This document shows positions 1 to 64,000 of a stretch of 64,000 bases of DNA, one piece after another. The stretch covers positions 4,735,001 to 4,799,000 of the forward strand of contig NC_072795.1 in the NCBI RefSeq assembly GCF_028583425.1, given 5' to 3'. Below the pieces are notes generated by a model. That model was given only the letters and a program-made list of their open reading frames with translations, was not told the DNA's origin and made no database searches. The position numbers were made by a program, and so were the translations under genes. This DNA comes from Eublepharis macularius. Taxonomy: Eukaryota; Chordata; Lepidosauria; Squamata; Eublepharidae. Each line of letters opens with the position of its first letter. Positions within the stretch are counted from its first letter, which is position 1.

Positions 1-420
1 AGCGAGATTTTCAGGATGGACGCTTTTGAGAGTCAGCTTTGAGGCAGAAATCTGACCCAAAGCTGAACCAAAGCATAAGGAATTAAACACGACATATCAA
101 ATGAGGCAGAAATTTCCTGGTAGAGCAAACCTTCAGCAAAACATGCATTATGGCCTCACCACACGTGATGTTCTCCCAAGGGTCTACCCAAAGCATATGT
201 GCTTCAAGTTCCCGGATGGGACCTCTAGACATACATAGCCTGATTTGGATTAGAATTGTGGCCCAAGAGAAAGAGCTTGAGCCCCCCCCCCTTTCCTGAC
301 CTGAAATGGTCTCAAAGAGAGTGCCGTTTTCCCCATTGCTGGCTCCACGTGTACTGATGTGGTACATGACGGTTTTCCCACTACCAAATAGCCAGATAGC
401 ACTACCCAAGAAACAATGTG

Positions 421-638
421 AGGGGTTGCCAGCTTCAAGTTGGGAAATTCCTGGAGATTTGGAGGGGGGGCCTGGAGGAGGCAGGGCTTGGGGAGGGAAA
501 GGACCTCAGCATGGCCTCATTCCATACAGCCCACCCTCCAAAGCTGCCATTTTCTCCAGGAGAACTGATCTCTGTGGCCTGGAGATCAGTTGCAATTTTG
601 GGAGATCTCCAGCCACCACCTGGAGGCTGGCACCCCTG
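421..638. mobile_element. TAGGGTTGCCAG-family MITE
   Basis: GGGTTGCCAGC ... GGCTGGCACCCCT ends, with the usual interior (lone CTGGAGATCAGTTG and CCACCCTCCAAAG words). No clear TSD. Confidence 0.75.
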
Positions 639-662
639 ATGCATAAGCACTTTCTCCCCATC

Positions 663-1002
663 AGGGCTGCCAGAGCTGGCTTGGGAAATTCTTGGAGATT
701 TGGGGGGGGGGGGTTGAACCCGGAGAGGATGGTGTTTGGGGAGGTTAAGGGCCTCAGGGCCAAGCTACACATGACGAATGACACTTGAACAGCAAGTGTA
801 TTTCTCCCTGTTCACTTGCCCTCCGCTCAATCCACTTGCCGTTCAAGTGTCATTCGTCATGTGTAGCTTGGCCCTTAGTGGGGTACAATGCAATAGATCA
901 CGCACCCTCCAAAGCAGCCTTTTTCTCCAAGGGAACTGATTTTTGTCACCTGGAGAGCGCTTGTAATTCTGTGAAATCTCCAGCCACAACCTGGAGGTTA
1001 TA
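663..1002. mobile_element. TAGGGTTGCCAG-family MITE split by a foldback MITE
   Basis: Left part 663-756 and right part 875-1002 join into the ordinary family sequence; the GGGCCAAGCTACA element at 757-874 sits between them. Confidence 0.7.
757..874. mobile_element. GGGCCAAGCTACA foldback MITE
   Basis: Nearly perfect inverted repeat: GGGCCAAGCTACACATGACG at the left, its complement at the right, over about 118 bp. Related copies lie at 1972-2229, 4683-4801, 19517-19634 and 47273-47625. Confidence 0.8.
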
Positions 1003-1180
1003 CAAACAAAACAGGAGGCGCCTTCAGTCCAAGGGAGCAAACAACAATAGTGGAAAACCACAGAGGAAGGCAAAACGATAACAATTTTAAACAATAATGG
1101 GAATTACAATGAATGAGTCTGTATACAATCAGTATAGTCAATCAATTTGTACAATAAAGGAAAAATTGAATGAATGAGTA

Positions 1181-1571
1181 TGTATACGCTCAGTATAATC
1201 AATCAACAAAGCAAAAATTACAGATGCAGTGTGCTGGACCCAAGCACTGTACATCTTCTAAGCGCAAACATGGACTGAAAGGAACAACAGTTCGTCAGAA
1301 AATTCATGACGGACAAAGCCAAAATCAAACACAAAGTTCCTCAGTCCTGGAAAGTCCAAACGGATGGTGCCCAGAAGACATAAATTCCATGAACAGAGTC
1401 CCCCCGCCCGACATTCAGGGCCGGCAGGTTCCTGATGCTTCCAACGGTCTTCCTCAGGTGCGGACGAGCATCAAACACAGTAAAGGTAATCATGATAGCA
1501 CCAAAGAGTCAAAGGTCCATAATGGCGATCAAGTGATTTTTCGTTTGTTGATTGATTATACTGAGTGTATG
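1181..1571. repeat. Unclassified element with about 35-bp inverted ends
   Basis: Left end contains CTCAGTATAATCAATCAACA and the right end carries its reverse complement, each extending into AAAAAT/ATTTTT. A related stretch (TCAGTATAGTCAATCAA) lies just before it at about 1130. The roughly 320-bp interior has no homology I recognise. Confidence 0.5.
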
Positions 1572-1971
1572 GCCTGGAGGTTGGCAACCTTACTCCCCAT
1601 GCGGAACGATCTTGATCCAAATCAGGCCCCAGGCACCTGGGATTTGAGCTCCCAGCAGGGGACTCACAAATGCACATCTAACTGACAGTCCTCGTGGTAG
1701 CCCTGCCTAGACCCAGACCTGAGGACCGCGTACCACGCAATGAGCCCTTAACTACAGCCATTCCAGTTAGTATGGAAGCAGCCGGCACTCCCTTCCCGAA
1801 ATGAGCCGGAGCTCTGTAGTAGGCTGCCGTACCCGCACTGCATCCACACCTTGTTGGATATTGTGCTACCGCAAGGCTCTTCTTCAGTCATTTGCCACCG
1901 GACTGTCTTGCTCAACCAGGAAAATCCTCTTGTGAAGGACTACAAGACCTGGTGATGTCTGAGATCCAAGC

Positions 1972-2229
1972 TACAAGTGAGGAATGACACTTGCCTGGCA
2001 AGTGAACAGACTCACGTGTATTCCTCCCTGTTCGCTTGCCATTCACCTGCGCTCCACTTGATCAAGTGAATGGCAAGTGAACAGGGAGGAATACACGTGA
2101 GTCTGTTCACTTGCCAGGCAAGTGTCATTCCTCACTTGTAGCTTGTCATTCCTCACTTCTAGCTTGGCTACTTGTAGCTTGTCATTCCTCACTTGTAGCT
2201 TGTCATTCCTCACTTGTAGCTTGGCTCTG
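1972..2229. mobile_element. GGGCCAAGCTACA-type foldback with amplified terminus
   Basis: Long palindrome (arms around CTTGATCAAG near 2060). Its right terminal motif, CTTGTAGCTTGTCATTCCTCA and variants, is repeated in tandem over 2124-2228 instead of occurring once. Confidence 0.75.
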
Positions 2230-2554
2230 AATTTAGCTCCAGGAAGCAAACACAACAGCTTGGGGGGGGGGAGCAATTTAAATCAGGAAAATGCCATGGA
2301 GGAAATGGTTACACTCCCTCCCTCCCTCCCTCCAGCACCACAGCACAATTCTATTTTTCCCCAATGGCTCTTGGCATTTAAAAGGAGGAGATCTGATTAC
2401 GGCCCTCCCTCTGTCAGTTTGACCAAATTCACCCCGCGCGCCATAAAGCAGTTTTCAGTTCCTCTGCATAAGCGAAAAACATGGCCATTTTAAACCTATG
2501 TGCACCAACTTGGTACAAGCACAGAAAAAACGGTTTACAATCACATCCCCACCT

Positions 2555-2790
2555 TCCTGCTGTGGCATAGTGGTGAAGTGGTTGGGCTGTGAATCTGCAC
2601 TCTGCTGGTTCGAATCCCACTACCGCCAAGAGCTCCTCAGGTGGCCATGGGAAAGCCACGCCTCACATCCCAAGCTCCCCGTCTGCTTTGTGGACATAAT
2701 AACAACACTGACTTTGTTCGCTAAGTATGGCACTGATCTGTCCAGAAGGACATTAAAATCACACTGTTATTACTCCTGTGCTTTACAAGG
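2555..2790 (+). mobile_element. tRNA-derived SINE (type 2)
   Basis: Head TGGCATAGTGGTGAAGTGG resembles an A box, and GGTTCGAATCCC is a B box, as in Pol III promoters. The tRNA-unlike body that follows (GCCATGGGAAAGCCACGCC) shows it is a SINE, not a tRNA gene. Confidence 0.7.
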
Positions 2791-3644
2791 TATGTGATGT
2801 TTCGGCCCTGATCCTGCCAGCTCCCAGGTTGTAAGCAAGCGGCGCAGTCGTCCTCCTGACCAGCCCACTCCCAATACATACCCGATTGGTTGACCACCGG
2901 TGCAGACCTGAACACGAGCAGCAGCGCCCACGTTTCAATCATTACCGCCAGCTGCAGGCTCTCCATGACAACTTCTCAAAGGCTGGGAAGTTCTCCAAGG
3001 TCCCCCTTCCCTCTCAACCCAACCTCAGAATTCAAAACTGATCAGAGAGGCAAACACTGGCCATGGGGAGAGCCGTGGGCTGGCAGAGGCAGTCACTGTG
3101 CCACCGGCTCTCTGGTAGCTGCTCAAGAGCAGCCAGGCTCGAAATGAAACACTCCCATCTCTACCTGCAAGGGTTCCCCTCCAGGCCTCCCCGCCCACTT
3201 CTTCCTCTGCCTCCAACCAGACCCAGTTTCACACGCTCAGTGCGCTCAAAAGGAAATTGCAGCCTCTTGGCACAAAGAGTTTGAAGCACAAGACCACAAC
3301 GCCAACCAGTTCTAACCCCACACATGGCACATTTGTTTGGGGCAAATTGCTGGGTTCGCTCATCGACCGTGAAGCCACAGCACAGACGGCTCACGTCAGG
3401 AGTCAGGACTCAAGACGTGAGAAGAGACACATTTTCCCTCTGGTTGTTCCTACACAACCAGAAGTCAAACAAGTTCGCTGGCAGAAGTGACGAGGTTGCA
3501 GACTGCAAACAGCGTGGAGAGAATGATTAGGAAGAAATGCTTCTCTCTGTTTTGCAGCGCTGGAATTTCTGGTCTCGGGAGCTGACGGATATCTAACCTA
3601 TACAGATAGTTTCAGTTGGGTAGACGTGTTCGCCTGCAGTAGAA

Positions 3645-3725
3645 GAGCAAGATCTGAGTCCGTTAGCACCTTAAAGACCAATGAGATTTTCCAGGGTATA
3701 GGCTTTTGAGAGTCAAGCTCCCTTT
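3645..3725. repeat. 'TAGCACCTTAAAGACC' foldback-family fragment
   Basis: Half copy: GTAGAAGAGCAAGATCTGAG, GTTAGCACCTTAAAGACC, then GGCTTTTGAGAGTCAAGCTC. It is directly followed by an AT-rich stretch. Confidence 0.65.
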
Positions 3726-4000
3726 GTTAGATTCTGTCTCTTTTTTAAATTAGGATTTTTATATTGTAAACAAGAAAAAACACAAAGATACAATTACACA
3801 AAAACTAACAAACAAAAATAATAGACCATAAAAACAAAAGAAAAAAACATAAAGGATAAAGGGAAACTATGTTTTCAATTTTCTCCGCAACAAATATTCA
3901 TATTTTCAAATTTTCTCTTAATCTATGTTAAAAATAAAGGCTCTAACGTCCAAATTCCTTAGTCCATCTTTGTCAAATCCTTGAACGCTACCTCTATCAC
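3726..4000 (-). mobile_element. AT-rich segment, probable L1 3' end
   Basis: A-rich on the + strand with poly-T-like ends, resembling the L1 3' UTRs found elsewhere here on the minus strand. No decisive coding match. Confidence 0.3.
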
Positions 4001-4034
4001 ATTCTTTCTTCATGCAGCCCAGAATGGCAAACAT

Positions 4035-4195
4035 GGTTCGCCCTCCTTAACTTTACCCTCACAACAACCTTGTGAGGTAGGTTACGCTGAGAAAGAATAA
4101 CTGGCTCCAAGTCACCTAATGAGCTTCACGACAGGGCAAGCCTTGAACCCAGGTCTCCAAGATCCTAGTCCGACATTCTAACAGATACATTGCAC
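4035..4195 (+). mobile_element. MIR/CORE-like SINE fragment
   Basis: CCCTCACAACAACCTTGTGAGGTAGGT, CCAAGTCACC and TTGAACCCAGGTCTCC are the hallmarks of MIR-type SINEs. Confidence 0.6.
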
Positions 4196-4207
4196 CCCGA
4201 AAGTGTT

Positions 4208-4682
4208 CTCACTAAGATTGCCAACTCCAGGGTGGGAAATTTCTGGAGATTTGGGAGCAGAGCTTAGGAAGGGACACAGCAGGAATGTGAGGCCATACAG
4301 TCCACCAGGGCTTTTTTTCAGCTGGAACGTGGTGGAACGGAGTTCCGGCACCTCTTGAAAATGGTCACATGGCCGGTGGCCCCGCCCCCTGATCTCCAGG
4401 CAGAGGGGAGTTGAGATTGCCTTCTGCGCCACTGGTGCGGAGGGCAATCTAAACTCCCCTCTGTCTGGAGATCAGGGGGCAGGGCCACCGGCTATGTGAC
4501 CATTTTTGCCAAGGGTGCTTTAAACTTTAAAAAACTCCCCCCTTGTTCCAGCTGACCCAAAGTGATGTCATTGTGTGGTCCTGAGTTCCACCACTGAGTT
4601 CCACCACCTCTTTCCCCAGGAAAAAAGCCCTGCTCCTTCAAAGCAGCCACTCCCTCTAGGAGAACTGATCTCTGTTGACTGA
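4208..4682. mobile_element. TAGGGTTGCCAG-family MITE split by a CAGGGCTTTTTTTC MITE
   Basis: Family sequence 4208-4307 resumes at about 4632 (CTTCAAAGCAGCCA). The intervening 4308-4633 segment has CAGGGCTTTTTTTC-type inverted ends. The right end of the host element is lost at the next foldback element. Confidence 0.65.
4308..4633. mobile_element. CAGGGCTTTTTTTC hAT-type MITE
   Basis: Ends CAGGGCTTTTTTTC / AAAAAAGCCCTG, with a central palindrome (GGGCAATCTAAACTCCCCTC and complement). Same family as 7061-7265 and 35436-35691. TSD not clear here. Confidence 0.7.
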
Positions 4683-4801
4683 GGGCCAAGCCGCACATGA
4701 CGAATGACACTTGAACGGCAAGTGGATTGAGTGGAGGGCAAGTGAACAGGGAGAAATACACATTCTGTTCAAGTGTCATTTGTCATGTGCAGCTTGGCTC
4801 T
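4683..4801. mobile_element. GGGCCAAGCTACA foldback MITE
   Basis: Inverted ends GGGCCAAGCCGCACATGACG and its near complement (…GTCATGTGCAGCTTGGCTC). Confidence 0.78.
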
Positions 4802-4985
4802 GAGGCCATTTTCACACTGCTTACTGGCCACGGAATATCACACCAAGCTCCCAGAATGACAGCGTCTTCCTGGTGCGATTTCATGCAAGAACTCTTCTCG
4901 CGTGAAATCGCAGCAGGAAGACATTGTTGTTCCAGGAGCTTGGCATGATGTTCCATGGCCAGTAAGCAGTGTGAAGATGGCCTGA
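4802..4985. mobile_element. Foldback MITE, 184 bp
   Basis: Almost fully palindromic: GAGGCCATTTTCACACTGCT on the left, AGCAGTGTGAAGATGGCCTG on the right, with GCGATTTCATGCAAGAA at the centre. A different family from its neighbours; no TSD could be fixed. Confidence 0.7.
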
Positions 4986-5026
4986 ATATCTGGGAAAACT
5001 CCATACCCCATCTGGAAGTTGACAAT

Positions 5027-6061
5027 TAGAGGTGGGCACGATCCAAAAAAAATTACCGATCAAGGCTCTGGCAACGACCCCAAATCACCGATCCACACCG
5101 ATCATCTCCCGTTTCCATTCTTTGGATCGGATTGGGGAGGCCAAAGCGGAGGGGCGCCCTGCTGTTCCCAGCTATGTGGGAAGGTGGGTGGTGGTGGCGA
5201 CCGCTGGGCCCGGCAGGCATGGGGAGGCGGCGACAAGCCTCCTCCCCTCAGGGAGGGGACATTCACACACACACACACACACACTTAGAGCGGGGGGGGG
5301 TTAACCTGGCGATGAGCCACCTCCTCTCAGGGAGGGGACGTTCACACACACACACACACACACTTAGAGCAGAGGAGGGGGTTTAACCCGTCCCTGCCTC
5401 TCCAAATAGAGAGAGAGAGAGACCCTGTCAACATGTTTCAGCCAGCTTTTTAAAGAAAGCAGGGACAGAATCCTCCATTCCTCCCCACCCGATTTTAAAA
5501 GCAAGAAGCCAGTCTTCCAAAAGCATATTTTAAACATACACACAGAGCCGTGAATGAGGTTTTCCCACAAAATACAGTGTTTTAAAAGCAGGTTACAAAC
5601 AGAGAGTGACAGACAGAAAAACAGCCATTCCTCCTACAAAGCCCCGTTTTTTGAAAAAGCAAAAAACGTTTGGAGTGCCCATGGCTACAGAACACCCCCT
5701 TCCCCCTCCCTCCCCTGGGTCTCTTCTCCCAACTGGTGAGTGCGTTGCTGCTCTATGGTTGGAAGGAAGCCCTGGTAATCAAGGAAAGCTGGGCTTCCAT
5801 TCGGGTTTCCAGGGCGACAGAAGGAGGGCAAACACAGCTCAGGCATTCCCCTGACTCCGTTGCCCCAGGAATAGATTACTGGTGCCTGATTGTCTGCATC
5901 CCTGATCAGATCCTGATGGCCCGAAACAAGCCCCGATGAAGGCCCCTCCCCCAAACGCTGGATCGGTCGCCGTGGACGGCACCGATCCGCCGAGTCCCAA
6001 TCGCGCAAACGCCATTATCGTGGGTATTTTTCTATCATAATGCTGATCGTGCCCATCTCTA
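5027..6061. mobile_element. hAT-like element, TAGAGGTGGGC termini
   Basis: Starts TAGAGGTGGGC and ends GCCCATCTCTA. Flanks are TTGACAAT (5019-5026) and TTGACAAC (6062-6069), an 8-bp TSD with one change. Inner termini are GATC-rich inverted repeats (GGGCACGATC / GATCGTGCCC). The GC-rich interior holds two (CA)n runs and no transposase frame, so it is nonautonomous. Confidence 0.8.
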
Positions 6062-6220
6062 TTGACAACCTTAGCTCTCACCCCGTTTAAATCTGCAGCC
6101 TTTGCGTTTTTTAGAAAGCATCAAGAACAACAATTACGGGCCTGTCTTTACTCCACTAGATTTGATTTAACTTATTAAAGACTTGAGTAAATTTGCATAT
6201 ATCTGCATTTTAAGTGGATG

Positions 6221-6480
6221 AAACATGCGGTTTTTCAGTGATGATCAAGAAGTGAAATGCCAATGTATGGATGAAACTTTCTATCATATGTTGTGGACAT
6301 GCGAGAAGACAAGAGGATATTGGATGAAAATCCATGAGGGGATGCAAAAGATATTGAAATTCCACTTTGAGTTGGACCCTAAAAATGTTTTATTAAATAT
6401 TTTACCAAGTAATGTAATAAAAGAGCACGGCAAACTTTTTAAATATATGAAAAAAGTGATTCAACAGGAGCCATTTTAAC
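6221..6480 (+). pseudogene. L1 ORF2 C-terminal fragment
   Basis: Frame 6225-6479 carries CQCMDETFYHMLWTCEKTRG, the Cys/His motif region of the L1 ORF2 C-terminus, followed by a helix-rich stretch. It is 5'-truncated and ends in a stop; it is not a host gene. Confidence 0.75.
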
Positions 6481-6530
6481 ATTCCCTCTGAGGTGAGACA
6501 GAAAGGGAAACACTTCTTCAAAGGGCCAAA

Positions 6531-6765
6531 CAAGACTCTTTTTTAAAATTTTATAGAAATTTTATTTAAAAGAAAAGATGAAAATAGAAAGTGCATAATA
6601 AAAGGTTATAGAAACACTACATTTGAAATTGAATTGAGACTTATACAAACTTATATAAACAGTAGATTTGGAATTCATTTAAGACATACAAGCATTGCTT
6701 TTAAGATTACATTAAACTGATAATGTCTATTAGTTCTACGTTTGCTTTTTTTTTTAAGAGCTAGA
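6531..6765 (-). mobile_element. Probable L1 3' UTR on the minus strand
   Basis: Starts with a T-rich run (poly-A on the minus strand), then AT-rich sequence like the other L1 3' ends here. No coding part. Confidence 0.35.
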
Positions 6766-7060
6766 TATAAAGCAGAGCCCATTTGGAACACCACTGCAGT
6801 CCGATGAAGAGTTCTTACCCCTACTCCACCCACCCCGTTTTTCCCATGCCAAAACAGCACTGAAGCTGGAAGTTATTTCCCCATTTTTGCTGCTCCAGGT
6901 GGGGAATTCTGTGCACACGGAGCAGCCAAAACAGGGAAATAACTCCCCCTTGTGCATTGTTTTGAAGTGGAAAGCAAGTGGTGGAGGGAGACAAGAGCCT
7001 TTCCTCCCCCCTAAAGCAGGATTTCGAGTCCAAACAGGCTCTTGTTCATTTTTTAACAGC

Positions 7061-7265
7061 CAGGGCTTTTTTCCCGCTGGAACACAGTGGAACGGAGTTC
7101 TGGAACCTCTTGAAAATGGTCACGTGGCTGGTGGCCCTGCCCCCTGATCTCCAGACAGAGGGGAGTCTGTCTGGAGATCAGGGGGCGGGGCCACCAGCCA
7201 TGAGACCATTTTCTCCAAGGGCAACCCACTGAGTTCCACCACCTCTTTTCCCAGAAAAAAAGCCG
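7061..7265. mobile_element. CAGGGCTTTTTTCC hAT-type MITE, TSD TTAACAGC
   Basis: Flanked by TTAACAGC at 7053-7060 and 7266-7273. The right end has lost a few bases of the usual AGCCCTG. Interior palindrome as in the other copies. Confidence 0.82.
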
Positions 7266-7516
7266 TTAACAGCTATTTCCCACAACTTCTGTGTGGCTGC
7301 AGACAACTTAAGTTGTGTCTGGAGAACCCAGACTCAGCTCTTTATAAGCAAACATATAGTTTTGCTCTTAGTTGGTACCCATTACCTGATTTTGAGGAAG
7401 TGGGGTATTAAAATTTAAAAAAATCATTCATCTCAGTCAACACTGATCCTCATTTGGGGAGGGATCTTTGGTTTTTAATCAATGAACTGAGTCTTTCTAC
7501 ACAATAGTAAAGAAAG

Positions 7517-8430
7517 AGCAGTAGAACCTTTAAGACTAACCAACTTTATTGTAGCGTAAGCTTTCAAGAGCCACAGCTCTCTTCATCAGATGCATGATCT
7601 CTACACAAGATGCCTCAGCGTGTGTTTGTCAAGCGTAGGGAGATGCAATGTTAGCTGGGAAGCATAGTTTTAAAAGACAGAGCCAGCGGAGATAGCTTCT
7701 CAGCGGGTTTGTCAATTTCATCTTCACCTCCCAGAAGGCTCTGTCAATTCCACCTCTCCAGTCTAAAACTGTGTGGGATGGCAACCAGAGGGCAGCGAGG
7801 AATGAAAATGGGCTGGAGCTGCCTTCCGGAGCCGGGCTTGGTCCTGGGGAGGTTCTAATGGGCTAAAGTTTCCCTTCTGGCATTTCACAGCCTGTTCACA
7901 CAGCTCAAGTGTATATCAAAGCCTTTGCCCTGCCACTGGCTCTACCTTTTTAAACTACCCTTCCCGGCTAACATTGCATCTCCCAACACATGTTTAGTGT
8001 AGTGGTTAAGAGCGGCGGGACTCTAATCTGAAGAACTGGGTTTGATTCCCCACTCCTCCGCTTGCAGCTAGCTGGGTGACCTTCAGTCAGTCACAGCTCT
8101 CTCAGAGCTCTCTCAGCCCCACCCACCTCACAGGGTATTTGTTGTGGGGATAATTATAACATAGTTTGTAAACCACTCTGAGTGGGCATTAAGTTGTCCT
8201 GAAGGGTGGTATATAACTCAAATGTTGTTGTTGTTGTTGTTGTTGTTTTGATTGATGATGATGATGGTGATGATGATGTGTCAGATGTCTCGTGTAGAGA
8301 GACTCTGATCTGAAGAAGGAAGGTCTAACTCTCAAAAGCTCATACTCTGACAATCTTGCTGGGCTCTCAGGTGCCACTGGACTCAAATCCTGATGTTCTA
8401 CTGCACACCAACACGGCTACCCATCTAAAA
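7517..8430. mobile_element. Composite foldback repeat with inner long-TIR element and SINE
   Basis: Outer arms are the TAGCACC/GGTGCTA foldback family (7517-7590; 8305-8430). Inside lies an element with long inverted ends (CTCTACACAAGATGCC / GATGTCTCGTGTAGAG; GGGAGATGCAATGTTAGC / GCTAACATTGCATCTCCC), itself carrying a tRNA-SINE (7992-8246) between its right-arm halves. Related inner elements lie at 45480-45902, 46495-46665 and 58925-59345. Confidence 0.6.
7992..8246 (+). mobile_element. tRNA-derived SINE (type 1)
   Basis: Begins GTGTAGTGGTTAAG (A-box region), with GGGTTTGATTCCCC as B box, body GGTCAGTCACAGCTCTCTCA, tail TAAACCACTCTGAGTGGG, and ends in a (GTT)n run. Same family at 11182-11520, 18973-19165, 25868-26122, 28480-28620 and 62985-63240. 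Confidence 0.82.
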
Positions 8431-8575
8431 CTGCAATGGTCATATGTTCCAGAGAAAGCCAGCTTGCCTTTGGGAGTTTGTGAAATTGAAAGGTGGGGTG
8501 CAAAGATTTAAATAAATAAAATTATGACCTCACTGAATTAAGCTTGTGCTTTAAACCTGCTGGATCACATCTAGC

Positions 8576-9874
8576 TAGTAAACAGCAAGGAAAAAGGAAG
8601 TATGCCAAAAAGTGTCTCAGTACAATTATATTATCTGTACCACACTACGAGTAAATCAATATATCTACAATGAATCTCCAATTATCTACAGCAAGTCCAA
8701 TACACATGAACGGAGAGAGAATTAAGTCCCAATACAGTAGAATTCTCTCAAACTTTGCTCATGACGCCAGAAGATAAACGGTGCCAGAAGGGTCCAGAAT
8801 ATAGCTGGTTGGTGGCATCCAAGGTTGCAAGGTTGCAAGAGCAGGTGGCAACGAGCTACACCGGTCTAATTCCTTTCGGCTCGTTTCAGAAAGGGTCCTT
8901 CGTCAGGCCACCAATATCTATTTAGTCAGGCGAATTCGTATGAGGAGTCAATTATCAATCAGTTTCAAATTCTGAAGACAGCTACCATATGAGGTGGGAG
9001 GGGCACGCATATCATCAGTTAAATACAGAAGCTCATGGCTAATTACCAATTAACACAAAATTATTTCATTTAAAGGAACTTGACTAATAAATACATTGCA
9101 CTTCTCCCTATTGCATTCCTATATTCAATTTGCACACACAGTACCAATATGAATTGTACATCAAGGGGGTTCTAACACCAGTGGGGGAACAGGGGGCAAT
9201 TACCTTGCCAATTATATTACCAATCAACACAGTATCACTTCATTTAAAGGAATATATCTAATAAATACATTGCACTTTTCCCTATTGCACTCCTATATTC
9301 AGTTTGCACAATCGTTACCAATATAAGTTAAATCAAAAGGATTCTAATACCAGTGGGGGAACGGGGAGCAGAACGGGAAGGGGACGGGAGCCAAGGACCG
9401 AGATTGATTCAATCCCAACCAGAGGGAAAAGAAATTTAAGAGGGTATCTTTCAAAAAACCGAATAATAAGTTTAAAGAAACGCCGAGTAGTCAATATCGT
9501 TATTCAGACCCTCTGGTAGCATAGTGTGTAATCTAAAAATCCACCTGATCTCAGCCTGTAGAAGGAGGCGCTTATTAAGACCAGGTCTCTTTATCACCTC
9601 CAAGACCGAGTATCTAAAGGTTCTATCACTTCCGTGTTTGTTCCAAAGGTGTTGATAGAGGGGTGTGTCTTCACAGTGATTTTTGACCCTTGATATATGT
9701 TCCTGCATGCGTAAGCGCACTGGGCGGGTGGTGCAGCCCACGTATGACAAGGGACAACTGCATTGTAAGAGATACACTACATTGCTAGTATTGCATGTGG
9801 AGAAATCCCTGGGTGTTAAAGGGTACCGTAATTTCGGGAACTTCATCTTCCTGAGGTCTAAACAGAGGACACAT
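8576..9874 (-). mobile_element. Penelope-like retroelement, partial copy
   Basis: Minus-strand element whose 3' end points left. It is bounded by an identical 21-bp direct repeat at 8555-8575 and 9875-9895. The coding part is the GIY-YIG endonuclease end only, so the copy is incomplete. The 3' UTR contains two roughly 180-bp near-repeats (9020-9180 and 9200-9360). Confidence 0.78.
9472..9874 (-). pseudogene. GIY-YIG endonuclease domain of a Penelope-like element
   Basis: The minus-strand frame shows NVVYLLQCSCPLSYVGCTTR, the GIY-YIG core (here VYLLQC...YVG), followed by R-x6-EH (RMQEHISRV) and an LLQAEIRWIFRL helix before PEGLNND. This order is characteristic of Penelope-like elements. The protein attaches to a reverse transcriptase in whole elements; that part is absent. 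The open frame runs on past the element edge into the flanking repeat up to 9915, which is chance. Confidence 0.82.
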
Positions 9875-9919
9875 ACCTGCTGGATCACATCTAGCGCCAG
9901 ATATCCATAATCCACCTAA

Positions 9920-10935
9920 TTGCATGATTTTTTTACAAAAACATTAGACTGAGGTCTACTCCAACAGTTCTAATGTCTCGCTGCACTGTTATTCATCCTA
10001 GTAATTCTTGCTTTATAGTCTGAATTCTAATGCGGGTTACATATATTACACTGTTCTTATTACATTGCTTTTAGATGTAATCCACCCTGAGCCTCAATGA
10101 TAAAGGCAGATAATTGAAGTAAGTATTAGATATGATAATGAAAGAGAACTTCCATCAACAGAGCTAGTATACCGGATACGAGCATCAAACAGCAAGTTCC
10201 AGGCTCTAGCATGTTTCTCCATCTGTTTGAGAGCAAATTTATAACGTCAAAATGAAGATGATAACTGGCTCAAGTTTACAGGAAATAGTTCATAGCCTGG
10301 GTGCCTTGTGGTTAATAATTTCTGAGAAATTAAGCAAATTATTTGCATAGTTTCCATTGGCATCGGCACGCTTAGCCATCTGAGATGTTAACCTGAAGAG
10401 TGAGGAAAGATTCATTTAAAACCACTAAAAAGAACAGTACCTTAAAGGGGTGTCTTTAGATTCTTTTTAATATTGACAAAACAACGCAGCGCATTTCGTC
10501 TGTTACAGGCAGATTACGCCAAACCACCATACATCTGTTATTTCCACTCCATTCCAGCGCATCATAACCACCCACTGGGAAAGGAGTGATTGTTTCATGA
10601 GACTTTTCGCTAATAGCATAGGATTTATTCCTCCCTGTTTTTGTTTTAATTGATTGATCGATTCTTTTTGAAGAAAATATTATATGAAAATATATATGTG
10701 AAAATTTTCATATAATTTCTGAAAATATTATATGCCTGATGCAAGCTGTTTGAAAATATTATATGCCTGATGAGATTTGAACGATGATTTTGAAGAAGGC
10801 ATTTTGGTGTTTGATTCTTACTGAGTTAGGGAATGCTGTATATCCCATGACTCGGAAATATATAAGAAAATAGTACTACAGTTCCTTTGGACAGTAAATG
10901 ATCATTTCTGTGAGTCAAATGTCAGGACTTGGGTA
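9920..10935. other. No gene recognised
   Basis: AT-rich stretch. A LINE 3' tail-like phrase (ATCCACCCTGAGCCTCAATGA) lies at 10079-10100, and a short TGAAAATATTATATGCCTGATG duplication at about 10721-10770. Otherwise nothing recognisable. Confidence 0.5.
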
Positions 10936-10936
10936 T

Positions 10937-11070
10937 AGATCCAGAGGAGTCAGCCGTGTTAGTCTGTAGTAGCAAAATAGAAAAGAATCCAGTAGCACCT
11001 TTAAGACTAACCAACTTTACTATAGCATAAGCTTTCGAGAATCACAGTTCTCTTCGTCAGATGCAGGACT
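10937..11070. repeat. TAGCACC foldback-family half copy
   Basis: GATCCAGAGGAGTCAGCCGTG, then GTAGCACCTTTAAGACTAACC and GCTTTCGAGAATCACAGTTC. Confidence 0.7.
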
Positions 11071-11181
11071 TAAGAATGCAATCCTATACAAGTTTACTAA
11101 AAAAAAGCCACTGCTGTTCATTCTTATGCATTCCTTTTTCCAGCAATCTCAACAAACTCAGAGTGTGTACATATACATAGA

Positions 11182-11520
11182 GAGCCAGTTTGGTGTAGAG
11201 GTTGAGAGCGCGGGACTCTAATCTGGAGAGCTGGGTTTGATTCCCCACTCCTCCACTTGAAGCCAGCTGGGTGACCTTGGGTCAGTCACTTAAGAACGGC
11301 AGGACTCTAATCTGGAGAGCCGGGTTTGATTCCCCACTCCTCCGCTTGAAGCCAGCTGGGTGACCCTGGGTCAGTCACAGCTCTCTCAGAGCTCTCTCAG
11401 CCCCACCCACCTCACAGGGTGTTTTGTTGTGGGGATAATAATGACATACTTTGTAAACCGCTCTGAGTTGGCGTTAAGTTGTCCTGAAGGGCGGTATATA
11501 AATCAAATGTTGTTATTATT
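11182..11520 (+). mobile_element. tRNA-derived SINE with duplicated head
   Basis: The head (GGACTCTAATCTGGAGAGC ... GGGTCAGTCAC) occurs twice in tandem (about 11210-11290 and 11297-11380) before the normal tail and (TTA)n end. Confidence 0.8.
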
Positions 11521-11523
11521 ATT

Positions 11524-11644
<121 letters not shown>

Positions 11645-11983
11645 TAGGGTTGCCAGGTCCCCCTACCCGCCCTAGGTGGGTGGTGGGAGGCCCAGCACCT
11701 ACCTTATTTTCAGTGTTTGCGCGCACGCATGCTCTCGGCCCGCACTCCACAGGGACCCAAATGAGGCTGATTCGGCCCAGATTGGGCTACTGCAAAGAGT
11801 GGGAGTGTTGTTGCGCCCTGCAGCAGCCTGATCCGTGCCAATTTGGACCTGATCTGGGACCGAATCGGGCCCAGGAGCGCCCCCCAAAAGGCGCATTGCC
11901 CCCTGCCAGCCAGGTAAGTGGGAGCGGGGGTGGAGGGTGTTGGCGGGGGATCTCCTGCCCCCAGTGGGGGGCTGGCAAACCTA
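11645..11983. mobile_element. hAT-like MITE inserted in a hexanucleotide repeat
   Basis: GC-rich element starting TAGGGTTGCCAG and ending CTGGCAAACCTA, flanked on both sides by ATACATAT (11637-11644, 11984-11991). The surrounding DNA is an (ATACAT)n array, so the TSD is less telling than usual, but the jump in base composition marks the borders well. Confidence 0.75.
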
Positions 11984-12130
11984 ATACATATACACTTATA
12001 CATATACATATACATATGTACATATAACATACCCCACATTATAACAATCCTGTAAGATAGGTTGCCTAAGATCACCAGCGGGTATTTGAATCCCAGAATC
12101 TACTTTGACATGCCAAACTCTACGTTACAT

Positions 12131-12425
12131 CTAGTTTTGCCAACCTCCACATGGTGGCTGGAGATCTCCCCTGAATTACAACCGATCTCTGAAGACATAC
12201 TAGATCAGTTTCACGGGAGAAAGCAGCTGCTTTGGAGGGTGGACTCTATGATTCCTGATCCTGCATTGGGCAGGGGGTGAACTAGACGGTCTGTAAGGCC
12301 ACTTCCAGCTCTATGATTCTATGATATTATACCCCACTGAGGTCCTTCCCCTCCCCAAACCCTGCCCTCCCCAAGCTCCACCCCCAAATCTCCAGAAATT
12401 TCCCAACCCAGAGTTGGCAACCTTA
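12131..12425. mobile_element. TAGGGTTGCCAG-family MITE split by a CR1 tail
   Basis: Left part to about 12245 and right part from about 12328 form the family sequence in reverse orientation; the CR1-type tail sits between. Confidence 0.65.
12247..12328 (+). mobile_element. CR1-type LINE 3' end
   Basis: GTGAACTAGACGGTCTGTAAGG, CTTCCAGCTCTATGATTCTATGAT is the classical CR1 terminus with its 8-bp tail repeat. Severely 5'-truncated. Confidence 0.8.
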
Positions 12426-12815
12426 ATAGCATCGTTGTGCTCAATGGGGCTTACTCTCAGGTAAATGCACACTGCAGCCCGAGATGCCTTTGATTCAGCA
12501 GTCTCCAAAGGTACCTACTGGAATGCTAGTAACACAGAGACATATTTAAATCACCTGATCGATTAAAAGCCAGCTGACTAATCAGTCCCCAAGTCTTACA
12601 AGAGATGAAATGCCCAATTTCCACAGGCTGTGGTTCTGTGGGTTTTCCTGAGAGCTTATACACATTTCAGCCAGTCTAATGGAGCAAGCTGATAAAGGTC
12701 GTTGAACATCTGATTATTTTTCCCTTGTGCCGTGATCGTATCATAAGCCTATCTCGTTCTTGAAATGTGGGCACACCCCTTTTGTAAGACGCCAACCGCT
12801 TTTTTCTCCAGAGAA

Positions 12816-12848
12816 CACACACACACACACACACACACATACACACAA
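12816..12848 (+). repeat. (CA)n microsatellite
   Basis: About 16 CA dinucleotides with one interruption. Confidence 0.9.
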
Positions 12849-13449
12849 ACCCCGGTAGCTTGACATTTTCCTTTCCTCTTGTTTGATGAGTCAGTTGTTT
12901 GGGCTGCAGAACAAAACAAACGGGCCCAAAGGTTCCAGTGTAACCGTTTCCAGTAAGGCCGTGCCTGGGTATGTTTTTGTGTACAAGAAGAGGAAACAAA
13001 AGACTGTTTTTTAAAAAAACAAGTTCCATCCGCTCTGCAAATGTAAGGTTGCCAATAGGGGTGTGCAAGCCAAAAATTTTCGGCTATAGCCGAAAGTAGA
13101 AAGCCGAAAGAAAATTCTCTATCGTTAAAGCTGAAAGCCGAAACAAGAATCTCTTTCGGGATTCGGGATTCGGGATTCTTTCGGCATTATTTCGGCATTC
13201 TTTCGGCTTTTTTCTATGGGAAAATGCCTCCGTCTTCCAGGACGCCTGGAGGAGGCATTTTCCCACCGAATAAGCCCAAAATTGGTGGGGACCTTCCTCT
13301 AACCCTTCTCTAACAACCACCCAAGTTTCAGACAGATTGGACTTTGGGGGGCCATGTTATGGCCCCCCAAAGCAGGTCCCCCCATCCTCCCATAAAGGAG
13401 CATCTTCTTCATTATTTCCTATGGGGAAAAAATGAAGAAGCAGGCTTCC

Positions 13450-13935
13450 TTTGCCAGGGGTGGCATTTTGCATGCAAAATGCCCCCTTACCCTCAGGGGC
13501 CCTTCTCCCACCCCTCCTCCCACCCCCCACCAAGGCTCAGCCTGCTCCCACTTGGGGGGGCCATTTCATGGCCTCCCCAAGTAGGTGCTCTAATCTCTAC
13601 CACTGACAGCTGGGGGAGGCTTGTGTTGCCAGGGGTGGCATTTTGCATGCAAAATGCCCCCCAACCCTCTGGGGCCCTTCTCCCACCCCTCCTCCCACCC
13701 CCCACCAAGGCTCAGCCTGCTCCCACTTGGGGGGGCCATTTCATGGCCTCCCCAAGTAGGTGCTCTAATCTCTACCACTGACAGCTGGGGGAGGCTTGTG
13801 TTGCCAGGGGTGGCATTTTGCATGCAAAATGCCCCCCAGCCCTCTGGGGCCCTTCTCCCACCCTTCCTCCCACCCCACACCAAGGCTCAGACTGCTCCCA
13901 CTTGGGGGGGCCATTTCATGGCCTCCCCAAGTAGG
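13450..13935 (+). repeat. Tandem block in left arm (3 units, about 175 bp)
   Basis: Three units, each with the self-complementary core TTTTGCATGCAAAATG and the phrase GGCCATTTCATGGCC. The mirror block in the right arm (15960-16265) has two units, so the arms differ in copy number. Confidence 0.8.
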
Positions 13936-14429
13936 TCCTCTCAGCCCCTAAAGTCCACCCCTTACAGCCCCACACAAACCCAATTCCCCCCCAGCTGCCG
14001 CACACAGACCCAAATCCCCACATTAGCCCCTCACAGACCCAAATCCACCCCCACCTGCCCCACACCCATAACCCCAGGAACAGGCTGGCAAAGGCCAGCC
14101 CTCTCCCTTTGTTCCCTATGCTGGGAACTTCTAAACTCTCTTTCCCTGGGCAATTCTGCACAGCCCAGGGGTGCCACAATGGTGGGCACACTTCTGAGTG
14201 CCAGCTGGTCCCTGTGAAAGAACACCTGAACCACAGACACCCTCCCTCAAATTCCCCCACCACCTACAGAGATAGCTGGCCAGCCAGCCCCATTGTTCCC
14301 TATGATGGGAACCAACTGCACAACAAAGAATAAAACAAGAACAACACAAAATAAAGTTTTTAAAAAATTATTTTCTCCCTTCCAAAGTACAAGTAGGCAA
14401 AGCATTATGACACATTACACCAGCAGTCC

Positions 14430-15445
14430 CCCACACAGAAAAATAACACAACTCACTTAACATCAGAGAATCACAAAGCACGATTCCTGTCAAAAACACT
14501 TTATTTCTTGAACAGCTTTAGGTTACACAGCAGGGGGGAACACCAAAGGGCTTGGCAGCAGTATCTTACACAAAAATAACACAACTCACTTAACATCAGA
14601 GAATCACAAAAGCACAATTCCTGTCAAAAACACTTTATTTCTTGAACAGCTTTAGGCTACACAGCAGGGGGGGGACACCAAAGGGCATGGAAGCAGTATC
14701 TTACACAAAAATAACACAACTCACTTCACATTAAAGAATCACCCCAAAAAATTGCTGTCAAAAGCACTTTATTTCTGTAACTGCTTTAGGTTACACAGTA
14801 GGAAGGCACCACAGAGCAGGAAAGCAGTGTACTACACAAAAATAACACAACTCACTTCACATCAGAGAATCACACAAACACAATTGCTGTCAAAAACGGT
14901 GAAGTGGGTTGTATTATTTTTTGTAGTACATTGCTATCATGCCCTTTTGTGCCCTCCTACTGTGTAACCTAAAGCTGTTCAAGAAATAAAGTGTTTTTGC
15001 CAGGAATTGTGTTTTTGTGATTCTCTGATGTTAAGTGAGTTGTGTTATTTTTGTGTAAGATACTGCTTCCATGCCCTTTGGTGTTCCCCCCCTGCTGTGT
15101 AGCCTAAAGCTGTTCAAGAAATAAAGTGTTTTTGCCAGGAATTGTGTTTTTGTGATTCTCTGATGTTAAGTGAGTTGTGTTATTTTTGTGTAAGATACTG
15201 CTTCCATGCCCTTTGGTGTTCCCCCCCTGCTGTGTAGCCTAAAGCTGTTCAAGAAATAAAGTGTTTTTGACAGGAATTGTGCTTTTGTGATTCTCTGATG
15301 TTAAGTGAGTTGTGTTATTTTTGTGTAAGATACTGCTGCCATGCCCTTTGGTGTTCCCCCCCTGCTGTGTAGCCTAAAGCTGTTCAAGAAATAAAGTGTT
15401 TTTGACAGGAATCGTGCTTTGTGATTCTCTGATGTTAAGTGAGTT
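14430..15445. repeat. Central inverted arrays of about 133-bp units
   Basis: Left of about 14860 the phrase AAAAATAACACAACTCACTT recurs every ~133 bp; right of about 14897 its reverse complement recurs at about 130-bp spacing. The units also carry an AATAAA hexamer. A spacer of about 36 bp separates the arms. Confidence 0.75.
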
Positions 15446-15959
15446 GTGTTATTTTTCTGTGTGGGGGACTGCTGGTGTTATGTGTCATAATGCTTTGCCT
15501 ACTTGTACTTTGGAAGGGAGAAAATAATTTTTAAAAAACTTTAGTTTGTGTTGTTCTTGTTTTATTCTTTGTTGTGCAGTTGGTTCCCATCATAGGGAAC
15601 AATGGGGCTGGCTGGCCAGCCATCTCTGTAGGTGGTGGGGGAATTTGAGGGAGGGTGTCTGTGGTTCAGGTGCTCTTTCACAGGGACCAGCTGGCACTCA
15701 GAAGTGTGCCCACCATTGTGGCACCCCTGGGCTGTGCAGAATTGCCCAGGGAAAGAGAGTTTAGAAGTTCCCAGCATAGGGAACAAAGGGAGAGGGCTGG
15801 CCTTTGCCAGCCTGTTCCTGGGGTTATGGGTGTGGGGCAGGTGGGGGTGGATTTGGGTCTGTGAGGGGCTAATGTGGGGATTTGGGTCTGTGTGTGGCAG
15901 CTGGGGGGAATTGGGTTTGTGTGGAGCTGTAAGGGGTGGAATTTAGGGGCTGAGAGGAC

Positions 15960-16265
15960 CTACTTGGGGAGGCCATGAAATGGCCCCCCCAAGTGGGAGC
16001 AGGCTGAGCCTTGGTGGGGGGTGGGAGGAGGGGTGGGAGAAGGGCCCCAGAGGGTTGGGGGGCATTTTGCATGCAAAATGCCACCCCTGGCAACACAAGC
16101 CTCCCCCAGCTGTCAGTGGTAGAGATTAGAGCACCTACTTGGGGAGGCCATGAAATGGCCCCCCCAAGTGGGAGCAGGCTGAGCCTTGGTGGGGGGTGGG
16201 AGGAGGGGTGGGAGAAGGGCCCCTGAGGGTAAGGGGGCATTTTGCATGCAAAATGCCACCCCTGG
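15960..16265 (-). repeat. Tandem block in right arm (2 units)
   Basis: Mirror copy of the left-arm block with one unit fewer; same core words on the opposite strand. Confidence 0.8.
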
Positions 16266-16674
16266 CAAAGGAAGCCTGCTTCTTCATTTTTTCCCCATAG
16301 GAAATAATGAAGAAGATGCTCCTTTATGGGAGGATGGGGGGACCTGCTTTGGGGGGCCATAACATGGCCCCCCAAAGTCCAATCTGTCTGAAACTTGGGT
16401 GGTTGTTAGAGAAGGGTTAGAGGAAGGTCCCCACCAATTTTGGGCTTATTCGGTGGGAAGATGCCTCCCCCAGACGTCCGGGAAGACGGAGGCATTTTCC
16501 CATTGAAAAGCCGAATGAAAGACGAAAGAATCCCGAAACGTTTCGGCTTTTTTCTTTCGGCTACCCGAAACGTTTCGGGATTCCCCGAAACGTTTCGGCA
16601 TTCCCTGAAAGAAGCCGAAACACTTTTGTTTCGGCATTCTTTCGGCATTCTGAATGCCGAAACGCACATCCCTA

Positions 16675-16886
16675 GTTGCCAATTTACAGGTGGTGGCTGG
16701 AGATCTCCTGGAATTACAACTGATCTCCAGATGACAGGGGTTCATTCCCCTGGAGAAAATGGCTGCTTTGGAGGGTGGACGCTCTGCCATTATACCCTGC
16801 GGAGGTGTCTCCTCTCCTGAGCCCAACCTTCACCAGGCTCCACCCTCAAAATCTCCAGGAATTTCACAAGCTGGAGCTGGCAACCT
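16675..16886. mobile_element. TAGGGTTGCCAG-family MITE (target of the giant element)
   Basis: GTTGCCAATTTACAGGTGGTGG ... GGAGCTGGCAACCT. Its first bases (GGTTGCCAA at 13047-13055) were separated by the giant palindromic insertion. Confidence 0.75.
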
Positions 16887-16889
16887 GAC

Positions 16890-17250
16890 TTCTCTCCCAG
16901 TCCCTACTTGAAAATTAACTCCCTGAGCACTGGGGTACGGATGTTTCGAGCGTTCTTCTAATTCTTCCTCAAAATTCCGGGCTTCTGAATTACCTGAACT
17001 GGCTTCTGGAACTGCAGTGGGGGCTCTAGCAATCCAACTTTTTCTGATTTTGTCAGAACATTGACTTTGCCCAGTTTCTTGCTATTTCCAGTTGTCATCT
17101 TCCACCATGTTCAGTTCCACATAGTGAAAAGAGGATCTTTTGTGCAGTGGTTTCTTTATCAATGTGCACCTGCAAAAGGGGGGGAGGAATACAGAGAGTG
17201 GAAACTGTGACAAAGTACACATACATCTATTCTGAAAATCCTTCCTTTCT
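16890..17250. other. No gene recognised
   Basis: Apparently unique sequence; no splice-flanked coding stretch or repeat recognised. Confidence 0.5.
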
Positions 17251-17254
17251 TTAC

Positions 17255-17500
17255 GTTATTTATAGTCCACCTTTCTCGCTGAGATGACACAGTCTAATTC
17301 AATGCAATCAACAGCCGGGACATTCAATGAATAGAGCAATAGGATATAGATTGCAGAAATCTGAAGAGAAGCTGAAATCTCACACAGAGCTGAAACAATG
17401 TCAAAACAAAACATCTGCAATTTGACACAATAAATGACATTAACAGGCAGTACGCAGTAGTATAGTGTTAGAGAATTTGGGGGAAGTCCCCAGTTAAATA
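17255..17500 (-). mobile_element. L2/CR1-type LINE 3' UTR
   Basis: TTTATAGTCCACCTTTCTCGCTGAGA is the complement of the 3' tail seen at 55120-55160. Sequence to about 17450 parallels 25222-25450. Confidence 0.6.
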
Positions 17501-17755
17501 GAAAAGAGTCCAGTAGCACTTGTAAGACTAACCAACGTTACTGTAGCATACGTTTTCGAGAATCACAGTTCTCTTCATCAGATGCATGGAGGGTAAGAAG
17601 AAACACTTCCGTTTCTTCTTACCCTCCATACATCTGACGAAGAGAACTGTGAGTCTCGAAAACTTATGCTACAGTAAAGTTGGTTAGTCTAACAAGTGCT
17701 ACTGGACTCTTTTCTATTTTGCTACTACAGACTAACATGGCTAACTCCTCTGGAT
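17497..17755. mobile_element. TAGCACC foldback element (hairpin copy)
   Basis: Near-perfect palindrome of about 250 bp. AAATAGAAAAGAGTCCAGTA is mirrored by TACTGGACTCTTTTCTATTT, and the stem continues through the central GGAGGGTAAGAAG / CTTCTTACCCTCC. Confidence 0.8.
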
Positions 17756-18111
17756 CTGTATACCAGTTAAAATCCATTGATCCAGATTATTTATGATTGT
17801 GAATGAATTCTTTTTGCTGACCATTCTTGTTCCTACAATTAACAATAGCAATAAAAAGGCCTCGAAAAAGCACAACAAACACTGCAAGTAATTTTCATTG
17901 CACATCAAAATTATAATTATGTCCATAATTTTTAGTCTCGACTTTGGGCATGTTCCTTCCTATGTTACATGTAAGAGGATTATATTTGAAGTACTATGCA
18001 TTTTATTCATATTCCCCCTACAGCCAATGACTTTACACAAATCAAGACACCAAAGGCAGTGATCTTCAAAGGAATATGGGTTTATTGCTTTATATTGATA
18101 AAACCCATGAC

Positions 18112-18468
18112 TAGAGATGGGCACAAACGAAATATGAACCAAAGTTTGGCACGAACCGGCAGTTTGTCAGAACCCATTTCTGACGAACTGCCACAAACTT
18201 TAGGCTGGTTCATTTGGTTCGTTTTTCAGTTCGTCACTGCAGACAGCCTGGCGTTGATCAATCAGTTTCCTAGGCAACAGGGGATGGGCTTTCTGCAGAC
18301 CTTCTGCTGACCCAGAAGTGATAATTTGCTGACCCGGAATTGATGTTTTCACGAACCAAACAAACTGGTTCGCAAACTGGGGCAGGTTCGTGAAAGTTCA
18401 TGGCTTGTGAAACGTGACAAACCATGAACCCCACGGTTCATTTTTTCCCCAGTTCGTGCCCATCTCTA
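18112..18468. mobile_element. hAT-like MITE, TAGAGATGGGCAC termini
   Basis: Inverted ends TAGAGATGGGCAC / GTGCCCATCTCTA with flanks CCCATGAC (18104-18111) and CCCATGAA (18469-18476). The interior is built of GAACC/GGTTC-type words arranged as an imperfect palindrome. No coding content. Confidence 0.82.
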
Positions 18469-18972
18469 CCCATGAATGACACATTGGTAAAAATGTGTAA
18501 AGACTAGTTCTATTGGGGGACTTTTTATACCTTTCAGCTGTAATTGTTTAAAGAATAATTGCTATTCAGAATATAAGCTGAACGGTTAATATAAATAATT
18601 TTTCAGAAGTACATTCCTCTAGGAAACATGGCACCAACAGGCCTAAGTGACAGGACAAATCAGATCTTGTAGACTAAACATATTTAAATATCTGGAGCCA
18701 TACTTTTGTTATGGGTATAAAACCTAAGAGACTGCTTCTCCAAGGCCCAAAAGAAAATGAAAACGAAAGAAATGTTAGGTTCATCATTCATGACCCGCAG
18801 CTTTATCTGAGAGAAGGAATTTACCCATCGAGGCAGAAATTGCCTCTTGTGTAAGAAAGCAGCTTCAATAATAGCTCATATAGGTAAAAGGTCAGAAAAA
18901 TCCCTTAACATTATGTTATAAAACATAATGGTGCCGTGCAGTGTTTTTTTATTACAGTGACCTTTCTAAGAG

Positions 18973-19165
18973 TGGCAGACTCTAATCTGGAGAGCCGGGT
19001 TTGATTCCCCACTCCTCCGCTTGAAGCCAGCTGGATAACCTTGGGTCAGTCACAGCTCTCTCAGAGCTCTCTCAGCCCCACCCACCTCACAGGGTGATTG
19101 TCGTGAGGATAATAACAACATACTTTGTAAACTGCTCTGAATGGGTGTAGAAATCGAATGTTGTT
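18973..19165 (+). mobile_element. tRNA-derived SINE (type 1)
   Basis: Lacks the first head bases, otherwise standard: GGACTCTAATCTGGAGAGCC, GGTTTGATTCCCC, CTCACAGGGTGATTGTCGTG, (GTT)n end. Confidence 0.78.
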
Positions 19166-19516
19166 GTTGCTGATGTTACTTTGATTTGATTATCTGAAGG
19201 CCTAACTGTTTATAAAACTATGTAAGATCCTTTGTACTGTAAACAATATTGTCTTGTATTGCTGGAAAGGTATAAATGAAGGTGCTGGCAACTTATTGTT
19301 ATGCACCCTACTGTAATAGTGTGTGCATTAGGATTATGTGAGATTTTTTTTCTGCTTTTCTGCTTCTAAAATCACCAAGTTTGAAGCCTTGATTTATTAT
19401 TCAGACAAAGAGAGAAAGGGAACCTCAAAATTGGCAAACGAGGGGTAATAAAATTTCCTCCTACATATAGTCTACAATCCCTGACTCTTTATTGAAGCAT
19501 CTCTTTGAATCATATA

Positions 19517-19634
19517 GGGCCAAGCTACAAGTGACGAATGACACTTGAATGGCAAGTATATTTCTCCCTGTTCACTTGCCCTCCACTCAATCCACTTGCC
19601 ATTCAAGTGTCATTCGTCACTTGTAGCTTGGCCC
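19517..19634. mobile_element. GGGCCAAGCTACA foldback MITE
   Basis: GGGCCAAGCTACAAGTGACG with complementary right end; 118 bp, close to the 757-874 copy. Confidence 0.82.
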
Positions 19635-19635
19635 T

Positions 19636-20275
19636 CATTTACAGTACCCCTCTCCTTCCCGTGTAAAAAAGCTCTCCTGAATAATTTGCTTTTTCACAAG
19701 AGAGCAGGAGTTTTTCTGACTTCTTCAGACAGGCCGTTCCATAAGGTGGGGGTAGGGTTGCCAGCTCCAAGTTGGGAAATTCCTGGAGATCTGGGGGGGG
19801 GGGTGAAACCCGGAGAAAGTGGGGTTTGGGGAGGGAAAGGACTTTGACATAGCATAATTCCATAGAGTCCACCCCCCAAAGTAGCCATTTTCTCCAGGTG
19901 AACTGATCTCTGTGGCCTGAAGACTAGTTGTAATTCCAGGAGATAGATCTCCAACCACTACCTGGAGGCTGGCAACCCTAGGTGGGGGCCACTACAGAGA
20001 ATGCACATGTACAGGCAGCTGATAGTTTTGCTTATTTGCAACTGATGATTTTGCCTGTTTGCAAGGGGGCACCTGCAAAAGACCTTGCTCAAATGACCAA
20101 AGCTGACAAGGCAGAGCATAGACTGGCGGTCCCACAGATACGAGGGGCCAAGGCCATGAAGGGCTTTGTATATGATAGCCAAAACATTGAATTGAGTCTG
20201 GTAACTAAGGGGTAGCCAATGGAGTAACTGCAGAACGGGAATAGTGTCCATGCTTTGCCTGGAAAATGGAATGGG
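19636..20275 (-). mobile_element. L2/CR1-type LINE ORF2 tail
   Basis: The minus strand encodes LLHWLPLSYQTQFNVLAIIY and KALHGLGPSYL, the conserved C-terminal block of L2/CR1 reverse transcriptase proteins. The part left of 19745 continues it (FRNGLSEEVRKTPALL-like). A MITE (19753-19980) interrupts it. The host element is 5'-truncated. Confidence 0.72.
19753..19980. mobile_element. TAGGGTTGCCAG MITE with clear 8-bp TSD
   Basis: TAGGGTTGCCAG ... TGGCAACCCTA flanked by GGTGGGGG (19745-19752 and 19981-19988). The element interrupts an L2-type LINE tail. This family is the commonest repeat in the window. Confidence 0.88.
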
Positions 20276-20504
20276 GAGAAAGGCATTACCCCCTCCCTCC
20301 ATGCACGCACATGCACAACCAGTTGATACTAACTTTTTTAAAAGTAGGTTCTTTCATTGATTTCTGGGAATCCTGTCTGTTTCGGCCAATAGAGACAGAA
20401 CTGAAACAAGCAAAGCAAAATAATTGGCATCATTAACATCAGAATCTGGAACAATCTGGTAATTTTTAAGGGAAGCGCAAGGATAAAATGCCTATGTTTT
20501 CACG

Positions 20505-20612
20505 TTTCAGGGGAATAGCCATGTTGGCCTGCCGTAGAAAAGCAAGATTCGAATCCAGTAGCACCGTAAAGACCAACTAGGGTAGAAGTTTTCAAAGTTC
20601 CCTTAATCAAAT
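20505..20612. repeat. TAGCACC foldback-family fragment
   Basis: ATGTTGGCCTGCCGTAGAAAAG, CAGTAGCACCGTAAAGACC and TCAAAGTTCCCTTAATCAAAT; half copy. Confidence 0.6.
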
Positions 20613-20614
20613 AC

Positions 20615-21724
20615 AAGCTTCCTACTTGTGTGTGTGTGTGTGAGTTTGTCCACCTTGCTCACTTAAACCCAAGGCAGATTATGCGGTGCGAGTAAATATG
20701 AGCAACAGCTAGGACTTTCAATTAATAAACATATGTTCCCGGACTCAAATATTGCTGTTATGCGTCCAAGTATAGTAGTAACTGTAGGCCAAATATCTCA
20801 CAGCTATGACAGCCCTGATTCTCACAATCCATCCACCCCACAGAAAAAGGCAAAATAGTGAAAAAGGTTCAAGGGTGAGAGGACACCTGAGCAGGGAAAC
20901 AAAATAGGTTAGTCTTTTTAAAGAGGTAGTCAGATCCTCTACGTAAGCCATTCTAGCCACAATAAACCAGAAGGAATATGCTCTCAAGAAACTACTCTAA
21001 CCATGAAAAATGGTGGTCTTGGAGGAATAAGCTTCCCAGAAGCCATAATAATAATCTTGGAGAAAGAAGCAAAAAGGGAACCGTAGCAGTGCCAAAAAGA
21101 TGGAGGGGGTTGCCTGCCTACAGATGGCAATAATCTAGGATGGGGTCAGCAATCCAGCCCGCAGGGAGGTGCAGACCACTCCCCACAGCAGCCAAACCGA
21201 AAACAAAAAAGGAGCAGATAACGAACTTTTTGGCAACTCTTGTCAGCAAGCCACGTTGCAGGGGGAGAGAGGACCATCCGGCCTGCCGTACTTCACTCCC
21301 TTTCCAAAGCGATCTTCTGTGAAAGTTGGCTGCCGGCCAGGCAGGACAAGAGTGGGGAGAGCGGGTTATACATTTAAATGAATATTAAATAAATAAATAT
21401 CTCATGTTATCAAATAGACAGAAAGATGCTTCATCCTGGTCAATGATCTCTGCATTTCACACAGGGAAAAGAAGACGCCTGCTTATTGTTTTCTGGCCCC
21501 TGTCCCTGGACAACCACAACAACCCTGATTTTGCCTTTGTGAAAATCTAACTCGCTTAAATCACTTGTACGGCCACTCTTTGGGATTCACCTCCCTTTCC
21601 AGGATGTCTAGATGTTACATCTCCGGGCAACAGGGACAGATGCAGGGACAGACCACTAAAAAAAAACAGCTGGGGGGGCGGGAGCGCCACGAGAAAGGCA
21701 CTGGTGTGTAGCAAGGGATCAACC
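20615..21724. other. No gene recognised
   Basis: Mixed sequence with a short (TG)n at about 20628-20641. No supported exon or clear repeat family. Confidence 0.45.
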
Positions 21725-21738
21725 TAGTCCTGATAATC

Positions 21739-22097
21739 CTACAAACAAAAGGGACCTTGGTGTAAAGTTACTAAAGAGGGGGGGAAATGGTGTTTACGAC
21801 CTTGTAACACATGAGTGTTTTTAAGCAAATGTTTAGTGCATAGAGGATCTACGGTCTAAGACTTTGAAAGGTCTGTGAAGTGTTAACTGATAGATGTGAA
21901 GGTATAATGAAGTGTTATTCTTTTATATACATATAGAAGAGGCTGTATTATTCCAGTCACTTGTTCTAAGTGGAATAATGAATATGGGACTAAAGAAATA
22001 AATGTTGTAGTTTTATAGCACATCCTATTGATTGTTTGCTTAAGAATAATTTATTGGGACGTGAGCCCATTTACATCGCAGGGTTTTTTTCCTCTTT
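21739..22097. mobile_element. Unclassified 359-bp insertion with a 14-bp TSD
   Basis: The segment is bounded by TAGTCCTGATAATC at 21725-21738 and 22098-22111. The interior is AT-rich, with an AATAAA at about 21998 and a pyrimidine-rich right end, but no inverted termini, tRNA head or LINE coding match that I recognise. Confidence 0.55.
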
Positions 22098-22114
22098 AGT
22101 CCTGATAATCAGCT

Positions 22115-22336
22115 AGGGTTGCCAGCCTCCAGGTGGTAGCTGGAGATCTCCTGGAATTACAACTGAACTCCAGGCCACAGAGATCAGTTCTCTTGGAGAA
22201 AATAGCTGCTTTGAAGGGTAGACTGTATGGAATTATACCACGCTGAGGTCCCTCCCCTCCCCAAACCCTAGCTTATCCAGGCTTCACCCCCCCTCCCCAA
22301 ATCTCCAGGAATTTCCCAACTTGGAGCTGGCAACCA
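22115..22336. mobile_element. TAGGGTTGCCAG-family MITE
   Basis: TAGGGTTGCCAGCCTCCAGG ... GGAGCTGGCAACC; complete except for the last bases. Confidence 0.78.
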
Positions 22337-22339
22337 GTG

Positions 22340-23255
22340 CAGGGGGGCAACAGGCCCTCCCTCTTGGGAACACAGTGGCACATTGCCACTGGTCTGGCAC
22401 AAGTGTTGCTACAGAGGCCAGACTGGGACGTAGTCATTGGTACATGAGGTGCCAATGTTGTACCTTGCTTGGTGCCTACCTCATAGGGCTGTTGTGCAGG
22501 AGAAATGGAAGAAAAGACAAGCATATCCACCCCTCTGAGCTCCCTGGAGAAAAAATAGGACAGATAGAACCAGCAAGCATAACTGTACAGCAAACATATG
22601 AGGTTAAGGCTCTCGGATTCCCTGAACAATTCCCTGGAATTGTTGTTTTGGAGAGAGTGCTGATAACGTCCTTCTCAAAGCTTCCTGGGCAAAGAGAATG
22701 ACGAATGATGCAGGTCTGTCCTTCCCGTGTGACATTAGCATACATCAAAAATGGTAATCGTGTCCTTTCCATCTGAGGTTTTGCATCAAAACAGAATTGA
22801 AAAAGCCAGCAACGGCTTTACTTCCCCAGCCTGCCGCCAAGAACTTTTTACCCGCTCAGCAAGATTTTCACCCTACGCTTTCTCCCAATCATCATTTCAA
22901 TAAAAAGAAAGCCACTTTTATGTGAAACAGTGAGGCTCCACAGGCCAGTTATAAGTTACTCAAGAAAGATTCCGGACTTGATAAAAGATTCTTTCCCCCT
23001 GATTGTTGCCACGGACCATCAAGAGTGGGCGGTGAAACAGGCCGGGGTGACTGTCGCTCTGCTGCTTTGCTTGCTATCGCAGCGCAAGATCACCTATCTT
23101 GGCAGAATCCTTCTTGCTAAACCAGCGCATGCATATTCAGATGAGGGCCAAAGAGGGACCACTTGGGTCTGATCTGAACCACTGAATCTCAGGTTGACTA
23201 CTTCTTCACACAGCTCTGCTCCTGCACCTTCAACAGCCATGAAACAGGGCAGCTA
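22340..23255. other. No gene recognised
   Basis: Apparently low-repeat sequence with scattered short open frames on both strands, none with conserved motifs or convincing splice borders. Confidence 0.45.
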
Positions 23256-23273
23256 AATAGAGCCTCCCTGTTC

Positions 23274-23841
23274 TTTTTTTTTATATAATTTTTTTTTATT
23301 TTTCATAACTACAAAACACTACACCAGACTATCACAAGGAAAGGGGAGAGGGAAGGGACAAAGGGGGGTGGAAAAAGAAAAGGGGGGGGAATGAACTACA
23401 AACACTAAACACTACACTTCAATGTTTCCCTTCATACTGTCATAATACAAAAATAGCTCCATAGAATAATGATGGAGTGGTTAATCATACAGAGAATAAA
23501 CATTTCAAATTCTGATTAAACTTTCCTCCCCCTTCTAGGTCCCGGACGCAGTTCTCTCTGTGCAACTGCTGTTGCGATGCTCTCCTCCTCCTCCCCCCCC
23601 TCCGGCTCCTCCTTTTCTTCGTTCTTGGTGCAGCAGAGTTCTGGGTTTTTATTCTCAAAATCCTTTACTTGATCTTCTGATAATATCTTATAGGCCTGAT
23701 CTTTATATCTGAACCATATTCCTTCCAGGAATAACCATTTGTACTTTATTCCATGGTCCCTCAGAAGAGCTGCAAACTTTTTATATTTAAAACGCCGTTT
23801 CCGGACTAGAAATGGAACGTCCTTCAAAATCTTGACTTTCC
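23274..23841 (-). mobile_element. HAL1-like L1 derivative (ORF1 end plus 3' UTR, no ORF2)
   Basis: Minus-strand retroposon bounded by the 18-bp TSD AATAGAGCCTCCCTGTTC (23256-23273 and 23842-23859). A poly-A tail (T run on +) abuts the left TSD. The body is the C-terminal part of L1 ORF1, then about 220 bp of 3' UTR and the tail, with no ORF2. It is 5'-truncated as usual for LINEs. Confidence 0.82.
23516..23841 (-). pseudogene. L1 ORF1p C-terminal domain fragment
   Basis: Minus-strand frame reads KILKDVPFLVRKRRFKYKKF, LRDHGIKYKWLFLEGIWFRY, then KILSEDQVKDFENKNPEL. This matches the C-terminal domain of L1 ORF1p (nucleic-acid chaperone), followed by an acidic Glu-rich tail and stop. The frame is open to the element's truncated 5' edge. 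Confidence 0.8.
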
Positions 23842-24139
23842 AATAGAGCCTCCCTGTTCAATAGCAGTATACCTCCAAATACACCAATAGCTGGGGCCAC
23901 TCCAAGGACAAGCTATCGCCTCCCTTTCTGTTTGTGGGCTTGCCGGAACCACTTGGATGACCAGTTGGGAAAAGGGATGCTGGACTAGATAGAACTCCAG
24001 TCTGATATGACAGGGTTGTGTTTTTAGCTTGAATAACCAGCATTGACTAGCAAGGGAATTCAGACTAGAAAACAACAGGAACACCGGCTACCTATATAGT
24101 TCCCGACATCTCCAGTTATTTGTTTGGAGTTTATTGGTA

Positions 24140-24345
24140 TCTGAAGAAGTGAGCTGTGATTCACAAAAGCTCATACCCTACCACAAACTTTGTTAGTCTT
24201 GTTAGTCTCTTGCCATGAAAACTCCACCAGGTGTCGCCATAAATCAACTATGACTTGAGGGCAGGATTTCATTCATTCATAGGTGCTACGGGACTCTTGC
24301 TCTTTTCTTCTGCTACAGAAAGACTGACACAGCTACCCATCTTGA
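24140..24345. mobile_element. Foldback-family arms interrupted by a 5S-SINE tail
   Basis: GTATCTGAAGAAGTGAGCTGTG and AGGTGCTACGGGACTCTTGC belong to the TAGCACC family. Between them lies TGTCGCCATAAATCAACTAT GACTTGAGGGCA, the BovB-like tail of the 5S-derived SINE. Confidence 0.5.
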
Positions 24346-24399
24346 TCTATCTTATTTGTTTATGTTATTTACTAGCAAGAAAGCCTGTTGTGGGAAAAA

Positions 24400-25215
24400 A
24401 TATAACGGGCTCTAGAAACCTGGGGCTGGGGAGGGCTGTCAGACAGGAGGGGGGATGGAAGGGCAGGCAGGCAGGTGGGCTAAGGAAGGCTGACAGGACA
24501 GCTCACCTTCCCTCCCCTTTCCCTGGCTCAAACGGGGCTGCAGATTCCAGCTGGCGGCTCGCCCTTCCCTCTCTGTCCACAGCTTGGGCAGGGCTTCAGA
24601 GGGCGGTGGGCAGCTCGCTCTTTGGCGGCTCAATTCTGGACCCGCGGATCAGCTGGCAAGGAGAAAGACTTCTGCCTGCCCACCTGCCGGGGGGGGGATG
24701 TGATGGGCAAGTGCTCCGCCGCAGCCCCCCTCGCCTGCCGGCCAGCTGATCCATGGGCAAGGGAGGGGGTGGCGGCCTTCTTCTGCCTCTCCTCTGCCGA
24801 GCCACCCTGCGCCGCAATGGGCCTGGCAGCCCTACGTTGCAACGTGCTGCCAGGCTGGGTTGCGCTGCAACGGGCTGGACAAGGCAGCACTGGCTTGCAG
24901 TGCACCACTAGGCCGGGCCACACCACAACGGGCAGGGCAGTCCCATAGTGCAGCACGCCGCCAGGCAGGGCAGTCCCATGCCTCAGCGGAAGGTGCCTTC
25001 AGGCCACCTGGCAGCGCTTCTCCATTGGCCTTCCAGCCCCTGAGTAGGCAGCCGCCCAGCAGCTCTCCATTTCAGCCCCGTGTGGGCTGGATCAGCTGCG
25101 GAAGGCAGTAAGCGCTGCCCAGAGCGACTGTCCCTTATCCCCGCAAGGGGCGCACTATCGCGCCTGTGCCTTGGGATCCCAGTGAGTCGTCAGAAACCCG
25201 TTTACAGAATAATAT
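24400..25215. repeat. CpG-dense repeat-like block
   Basis: Starts near AAGCCTGTTGTGGG and ends near AACCCGTTTACAG. Very GC- and CpG-rich, with internally repeated words (GCAACGGGCTGG, GGGCAGTCCCA) and an inverted pair (GGATCAGCTGGC / GCCAGCTGATCC). It lacks conserved coding content. The internal repetition favours a repeat over a promoter. Confidence 0.4.
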
Positions 25216-25221
25216 AGTAGG

Positions 25222-25840
25222 ACAGTCCACCTTTCTCAGCGAGATTCAAGACAGAACACAGAGTAAACCAATACAATAAACAGGACGAGACATCCAACAA
25301 ACTATGCAATAGGAGTTGGATTGTAGAAACCTGGAACCAAACAGAAATCTGCAAACAGAACTGAAGTCAAGCAGAAGCATTAATGTGATGTGTTAAAGGA
25401 TGCAAAAATTACACAGATGGATCCTACTTATAGCAACAGGCAGCTCAAGATAATTATCAGTATAGATCACAGTTTCTAAACCTTTACCCAAGAAGCTTTC
25501 TAAACCGCTGTGTACAGCACAACACTATTACCTGTGCAAAAGAGCCCTCTTGAATAATTCAGTTTTGCATAGTTTGCAGAAAGTCAGAAGAGTGGGAGCT
25601 TTGTCGTCCACTTCAGACAGGCTATTCCAGGTGGTAGGGGCCACCACAGAGAAGGCACGTGTATGAGCAGCTGTTGATTTTGCCCATGTTCAAGGTGGCA
25701 CCTGCAGAAGGCCCTGTTCAGATGAGTGTAGCTGTCATGGTGGAGGAGAGGAGGAGAGGTGGTGAGGAGCCACGGCCATAAAGGGCTTTGTATACTTTGA
25801 ATTGAGCCAGTAACTGATGGGAGAGAGACTATTGAGCCAG
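25222..25840 (-). mobile_element. L2/CR1-type LINE tail and 3' UTR
   Basis: Starts with the complement of the LINE 3' tail (CAGTCCACCTTTCTCAGCGAGA). At 25560-25800 the minus strand resembles the ORF2 C-terminal block seen at 54660-54830 (complement of TGGCCCCTACC...GCCTGTCTGAAG). Confidence 0.65.
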
Positions 25841-25867
25841 GGGGACCCGGGTCTGAATCAGTGTAAG

Positions 25868-26122
25868 GCCGCCAGTTTGGCGTAGTGGTTAAGAGCAGCA
25901 GGACTCTAATCTGGAGAGCCAGGTTTGATTCCCTGCTCCTCCGCTTGAAGCTGGGTGACCTTGGGTCAGTCACAGCTCTCTCAGAGCTCTCTCGGGTCCA
26001 CCCACCTCACAGGGTGATTGTCGTGAGGATAACAACACATGTTGTAAAACGCTCTGAGTGGGCATTAAGTTGTCCTGAAGGGAGGTATATACATCGAATG
26101 TTGTTGTTATTATTATTATTTA
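25868..26122 (+). mobile_element. tRNA-derived SINE (type 1)
   Basis: GCCAGTTTGGCGTAGTGGTTAAG head, B box GGTTTGATTCCC, tail with (TTA)n. Confidence 0.85.
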
Positions 26123-26469
26123 CAGGACTGCAGAGGATCATTATCTGCAAGCACTAGCGGCCACACTGGGCAACCAGCTCCGAGCCTCACCATCCCATAG
26201 GCCCAAAGTCAGCAGCAACTGAATGTACCCCCACTCCACAAGGAAGCAGGTAGTGTCAGATACACCCCTGCATATCTGCCATGATTGTATTTATGTCTAA
26301 TGTTCTGAACCTCTGAGAATGTGTCATGAGAACATAGTTGCCACTTGGCTGTCAACAGCTTATCTTGTTGGAGTTTTGCTTTCGCTTTCCCGGCCAGCCT
26401 GAGAACATGGGTACACAAAGCAGAGGAACCCCCACGTCAATACTGAATTTTGAAAAGTAGAAACCTCTA

Positions 26470-26945
26470 CAAGTGAAGGAAAACCCAATCAAAAATTATT
26501 GTAAAGCTAAATGAATACATTTTTTTCTCTACACAGAATCAACAAGCATTGCTTTACTCAACGAACAAGAATAATTAACCAAGTGTATTCAACTAACTAA
26601 ACAGCAAACCATGCAAGCTCAGACCGCTTTCATGAAATAATCTCTCAGTCCATATAAGTCCATTCAAATGATCAAACCCATACTTTAGAACAGTCCAAGG
26701 TAAGTATTCCAAAAGGTGAGCCCAAGGTAAGTACTCCAGTAAGTTCTTAAGTAACCTCTTCAATTTTTTTCTCTTTCTTTCAGGAGGTGTGTGCCAAGTT
26801 CAAACAGCCAAAGAGGCGTATCCTATTCGCCCAACACCAGGGCCGGCAAGACACTGCCTGCTCTTTCGTCCGTAGACCTCCTCCGGGGCGACTGCAAACC
26901 CACCACAATTTACCATAGATTCTCTTAGAGTACACTAATTGTCAT
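26470..26945. other. Unclassified, possibly repeat-derived
   Basis: Contains a duplicated phrase around GGTAAGTATTCCA/GGTAAGTACTCCA (about 26699 and 26726). A phrase TTTTGCTTTCGCTTTCCCG recurs at about 26374 and 26986 on either side, so the whole may be one old element. Confidence 0.3.
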
Positions 26946-27089
26946 CCATAATGTGTATTCTCCTGTAGTCGATAGCTGCAGGTATTTTGCTTTCGCTTTC
27001 CCGCACCGGCCTGAGAACATGGCCTTGGAGCACCAGCCGGAGCCAGGCCTCCCTGAGATTTGTGATGAGCTCATTCCCCTCTTCTCCCA

Positions 27090-27225
27090 ACTCCCCCGGG
27101 TCCTGGACCCTTCGCGCCAAAACCCTAACGGTCTCCTTTTCCCAGGGGCGGCAACGTTCCCCTATAACTAACCTTGCTCACCCACCTCGCGTCACTTCTG
27201 CCAAGGCTCTTGTCTGAGTATCTTG
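27090..27225. repeat. LTR-like fragment related to 47693-47910
   Basis: Shares CCCTATAACTAAC, CTAACGGTC and GTCACTTCTGCCAA in the same order with the complement of 47750-47870. An old, incomplete fossil, probably of an LTR element. Confidence 0.4.
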
Positions 27226-27236
27226 ATACTGGTATA

Positions 27237-27510
27237 TCTTTTCTTTTTTTTTTCTTCCTTTTTAAATTATAATAAATGTATTCCACATTAAAACATAACC
27301 ATACAAAACCCAAAATATAACAATTCCTAAGGAGTTCTATACATCTAGAAATTCAATAGTTCTTGACAATGAATGTTAGAAGAAACAATTTCTTTTTCCT
27401 GCAAAAATTGCACAATAGGAAACCATATTGCTTGGAAATTTTTTTCGATAGGCTTCCAAATTCTGAATGCCTGTAGAGCAATCCACTTAGAGCAACCTTG
27501 AAGTGTAGGT
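27237..27510 (-). pseudogene. L1 ORF2 C-terminal scrap and 3' end
   Basis: T-rich start (poly-A on the minus strand), then AT-rich 3' UTR. The minus strand at 27400-27500 reads WIALQAFRIWKPIEKNFQAI-like, resembling L1 ORF2 ends. Confidence 0.45.
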
Positions 27511-27565
27511 CACATTTCAGGGGGAAATGCTGTTAAAGAATACCAGAATCCTGGAGGGGAGAGGG

Positions 27566-27778
27566 TAGGGTTGCCAGCTTCCAGGTGGTGGCTGGAGATC
27601 TCCTGGAATTACAACTGATCTCCAGACAACAGAGATCAGTTCTCCAGAAGAAAATGGCTACAGGGTGGCACCTATGGCATTATACCCTTCTGGGGTCCCT
27701 CCTTTTCCCCAAACCTACCCATCCAGGCTCCACCCCCAAAATCTCCAAGAATTTCCTAACCTGGAGTTGGCAACCCTA
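27566..27778. mobile_element. TAGGGTTGCCAG-family MITE
   Basis: Both ends present: TAGGGTTGCCAGC ... GTTGGCAACCCTA. TSD not exact. Confidence 0.82.
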
Positions 27779-28213
27779 GCGAGAGGGGCATTCCACAAAC
27801 CCTGTTGCAATCTCTATGGCCTATTTTCCCCTCCTCATGTACTGATGGCTTCTTCTGGTCTTGAACACTACAGAGCTGGGGAAAAACTGGAGACCAACAC
27901 CATCTCTAGAGATATAACTTCCTGGATATTGTGATGCCATTTCTGTCTCTGGTTCGTAAAAATGGCAGCTGCCCATATGAGACAGTGATGAAAAGCAGAA
28001 TTTTAGAGTGGCTGAGTATCATATCCCACCCCCGCTTCCCGCTTGCCAAAAGTGGGACTGATGCTTCCCCTGCTTTGCTGTATCTACGCCTCATTAGACA
28101 TTGCATTCTTGTTGTATTATACAGCACTGATTGGAAACTGGACTGATTTGTTCATGCTGGAGAATCCAGATGGGAATGGCTGCAATACCAACATGGTGTG
28201 AATTCAGTTTTGC

Positions 28214-28410
28214 TTGTGCCACATGCCCTCAAGTCACAGGTGGCTTAGGGTGACCCCACTGGGTTTCCACACCAACAGAGGTGGTTTGACATTGCTGGCC
28301 TCTCCCTAATGACCGGGGACCTGCTTGGGGGGGTCTCCCCTCCAAGTACTAACATCAACGTTGCTTAGCTTCCAAGATCTAACTAGAGTGGGCTAGCCTG
28401 GGCCATCCAA
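28214..28410 (-). mobile_element. 5S rRNA-derived SINE with BovB-like tail
   Basis: Minus strand contains TTGGAAGCTAAGC and TTAGTACTTGGAGGGGAGACC, matching the internal promoter region of 5S rRNA. It then runs into a body (AAACCACCTCTGTTGG) and the tail GGGTCACCCTAAGCC.. GTGACTTGAGGGCA, akin to the BovB 3' end. Confidence 0.72.
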
Positions 28411-28479
28411 GTCAGGGTGCAAAAGTTTTTATGATGTTTCAAAATTTCCCCTGACAAGTCAAATATAATCCATCATTAT

Positions 28480-28620
28480 TAGGACTATATGAGGAGGAGG
28501 AGATTTGATTTACATATCGCCTTTTAAGACAACTTAACACCCACTCAGACCGGTTCACAAAGTATGTTATTATCCCCACCACAATCACACTGTCAGGTGG
28601 GTGGGATTCAGCTTTGTGAG
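28480..28620 (-). mobile_element. tRNA-SINE type 1 tail fragment
   Basis: CGCCTTTTAAGACAACTTAACACCCACTCAGACCGG is the complement of the SINE tail; the tRNA-like head is missing. Confidence 0.65.
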
Positions 28621-28857
28621 CGTAAGATGCCGTATGCATTGCTTGGAGCTCACTAGGATAAATCCATGTTCTAAGACATCAGATGGAATATTTGGTAGCA
28701 TACTTATTGTATTTATTTAAGACATTAATTTAAAAAATGTTAATAAATACGTTTGCACGCTTACTATGCTTGGATATGCAGGGTTCAGAGGCAGTTTCTA
28801 GCACTGGAACATAAAGCAACAGAACATTCGTTTTTTAAAATCTGATTTAACAGCTCA

Positions 28858-29100
28858 CATTAAATCAAAGCAAGAAATGTCTCAAATTCAATGTATTAAT
28901 CAATTAATCAAAGGAAGAAATGCCTTAAATCAAACGTATTAATTAATCTAAGCAAGAAATGCCTTAAATTAAATGTATTAATTGATCAAAGCAAGAAATG
29001 CCTTAAATGAAATATAGTAATTAATTAATCAAACCAAGAAATGCCTTGTTAATTAATCAAAGCAAGACATGCCTTAAATTAATGCTTTTAATTAATTTAT
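28858..29100 (+). repeat. AT-rich minisatellite upstream of DYNLT2B
   Basis: About six units of 40-48 bp built on CAAGAAATGCCTTAAAT and GTATTAATTAATCAAAG, imperfect, ending some 300 bp before the CpG island. Confidence 0.85.
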
Positions 29101-29413
29101 TAAATGTATGATGTCCACCACAAGCACTCCACCTCAGCGTAAAAAGGGAATGCCCAAAAGCCATGCCGAAATCATAAAGTTGCAAGACTAGAGAGACCCA
29201 CAGAGCGAACTTCCGATCTTAAACTGAGAGCTCCCGGTTGGCCACGAAGCATAGTGTTGTCGCTCTAGGACTTCAACCTCTATGATGGCAGGGCCTTGTC
29301 CTTAGTATTGGACATTGAACGGAAACTGGGAAGGGTCTGTCAGGACCAGGCCCTTCTAGCCTTTCCCTTTCTCCGCAGAACAAAAGGGTCCCGGTTCCAT
29401 CTCTATGACGCTT

Positions 29414-29423
29414 ACCGGAAGTG
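29414..29423 (+). promoter_or_regulatory. ETS/GABPA-type site
   Basis: ACCGGAAGTG is a full match to the ETS/GABPA consensus, 134 bp upstream of the start codon within the CpG island. Confidence 0.6.
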
Positions 29424-29488
29424 CCGCCCTGAATTGTCTCTCTACCGATTTTTTTAACTCTATGGTTACGTCGCGCCGGTCTCTCATG

Positions 29489-29498
29489 GCGGAAGTGG
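29489..29498 (+). promoter_or_regulatory. Second ETS-type site
   Basis: GCGGAAGTGG contains the GGAA core with favourable flanks, 18 bp upstream of the X-box motif. Confidence 0.45.
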
Positions 29499-29515
29499 CC
29501 GCGGCGGCCTGGGCC

Positions 29516-29529
29516 GTTGCTATGGTGAC
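29516..29529 (+). promoter_or_regulatory. X-box (RFX-type) motif
   Basis: GTTGCTATGGTGAC fits the X-box layout RYYNYY-(1-3 nt)-RRNRAC: half sites GTTGCT and GGTGAC with a 2-bp spacer. It ends 27 bp before the DYNLT2B ATG. RFX factors drive many ciliary genes through such sites close to the start. Confidence 0.7.
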
Positions 29530-29556
29530 AGCGGGACCGAGGTCGCGGCCTAGGCT

Positions 29557-29651
29557 ATGGCGGAGCCGAGGTTGACCTCGGCCTCGAAGCCGCCGGGGAG
29601 CGCCTCCAGCTCGGGTCGCGCGTACAGCCTGCGGCCGGCTTTCCGCCACAA
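29557..29651 (+). CDS. DYNLT2B: DYNLT2B exon 1 (coding part)
   Basis: Encodes the start and the variable Ser/Pro-rich N-terminus, ending in SLRPAFRHK, which matches the start of the conserved fold. The exon ends after AA of a Lys codon at donor AA|GTCAGT. It lies inside the CpG island. Confidence 0.93.
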
Positions 29652-32600
29652 GTCAGTGCGGGGCGGGGATTAAAGTATTTTTTTAAATTATTTTTTCAGT
29701 GCAATCCTATCAAGAGCTACACCATTCTAAGCCTCCATTGAAATCAATGGGCGTAGACTGGAGTAACTCTTCATAGGATTGCACAGTCTGTGTGCTGACT
29801 TTAATAAAGGAGGCTTTGGGTGCTTAAAATGCATTGCACGCCGCCTTCTCCTTTTGTAGCCTTCACAACAATTTTGCAAGGTGGGCCAGTCGCATATTTT
29901 CTCACCCTCCCCCTTTCAGAGAAACTCGGGGGGGGGAGAGACTTGGCAGAGGAAGGGTTGCCAACTCCAGGTTGGGGAATTCCTGGGGAGGGAGCTCAGC
30001 ATGGAATATGATGCCTCCCTCCAAAGCAGCTATTTCCTCCAGCGGAGCTGATTGTTAGGGAATTTCAATTCAAATGCATTAATCAGAGCTGGTCAAAGTC
30101 TGTGTGGAACTTCTTCTTTATACCCTCTGTTTTGTATTTTCTGTTCTTGCAGTAATTATGACATTCTGCTATGGTGGCCATGAAAAGGGCACAGCCACTA
30201 TACGCTGAAAGTTAAAATGTGTTTATATCCGGAGATATTCAATCCCAGCCTTAAGGATTATTTCCCTGTTATGTTTTGTAATGAATGGTGCCAGCCAGAA
30301 AATGTTATTCTTCTTACCATGTTCTTTTAATTGCTGATTGTGACCTGTCAATCTCCACTTTCCAGAAGATCATGTACTTTGACTTGTTTGTTTACGGAAC
30401 TATATGAGATCTTATGAACAATATACAATCTTTTCTGTGGTGTCTGAAAGGTATAAAATGCAGGTGACGTTGCCTTTCTGCATGCATTCAGTTACCAAAC
30501 TCGACTATCAAGGCTTATTGCGAATAAACCTTTTTTCCATGATTCACAAGTTTATGCCTTGAGTTGTTTTCTCAGTCAAGTAATAACGTGGGGAAATCTA
30601 CAATTGGCTAAGAGTGTTGGTTTAAAATTCCCCATCACTGATCTCTGTAGACTGGAGAAAAGTTGGAGTTCAGTGAGAATTCCAGGCCTTACCTGGAGGT
30701 TGGCAACCTTGGGCCGAGGTGAGATTCGAACTGGTGACCTGCAAGGCAGGGGCTCAGGGCATGACAGGAGTGACTGTGTACTGCTGGCTGCTTTGTTTGT
30801 CATTGGTATTGTTGATTTGTGTGAACTACTTTAGAGCCAATCTACTTAGGATGGCCTCATGAAACACTTCCCGCCTTTTAAAAATTTCTACCATAAGCTT
30901 ATTGGTTCCAACTAGAAAACAGTTTCAGGTAAGTAGCTGTGTTGGTTTGTAGCAAAAGAGCAAGATTTCCAGTAGCACCCTAAAGACCAACTAGATTTCA
31001 GGGTAGGAACTTTCAAGAGTCAAAGCTCCCTTCATAAGATACATTCAGAAGTATCCAGAAAACATTGAAGCTCGTGCCTGTTGCTCCTTCCAGTGACTCC
31101 TGTGTGACTCGAAAATTGAATAGCTTTGGCTGGATTGTGTCCATTTTGATTTACAAGATTCTCCAAATGTGTTCATGCTTGTATTTAAAAAAAGATCGGC
31201 TCTGTTATATTTTTGTGCTGTTTCGGGGGGCCAGGTTCAAGTCTCAAAGTGGCTCACAGCAATTGACATTCAATGCACAGTACAACTGGTGGGAACCTGT
31301 GTAGGTAATGCAGAGACTTAGGCCCCAAGGCTTGCAAAGTAAAAAACAAGCCAATGTAACACTGTTGCACAGGGGCAGTGGGTGGAGAGGCTGACTTGAG
31401 ATGCAGATGGAAGGTAGAGAGGATGGGAGTTGGCTGTCATTGGAAGTTGGGACTTTGGAGGGGAATCCCTTATTTTATTTATTTATTTATTTATTTATAA
31501 AGGCGGACATGAATTTATTAAGGCTGATATGAATGTGTGGTGGTTACAACCTGCCATCACATGGACTCTTCTCTCCTTTTGGTGTTTCCCTGGTAGCAAA
31601 ATTTAGATTGCTACGTTCCTCACAGATTGTCTTGTACTCTTAAATGTATTGCTGATTGGAGGGCTGGGTACATATAAACAATACCCAGTTAACCCTGTGC
31701 TCTTCTCTTTTCTCCAATTAGATTCCGCTCTCCTGTCGTGAAAGAGTGCATCCATGAGGTGTTAAAGGAGGAGCTAGCTGGTGTGCAGTACAACCCTGAG
31801 GAAATCCCTTCAATCACCAAATTTTTATCAGAGAAAATCCGAAACGCCTTGAAAGGTGACGGACATGACTAAGGGATTCTGCCTCTTTCTTCTTCCGTCT
31901 CTCCTTCGTCTTTCTCTCTTTCACACACACACCATGGATGTTCTATTTCCAGCTAGTCTTTTGGATTTGCTACAAATACGTAGGAGGGCATCTCTCAATT
32001 CTTTCTAATCAGTTTGGTTCCCTTCTCTCCCTTTTTAGAAAAAGGATTCCTCCGATACAAAATAGTGGTACAAGTGGTGATCGGCGAGCAGAGGGGCGAA
32101 GGAGTGAAGTAAGTTTGGTTCTTACCAAATAAACAATCACATTTCCTCAACAAATGGTTTTGTGATCTTTTGCATTATATATCAGCGATATCCAGAGCTA
32201 CTGAATAGCTCAAGAGATTTGGTGTAGCTAATGCTCAGTTTTTGAGCCAGTTTGGTGTAGTGGTTAAGTGCGGCAGGACTTTTCTACAACACTAATCTTA
32301 TTTTAACAAACATCATACTTAAGATTTAACCTCTCCAAAATTTTCTTTTCCACTACTGCCTCCCTTCTATTTATTTTTTCCCAGATTTATCTTCTTAAAA
32401 ATCAAAGCCACAAATCACCAAATCATTTTTCCTTGTTTCACGCAGAAAGTCAATATGGGGATTCCAATTAGGCAAAAAAATAGACCAGGGCTTTTTTTCT
32501 GGGAAAAGAGGTGGTGGAACTCAGTGGGTTGCCCTTGGAGAAAATGGTCACATGGCTGGTGGCCCCGCCCCCTGATCTCCAGACAGAGGGGACTTTAGAT

Positions 32601-35600
32601 TGCCCTCCACGGAGGGCAATCTAAACTCCCCTCTGTCTGGAGAGCAGGGGGCGGGGCCACCAGCCATGTGACCATTTTCTTTTTTTTTTTTTTGTAAAAT
32701 TTTTATTGGGTTAGAACATTAATATTTTTACATTACATTGCATTCAATTATCCCCTAATTTTTCGTTTCTAACCCCCTCCCTTTCCCCCCCTTTTGTTGA
32801 CTTCCAACAGCTTTCCCACCCTCTGTCCCTTTTCCCTTACTTCTATTAATTTCCTCTATCTAAAACAAATATATATTCTCCATTATATTAAGCAGTACAT
32901 CTTTACCTCTTTTACTTACTATACATCCAAACTATACTTCTTTAGATAAACAATTTATCCCATTTTCCAGTTTTGAATATTTCTGTATATCATAAACCAT
33001 AAAAATTTCCCACATTTAAATCAAACAATTTGATTTGTTCTCTCTATATTAATCATTTCTTCTTTTTATAGTATTTCTATATAACTCATCACATAGTCAG
33101 TCATTTTAACTCTTCTATACATTCAGTTTGGTGCATATAAGTCTTATCAAGTAAAAAAAAATATTGTTAATTACTCAATCCTCATGTTTAAACCGTTAAT
33201 TATTCTCTATCAATATTCTATCAATTAACCTTTACATATCTATATATATCTCAATCAATTAATTAATCTAACTGCTTATAAATTCACATTTCTCTTCCTC
33301 CCCCGGTAAAGTCACCCCTCTCTTTTATACTTTTATTGTACTTCGGTAGTTCTCAAACTGCCACAGTTTTCCTCCCACCTCCCACTTCTTCTCCAGATAT
33401 TGTTTCAGCTTCTCCCAGTCTGTGTTAAACTGCCCTGAGTCCAGATCTCTCAGTTTTCTTGTCATCTTGTCCATTTCAGCCATATACAGCAATTTGTAGA
33501 TCCAATCTTCAATAGTTGGCACTTCTTGTACTTTCCATTTCTGCGCATACAAAAGTCTAGCTGCTGCAGTCATATAAAATATCAACGTCCTATGGTGGGC
33601 TGGGATTCCCTCCATTCCCAAGTTTAGCAGCAGGAGTTCTGGGTTCTTATTTATTTGAAACTGTAAAATTTCACTCATTTCTCTTATTATTTCCCCCCAG
33701 AACTGCCTAGCTACCTCACACGACCACCACATATGATAGAGGGAGCCCTCATGCTTTCTACATTTCCAGCATTTATTAGAAGTGTTCAAGTTTCCTAGCG
33801 CAATCTTCTTTGGTGTCATGTACCAACGATAAATCATTTTGAAAATGTTCTCTTTAATATTAATACATGTCGTTGTCTTCATTGTAGTTTTCCACAAGTA
33901 TTCCCATGCCTCCATTGTTATTTCTTTATTAAAATTTATAGCCCATTTCACCATTTGTGTTTTAACTGTCTCATCCTCGGTATACCATTTCAACAGTACT
34001 TGGTATACCTTGGATATTCTTTTCTTGTCCTCTTTAAAAAGGGTCTGCTCTAGTTCCGAATTCTCTGTTCGTATACCTCCCTTTACAGAGTCCGAGTTAT
34101 ACAAATCTCTGATCTGTCTATACTGGAACCAATCGTAGTTCGGTGATAGTTCCTCTTGCGTCTTTATTCTAAGTTTAGACACTTCAGTTTTAGTTATTTC
34201 TTTGTACTTTAAACATTGTTGTTCATTATCAACAGCTCTCGGATCTATCACCTCGTATGGAACCACCCACAAAGGGGTTCCTTCTTGTAGGTAAATTCTG
34301 TACTTCTTCCAGATTGTATATAAACTTCTCCTTACAAAATGATGCAGGAACATCGAGTTGACCTTTACTTTGTCATGCCATAGGTATGCGTGCCATCCAA
34401 AAAAATTTTTATATCCCTCTAGGGCTAATAGTTTCTTATTCTTTAATGTCATCCACTCTTTTAACCAAACTAGGCAGATTGCATCATGGTAAAGTCTCAG
34501 GTTGGGCAGTTGCATTCCGCCTCTTTCCTTTGCATCTTGTAGAACTTTTACTTTCACTCGAGGCTTCTTGCCTGCCCAAACAAAATCTGATATTTTCCTC
34601 TGCCATTTTTCAAATTGTTTAGAGTCTCTGATGATTGGTATTGTCTGTAGCAAAAACATTACTCTTGGTAACACATTCATCTTAACTGCTGCAATCCTGC
34701 CCAACCATGACAAATTCAGTCTATTCCATTTGATCAAGTCTCTCTCTATCTGAGTCCATAATTTTTCATAATTATTCTTGAACAAATCTATATTTTTTGC
34801 AGTCAGCTCAACTCCCAAATATTTCACCTTACTAGTTACTTCACAGTCCGTTGTTTCCATTAACAATTGTTGTTTCTGCTTAGTCATGTTTTTACATAAT
34901 ATCTTTGACTTCTTTTTGTTAATGAAGAAACCTGCCAAGTCACCAAACTCCTTGATCTTGTCTATCACTTTTGGCATGTTCTCCAATGGATCTTCTACAA
35001 TTAACATTATGTCATCTGCAAATGCTCTAACCTTGTATGAATAGTCCTTTATTTTTATTCCTCGTATTTCCTCGTCTTGTCGTATTTGTATCATCAGAAT
35101 CTCCAATACTAAAATGAACAACAATGGAGATAACGGGCAACCTTGTCTTGTTCCTTTACTAATCGTCAATTTCTTGGTCAGTTCATCATTCACTACAATT
35201 GCTGCAGTCTGGTCTCTATAAATTTCTTTAATTGCTCTGATGAATCTTTCTCCCAATTGTAGCTTTTCCATAGTGGCAAACAAAAAATCCCAGTTTAAAT
35301 TGTCAAACGCTTTTTCAGCGTCTACAAAGAAGAAACCAACCTCTTTGTCACAACGCTTGTCATAATATTCAATAGCATTGATCACTGTCACGCAGAAAGT
35401 CAATATGGGGATTCCAATTAGGCAAAAAAATAGACCAGGGCTTTTTTTCTGGGAAAAGAGGTGGTGGAACTCAGTGGGTTGCCCTTGGAGAAAATGGTCA
35501 CATGGCTGGTGGCCCCGCCCCCTGATCTCCAGACAGAGGGGAGTTGAGATCGCCCTCCGCACCAGCGGTGCGGAGGGCAATCTAAACTCCCCTCTGTCTG

Positions 35601-38600
35601 GAGAGCAGGGGGCGGGGCCACCAGCCATGTGACCATTTTCAAGAGGTTCCGGAACTCCGTTCCACTGCGTTCCCCCTGAAAAAAAGCCCTGAAATAGACA
35701 ATGTTTTATTTTTATCTCTGATCAAAGCTGCAAGTTTAGCCATCTTCGCAATGCCATCATTTTCATAATCCAGTCTTCAGGTGAAGGCAATTCTGTGCTT
35801 TTCCATTTTTGCACAACTTTGTAAACTGCTCTGAGTGGGCATTAAGCTGTCCTAAAGGGTGATATATAAACCAAATGTTGTTGTTGTTATCTTGTCTGTA
35901 CTGTTGCTATACACATCCTCGCTCATTTTTTTCTTCCTCCAGACAATTACATTCTGATTTTTCTCCAGTGCTTTACATAGATCAGGAGAACTGGGGGAAG
36001 AAAATGGTCACTAATTGTCACCTGTTCAGATATTGATGGTTGTCTTTGCCAGATTCTTCTTCCTTGTTCACGGACAAGTTCCCTGTTTATTTCTTCAGCA
36101 TGGCTGCCCGATGCTTCTGGGATGCAGACACAGACAGCTACGCTCAGGATGTTTTCATGAACGTGAGTGAAATTTGCTGTTCTGGCCAAGTGTCGTCCCC
36201 AAAAGGCTGTGCAGGAAAAAGAAAGTGCACTGCTAAGTAGCCAGTTCCCCACCTGTTTATAGGATTTTTGTTTTTTTGTTTTTAACTAATGCTGTTAGTC
36301 CTCTGCAAATGTTGTTCAGGTATGTTCGTATGAAGCAGGATATGGCCAGTCACAAGTATCAGGTGGTTGCTGTCTGTTTTGCATTGGGCAGCACGTGACT
36401 TTTCCATGGGCTTGTGTGTTCGCTATAGGTAAAAGGTAAAAGTAGTCCCCTGTGCAAGCACTGAGTCATTACTGACCCATGGGGGGACATCGTATCACAA
36501 CGTTTTCTTGGCAGACTTTTTGTTATGGGGTGGTTTGCCATTGCCTTCCCCAGTCATCTACACTTTACCCCCAGGAAACTGGGTACTCATTTTACCGACC
36601 TCAGAAGGATGGAAGGCTGAGTCAACCTTGAGCCAGCTATTTGAACCTGGCCTCCGCCAGGATCGAACTCAGGTCGTGAGCAGAGCTTGGGCTGCAGTAC
36701 TGCTGCTTACCACTCTGCGCCACGGGGCTTATGTATGTAAGCTATACCTTTATGGAAAATTTACACATTGCCCAATTCACACCAGACAGCGACTGCACAG
36801 TTGAACGTAGATAAGCTTTTAGCCGATAAGGACCATGAAATTACATTAAAGGTGGCAAATTTTGCTGTGCAAGCCATACGGATTAGGAAGTATTTTACAG
36901 GGGGAAATATTTAAATATTTTATAATGTTAAGGATTTAAATATTTAACAATTTGGTCTTAGGTACTCAGGTTTTAAGGTTTTAAATATTTAAGAATCTGT
37001 ACCCTGAAATTTTAGTGAATAGATTTGTAAATAATATGACTTACCCTGACTGTAGGCTGTACGCTACTAATGTGTGGTCTATGACCGTAATAAAGATTGA
37101 TTGACTTTGACAGTTGAACGTAATCCCAGGAACACACATGCTCCCAATACATGTTGATGACAAATATCTTGTTCCCAAGGCCAGAACTGAATATCTGCTG
37201 ATGGCTATTGATAGACAGGAAGCTTTATGTCAAAACCTAAGCAAGAAAAGGCAAGTCCCTTCCCCATGACGTTTACAAAACAACCAAGTCGCTGGGAAGA
37301 AAGGGTGTGGCCAGCCTGACAAGAGGTGGAAATACAGCATCGTATACCTGGACTTTGTCTTAGTCCAGCGTGATGATGACTAAGGGACTATGTCAAAAAC
37401 AACCAGGGAAAGATGTGTGGAGAAGGCCGTGAAAGGAGAAAGAGAGAGGTGGGGTGGGAGTTGTCCTGAGGTGAATGAGAGACTTCTTGCCAGCTCCGGT
37501 AGTGTTTGTGGACAGCCCATTAGGTATAGAGCAAGCCCCCTTCAGGCTGAGCTCTCACCCTAGTCAGTTTGGCTCAGGAACCCCTTGCAATAAATGCTGG
37601 ACGGGGAGCGTTCTCCGTTGGCATCTTCTGGAACCCACCGCTGCCTCCCTGACTGGCTGTCTTTGTTGCTGGCTCCTCCGTGTGCGGCTGCTACTTTCAA
37701 TTGGGCCAGTTCCCAGACACACACGCACACTGTACACATTACATAGTGGAACGGCTCAGGAGGTCTCACATGAAGCTGCTGTACTGGTCCATCAAGGTCA
37801 GTGGTTGTCTACTCGGATTGGCGGCAGCTCTCCAGGATCTTTCACGTCACGTCCTGCCTGGTCCTTTTAAACTGACTAAAGGGCTACACGGTAGAGGTTT
37901 ATAGAATTATGCACAGAGTATAGGGATTAGACAGAGCGTTTTTTCCTCCTCTCCCCAAAAGCTTAAACTTTAGGGCATCCAATGAAGTTGACGGGCAATA
38001 GATCTAGGACAGGCAAAAGGAAGTAGGTGGGTAGAAATGTTATTGTATACGGCGATTGGCCTTTACAAGTTAAACATACTTACAACCAAAAACTTAAAAT
38101 TTGGGGGTTACAGACATCTTTAAAAATGTCTCAATTCCCAGTCGAATACAAAATTTACCATTCAGTTCTATTAAATGCTTTCTTGGAGACTACTACACTT
38201 GCTCTAATTTTCCTGGTGGCCAGGGCAAAAAGAGCCATCTTATCAAAAACAGAGGAATCCACATCATACAGGGGTGGCCAAACTTACTTAATATAAGAGC
38301 CACATAGAATAATCGTCAGATGTTTGAGAGCCACAAGACATGATGCATTGAAGTGACTTCATATGAAGAGGTGGGTCTGGGGGAGTGTCCTCAAAGTGAC
38401 ATCACAGGAAGGGGTGGGGTTTGGTGCAGTATGCTGGAAGTGACATCAGAAGGGATGGAGCTTGGGAAGAGCCATCACCTGACCTTTGACTTGGAAGTGA
38501 AATCACAAAAGTGATGTCACATCCTTGCTAGGCCTCACCCCCAAAGTCCCTAGGTATCTTCTGAGTCAGACCCGGCAACCCCAACATTTTTATTGAAAAT

Positions 38601-40234
38601 ATGAAAGACATGGAAAGAAAGGAGGAAAGGGAGGGAGGAAAACTAAAAATAAAATGTATGGTCATGACCACCGGGAGCCACACAATATGTCTAGAAGAGC
38701 CGCATGTGGCTCCCGAGCCACAGTTTGCCCACCCCTATAGCATATAAACTATCTGAATCAGAGAGAGAGTGTAAAGTACGTAGGATCTGAATATAAAGGG
38801 CAGGCCAAAAATGGAGAAGGTCTTCTACTGAATTGCCACATGGACAGTTGCATCATTTGGCAAGAGGAAGTATTTCTTTACTTAATTAAATGGTGGAACT
38901 CAACTGCAGTAGATGCCGTGATGGCCAGAAGCAGGGGAGGCTTTATAAAGGGGTTAGATTTATGGAGGACAGGTCTCCCGGTGGCTGCTAACCAAGATCC
39001 CTCCACATTTCGTGCCAAGAAGGAACATCAAGGGAAGGTGTTGGCTTCCGTGGCCTGTTCGCTGGCCCTCCAGGGCAACTGGTTGGCTGCTGCATGAGAC
39101 ACACAATCCATATGCCCTAGCCTGAGCAACTTTGGTTCAGGCCCGTAAATTTCCACAGGCCCAGTTCTGGCTTGTCACCCTGGGAGAGGAATGCGCAGGC
39201 TTCTTATTCATTGCGCCTGCAGTCTGTTGTCCAAAGCAAGATGCCCTTGGGCGGAGAGGAGTATCAGCTCGGGTTGCCCTCTGCGCTTCCTCATGTCTGG
39301 CAATGCTTATATCAAAGTGTACCCTGATTAGCTGACTACCCTAGAAAATACGGCGTCTCACAGCAGCTCGAGACCTAAGTCTCAACATGCATTCATACAT
39401 ACATATATAAGGGATCCTTTAGAATGCACGCTTCGGCTCAGCTCGCTAGACCATTCTGTGAGAGACTATGCTCCATGTCAGGCCCTAAGATGACCAGGGG
39501 TGCCTGGCATGGTTTTGCACTTTCTGTTTGTGAGTATGAGCAACCTGGAAGCTCTGTCAGAGAATGCAAGTTAGAAAGCAAGTTTTGTGTCTAGCCAGAT
39601 TGTTTTAGCTAAGCTTAGGCAAGCTGTTGTTATTTTCATTGCCTTTTGCTCTGTGGTTCCTGCTCTGCAACACTCTTGTGAATTTAATAAACAACTTATA
39701 TTTAAACCTGCGTCTAGAGTTACTGGCCACATGTGTGCAAATGCTCCCAGAATGAAGCCAGAGACTGGGAAGTCTCAACAAGTGAACGTCTTTGACCCCC
39801 AAGAGGGCTGCTAGGGGTCTCGAGTGGCTGTGCACCAGTGCTTGGGAACAGTGGCCAAGGATGGGACCTTTAGATAACAGGGTGCTAGTCTAGATGGACC
39901 GCTGGTCTGATCCAGCAGTGCTCTTCTTGAATTTCTAATGTACTTCTGCTGACTCTGCCTTAAAGATTACAATGTGATTACTTACGGCTGCAGGATGCTT
40001 TGACCACTCCAGTGTGTTATATGAAAATGTGGTGGCGGTAATATGGCCTTGACGTGGGGGGGGGGGCACCTACCTTCTAAGTGTAAGGTGTTAGTCAGAT
40101 AAGGTGTAGCAAAGGCTGTGAAGTTCCTTTCTGCTCTGCCTGCGAGCCGTGCTGCTCCCTGACCCTCCTTCCTCTGGTTTCCCCAGGACAGCCTGTTCTG
40201 CGTGGCGGCTGCCTTCGGCTGTTTCTACTACTAA
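29557..40234 (+). CDS. DYNLT2B: DYNLT2B (TCTEX1D2), dynein-2 Tctex-type light chain, five coding exons
   Basis: Spliced gene; join 29557-29651, 31722-31855, 32039-32108, 36099-36162, 40187-40234 (411 nt, 136 residues plus TAA). The product is a Tctex-type light chain of cytoplasmic dynein-2, the retrograde motor of intraflagellar transport in cilia. Recognition rests on near-identity to the vertebrate family over the core: LKEELAGVQYNPEEIP in exon 2, RYKIVVQVVIGEQRGEGV in exon 3, ARCFWDADTDSYAQDVFMN in exon 4 and the C-terminal DSLFCVAAAFGCFYY in exon 5. The human protein is slightly longer (about 142 residues); the difference lies in the variable N-terminus. All introns are GT-AG and phases agree. 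The start ATG has G at -3 and +4. Introns are 2070, 183, 3990 and 4024 bp; the last two are filled with repeats. No canonical AATAAA was seen soon after the stop; TATAAA at 40577-40582 is a weak candidate. No damage to the reading frame was seen. Confidence 0.96.
29698..29788. mobile_element. Short foldback MITE in intron 1
   Basis: AGTGCAATCCTAT ... ATAGGATTGCAC inverted ends, with partial complementarity inside; sits right after exon 1. Confidence 0.65.
29950..30712. mobile_element. TAGGGTTGCCAG-family MITE split by a solo LTR
   Basis: Left part 29950-30052 and right part 30638-30712 read through as one family copy. The insert between them is the LTR. Confidence 0.7.
30053..30637. mobile_element. 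Solo LTR (fossil LTR element)
   Basis: 585 bp, begins TGTTAGGGAATTT and ends AAAATTCCCCATCA (inverted TG...CA ends), with 5-bp flanks CTGAT on both sides (30048-30052, 30638-30642). It contains an AATAAA. Only the LTR remains; no internal region. Likely retrovirus-like or another LTR family, in DYNLT2B intron 1. A related stretch may lie at 19195-19500. Confidence 0.75.
30925..31055. repeat. TAGCACC foldback-family half copy
   Basis: CAGGTAAGTAGCTGTGTTGG, CCAGTAGCACCCTAAAGACC and ACTTTCAAGAGTCAAAGCTCC. Confidence 0.68.
31472..31500 (+). repeat. (TTTA)n microsatellite
   Basis: About six tetranucleotide units in intron 1. Confidence 0.85.
31722..31855 (+). CDS. DYNLT2B: DYNLT2B exon 2
   Basis: Acceptor TCTCCAATTAG|A follows a pyrimidine tract, and the donor is AAAG|GTGACG. 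It encodes FRSPVVKECIHEVL and the following helix through IRNALK. The first base completes the Lys codon begun in exon 1. Confidence 0.95.
32039..32108 (+). CDS. DYNLT2B: DYNLT2B exon 3
   Basis: Acceptor CCTTTTTAG|AA and donor AA|GTAAGT. It encodes the central beta strands, including VVQVVIGEQRGEGV, the most conserved stretch of the family. Only 183 bp of intron separates it from exon 2. Confidence 0.96.
32245..32283 (+). mobile_element. tRNA-SINE type 1 head, cut off
   Basis: GAGCCAGTTTGGTGTAGTGG and TTAAGTGCGGCAGGACT, then abrupt change. A matching tail stands at 35815-35895, beyond the nest of L1 and MITE insertions; part of the SINE body is missing. Confidence 0.7.
32284..32437 (-). mobile_element. 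Older L1 fragment, 3' portion (outer layer)
   Basis: AT-rich minus-strand L1 3' region. It continues as the flank shared by both copies of the long TSD and resumes at 35700-35814, where the minus strand encodes WKSTELPSPEDWIMKMMALR, typical of the L1 ORF2 C-terminus. Confidence 0.6.
32438..32679 (+). repeat. Left copy of the long L1 target-site duplication
   Basis: 242 bp, matching 35388-35640 from TCACGCAGAAAG to ACCATTTTC. It includes a partial CAGGGCTTTTTTTC MITE (32486-32679). It is 11 bp shorter than the right copy, all within the central hairpin. Confidence 0.85.
32680..35387 (-). mobile_element. L1 LINE, 5'-truncated, recent, antisense in DYNLT2B intron 3
   Basis: Minus-strand element of 2.7 kb: poly-A (T run 32680-32693), about 630 bp 3' UTR, then an uninterrupted ORF2 frame up to the truncation at 35387. 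Flanked by direct repeats of 242 and 253 bp. The absence of stops over some 690 codons points to a young insertion. It lies opposite to the host transcript. Confidence 0.9.
33325..35387 (-). CDS. L1 ORF2 (reverse transcriptase and C-terminal domain), 5'-truncated
   Basis: About 687 residues of L1 ORF2 without a stop. Reverse-transcriptase motifs in order: VGFFFVDAEKAFDNL (motif A, catalytic Asp), KGTRQGCPLSPLLF (motif B), RAFADDIMLI (motif C, the FADD pair), AGFFINKKKSKIL (motif D). The thumb region follows (LGVELTAKN...LSWLGRIAAVKMNVLPR) and then the C-terminal Cys/His motif CWKCRKHEGSLYHMWWSC. The N-terminal endonuclease and the first RT part are missing because of 5' truncation, so no autonomous activity is expected. 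The open frame extends by chance some 80 codons into the flanking repeat up to 35628; those residues are not L1. Confidence 0.9.
35388..35640 (+). repeat. Right copy of the long L1 target-site duplication
   Basis: 253 bp; see the left copy. It keeps the fuller central hairpin of the MITE (CGCACCAGCGGTGCG). Confidence 0.85.
35436..35691. mobile_element. CAGGGCTTTTTTTC hAT-type MITE, TSD AAATAGAC
   Basis: Complete copy: CAGGGCTTTTTTTC ... GAAAAAAAGCCCTG flanked by AAATAGAC (35428-35435, 35692-35699). The L1 inserted into it and duplicated its left three quarters. Confidence 0.9.
35700..35814 (-). pseudogene. Older L1 fragment, ORF2 C-terminal part (outer layer)
   Basis: Minus-strand translation STELPSPEDWIMKMMALRRW matches the last domain of L1 ORF2 (compare VQEVPTIEDWIYKLLYMAEM of the younger L1 at 33325-35387). 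Belongs with 32284-32437. Confidence 0.65.
35815..35895 (+). mobile_element. tRNA-SINE type 1 tail
   Basis: TTTGTAAACTGCTCTGAGTGGG followed by (TTG)n; pairs with the head at 32245-32283. Confidence 0.7.
36099..36162 (+). CDS. DYNLT2B: DYNLT2B exon 4
   Basis: Acceptor TTCTTCAG|C and donor AAC|GTGAGT. It encodes MAARCFWDADTDSYAQDVFMN, diagnostic of Tctex1 light chains. The residue spanning the exon 3/4 junction reads Asn, where the human protein has Phe. Confidence 0.96.
36428..36729 (-). mobile_element. tRNA-derived SINE (type 3) in intron 4
   Basis: Minus strand: A-box region CCGTGGCGCAGAGTGG near 36727 and B box GAGTTCGATCC at 36660-36670. A long conserved body (GACCTCAGAAGG / TTACCGACCTC; CAGTGATTACT-like) ends in TACCTTTTACC. 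Common squamate SINE layout; name uncertain. Confidence 0.78.
37390..37743 (+). mobile_element. Possible LTR-derived fossil
   Basis: Contains CAATAAATGCTGG (polyadenylation-like) in the middle of a GC-rich terminal part and ends near ACACATTACA. Borders and TSD not established; family unknown. Confidence 0.3.
38269..38736. mobile_element. hAT-like MITE, CAGGGGTGGCCAAACT termini
   Basis: Ends CAGGGGTGGCCAAACT and AGTTTGCCCACCCCT are inverted repeats. The 8-bp flanks ACATCATA and ATAGCATA agree at six positions, consistent with an old hAT TSD. It lies in DYNLT2B intron 4. No reading frame. Confidence 0.65.
38840..39300 (+). other. No gene recognised (intron 4)
   Basis: Ordinary intronic sequence with short frames lacking conserved motifs. 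Confidence 0.4.
39300..39840 (+). mobile_element. Possible LTR-derived fossil
   Basis: A TATATAAGG box (about 39403), then some 280 bp later AATAAACAACTTATATTTAAACC, the spacing expected of a promoter and polyadenylation signal in one LTR. Ends not defined. Confidence 0.35.
40187..40234 (+). CDS. DYNLT2B: DYNLT2B exon 5 (last coding)
   Basis: Acceptor TTTCCCCAG|GAC. It encodes DSLFCVAAAFGCFYY and then TAA at 40232-40234, the conserved C-terminal beta strand of the light-chain dimer. Confidence 0.95.
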   Translation, partial: DSLFCVAAAFGCFYY

Positions 40235-40239
40235 GGCCA

Positions 40240-41400
40240 AGAGAAGAACGTCAGGAAGGAGTCGTCGTTCCGGAGAGACCCATGAAACCAGCTGCACTTG
40301 CTTCTTCAGACCTGTGGATTCTCCCTTGCGCAAAACACGCTTGTTTTTGTGTGATCTTGAAAATATTCCAGACTGATTCTGCGACAGCTTTTAGGCCGAG
40401 TGAGGACAACGTCTGTCAGGAAGTTCTTCTATGCAAGCCCGTATTCAGTTGTGCTTCTGCAAGAGAACTTCCTGATGGATTGAGCCCAGTTGCTTACATA
40501 TGTCTGATAACTGGTCCGAAAGGGGACCAGTCCTGATACAGTCATCACTTGCAGATGCGCTATGTATTTAAACTGCTATAAAGAATCCCAGCCAGTGAGA
40601 AAACCCTAAATACTTTGTGAGAAATGTAACATAGTTCATTGTATAATTTTCATTTTTTTTAAAAAAAAACGTATTTCTCCCTATGAGTTTTTTGTTCCTG
40701 ATTCAGCCCTTCTGCGTACCTTTCCAGGTTCCACTTACTGTGAGCAACAAGCTCAATGAACCTACCTGACAAGGAAGCCCAGCACACGGCTTATCGAATG
40801 GTTGTCACAGCCATTTCTTACTCAAGGAAATAAGGTGCCAATCAATCTGCCCAAGCAGTAAGACAGCAATGACAGTCTAAATATTGCCTCTTGCCTAAGC
40901 CAGCATATCAAGTGCTTGGAAATGACAACGCTCGGCATTTCTGAGCATTTGTGTAAATTTGTAGGTCCAAAGTATGCACACTGTTGGAGTTTAGTGATTG
41001 GAATTCCAGGAGTATAATTTCACTACAGTCGGGCTATGGATTGGGGCCAAGGCATCGGTGAAGGGGAGATTTCAATCCCCTCCCTAAACTGTTTCCCTGA
41101 TTGCCCTCCCTCCCCGTTAATTTAGTTCCACTAGGGGGGGAAGTAACTTTTGGGGGCCTGTTGATGTTTTCTACCTGGGTTTAAAGCAACTTGGGGGAAG
41201 TAAAGCCTCCCCCCCCCTTCTGCTTCACCAACAGATTTCTGCAGATGCTCTCAAAGGCACTGGCTGGTTGGCAGCCCAATTTGAAGGGAGGCCAGTATTC
41301 GAGGCTGGTGACGTGGCTGAGCTATGAATAAAGTCCCCAGTTGGAATCTTCCCTCAGCCCCGAACTTCCCAATTGCCTTAGACAGGCCAGCCTCTCTCAG
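40240..41400. other. DYNLT2B 3' region, no further gene seen
   Basis: Probably holds the 3' UTR. No AATAAA close to the stop. TATAAA at 40577-40582 and an A-run at about 40662-40670 are the nearest candidates. Beyond that, apparently unique sequence. Confidence 0.45.
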
Positions 41401-41780
41401 CCCCCTCCCCACCCAATCTACAGTCCGTGGCTGACCTATCTTGCAGGATTGTTGTGAGGGTTATAACAAGGTGGTGGCTGGGCAGTGCTTTGAATGCTCT
41501 CAATGCAAAGTATTTGTTACTTATCAGGGGCATGCTGTGGTGATCATAAGTATGCTTCTTGCCTCATACAGGTGTTTTAAAAATTATACATGCTACCTAA
41601 GGCCACCTGGGGCTTTCCAGTTCCCCAGGCTGCAGCCAGATTTGAATTGGGGTCCTGTTTGTTGCACTGGACCACACCAGCAACTCCGGCAAGTCTATGG
41701 TAGCGAGAAGTAAACCAAGGCAAAGAGGAGCTGTGCGTTTCCCCGGTTTTCAATCTGGTCCTGTTGGGTTTGTGATGTGA

Positions 41781-42167
41781 TCAGCTGAAGAGGAGGGGGC
41801 TGATGCCAAGAACTTGAGGTCTCCCTGCAAGGATGACAGATGGTCCCCAGTAGATGCTGTTGCCCCCTTTTTTCCTTGCTGCAAGCGCCTTCCTTGACTC
41901 AAAGGAAATGGAAGGGCCTCTGGCTGTCGTTGAAGAGTCTTTCTTCACGGCAGGAGGATTCACGGGGAGCCCAAAGCATTCTTGCATGTCAGTTGCCCAA
42001 GCCCTGGAAGTGTCACATTGGCCAGGGCACAAGGTAGCAAGCCAGTGCTGCTGCGTGGCTTTTTGCAACCGCCGCAGGGCCCCCAAGGCAAAGCTGTCTT
42101 CAGCCAGAAACTTCTTTCCCTCGCCACAATGCAGATGTTTAAAACCGGAAATCCAGTCCTGAAACAC
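41781..42167 (-). other. Unassigned open frame, 128 residues
   Basis: Minus-strand open frame. TTTGTGTTTCAG|GACTGG just inside its start could be a splice acceptor. No domain recognised, and overlapping long frames exist on both strands, so it may be chance in moderately GC-rich DNA. Confidence 0.15.
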
Positions 42168-43157
42168 AAACCAACATTCTCACTTTGAGCAACCGGAAAA
42201 GCAATATACAGCACCAGACCTCCTGGAGCAGAGCTCTCTGCAAACCAGGCGCTGCCAGGGAAAAGATCCCGCTTCACGCCCCACTTGTTCTCAGAGTAGA
42301 TGGCAGCGTGAATAACGCCATGCCCCCAGAGCTCAAATGCATGGCAGCAGGTGCCCCTGGACAAAAGCCATTTAGCAGGGCAGAGAAAGGCCAGACTGGG
42401 CATTTGCACAGGTCCCCAAGGACAAGGGCACTGCCCTTTGCCCCCTACCCAGGATAGCCAGAGGACAAGAGAGAGAACTCTCACTTTGCACCCACTGCCC
42501 TTCCAAGTGCAGGGAATCTCCTTCCCTCCAATTTAGGGCGTTAACAGCAATCGCTGGTATCTTGGATTGTGCCCAGAATTCCCTGCTACTACACAGGAAT
42601 TTGTGGTCCCTTGTAGGCTGGATTACAGAATTCTGCGCTGAGAGGGTGGCAGGACCAAGAGTATTACTGTACTGCATTGTTGGGGCCCACTGTCAAAAGG
42701 CAAACACCCCATCCTCTCTTCTGACGGCTGCTTCTGTTGGGCCAGCCAAATTCCTACCACTGCTTCAGGTTTCAGAATGAAACTGGGCTGGAAGGCTTCA
42801 TGTGCCTCTCATCTTGTGGGATTTAGGATTCCCATTAACTCGGTCACTCAGAGATGGTCTCAGCACCACAAGGCACTTTTTTCCAATCAAACTGTTGCAT
42901 TTTGGGAGCAAGGAGGATAATTTTCTGGAGAGCTGCCATCTGCTGAATGCCAGGCGCATGAAGCTCATGGGGTATCCTGGGGCTTTTTCTCTTCTCTCGG
43001 CCTCACCTACCTCACAGGGTTGTTGTACACCACCCAGCGCTGCTTAGTGGAACAACAGGATAAAATGTGTCTTCTCTCTTGCTCTCTATCCTCATATATT
43101 TTTCTATAATCTCATAATCCCTCATATATATATTTATAAAATCACATATTCTATAAA

Positions 43158-43415
43158 TGCACGTGTGTGTTATGTGCCGTCAAGTCGCTTCTGACCTATG
43201 GCGACCCTATGAATGAGAGACCTCCAAAACCTCCTAGCATTAATAGACTTGCTCAGATCCTGCAAACTGGAGGACGTGGCTTCTTTTACTAAGTCCAGCC
43301 ATCTCATTTTGGGTCTTCCTCTTTTCCTGCTGCCTTCCACTTTTCCTAGCATTATTGCCTTTTCCTGAGAATCTTGTCTTCTCATAATGTGACCAAAGTA
43401 CGATAGCCTCAGTTT
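43158..43415 (-). pseudogene. BovB/RTE LINE 3' end
   Basis: Minus strand encodes KVEGSRKRGRPKMRWLDLVK and the end of the protein (FWRSLIHRVAIGQKRLDGT), then the 3' UTR CGCCATAGGTCAGAAGCGAC TTGACGG. Typical BovB C-terminus. Confidence 0.85.
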
Positions 43416-43990
43416 ATAAATGCATATATTTTTATATTCTCATACTCCTATCTATAGCCTATCTATAATCTCATATTCCTAGGGAAAGGGCTGGATAAAA
43501 ACATGAGATCCTAAACTATGTCAAGTTTAAGAGGCCCTATAGTATTACTAAAATAAACACACAATGCTAACATTGAAATTTAGTCAACTGATTCTTAATT
43601 TGTACATAAATCCAGCTTTGCCTAGTGCTTTTTTAAAAAAATAGGAACAGCCACCAATAAGCTGCATGTTAGGCCTCCTACCCAACAGGGGGGTGGTAAT
43701 GCAGAGGCTCTGAAATTCTTGCCAAAGCATTTCACGAAGGTGCAACAGGAAACATCTTGCAATGCCGCAAGGGGCTCTTCCTCCCCACTCACACGAGTGC
43801 TGTCGACCCCTTGTGGGCTCTAAAGGGGGTGCAGCCCCAAGGAGAAGGCCACTCCTGCAGAATCAGCCAGAAGGACTTCCCCTGGCAGCGCCCTCATCGT
43901 TCCCATTCATCCACATAATCATTCCCTTCTCTTTCTGCATCCTTTACCCCTGGGGGCACACCAGCGTGGCCTCTTGCTCCTCCCCCAGCC

Positions 43991-44260
43991 ATGGCAGACA
44001 AACCACGCAAGCACAGCAGAAAATCCAAACGCTGTCTGCGGTGCGAGGCCCCTTTCTCTGGGGTAGCAGAAGGGGATTTGTGCCCCAGATGCGCTTTGCA
44101 AGCCATCAGCCCGCTCTGCACACCCAGCAGGGAAGGCGCGGAGTCACAATGGCGCGACACCCGGGCCCCCTCCCCTGCAGCCAGCAACGGCTCAGGCGAT
44201 GACCCACAGGATTTGGACCAAGAGGAAGGGGAACCAACGCTGCACCTGGCCGATTGGGTG
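43991..44260 (+). other. Candidate coding segment with paired CxxC motifs
   Basis: Frame from ATG 43991: basic start (KPRKHSRKSKR) then CLRC ... CPRC, a possible zinc-binding pair 17 residues apart, followed by a Ser/acidic stretch. GTGAGT at about 44260 directly follows a Trp codon and would be a good donor; the frame itself runs to a stop at 44363. It could be a first exon of an unrecognised gene, or the start of a gag-like protein of a DIRS-type or other retroelement (fossil, partial). Not resolved. Confidence 0.3.
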
Positions 44261-44508
44261 AGTCCAGCATGCGCTCAGGGGAGCAGTGCCTCAGCCTCGG
44301 GCCTGCCTTCTGCAAGGGCAATAAGGTGGGATTTCTGGTTCCCTAATCGTGGCCTGGAAAGTTAGGCTCAGCCATGGAAGAGTGATGAAAAGGAGAGTTC
44401 TCTAGTTGATGTCAAAATGTCCATCCCGCTCTGCAAAGGATCTCCTATTAGTCAACTGCAAATATGTGGCTTGAGCCCTATTTCCAAAGCTAAGATCAGG
44501 CCCAGGCT

Positions 44509-44735
44509 TAGGGTTGCCAGCCTCCAGGTAGTGTCTGGAGATCTCCTGGAATTACAACTGGTCTCCAGGCCACAGAGATCAGTTCCCCTGGAGAAAATAG
44601 CTAATTTGGGGGGTGGACTCTGGAATTATGCCATGCCATGGTCCTTTCCCTCCCCAAACCTCACTTTCTCCAGGTTTCTCCAGGTTTCACTCCCCAGATC
44701 TCCAGGAATTTCCCAACTTGAAACTCGCAACCTTA
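44509..44735. mobile_element. TAGGGTTGCCAG MITE, TSD CCCAGGCT
   Basis: Same family; flanks CCCAGGCT at 44501-44508 and 44736-44743 are identical. Confidence 0.88.
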
Positions 44736-44752
44736 CCCAGGCTGGACTAATT

Positions 44753-44954
44753 GGGTTGCCAACACTGGGCTAGAAAACCCCTAGACATTTGGGGATGGCT
44801 GGGTTTGGAAAGGAAAGGAACTCAGCAGGAATACAATGCCATAGACTCCACCCTCCAAAGCAGCCATTTTCTCCCGGGGAACTGATCTCTGTAATTTGGG
44901 GAGCAGTTATAATTCCAGGAGATGCCCAGGCCCTGTCTGGAGCTTGGCAACTCA
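44753..44954. mobile_element. TAGGGTTGCCAG-family MITE (diverged)
   Basis: GGGTTGCCAACACTGGGC ... GGAGCTTGGCAACTC; older copy. Confidence 0.68.
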
Positions 44955-45170
44955 AGGCTGAACCCAAATTGGGATCCTCTTTTTTCATGGGTTAACTAAG
45001 ACCATCTGGTGGTGGTATTTCCTAATCGGGAATAGCAAGTGTGCCAGGTTCTTCCAGACGCAGGCGTGCATCAATCTTTAGGCTAACTTCCATGAGAGCA
45101 GGAAAACTGCCTAGCCCTGCAGAAACTATAATATAGCAAGTTCTTGACTTTAGAAAGTTGACTTTGAATG

Positions 45171-45385
45171 TAGGGTTGCCAACTCTGGGTTGGGAAATTC
45201 CTGGAGATTTGGGGGTGGAGCCTGGGGAGGGCAGGGTTTGGAGAGGGGAGGGAGCCCAGCAGGTATAATTCCATACCGCACACCCTCCAAAGTAGCCATT
45301 TTCTCCCAGGGAACTGATCTCTTTACTCTGGAGACTAGTTGTAACTGGGCGATCGCCACGCCCCACTGGGAAGTTGGCAACCTTA
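45171..45385. mobile_element. TAGGGTTGCCAA-family MITE
   Basis: TAGGGTTGCCAACTCTGGG ... GTTGGCAACCTTA. Confidence 0.78.
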
Positions 45386-45479
45386 TTACCATCTTTTCTA
45401 CTGTAGTGTGATAGCAAAGAGATTGAGCTACAACCAGGGAGTCCCCAGCTTGAATCGGGCCCCATTAACTCTGAGTCAA

Positions 45480-45902
45480 CACGAGACGCCGTGGCATGTG
45501 TTTGTCAAATGAAAGGAGCCACAATGTTAGCCGGGAAGTGCAGTTTAAAAAGAAAGAATCAGCAAAGATCATTCCTCAAAGGGTTTGTTAATTTCATCTT
45601 TGCCTCCCTGAAGACTCTGTCAATTTCACCTCTCTGGTATAAAACTGTGTAGTATCACAACCAGAGGGCAGCAAGGAAAGGAAATGGGCCGGAGCTGCCT
45701 TCCAGAGCCGGGCTTGGACCTAGAGAGGTTCGAATGGGCTGAAGTTTCCCTTCTGGTGTTTCACAGCCCCTTCACACAGCTCCAGTGTATAGCAAAGCCT
45801 TTGCCCTGCTGTTATCACTTTTTTTTAAAACGACCCTTCCCAGCTACCATTGCACTTCCTGACACATGTTCTTCACATGTCAAATGTCTTGTGTAGAGAG
45901 AC
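45480..45902. mobile_element. Long-TIR element
   Basis: Ends ACACGAGACGCCGTGGCATG / CATGTCAAATGTCTTGTGTAGAG, with GCCACAATGTTAGCCGGGAAG opposite CTTCCCAGCTACCATTGCAC. Interior includes CCAGAGGGCAGCAAGGAAAGG, shared with 7780 and 59105. No transposase frame. Confidence 0.65.
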
Positions 45903-46367
45903 TCACTTAGAGACCCTTATTCAATCCATTCTCTCTGCCTTATCCCCTGCCATGATATAGGGATCATTAAAGGGGAGAAAGGCAGGGTCTAAATGAAGTA
46001 AATAAATAAATAAACTGACCTTACATGGTTGTTTAAGGATTCAAAAACAATGGATGTGCTGTGCTTTGAACACCCAAAACCCCTCTGTGTGCATGTCCCA
46101 TCACAGATATTCCAGGGAAGAATCTTGGCACTGATCCACAGCCCTCATGTATTTGATTCAATCTTTATATGCCCCACCCCACCCCTATTTTCTATTTTTC
46201 ATTCCTCACACTACCGCCGTTCGTGAGGAATATGGGTCTTTCTCCTTTCATCTACCAGAATAATCCAATATATTGTTTTATTATCCTTTGAGGTCCCACA
46301 GTACCATCACCAGAGACTTTAACCATAAAGTCCCAGATAAATTAAAATTACATTTGAACCATATTCT

Positions 46368-46735
46368 GGTAGAAGGATTTGGGACCAGTGGCACCTTAGA
46401 GACCAATAAGAGTTTTAGAGTGTAAAATTTGGAGAGTCAGATCTCCCTTTTTCAGACACAAAAGTGCTGTCAATTTCAACTCCCTTTGGGGAAGGCAAAA
46501 AGGAAATTAACAAATCCGCTGAGCAGCAATCTTTGCCTGCTCTGTACAGAGGTGAAATTGACAGAGCCTTCTCCTCTGTCTTTTTAAACTATGCTTCCCG
46601 ACTAACATTGTCTCCCGCTTCACTTGAGCATCCCTGTGTAAGAGGTCTTGCGTAGAAAGACTCTGTTAGGTGCCACTGGACTCCAGTCCTGCTGTTCTGC
46701 TGCAGACTGACATGTTTACCTACCTAAAATATTCT
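46368..46735. mobile_element. Composite foldback repeat with shortened inner element
   Basis: CAGTGGCACCTTAGAGACC left arm and GGTGCCACTGGACTCCAGTC right arm, with the long-TIR element's end pieces between (AATTGACAGAGCCTTC... GTCTTGCGTAGAAAGACTC). Confidence 0.55.
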
Positions 46736-47272
46736 GGTAGAGTTCTAAAAGGGGTTCACCCGCTTCTTTTCTTTTGCCATTATACTGAGGCTAATAAATT
46801 AGAGGGGTTGATTTATCTAACTCCAAGACCATATTTATTCTGTACAAAGTTAAGTAAAAAATAAAATAACAAAGGGACTCTCTAAGACTAATAAGGAAAA
46901 ACTTCTCACATTCTTTTCACTCCCCTCTCTTTCAGCCCAAACCACCTTTTTTCTTTTTTCTACTGTTTGCATAAGCATTCTGCTTTCACCCACAACCTCT
47001 CCCATCATTACTAGAGAAAGTCTATACAATTTTTTCCCTATAAAGGAAAGAGTGGTTAGCACCTAATAAACAAATAACTTATTTAACTATTCACACAATC
47101 ACACCACACAACCACATCCTCCCACAAACAAAAACACCATGCAAACCTAGTGTGTTACAGCATCAGTGTTTGCAAACTTTTCTATTTTCTTTATAGGGCA
47201 AGACTGATGGTTTCCCCAAGAATTTTTTTTTGCATGGGATGTAGGGTTGCCAACTCCAGGTTGGGAAATTCA

Positions 47273-47625
47273 GAGCCAAGCTACAAGTGATGCCTGACAC
47301 AGGTTGGACACTCGTCAGCTTCCCTCAACTTTTGATGGGAAATGTATGCATCCTGGTCTTACAGCTTGGCTCTCTGTTTAATTGAAGTTTACAGAAATCC
47401 CCCACACACACACCCAGCAGAGGGGAAGGGGGGCGCCCGGTGAGAGTCCGATGCTTGCACTCCCCTCCCAACCGCATGTTCTCCCTCCCATAGACTGCCG
47501 CTCTGTAAACTTCAATTAAATGGAGAGCCAAGCTTCAAGACCAGGACGCCTACATTTCCCATCAAAACTTGAGGGAAGCTAACAAATGTCTAACCTGTCA
47601 GGCATCACTTGTAGCTTGGCTCTCA
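47273..47625. mobile_element. GGGCCAAGCTACA-type foldback, 353 bp, inside a MITE
   Basis: GAGCCAAGCTACAAGTGATGCC and GGCATCACTTGTAGCTTGGCTC are exact complements, and the stem continues (TGATGGGAAATGTA; TTAATTGAAGTTTACAG). The flanks form a TAGGGTTGCCAAC MITE fragment (47242-47272) and its next bases. Confidence 0.78.
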
Positions 47626-47692
47626 GAGATCTGGGGGGGATCAGTCCTTGCCAAGTAGATTCCCCAAGTTCTCCACAGCAAACACGCAGGTG

Positions 47693-47910
47693 TATTGGTT
47701 GAAGTAGCTTTATTAGAGATCTATCATGTTCAAGGTGCTCAGTCAACTGAATTGGCAGAAGTGACATGGAAGGGGTTGGTAGTGTTAGTTATAGGGAAGG
47801 TTCTCGCCATCAGGATAGGGACCGTTAAAGTTTGGGCATAAAGGAGCCGGAGGGGGTGGGTGCGGTGAAGAGGAGAAGCTAGGTTTAGGCTAGACAGAAC
47901 AAAGAATGAA
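47693..47910. repeat. LTR-like fragment
   Basis: TAGCTTTATTAGAGATC, GCAGAAGTGACATGG, GTTAGTTATAGGG and GACCGTTAAAG. The complement shares ordered blocks with 27090-27225, so this is a repeated element, probably an old LTR fossil. Confidence 0.4.
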
Positions 47911-48338
47911 ATCATCTCAGTTCCCAAGAAGGATACATTTTGAGCCGGCCACAGCTGGCCTTCAAGGACACTTGCTGGAGGCAGCGGGGAAAGAGAAAGT
48001 AAATACTTGCAAGATAACCTACTGCCTTAACATCAATAAGAAACTTCTCATGCCCTCAGAGGACCAGTACACAACACAGAATACATTCACGGCAGATATG
48101 CAGACAGGCATATATGACAGGGGGCGTGGCTAGAAGCAGGGAAGGGACCTTAAGGGGATATAATGTCAAAGTCCACCCTCAAAATCAGCCATTTCCTTTA
48201 GGGGGACTGGCCTGAATTTATGGGAGTTCCCCAAGCCCCACCTGGAGGCTGGCAAGCCTAACTGGTATCCCTGCAGCCACACATGCATTAAAATTTCCAT
48301 TATAGGACTTCAGTTTGCTGTGTGCTGTCTACAGCTAC

Positions 48339-48559
48339 TAGGGTTGCCAGCTCCAAGTTGAGAAATTCCTGGAGATCTAGGGGGTGAAACCTGGAGAAAG
48401 TGGGATTTGGGGAGGGAAAGAACCTTGGCATGGCGTAATTCCATAGAGTCCCCCCCCCCCAAAGTAGCCATTTTCTCCAGGGGAACTGATCTCTGTGGCC
48501 TGGAAACCAGATGTAAATCTGGGAGATCTCCAGCTACTACCTGGAGGCTGGCAACCCTA
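48339..48559. mobile_element. TAGGGTTGCCAG MITE, TSD ACAGCTAC
   Basis: Same family; flanks ACAGCTAC at 48331-48338 and 48560-48567 are identical. Confidence 0.88.
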
Positions 48560-48604
48560 ACAGCTACTGGCCCTTCTAAGAACTATTTATTTAGTACATT
48601 TTTA

Positions 48605-48785
48605 TCTCCTCTTTCCTCCAAAGAGATCAGAGCTGCATACACGATTCTCCTCTTCTTTTATTATCCTCACAACAGCCCTGTGAGGTAGGTTAAGCTGAGA
48701 ATGATGGCCCAAGGTCACACAGTGAATTTTTGAACCTGGGTTTCTCCAGGCCTATTCTGAGATTCTGACTGCTATATCACACGGA
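48605..48785 (+). mobile_element. MIR/CORE-like SINE fragment
   Basis: CCTCACAACAGCCCTGTGAGG, GCCCAAGGTCACACAGTGA and TGAACCTGGGTTTCTCC. Confidence 0.65.
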
Positions 48786-49297
48786 CTCTCAAGATCTTTT
48801 GTCCTTTTAAATTAATTCCCCCAATTTGAGTACTTACCCCATTTCACTAAAACAAGGCCAATTCTGCCAGAAATTCTGGTATTAATAATAACTAAAGCGT
48901 GCACAGCCAGTGTGAGAGCACAAGCATGGTGTGGTAGTGTGAGACTGGGTCCTGGGAGACCCATGTTCAAGTCCCTAAACTCCCTACTCTGTCCTGGAAG
49001 CATCCTGGGTTGGGAAATTCCTGGAGAGCGGACCCTGGGCAGGGAGAGTTTGGGCGGGGGAAGTAGCTCATCAGGGAATAATATACAGTCTACCCTACAA
49101 AGCTGTCATTTTCTCCAGAGGAACTGATCTCTATAATATGACAATCAGTTGTAATTCTAGGAGAACCTGGAGGTTGGGAACCTCGCTGTAATGCCATAGT
49201 CTGCCCTCCCAAGCAGCAATTATATATTCCCAGCCTAACCTAATCCACAGGGTCATTGTGAGGATAAAATCGAGAAGAGAATGATGTAAGCTACCCT

Positions 49298-50053
49298 AAG
49301 CTCCATCCAGCAGTAATATAAATATTAACTAGGGTTGGCCGCTCTCAGCTGGGAAATTCCTGGAGATTTAGAAGGGGGAACATGGGGAAGGCAGGTCTTC
49401 TAGCTTTGAGCTAGGCAATTCCAAGGGTTGCCAGCCTCCAGGTAGTAGCTGGAGATCTCCCAGAATTACAACTGGTCTCCAGGCCACAGAGATCAGTTCA
49501 CCTGGAGAAAATGGCTACTGGGGGGAGGGGACTCTATGGAATTATGACATGCCAAGGTCTTTTCCCTCCCCAAACCCCACTTTCTCCAGGTTTCACCCCC
49601 TAGATCTCCAGGAATTTCTCAACTTGGAGCTAGCAACCCTAATTCTAAGACTGTTCGCAAGGTCTCACAAGCTGCTCAGTTGAGGAACTTTGAAATAAGC
49701 AAAATGGCTGTGGTCTTATAAAAAGCTAGGTTTTGATCTCTCTGCATTATTGATTGGGCTAAACTTCTTAAAGATTCAGAGGAGCTGAGCTGGGTTGCAA
49801 AGTGCTGATTGAACTAAGCTGTATTGCAAAGCCTTCGACCTTGAGCTGGCAGGCTCCATTTCTTTGCCAATGATGACTGTTTAGGAAAGTCCTCACAAAA
49901 GAAATTAACCCCCAAAAGGAAAATACTCAAATGTAATCGGCCTTAGAATGAAGAGAGTTGGTACTGACCTGTGAACGTTTTGTTGGACTTGGTTTTGGCT
50001 TTAGCCCCAGAACATTCAAATAATAGTTTTGATTGTGTAACATAATTGAGCCT
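49298..50053 (+). repeat. Duplicated segment, copy 1
   Basis: Starts CTAAGCTCCATCCAGCAGTA and ends GATTGTGTAACATAATTGA, in the same order as 51420-52265. It lacks about 300 bp present in copy 2 and carries an extra MITE (49423-49641) that copy 2 lacks. Confidence 0.8.
49423..49641. mobile_element. TAGGGTTGCCAG-family MITE with a paralogous empty site
   Basis: Sits after GGCAATTCCA. Copy 2 of the duplicated segment reads GGCAATTCCACCAAGACTG at 51850-51868 without it, giving an uninterrupted pre-insertion-like sequence. Confidence 0.8.
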
Positions 50054-50639
50054 CAGTTGAGCCATAATGTTCCCAAACATTATCCAAAAAATAATTAAAT
50101 AGGAATTCATTATTGAGCCCCCGCGGCTTCATACTATCTAAGTAATGTATCCACTGTGCTTCCCTGCTCAATTGAGCCATAATGTTCCGACTGCATTTTC
50201 CGACTTGGTGATAAGCTATTGTAAAATTTGTGACCATCCATTAGACAGTGTTGCCTATGAGGAATTGAAAATTTGCTGGCTAAGACCCGTAGGCTGATGG
50301 TTTGAAGAAACACTCCACTTCAGCTTTTCTGCTGGATTATGGACTTGGAGGTCACCGTCTTGACTTCTACCTGTTAAAAATGGACAAACATTGATTGCGG
50401 AATTTTTCACCAGTTGGACTTTTAGAAATATTGATTGATCCTGCTAATTTATATTACTATTTATTGTATAGGATTATTTATAACGTGTTTACACTGTCTG
50501 TTGACTATTGTACTATATCAGCACTTCACAGTATATATAAAAGAAAAACATAAAAATATACTAAATCCTATTTCATACTCTCTAAACTGTTTGCGGAACA
50601 TTTAGTTCCTTTACCCCGGAGTTTCTCTTGTGTATAGAT

Positions 50640-50840
50640 CCTCCAGGTGGGGACTGGAGATCTCCTGGAATTACAACTGATCTACAGGAGATAGAGGTCA
50701 GTCCCCCTGGAGCAAATGGCTGCTTTGGAGGGTGGGCTCTAGGGCCTAAACTCCAACGAGATCCCTCCCCTCCCTAAACTCAGCCTTTCCCTAAACTCCA
50801 CCCCAAAGCCCAGGAATTCCCAACCCAGAGTTGGCAACCC
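50640..50840. mobile_element. TAGGGTTGCCAG-family MITE next to the CpG block
   Basis: TCCAGGTGGGGACTGGAG ... GAGTTGGCAACCCTG; the left terminus is lost. Confidence 0.72.
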
Positions 50841-51290
50841 TGGGAGGAGAAGGGGGCGTCTTGAAGTGTCACTCCGGAACCCGAGTGTCGGGCGTCGGTT
50901 TCAGAGAGGGACGAGTGAAGGAGCCGGACCAGTTTGGATGGGTCCGTTCCGGGCGGGTCCGGATGGAATCATTTCCGATTCTGCCCAGCCTCGTTGGCGC
51001 TGGGCGAGGGAGCCGGAGAGGTCGACAGCGGGACGCAGCCCAGCCCAGGGTAGGCTGAAGCCTGGCGGGGATCGGGTGGGACGGGCCAGGGAGGCCGGTC
51101 CAGGCCAGGCCCTGGCTGTGGGGAGGGAGGCGGGCGGGCAGCAGAAGCCCTCCAAGGAGAGGAAACGCCCCTTGCCCGAAAGACAGAAGGCAGCGAAGGG
51201 TCCCTGCCCGGCTCCCGGTCGGCCAGCACCGGCCTGCCCCTTCTCAGGGCTTCCAAGCCCTGGTCACCGCCCAGCCATGATCTTCTGATG
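50840..51290 (+). promoter_or_regulatory. CpG-rich block, candidate promoter/first exon of the next gene
   Basis: CpG-dense block unlike its surroundings. In human, DYNLT2B is followed in the same direction by PCYT1A, whose first exon is noncoding and whose intron 1 is long. This position and strand would suit that exon. I found no start of the PCYT1A protein downstream, so the assignment is inference. AG|GTAGGC near 51049 could serve as a donor. Confidence 0.4.
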
Positions 51291-51419
51291 GATTGGACGG
51301 GGGTCAGTAGGAGGGCTTATTGGGGGGAGATGAGGATTTCTTTGAGGGAAGACATCGTACTTTAAGGGAGGGCTGTCAGAAGCCCCTTTGGAAGTTCACT
51401 GGGCAAGGTTGTTAACTCC

Positions 51420-52265
51420 CTAAGCTCCATCCAGCAGTAATATAAATATTAACTAGGGTTGCCAGCTCCCAGCTGGGAAATTCCTGGAGATTTGAGGAGT
51501 GGAGCCAGGGAAGGGGTCTGGGGAGCAGAGGGACCTCAGCACGGTACAATGCCATACAGTCCACCCTCCAACGCTGCTATTTTCTCCAGGGGAACTGATC
51601 TCTGTGGCCTGGAGAGCAGCTGTAACAGTAGGGGATCTCCAGCCACCACCTGGAGGCTGGCAACTCTAGAAAGCATTGCTTTGGGGATGGCATGTCCAGA
51701 AATTTTACATTCTGTCTCAGGACAAGAATGAAAGGGTAGGTCTTTGATCTACGTGCTTTAATGTAAACTAAATACCCAGTCCTATACTCAATTTTTTATA
51801 TTTCCACAACCAAAGGATGAATTGTGTAGGTCTTCTAGCTTTGAGCTAGGCAATTCCACCAAGACTGTTTGCAAGATCTTAGATCTGAGCTGCTCAGTTG
51901 AGGAACCTTGAAATAAGCAAAATGGTATGGTCTTGTAAAGAACTTGGTTTTGATCTCTCTTCTTTATTGATTGGGCTAAACTTCTTAAGGTTCAGAGGAG
52001 CTGAGCTGGGTTGCAAAATGCTGATTGAACTAAGCTGTATTGCAAAGACTTCAACCCTGATCTGGCAGGCTCAATTTCTTTGCCAATGATGACTCAGTTT
52101 AGGAAAGTCCGCACAAAAGAAATTAAGCCCCAAAAGGAAAATACTCAAATGTAATCAGCGTTAGAATGAAGAGTTGGTACTGACCTGTGAACGTTTTGTT
52201 GGATTTGGTTTTGGCTTTAGCCCCAGAATATTCAAATAATAGTTTTGATTGTGTAACATAATTGA
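51420..52265 (+). repeat. Duplicated segment, copy 2
   Basis: See 49298-50053. This copy is longer and includes a whole MITE at 51454-51668 and unique sequence 51669-51828, so it looks closer to the original layout. Confidence 0.8.
51454..51668. mobile_element. TAGGGTTGCCAG-family MITE
   Basis: TAGGGTTGCCAGCTCCCAGC ... GGCTGGCAACTCTA. Its left part is shared with copy 1 of the duplication (49332-49390). Confidence 0.78.
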
Positions 52266-52357
52266 TCCTGAGTGTATGTCTAGTGTGCTGCATAGACAAG
52301 TTTGGAGAGCATTCCTTTATATAGTAGTTTTATCTGCTCCCTTCTTCCATGGAGCTA

Positions 52358-53133
52358 AGGTTGCAATCTCCAGGTTAGAAAATTCCTGGAGATTTGGGGG
52401 TTGGAGTTTGGGGAGGGGAGGGACCTCAGCAGGGTATAATATTATAGAGTCCACCCTGCAAAGCAACCATTTTCTCCAGGGGAATTGCTCTCTGTCTCCT
52501 GGAGAGCAGTTGTGATTGTAAGAGATCTCCAGCCACTACCTGGAGTTTAGATTTAGGTGGGTAGCTGTGTTGATCTACAGTAGATTTTGAGTCCCGTGGC
52601 ACCATAGAGACCAACAAGATTTTCAGGGATCTAAACTCCCTTCTGTCTGGAGATCAGGGGGCAGGGCCACCAGCCATGTGTCCATTTTCAAGAGGTTCCA
52701 GAACTCCATTCCACCGCGTTCCAGCTGAAAAAAGCTCTGGTTGTAATTCTGGGAAATCTCCAGGCCACACTTGGAGGCTGGCAACTCACTGAGACTGGAG
52801 AGGTCAGGGTTTGTGGAGGGAAGGGACATCAGCGAGTTATAATGCCATAGAGTCCACCCTCCAAGGCAGCCATTTTCTCCAAGGGAACTGATCTTTGTGA
52901 CCTGGGGATCAATTATAGTTCTGGGAGGTCTCTAGACACCACCTGGAGGTTGGCGGCAATCCTACTGGGGAGGGTGGAGTTTGGGAACATGAGGGTCCTC
53001 GCCTCCTCGGTGGTGTATAATTCCATACAGTCCACCCTCCAAAGTAGCCATCAGAGGAACTGATCTCTGTGGCCTGGAGATCAGCTGTAATTCTGGGAGA
53101 TTTCCAGACATCCCCTGGAGATTGGCAACCTTG
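52358..53133. mobile_element. Cluster of MITE fragments
   Basis: At least four partial TAGGGTTGCCAG-family copies (52358-52548, 52738-52790, 52790-52955, 52970-53133), a TAGCACC-family piece (52552-52625) and an end of a CAGGGCTTTTTTTC MITE (52628-52737). Borders are approximate. Confidence 0.6.
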
Positions 53134-53504
53134 CGTGGCAGGGAAGGGTCCAGTCCATGCCTGTGGCTTTCTGATGGGGCATCCTCTTATGGGATATGGG
53201 GTGAGGGCTGTTTTAGGGTGCAGTATGAGGGGTGTTACATAACTTTGACAAGAACTCCCACACCCAAAAGACGTGAGTTAAACTCCCACACGCAAAGGAG
53301 TCAGGTTTGGTGTGGGGTGATGGTGATGGTGAGAATTGGCAGGACTTGGAAGAATGTATCGTTCCTTTGAAAGGGAGGCATGGAGACAGTGTAGTTTGGG
53401 AAGGTAATGAAAGGAAAGTAGGGTATGTATAGGAAATGCCTAGAGTGTGTGTGTCACACAAACCAGAACTAGTGCAGCAAAACAGAAGAGTGCTCGGGTT
53501 ATAG

Positions 53505-53630
53505 GTTCAGGTAGGTAGCCGTGTTGGTCTGCAGTAGAACAGCAGGATTTGAGTCCAGGGGCACCTTAGAGAGCAGCAAGATTTTCAGGGAATGCGCTTT
53601 CTAGAGTCAAAACACCCTTCTTCAGATACA
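53505..53630. repeat. TAGCACC foldback-family half copy
   Basis: CAGGTAGGTAGCCGTGTTGG, GTCCAGGGGCACCTTAGAG and TTCTTCAGATACAGAG. Confidence 0.68.
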
Positions 53631-53684
53631 GAGAGGAGGGTTATAGGAATAGCCTTATTAAAACATTCTACACCTGATCTGTAT

Positions 53685-53865
53685 GGCTAAGGCTAACTCA
53701 TTCTCATCAGTCTCAGAAGCTAGTTGGATGGGAGGCCACCAAGGAAGTCCAGGGTCGATGCAGAGGCAGGCAATGGTAAACCACCTCTGTTCGTCCCTTG
53801 CCTTGAATACTCCCTGGGGTCACCATAAGTCGGTTACGACTTGGTGGTGCTTTACACACCTGTTA
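53685..53865 (+). mobile_element. 5S rRNA-derived SINE with BovB-like tail
   Basis: TCAGTCTCAGAAGCTAG and TTGGATGGGAGGCCACC match the 5S rRNA internal region. Then AGGCAGGCAATGGTAAACC, and the tail GGGTCACCATAAGTCGG TTACGACTTGG resembles the BovB 3' end. The 5S-like part is shortened, so it is not a 5S gene. Confidence 0.75.
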
Positions 53866-54431
53866 CTGTAGGTTCCGCCTCCTGCAATGGACTGTGACTG
53901 TCGGTGAGTGGAAAGGCCCAACTGAACTCACCTGGACAGAATAACTAGAGGACAATTCTATGAAAATGGAGCAAGGATGTGGGCGGGTGGTGGGGGAGAG
54001 AATCGACAAAGAACTCTAGGGGTCCTTCTTATGTGTCTGGGTGATGTATTTAGCCTTTCCATGAGAGCAAGTGGCTGTTTTGGCTGAGCTGCCGCAAGGT
54101 CACATCTGGTACACTTATAGGAGCGTTGGAGGGAGATGAGCATTTAAGGGTGGGGGACTGAGAGAATCAGCCATTTGGGGACGAAAGTGGTTTGAGGTGG
54201 CTGCACTTCTGCCCAGAGGAAAGGTTCTAGGCTGGGTGAAACGGCTTTCAGGTGGAAGGCTGGGAATGTGATAATGTTAAACTTCTGATGAATTTCACAG
54301 TTGTCAATCCATTGCCACAGTAGCCTAGCTCCAGACCTTTTCATATTGGCCTGGTTGGTAGTTTTAACTGCATCTACAGGAAGCATTTTTCTGTATTTAT
54401 TATTTCATCTTGATCACTATAATGATCTTTT

Positions 54432-55180
54432 AACAACCGTCCTGCTGGATCAGACCAGTAATTCATCTAGTCCAGCATCCTGCTTCACACAGCCAGCCGT
54501 TTGCTTTGGAGGGCCAACTGCAGGGCACGGGCACAGACCTTTGCCAGAGGTTGCCTCCTAGCGCTGGTATTCAGAGGTTTGCCGCCTCTGGAAATGAAGG
54601 CTCCCTTTATTTTCCGTGGCTGGTCGCTATTGATGGACCTCTCCTCTGTGAATCTGTCCAACGGGTGAAATCAACAGCAGCCCATACACAGGCTTTCTCT
54701 GTGGTGGCCCCTACCCTATGGAACAGCCTGCCTGAAGAGGTCAGGAGAGCCCCCAGGCTCCTGGCTTTCCACAAACAATGCAAAACCGAATTATTCAAAA
54801 AGGCCTTTGTATTGCAGGGAGGGGCTCTCATGTTTCGCTAATGAGTTAGGAACCGTAGACATCACCGTTATGTTGCCTTACACATTATCTGTCACTTTAA
54901 ATATGTACTCCTTCATGTTGTTTAAGATCAGTCCTAGAATTGATTGTGTTCTGTTTCAGTAATTCTTCAGCCTCATATTAGATCCTTGCTAATGCTGTCT
55001 TTGTAAACTTGTCTTTATTTACCCTATGACATTGTCTATGGAAATGTTCTTGACATTGTATGGAAATACCTGCCCTTGTCCTTGCTACTGATTGTACTGA
55101 TCTCACACTATGTAAACCACCCTGAGTCTCAGTGAGAAAGGCGGACTATAAATGACATAAATAAAAATAATAATAAAGCC
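54432..55180 (+). pseudogene. L2/CR1-type LINE ORF2 C-terminus and 3' UTR
   Basis: Encodes TQAFSVVAPTLWNSLPEEVR and RAPRLLAFHKQCKTELFKKA, the conserved end of L2/CR1-type ORF2. About 340 bp later comes the 3' tail GTAAACCACCCTGAGTCTCAG with (ATAA)n. The first 200 bp (CTGCTGGATCAGACCAGTAA) belong to a CR1-like repeat. 5'-truncated. Confidence 0.72.
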
Positions 55181-55384
55181 ATCTGAACTTGTGACCATCA
55201 CTACATTGTCTGGCAGTGGAGTAAAGAAGTATCTCTTGTCTGTCCTGAACCTATTTCCCAGCAACTTCTTTGGGTGCCCCCAAGTCGTAGTATTATGGAA
55301 GAGGGGAGAGGGAGAAAATGTTCTCTCTGTCCTCTTTCTCCACCCCATATTTAATTTATAAACCTACGTCATGTTCCCCTTGTG

Positions 55385-55925
55385 TGTGTTATGTGCTGTC
55401 AAGTCGCCTCCGACCTATGGCAACCCTATGAATGAAAGACCTCCAAAACGTTCTATCTCTAACAGACCTACTCAGATCCTGCAAACTGGAGGATGTGGCT
55501 TCTTTTATTGAGTCCAGCCATCTCGTTTTAGGTCTTCCTCTTTTCTTACTGCCTTCCACTTTTCCTAGCATTATTGACTTTTCCAGAGAATCTTGTATTC
55601 TCATAATGTGACCAAAGTACAATAGCCTCAGTTTTGTCATTTTAGCTTCTAGGGAGGATTCAGGCTTGATTTGATCTAGTACCCACTTACTGGCCTTTTT
55701 GGCTGTCCACAGTATCTGCAAAACTCTCCTCCAGCACAACATTTCAAATGAATCAATTTTCTTCCTGCCAGCTTTCTTTACCGTCCAACTTTCACATCCA
55801 TACATGGCAATGGGGAATACCATAGTTTGGATTATCTTGATCTTGGTTAGCAGAGAGACATCTTTACCTTTAAGGATCTTATCTAGCTCCCTCACAGCTG
55901 CTCTTCCCCTTAGCTGTCTTTTTTT
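55385..55925 (-). pseudogene. BovB/RTE LINE ORF2 C-terminus
   Basis: Open minus-strand frame of 168 residues (55389-55895): TMVFPIAMYGCESWTVKKAG, MLCWRRVLQILWTAKKASKW, LRLLYFGHIMR and KRGRPKTRWLDSIKEATSSS, in the order of the BovB C-terminus. Followed by the BovB 3' end GCCATAGGTCGGAGGCGACT TGACAGC. The rest of the ORF2 protein is absent (5' truncation). Uninterrupted over this length, hence fairly recent. Confidence 0.9.
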
Positions 55926-55954
55926 CTAAAAGCCCCAGACTCTTTAGCCTTTCC

Positions 55955-56190
55955 TTGTAGGAAATCGGGATTTGAGTCCAGTGGCATCTTAGAGACCAAC
56001 AAGATTTTCAGAATGTAAGCTCTTGGGAGTTCAGGGATGAAGAGAGCTCTGACTGTCAAAAGTTTACACTCTCTCGTACTCTCGAAAGCTTACAGTGTGA
56101 AAATCTCATTGGTCCTTAAGCTACCACAGAACTCAAATCCCGCTGTTCTACTGCAGACCAACACAGCTACCCACCTAAACCTTCCTTATT
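55955..56190. mobile_element. TAGCACC foldback element
   Basis: GGGATTTGAGTCCAGTGGCA / CAGAACTCAAATCCCGCTG inverted arms with GCTCTTGGGAGTTC and TACTCTCGAAAGCTTAC inside. Confidence 0.7.
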
Positions 56191-56194
56191 GGAA

Positions 56195-56700
56195 AGGTGC
56201 TCCTCCCCCTTAATCATCTTGGTCACCCTCTTTTGTACTTTTTCCAGCTCTGCGATATCATTTTTTTGGGTAACAGCAACCAGAACTGTATGCAGTATTC
56301 CGAATGAGTCTGCATTACAATATTCTCAAGCCCTTTCCTAATAATCTCTAGCATGCTGTATGCCTTCTCTATGGTTGCAAGTAGATATTTTCATTGAGTT
56401 ATCCACTAGAATTTCAAGCTCTCTTTCTGTCTCAGCTGGATTAGACCCCCATCAGTATATATTAAAGTTAATATTTTTTTTATTCTAGTACGCATCACTT
56501 TACACTTGCCAGCGTTGATCTGCATTTGCTATGTTGTCGCCTGCTCGCCCAGTTTGGCGAGATCCTCCTGGAGCATTTCACAATCCACCTTGGTTTTCAT
56601 TATCCTATATAATTTGTTATCGTCTGCAAACTTGGCCAATGCATGGCTCACCCCAATTCCAAATAATTTATGAACAAATTAAATAACACCAATGGACAGT
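56195..56700 (-). mobile_element. CR1/L3-type LINE fragment
   Basis: Minus-strand relative of the widespread reptilian CR1/L3-like sequence: complement of CTTAATCATCTTGGTCACCC, TCGTCTGCAAACTTGGCCA and ATTTATGAACAAATTAAA. No open frame retained. Confidence 0.5.
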
Positions 56701-56999
56701 TCTTGCAGTGGAGGGAAGTGAACGGTGAGATTTGTGGAATCTCACTGTTTACTTTCCTCCTCTGCAAGATCTGTCCATTCATTCCTACTCTTGCTTCCTG
56801 TAGCTTCATCCATTTTTAAACCATAAGAGGATCCATTCTCTTGCTCCATGACTTCTAAACAACTCTCCAGAGAAAATTTGTGGTTTCTGTGCATTTGCGT
56901 CAGATTAAGGTTTTTTTCTGCAGAATGTGGTAAAAGTTTGGCACTTGTAGATTCCTTGTGTGTTTGTAAACATTGGCTTTTGTGGTGTTTGACCACCTT

Positions 57000-58580
57000 T
57001 GGGACAGCAAAAAAAAATCTACGTGGCACCTTAAAAATTATAGGATAAGTATAATAGCAGGGCTCAATAAATCCTGTTGTGGCCCCTGGCAATTTTATTG
57101 TGCCACTTAGGAATTGCAACTATGGTTTTATTGTAGCATCCCTCTGCAGTTCTCAGTGGAGCCATGAAGGGTCGAATCCAGCCACTTTCCCCATTGCTGA
57201 AAAAGGGGAGGGATTCCTTTTGACTTGCTAAAAGGATTATATTTGGGGTCATAGAAGATGGTTGGACAAAAGCCGTGAGGAACGGGCTGGTATAATGAGG
57301 GGAATTAACCACACCTGAGGGTAAAAACTGATTGGATTTAACCAAGGGCTTCATTTTGCATCAGCTTGTTTTACTGTACAAAATTTAAAAAGTGCATTAA
57401 GTTCTTGTCATTGCTTGTTTATATATAAATTTAATTTTACACCATTCAGTGCTGGCGGTTAAACTAATTTAATCACCAATTGGTTTCTGTACTGGCTCCA
57501 AGATTCAATTAAATGCAGCTTTTTAATGCAGTTATGAAAAACTGAGAAGGAACCAGACTTGTGTTTTGCTGTGGTGACGACAACCAGCGTTGCCCCTATA
57601 TTTATTTATTTATATACGACAACATTTTTATAGCATAGGATTTGGATTTGTGGAAGCAATAATGAGAAAACCTAGTCATTAAAATTCAGAACCCTGGAGG
57701 TTGAAAAATGAGTCTGGCTGCTAGATATTGAGCTGACTCATAGAACCAAAGAAAATTTGTTCAGGCCTGTATTGTGACATACAGTTTCAGGGGCTTTTTC
57801 CCATCTGGAAAAGTGACAGGTGTGCTTACTCATAACTACAGAGAGGGGAAATTTTTGCAGACCGTGGTCAAAAAACCAAACACAAATAGGACAGTAAAGT
57901 TGTAAGATTTCTGTGCAGAGCCTCGGGTGCTACTTCTGACTTTGAACAGAGACGTATTAAATGAAACCATGTTCAATTCCAACATTGGGAACAAATTCCA
58001 CTTGCACTCCGAAGAAATGCTGTCCTTCTTTTATCTCAGAGAGTGGTTCTACTTCCACCTTTTTGGAAAGGGGTCGCCCTCGGTCTCTTTCCCGCTCTTT
58101 GATTTGAGAGGCAGCTGTGGACTGGTTTCTCCAGTCTGTACCTGCTGTTTTGTTTTTGGGTGTTTATTTTGATCCGTTTAATGTAGAAAATGTGAGCCTA
58201 CACCCTCCTGGTGTGGTGATGTTGCTCCTGAGAATGCAAGTATCTCCATGGACGCAAGCTGCTAAAGCCCTGTTTTCCTCCCTTTAAACTCATTGGGTTG
58301 GAGAGGGGCAAGAGGTGAAGGAAAGCGAGCCAGCCTTCTGCTGTTGTTTCTCTGTTGTGTTTGCCTCCCTGAGAGCCCCCCTTGCATTGTTTTGAGGGAC
58401 ACCGATAGAAGCAGGACAGGAATACAGTGACTGGGGCGGATGACAACCACTTTCTGGCTGGGAGTCTTGAACTCCTCCACTGCAAGCAGGCTGCTGGTAA
58501 AACAAGTTCTGGTTCAGGGTCTTTGAATGAAAGGCCTCAGACCGTTGCAGTTGCTCCCTCTATGGCCATGGTTGACACCT
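57000..58580. other. No gene recognised
   Basis: Low-repeat sequence, AT-rich to 57950. Open frames here are short, without conserved motifs or splice context. If the CpG block at 50.8 kb starts a gene, this would be intron. Confidence 0.45.
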
Positions 58581-58582
58581 AA

Positions 58583-58767
58583 CATGCAAAATAGAAAAGA
58601 GTCCAGTAGCACCTTTAAGACTAACCAACTTTACTGTAGCATAAGCTTTCGAGAACTGTGACTCTCGAAAGCTTGTGCTACAGTTAAGTTGGTTAGTCTT
58701 AAAGGTGCTACTGGACTCTTTTCTATTTTGCTACTATAGACTAACACGGCTAACTCCTCTGGACCTA
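58583..58767. mobile_element. TAGCACC foldback element (hairpin copy)
   Basis: CAAAATAGAAAAGAGTCCAG ... CTGGACTCTTTTCTATTTTG with a nearly perfect stem and almost no loop (TTTCGAGAACTGTGACTCTCGAAA). Confidence 0.82.
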
Positions 58768-58924
58768 ACAAGCAGACATCTTGGAAGAACAGAGGGATAT
58801 GCAGATGGCCTGTAGCCATGGAGGGGGCAGCCACTGCTTGAGAGAAAGAGTCAATGGTGATGCATTCCGGTAGAGAACTGTCCACGTTGGTCTATAATGA
58901 TAAAAAGTGGGCTTCGCTGGAAGT

Positions 58925-59345
58925 ATCTCTACACAGGACACCTCAGCACGTGTTCATCAAGTGTAGGGAGATGCAATGTCAGCCAGGAAGTGTAGTTCAA
59001 AAAGACAGAGCCGGCGGAGATCCTTCCTCAGAGGATTTGTTAATTACATCTTCGCCCGGCCCTGTCAATTTCACCTCTCCAGTCTAAAACCATGTGGGAT
59101 CGCAACCAGAGGGCAGCAAGGAATGGAAATGGGCTGGAGCTGCCTTCCAGAGCCGGGTTTGTACCTGGAGAGGTTCTAATGGGCTGAAGTTTCCCTTCTG
59201 GCATTTCACAGCCCCTTCACACAGCTCCAGTGTAGAGCAAAGAATTTGCGCTGCCTCTGGCTCTGTCTTTTAAAGCTACCCCTCCTGGCTAATATTGCCT
59301 CTCCCGACACGTGTTCTTCACGTGTCAGATGTCTTGTGTAGAGGG
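58925..59345. mobile_element. Long-TIR element
   Basis: CTCTACACAGGACACCTCAG / CAGATGTCTTGTGTAGAG ends, with AGGGAGATGCAATGTCAGCC opposite GGCTAATATTGCCTCTCCC. Interior as in 45480-45902. Confidence 0.68.
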
Positions 59346-59409
59346 ACTCTCAGTCTATATGTTTTGGTAGGCACCTTCCTCCAACGAACTCAGATTGGCA
59401 TACTTTGTG

Positions 59410-59640
59410 CCTCCCCCTCCTCCATCTTGTCACAACAACTCTGTGATGTTGAACCAGAGTGTGACCGGTCAAAGCTCACCTCATGGGCTTCATAGCCGCG
59501 TGGGGTTTGAATTCAGTTGTCCCAGGCCCTGGTCTGGCTCTCCAACCACTGCACCTCACTGGTAAGAGGAGTAAGTTGCCTGGCACAGGAGAGACTCGAA
59601 CCCAGATCCAAGCCCATCTCATTGTTGAGCCATACTCATT
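59410..59640 (+). mobile_element. Possible MIR-like SINE fragment
   Basis: CACAACAACTCTGTGATGTTG and GAATTCAGTTGTCCCAGGCC recall the MIR central and B-box-distal regions. Weak. Confidence 0.35.
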
Positions 59641-59644
59641 TTAA

Positions 59645-60360
59645 TCTAGCTGCTGTTTTGAATAAAAATATATGAGCCGTCAAGCTATGTCAGCTCTGCA
59701 GATATTTATTATTTGACTCTCCCTTGCTCTGCCGCCATCCTGGCAGCTGGGCAAAATATAATAGTTCTATCTTCACTGTTCTCCTTCTCTTATCAAGAAT
59801 ACTCATGAGCTGTCAGTACTAACTTGCTCCAGCTGAGCTGCAAACTGCACCTCCGAGTTACGTAGAACTTTTCTCTGGTTAGGTCCAAAAGGTAATAAAA
59901 TCGATTACCAGTGCAAATATGCGGTTGCACTACAGGTGCTGTTATCTGAGCAAAGGTCAACTCGTGTTCTCAGTTTCACTCCTGGTGAATTTATTTTTGA
60001 AGCTGAGCAGTCAAAGTGATCGTTCTCTTTGCACTTCCGTACTAAATAGCAAAATTCCATCTACCTACAAGTTATGCACGCAGCTGAACAATGATCTAGT
60101 TGACTGTAGTTGTGGCTTCCGTGTTGTGCTAAGGCATGGACTGGATCTATGCCAAGGGTGTGATGCTTTTGATGGTCAGACTTGCCCTAACAGCCAGAGC
60201 CAATTTCCTGTTGGCTTAGCCGTTACCATCCACTTCCTTGTATGTTAGAAGGAGATCTCGGCTAGTTTTTGCTACAGTTTTGTTCCTTCTGGTTAATAGA
60301 ATGGCGGTCATTTGTAGACACCAGCTTTAAGGTTCTTGCCCACTGATGCCTCTCTTCTCA
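59645..60360. other. No gene recognised
   Basis: A 109-codon open frame at 59919-60248 (+) has no recognisable domain; nothing else stands out. Confidence 0.45.
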
Positions 60361-60582
60361 GATCCAGAGGAGTTAGCCGTGTTAGTCTGTAGTAGCAAAA
60401 TAGAAAAGAGTCCAGTAGCGCCTTTAAGTCTAACCAACTTTACTGTAGCATAAGCTTTCGAGAATCACAGTTCTCTTCATCAGATGCATGCGTCTGACGA
60501 AGAGAACTGTGATTCTCGAAAGCTTACGCTACAGTAAAGTTGGTTAGTCTTAAAGGTGCTACTGGACACTTTTCTATTTTTC
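60361..60582. mobile_element. TAGCACC foldback element (hairpin copy)
   Basis: AAAATAGAAAAGAGTCCAGT left, mirrored at 60560-60582; perfect inner stem around ATCAGATGCATGCGTCTGA. Confidence 0.82.
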
Positions 60583-61024
60583 TCTTCTCAGAACGAATGA
60601 ATCCGTGCATACCTGCTACAGATCAGCAAGAATTTGTCAGAGCCCAAGAGACAAGTTGTCTGATAAATTGTCTTGCAGTTCACCGTCATGGAGAAATCTT
60701 TCTCTGCTTCTCAGCGTTGCCAGCCAAATCAGGGCCCAGAATTACTGCAGTGTCTTGGAACTCCCTGTTAAACGTGTTAAATTTGGGCTAAACTTGGCTG
60801 GAGTTTTAGTAGCTGAACTTTGCTGTATACAAGTTGTTCTTTTTCACCTCTCCCTGACTTTTGTCAGTGCTTAAGGCTGATTCACTCTTTACATGGCTGC
60901 AGTGGAAGGGGCAGTCTGGACTGGAATCTCTCCCATAAGAAGAACTGGTACCACAGTCTCTAGAGGAAGGGCAGGTTTGGGGGAGGGGGGCTAACATCCT
61001 GAGAGTGTCTGGAACTGTTGGTAG

Positions 61025-61595
61025 TTTCATGTTGGTCTGCTGTAGTAGATCAGGATTCGAATCCAGTAGCACCTTAAAGACCAATGAGATTTTCCAGGGT
61101 ATACGTTTTTGAGAGTAAGTTCCCATCAAATACCGGCAGGAAGGGAGATTCCTGAGCGATCTGTCCCGGTCAGGAGGTGGTAGTGATGTTGCAAAGAAAG
61201 GAGAGGTAGAATATAAAGGATACGATGCAGAATGCAGATTTCCAGGGTATATGAGCCTTCGCGAGTTGGAGCTCCCTTTGATAGAGACCAACTAGATTTC
61301 CCTGAAAGAAGAAGTTCTCTTCAAATATAGGTGGGAAGGGAGATTCCTGAGCCAGTCAGGAGGCGAAAGGAATATTGCAAAGAGGGGAGGGAGGCAGGAT
61401 ATGAAGGATATAATGCAAAATGTAGATTTCTAGGGTATGAGCTTTCGAGAGTCAGAGCTCTCTTCGTCAAAGGGAGCGCCGACTCTCGAAAGCTCTCGCC
61501 CTGGAAATCTAGTTGATCTTTAAGGCGCTACTGGACCTGAATCTTGCTCTTCCACTACAGACCAACACAGCTACCCACCTGAAACAATGCAAAAT
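61025..61595. mobile_element. Cluster of TAGCACC foldback-family pieces
   Basis: Arms at 61040-61115, 61240-61290 and 61425-61590. The last is a palindrome (GAGCTTTCGAGAGTCAGAGC / CGACTCTCGAAAGCTCTCGC). The segment 61325-61400 repeats 61130-61210 (GGGAAGGGAGATTCCTGAGC, ATATGAAGGATATAATGCA), so part of the cluster arose by local duplication. Confidence 0.62.
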
Positions 61596-62267
61596 ATAAT
61601 CAACAATTCTCAGATGCATAACCTTGAACTCCCCAGGACTGAATAGGGACGTAGGATTCTTATCTCGTGGCAGACGTTAATTTTCTGCCTTTCCTCCCCT
61701 GCTGTAGTCAAGCTGCCTCCCTTCTCTGCCACATCCCACCCGTCTTTTGGCTGGGATATAATGGGATCTCCATCCCGACTTGTATCTGACGAAGGGAGCT
61801 TGACTCTCAGAAGCTTATGCCCTGGAAAATCGCATTGCTACTGGACTCAGATCTTGCTCTAAAACTGTTGGCGTTTGTCATGATTAAATCTCTGCAGCAA
61901 TCTGGTCCTTCTGTCTCCCCTCCCCACCCCACCCAAGGGAGAGGAAGTAATTGATTCACCATAGACTAGAACTACCCCAAGCAAGCAGCTGGTGGGATCT
62001 GACGCTTAGGTGTGGCTTCGCCTTAGACTGCTGTGAGTCAGCAAAAGAACGACTGGAAAATTGGCACCGTCTTGTCCCACATGATGCCGGCATGCAGCTG
62101 ACCTAACAGCCTGGAAATAGAGAACTGCCCTACGTTTGCCACTGAACAGGAAGTTCTGCAAAGCTCTCACGTTTACAGGGTATGCATATTTGGGGGCTGA
62201 GCCATTGGCCCCTTGGATTGAGTTCACATCTGCCCTGCCACTTGGCACCTCCAGGCTGGGCTTTGTA

Positions 62268-62292
62268 ACACACACACACACACACACACACC
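62268..62292 (+). repeat. (CA)n microsatellite
   Basis: About 12 uninterrupted CA units. Confidence 0.92.
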
Positions 62293-62984
62293 AGTAACAA
62301 GGTTTTCCTCTCCTACTTTCTCAACTCCCCTTACCTTTCTCATTCCATGCTGTCATTTCCTGGGTTTAAGAACCCACTTGAACACGGTGGCATGTTAGCT
62401 TTTACCGACTCCCTGAGGAAATCTGAATCTCTCAAAATCCTCACCTCCCAAACACTTCAGCAATAAAAGAGAGAGCTGCCTGATTTCTATAACAGAGTGT
62501 CAAAATGCAGAAGGACTCAACTGGTGCTTGATGCCTGGCCTAATTCTCCTGTCCGGGAGAGCATGAGTTCACCTGTCTAAAGAAGGGTGGGGATCATAGG
62601 GCTATTCAGCCATCTTATCATCGCCTGAACTTTAGCATCATAGTCGCTTTCTCTTTGTCCCTGCAAAGATCATTGCAGATTTGGGATGTTTACACAAAAG
62701 CAGAAACTTGGCGATCCTCTCATAGCTCTACAGGGCTGGGAAGAATCAGCCAACAAAATCCAGGGAGAGAATTTGCCCTGGTTGGGGCGTCAGGAGAAAT
62801 TTGAGATTCTGGGGCTTGCAGCAGTGTCTAGTCAACACATTCAGTATTGCAAACAGAAGATGAACAGACCCCCCCCCCCCCGAGAAAAGTCAGGTATCTT
62901 CTTAGCTTTGTTCAGCCCCCGCTTGACAGGCTTATGAATCTGAATATTGCCATGTACACCCCGCTTCTCAGAGCAATGAAAAAT

Positions 62985-63240
62985 AATAATAATAACATTC
63001 GATTTATAATACCGCCCTTCAGGACAACTTAATGCCCACTCAGAGCGGTTTACAAAGTGTTATTATTACCCCACAACAATCACCCTGTGAGGTGGGTGGG
63101 GCTAAGAGAGCTCAAGAGAACTGTGACTCGCCCAAGGTCACCCAGCTGGCTTTGTGGAGGAGTGGGGAATCAAACCCGGCTCTCCAGATTAGAGTCCCGT
63201 GCTCTTAACCACTACACCACTACACCAAACTGGCTCTCCA
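62985..63240 (-). mobile_element. tRNA-derived SINE (type 1)
   Basis: Complement: head AGCCAGTTTGGTGTAGTGG near 63232, B box GGGTTTGATTCCCC near 63165, tail to an (ATT)n-like run at the left. Nearly complete. Confidence 0.85.
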
Positions 63241-63249
63241 TGGGCAGTG

Positions 63250-64000
63250 CTTTCCCAGAATGGTTCTCTTGGAAGGAGGAATCATTTTTGCAGTATTTGC
63301 TTTATTTATAGATGCCCAGGCAGGGTACGAGTGGAGGGACGGATGCATTCCTCCAGGGCAGCAAATCCACTACTCCAAATCAACGCCAGGGGGAATCTGC
63401 GTGCACCTACACACTCACGCACAATGCTTCAACACAACATCCCCTCCCCTGTGGGAGGGGTGTATCTGTAAAATGCCCTGATACACCCCTCCAAGAGTCA
63501 TCTCCTGACCCCCTAAGGGCCTGTTAAGGGAGTATCCAAAGTCACAAAGAACCTTCACCATTCCCTTTCTTACAGCATACCACTGGAGGCCAAGCCTGTA
63601 GGATGCACGCAGTCACAACTAAGCTTGCAACATTATTATAAGTTGATTCAGGCAAGTTCTGGTAACATGTCAAAGTCCAAATTCCAGGTTTGGATGAGAG
63701 AGAGAAGTCCTGGCTTGGTGGCTGATGGGCTCAGGCCGGAGGGCTTGCTAAGTAATTGGTGCAATCCAGCCAGAAGGCCAAGTCGCATGGTCCGGTGGCA
63801 CAAGAGGGGGCAGCTGGTTTGAGTGGGTTACCCAGACCGGGAGAGCACCGTCGATCGGGCACAGGATTGACCGTCCCGCTCCGGTTTGAAATGCTTTGCC
63901 CTTCTTCCTCCAGTCGGCCTGCCTTCCCACTGGCGCAGGGCACTTGTCTCCCAGTTCGAGCCCCACCCCGCCTGGCAAGTAGGTCCAGTCCAGCAAAAGG
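63250..64000. other. Unassigned, possibly repeat-derived edge sequence
   Basis: GC-rich toward the right border. AAGTTGATTCAGGCAAGTTC near 63640 is reminiscent of LTR-type repeats, but the window ends before a partner end could be seen. Confidence 0.3.

What the first reader, a model, noticed from the sequence alone, without database searches (positions are those of the whole stretch)
13056..16674. 3.6-kb nearly perfect palindrome that is itself a hAT-like transposon
Seen directly: inverted termini (TAGGGGTGTGC / GCACATCCCTA), identical 8-bp flanks GTTGCCAA, and two arms of about 1.8 kb that mirror each other, with a spacer of only about 36 bp. Several hundred bases between 13250 and 13500 match 16210-16450 almost without change. 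Known: hAT elements make 8-bp duplications, and short palindromic MITEs exist. A foldback this long, carrying tandem arrays in its arms and no transposase, is unusual. It suggests an inverted dimer of a smaller element that was mobilised as one unit.
Basis: partly seen in the sequence, partly recalled or inferred. Interest (0 to 1): 0.85.

Follow-up and report, generated by a model that had tools for sequence, protein, structure and literature searches.

The report
Giant palindromic hAT transposon family
A 3.6-kb mirror-image stretch of reptile DNA is one of thousands of copies of a jumping element whose two halves are inverted copies of the tail of a larger transposase-bearing element, and at two sites one half seems to have been rewritten from the other with neighbouring host DNA copied in.

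Summary
Window 13056-16674 is a TSD-flanked, hAT-type non-autonomous element with a huge internal palindrome. Its end markers occur 2,263-3,459 times in this genome. On contig C1 up to 101.6 Mb, 64 of 78 exact left ends have the exact right end 2.6-4.2 kb away. Of 40 best-matching copies (window included), 39 show perfect, all-different 8-bp duplications (nTnnnnAn).

"Inverted dimer of a smaller element" is not supported. The outer 153 and 168 bp differ from each other; the palindrome lies between them. Its arm matches the 3' noncoding tail of larger BED-hAT elements, where the stretches read show it on one side of the transposase only. Of 50 scored relatives of that transposase, 47 have no stop; two carry the palindrome's exact 32-bp right end. 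A partner with both ends was not found.

The palindrome is dynamic. Seven of 55 complete C1 copies with a recognisable centre have the core flipped. At two loci arm-on-arm copying seems to have overrun the element end and brought 204 bp and 3,098 bp of host flank inside an element still bounded by perfect duplications. Closest analogues: Galileo/Foldback elements of Drosophila. New variant of a known kind.

The parts
13048..13055 (.). 8-bp target-site duplication GTTGCCAA (left)
   Evidence: most other scored copies of the host repeat at this site run on without the element (34 of 39)
13056..13208 (+). unique left end (3'-side terminus of the hAT), tip TAGGGGTGTGCA plus CCGAAA/TTTCGG subterminal motifs
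   Evidence: not mirrored on the right; not shared by the larger relative L070, whose similarity starts at element position 146-154
13209..14897 (+). left palindrome arm, matching the 3' noncoding tail of larger hAT relatives
   Evidence: 97.3% to right arm; element 154-1611 colinear at 81-86% in the end of a larger element
13442..13966 (+). 175-bp tandem array, 3 units
14435..14897 (+). ~135-bp tandem array of the left arm; AATAAA followed by GT-rich sequence three times on the minus strand
   Evidence: a diverged relative of the unit lies 3' of the transposase gene
14898..14992 (.). centre of the palindrome, inside the 135-bp unit; asymmetric marker 14880-14911 used to score core orientation
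14902..15460 (+). ~135-bp tandem array of the right arm; AATAAA followed by GT-rich sequence at about 14985, 15120, 15255, 15390 on the plus strand
14993..16506 (-). right palindrome arm, inverted copy of the 3' tail
15953..16268 (-). 175-bp tandem array, about 2 units
16507..16674 (+). unique right end (5'-side terminus of the hAT) with CCCGAAACGTTTCGG repeats
   Evidence: 88% to the right end at a transposase locus; exact 32-mer near two stop-free transposase ORFs
16675..16682 (.). 8-bp target-site duplication GTTGCCAA (right)

Best explanation
An abundant non-autonomous hAT element, with a very young subset of copies. SHOWN: insertions with 8-bp nTnnnnAn duplications; distinct left and right ends; right end shared with stop-free BED-hAT transposase loci; arm equal to the 3' noncoding tail of larger relatives; arms mostly present as inverted pairs. 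INFERRED: it arose when a break or excision gap inside an autonomous copy was repaired by copying the 3' tail a second time in inverted orientation, replacing the transposase and 5' region and leaving 168 bp of the right end. A transposase of this hAT group moves it in trans. The two arms go on templating repair of each other, which changes tandem-unit number, inverts the core and, when copying runs outward past the end, pulls flanking host DNA inside the element.
For: Counts and pairing. TSDs. Near-identity of 39 compared copies with length steps of 135 and 175 bp. 3'-tail origin. A 2.3-kb relative with one arm marker and 5'-side sequence at its right end. Transposase relatives: 47 of 50 scored without a stop; exact 32-bp right end about 5 kb from two of them. 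Core flips 7 of 55. Two overrun loci with host flank inside perfect TSDs. Right-arm variants equal to the left-arm base: 7 of 55 distinct, about 0.5 expected (my arithmetic).
Against: No autonomous element with BOTH palindrome ends was found: the two transposase copies with the exact right end have no exact 16-mer left end nearby, and L070, which shares the arm, has a different left end. No autonomous element was read from end to end; at the C1:2.75 Mb locus pieces of the tail occur twice in direct orientation on the 3' side and its left end was not reached. In a 500-bp single-copy stretch the two arms of one element are, outside the two overrun loci, about as different as arms of different elements, so general arm homogenisation is not shown. 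Flips partly follow a subfamily (7 of 9 left ends with a centre but no exact right end are flipped), so the number of flip events is unknown. The 7 conversion-like variants could be retained ancestral bases, and 3 of them lie in the 135-bp array, where unit exchange could mimic conversion.
Confidence: 0.8

Rival explanations
1. Inverted dimer of a smaller element that was mobilised as one unit.
For: Two long arms face each other; a locus with two facing right ends exists (L048), although it proved to be an overrun inside one element.
Against: Left and right ends differ; the 64 pairs of exact ends on C1 are all 2.57-4.16 kb, none the size of one arm; the arm matches one side of larger transposase-type elements.
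Confidence: 0.07
2. An autonomous Galileo/Foldback-like hAT has ~1.7-kb inverted arms around its transposase, and the window copy only lost the middle.
For: No transposase copy with both palindrome ends was read in full.
Against: At C1:2748900-2757986 the modules of the arm are found only on the 3' side of the transposase; the right end joins other 5' DNA. The 2.3-kb relative also joins 5'-side DNA to its right end.
Confidence: 0.1
3. Assembly artefact (false inverted repeat).
For: Palindromes are assembly-prone; raw reads were not available; the 3,098-bp host copy at L048 is 100% identical to its source.
Against: Different TSDs at 39 sites, distinct ends, dispersed copies genome-wide, host-repeat copies without the element.
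Confidence: 0.03

Closest known systems
Galileo (P superfamily, Drosophila mojavensis PMC3573991 and D. willistoni PMC4168063; passages seen)
   Same: Long inverted repeats with internal tandem repeats (one D. willistoni copy: 4.2-4.7 kb, ~140-bp units); the longest inverted repeats in D. mojavensis are in non-autonomous copies; neighbouring sequence recruited into the inverted repeat; the authors propose break repair using the other repeat as template, giving TIR1-F1-F1-TIR2.
   Different: P superfamily, not hAT; inverted repeats are terminal; the recruitment described in the passages seen is of internal element sequence. Here the arms lie inside unlike ends and copying appears to have run outward into host DNA.
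Tetris (foldback, Drosophila virilis; PMC4079207, passages seen)
   Same: Non-autonomous foldback-like element with ~220-bp tandem units of varying number in its inverted repeats.
   Different: Three structurally complete copies reported; transposase source not found; here thousands of copies and transposase-bearing relatives.
hAT internal-deletion MITEs such as Mar (PMC3517528, passages seen)
   Same: 8-bp TSD, short TIR, no coding capacity, derived by internal deletion from a larger hAT.
   Different: Mar fragments are a few hundred bp and its TSD consensus is nnnTAnnn (Buster); this one is 3.6 kb, palindromic, with nTnnnnAn.

Membership tests
hAT superfamily (Ac-type target preference) | 8-bp target-site duplication | tested here: met
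   39 of 40 best-matching copies incl. the window; all 39 different; the 40th (L016) had no right end in the fetched stretch
hAT superfamily (Ac-type target preference) | nTnnnnAn duplication motif (recalled; the Buster contrast nnnTAnnn was seen in PMC3517528) | tested here: met
   T at 2 in 32 of 39, A at 7 in 34 of 39, at least one of them in 39 of 39
hAT superfamily (Ac-type target preference) | ends shared with elements encoding a hAT transposase | tested here: inconclusive
   918-aa ORF: Dimer_Tnp_hAT E 9.7e-16, zf-BED E 9.3e-9; right end 88% at the same locus, exact 32-mer about 5 kb from two further copies: met for the right end. Left end not found with any transposase copy
hAT superfamily (Ac-type target preference) | mobilised by that transposase | not testable with these tools
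   needs an excision assay
Foldback-type element | long inverted repeats reaching the termini, with tandem units inside | tested here: not met
   tandem units present, but inverted arms begin 153 and 168 bp inside unlike ends; it may work like a foldback but is not filed as one
MITE | short (recalled: below roughly 0.8 kb), internally deleted, no ORF | tested here: not met
   3,619 bp; the 64 paired C1 elements are 2.57-4.16 kb
Galileo / P superfamily | P-type transposase | tested here: not met
   the related transposase has BED and hAT dimerisation domains

The most novel reading that the evidence does not exclude
The palindrome is a self-templating capture device. A break in one arm is repaired from the other arm, copying runs through the element end into host DNA, and rejoining leaves that host DNA inside intact hAT ends and duplications. 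Later transposition would then spread the captured host DNA, giving a general route by which DNA transposons acquire inverted host segments and long arms.
Probability: 0.35. Interest if true: 0.75.

Novelty: new variant of a known kind. Interest (0 to 1): 0.58.

Why it matters
Multi-kilobase palindromes with a short spacer are expected to be unstable (recalled), yet here thousands of dispersed copies sit in one vertebrate genome, dozens of them nearly identical, each a replicate experiment on how palindromes are repaired. The variant classes (core flips, unit changes, arm overruns into host DNA) can be counted directly. The two host captures give a concrete, testable path for how transposons pick up host sequence.

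Tried and rejected
Inverted dimer: rejected on unlike ends and 3'-tail origin. Concerted evolution of the two arms: tested on 500 bp of single-copy arm in 10 fetched loci plus the window; no general effect. Flip phylogeny from 430 bp at the left end in 12 copies: too weakly supported to count events, and in that script I labelled L057 as flipped although one search shows its core in the window's orientation. Coding content: three ORF translations from the element gave no Pfam match; no tRNA and no Rfam match at the gathering score in the window. Autonomous element with both ends: not found; the 16-mer left end is absent near the two transposase copies on C1 that carry the exact right end. Species name: suspected leopard gecko from assembly size, recall only; the assembly paper is not held. 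The 39 compared copies are best hits to the left half, so their identity is selected and is no measure of family age. Loci L048-L057 were picked for odd structure, not at random; L056 had a right end but no left end in the stretch. In one search eight TSDs were typed in from earlier output, at least one (L051) not turned to element orientation; the figures quoted are, which uses none of them. In one search the script printed 'False' for L050 and L051 because I had placed their mutated right ends wrongly; the printed flanks show GTGATATG and ATCTTTTG on both sides. L054 has 7 of 8 bases of its TSD alike. An earlier count gave 46 of 50 stop-free transposases; the recount is 47.

Full report
WHAT IS THERE. 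Window 13056-16674 (3,619 bp) is bounded by GTTGCCAA on both sides and by tips TAGGGGTGTGC / GCACATCCCTA. Between an outer left 153 bp and an outer right 168 bp lie two inverted arms of 1,689 and 1,609 bp; 1,466 of 1,506 aligned positions agree, the longest exact run is 457 bp, and the left arm has one extra 175-bp unit. The outer ends are not mirror images beyond the tip and CCGAAA-type motifs. Each arm contains a 175-bp array and a 135-bp array; the 135-bp arrays carry AATAAA followed by GT-rich sequence, four times on the plus strand in the right arm and three times on the minus strand in the left. None of three ORF translations tested has a Pfam match.

IT IS A REAL MOBILE FAMILY. Whole-genome pattern counts, each with a reversed-pattern control of 0: left-end 29-mer with up to 3 mismatches 3,459; right-end 32-mer exact 2,263; centre 32-mer exact 2,443; arm 32-mer exact 5,404; left-end 16-mer exact 2,299. 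On contig C1 up to 101.6 Mb, 64 of 78 exact left ends have an exact right end in the same orientation, 2.57-4.16 kb away (with a slightly longer list, gives 66 of 80). Of 33 such elements below 56.4 Mb, 28 have both arm markers in convergent order and 5 have one exact marker. The left half of the window element finds 40 full-length places (its own included) at nominal 100% over 1,795 bp, a lower bound because only 40 of 1,486 candidates were scored. I fetched the other 39. With the window, 39 of 40 have perfect 8-bp duplications, all different; T at position 2 in 32, A at 7 in 34, one or the other in all 39. The 40th, L016, is a palindrome with a second palindrome inserted in it; no right end lies in the fetched stretch. 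The 39 aligned copies (window included, L016 left out) are 36 distinct sequences, 0-12 substitutions from the majority, with length steps of 135 and 175 bp. The window insertion lies at the edge of an older interspersed repeat: a query of the two flanks joined with one TSD matches 39 other scored places, and 34 of these run 2-16 bp past the TSD into the left flank without the element.

WHERE THE ARM COMES FROM. The genome holds many hAT transposase genes (150 PF05699 matches scored of 4,145 candidates). At C1:2748900-2757986 a 918-aa ORF with a BED finger and a hAT dimerisation domain lies on the minus strand. On its 5' side is a right end 88% identical to that of the palindrome (element 3452-3619); on its 3' side are element positions 880-1073 and 1220-1417 at 84% and 73% and a diverged 135-bp unit. 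The same 3' arrangement is in four other loci with long open frames (918-921 aa), 96-99% alike. Further out on the 3' side at C1:2.75 Mb, pieces of the tail occur again in direct orientation, and the left end of that element was not reached. At C1:1415600-1417840, element positions 154-1611 run colinear at 81-86% behind a different left end; this is one tip of a pair of opposite tips 9.1 kb apart that enclose a PF05699 match, of which I read 2.2 kb. A 2,310-bp relative (C1:12475844-12478153, two opposite tips) has one exact arm marker and, in the 771 bp that I could read, 5'-side sequence (78% to the C1:2.75 Mb locus) and a right-type end instead of a second arm. So the arm is the 3' noncoding tail of larger elements, and the palindrome is that tail twice, inverted, in place of transposase and 5' region. 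Of 50 scored relatives of the transposase, 47 have no stop and 3 have one (16,414 first-look candidates). Five of the 50 are on C1; four lie within the reach of the right-end list. Two of these four, C1:52444452 and C1:59081227, have the exact 32-bp right end about 5 kb from the ORF start in the right orientation; C1:2751861 has the 88% end; C1:94613178 has no exact one listed. The exact left 16-mer is not near the first two, so a partner with both ends remains to be found.

WHAT THE PALINDROME DOES. Core orientation: of 64 complete C1 elements, 48 have the centre in the window's orientation, 7 inverted, 9 no exact centre marker; of 14 left ends without an exact right end, 9 have a centre and 7 of these are inverted. 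Inverted-core copies L052 and L053 have perfect TSDs; L050 and L051, also inverted, have matching flanks once their mutated right ends are placed correctly (printed). All 38 fetched close copies with both ends have the window orientation. Overruns: L049 (C1:86379819-86383521) has left and right ends and TSD ATAGTAAT, but after the right arm it has an inverted left end followed by 204 bp of the left host flank in reverse complement (one mismatch), then the right end; the join shares AAA with both sides. L048 with its surroundings (C1:85649325-85657043) has TSD CAAATGAC and, inside, an inverted right end followed by 3,098 bp of the right host flank without a mismatch, joined to the 175-bp array of the left arm. 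Both are what copying from one arm onto the other, continued past the element end and then rejoined, would leave. Conversion-like changes: 7 of 55 distinct right-arm substitutions among close copies equal the left-arm base; with 40 differing sites in 1,506 and one of three bases, about 0.5 is expected (my arithmetic). Against general homogenisation: in a 500-bp single-copy stretch, differences between the arms of one element are 10 (window), 0 (L048), 1 (L049), 2 (L050), 6 (L052), 6 (L055), 3 (L057), against a mean of 5.7 over 163 comparisons between elements (the two L016 segments compared there belong to two nested elements).

COMPARISON. Mechanistically it resembles Galileo, for which recruitment of neighbouring sequence into the inverted repeats by break repair from the other repeat was proposed (PMC3573991, PMC4168063, passages), and Tetris (PMC4079207, passages). 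It is hAT by TSD, tip and transposase-bearing relatives at the right end. It is not a MITE by length, and not a Foldback in the strict sense because the arms do not reach the tips. My ten paper searches showed, in the titles and abstract starts listed, no palindromic hAT of this size in a squamate; most subscription papers and Repbase are outside that library, so a described consensus may exist.

CERTAINTY. Element, family and TSD: high. 3'-tail origin of the arm: high, though no autonomous element was read whole. Birth by inverted copying in repair: likely, by analogy with the two overrun loci. Trans-mobilisation by a protein of the 918-921-aa group: likely, untested. Whether the overruns are real rather than assembly faults needs raw reads; whether captured DNA later spreads is open.

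Noticed in passing
G000 contig C1:4635000, 4994832, 5262466, 5477572, 6561039 (each to about +4.0-4.1 kb): Five pairs of TAGGGGTGTGCA in opposite orientation about 4.0-4.1 kb apart: apparently another uniform hAT family with the same tip at both ends.
   Followed up: no
G000 contig C1:2.26-2.93 Mb: Dense cluster of TAGGGGTGTGCA sites, perhaps a tandem segmental duplication carrying hAT ends.
   Followed up: no
L016 (G000:C13:15781875-15786693): A palindromic element inserted inside the right arm of another palindromic element.
   Followed up: partly
L064 and beyond, G000:C1:2759653-2761786: Half a palindrome, cut at its centre in a TACAATA-type simple repeat, next to the transposase locus.
   Followed up: partly
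window 11524-11644 and 28863-29075: Perfect (TACATA)20 array, and a 39-bp/28-bp AATCAAAGCAAGAAATGCC-type tandem array.
   Followed up: no
window 16683-16763: The right flank is an older interspersed repeat with at least 39 other scored copies at 84-92%.
   Followed up: partly
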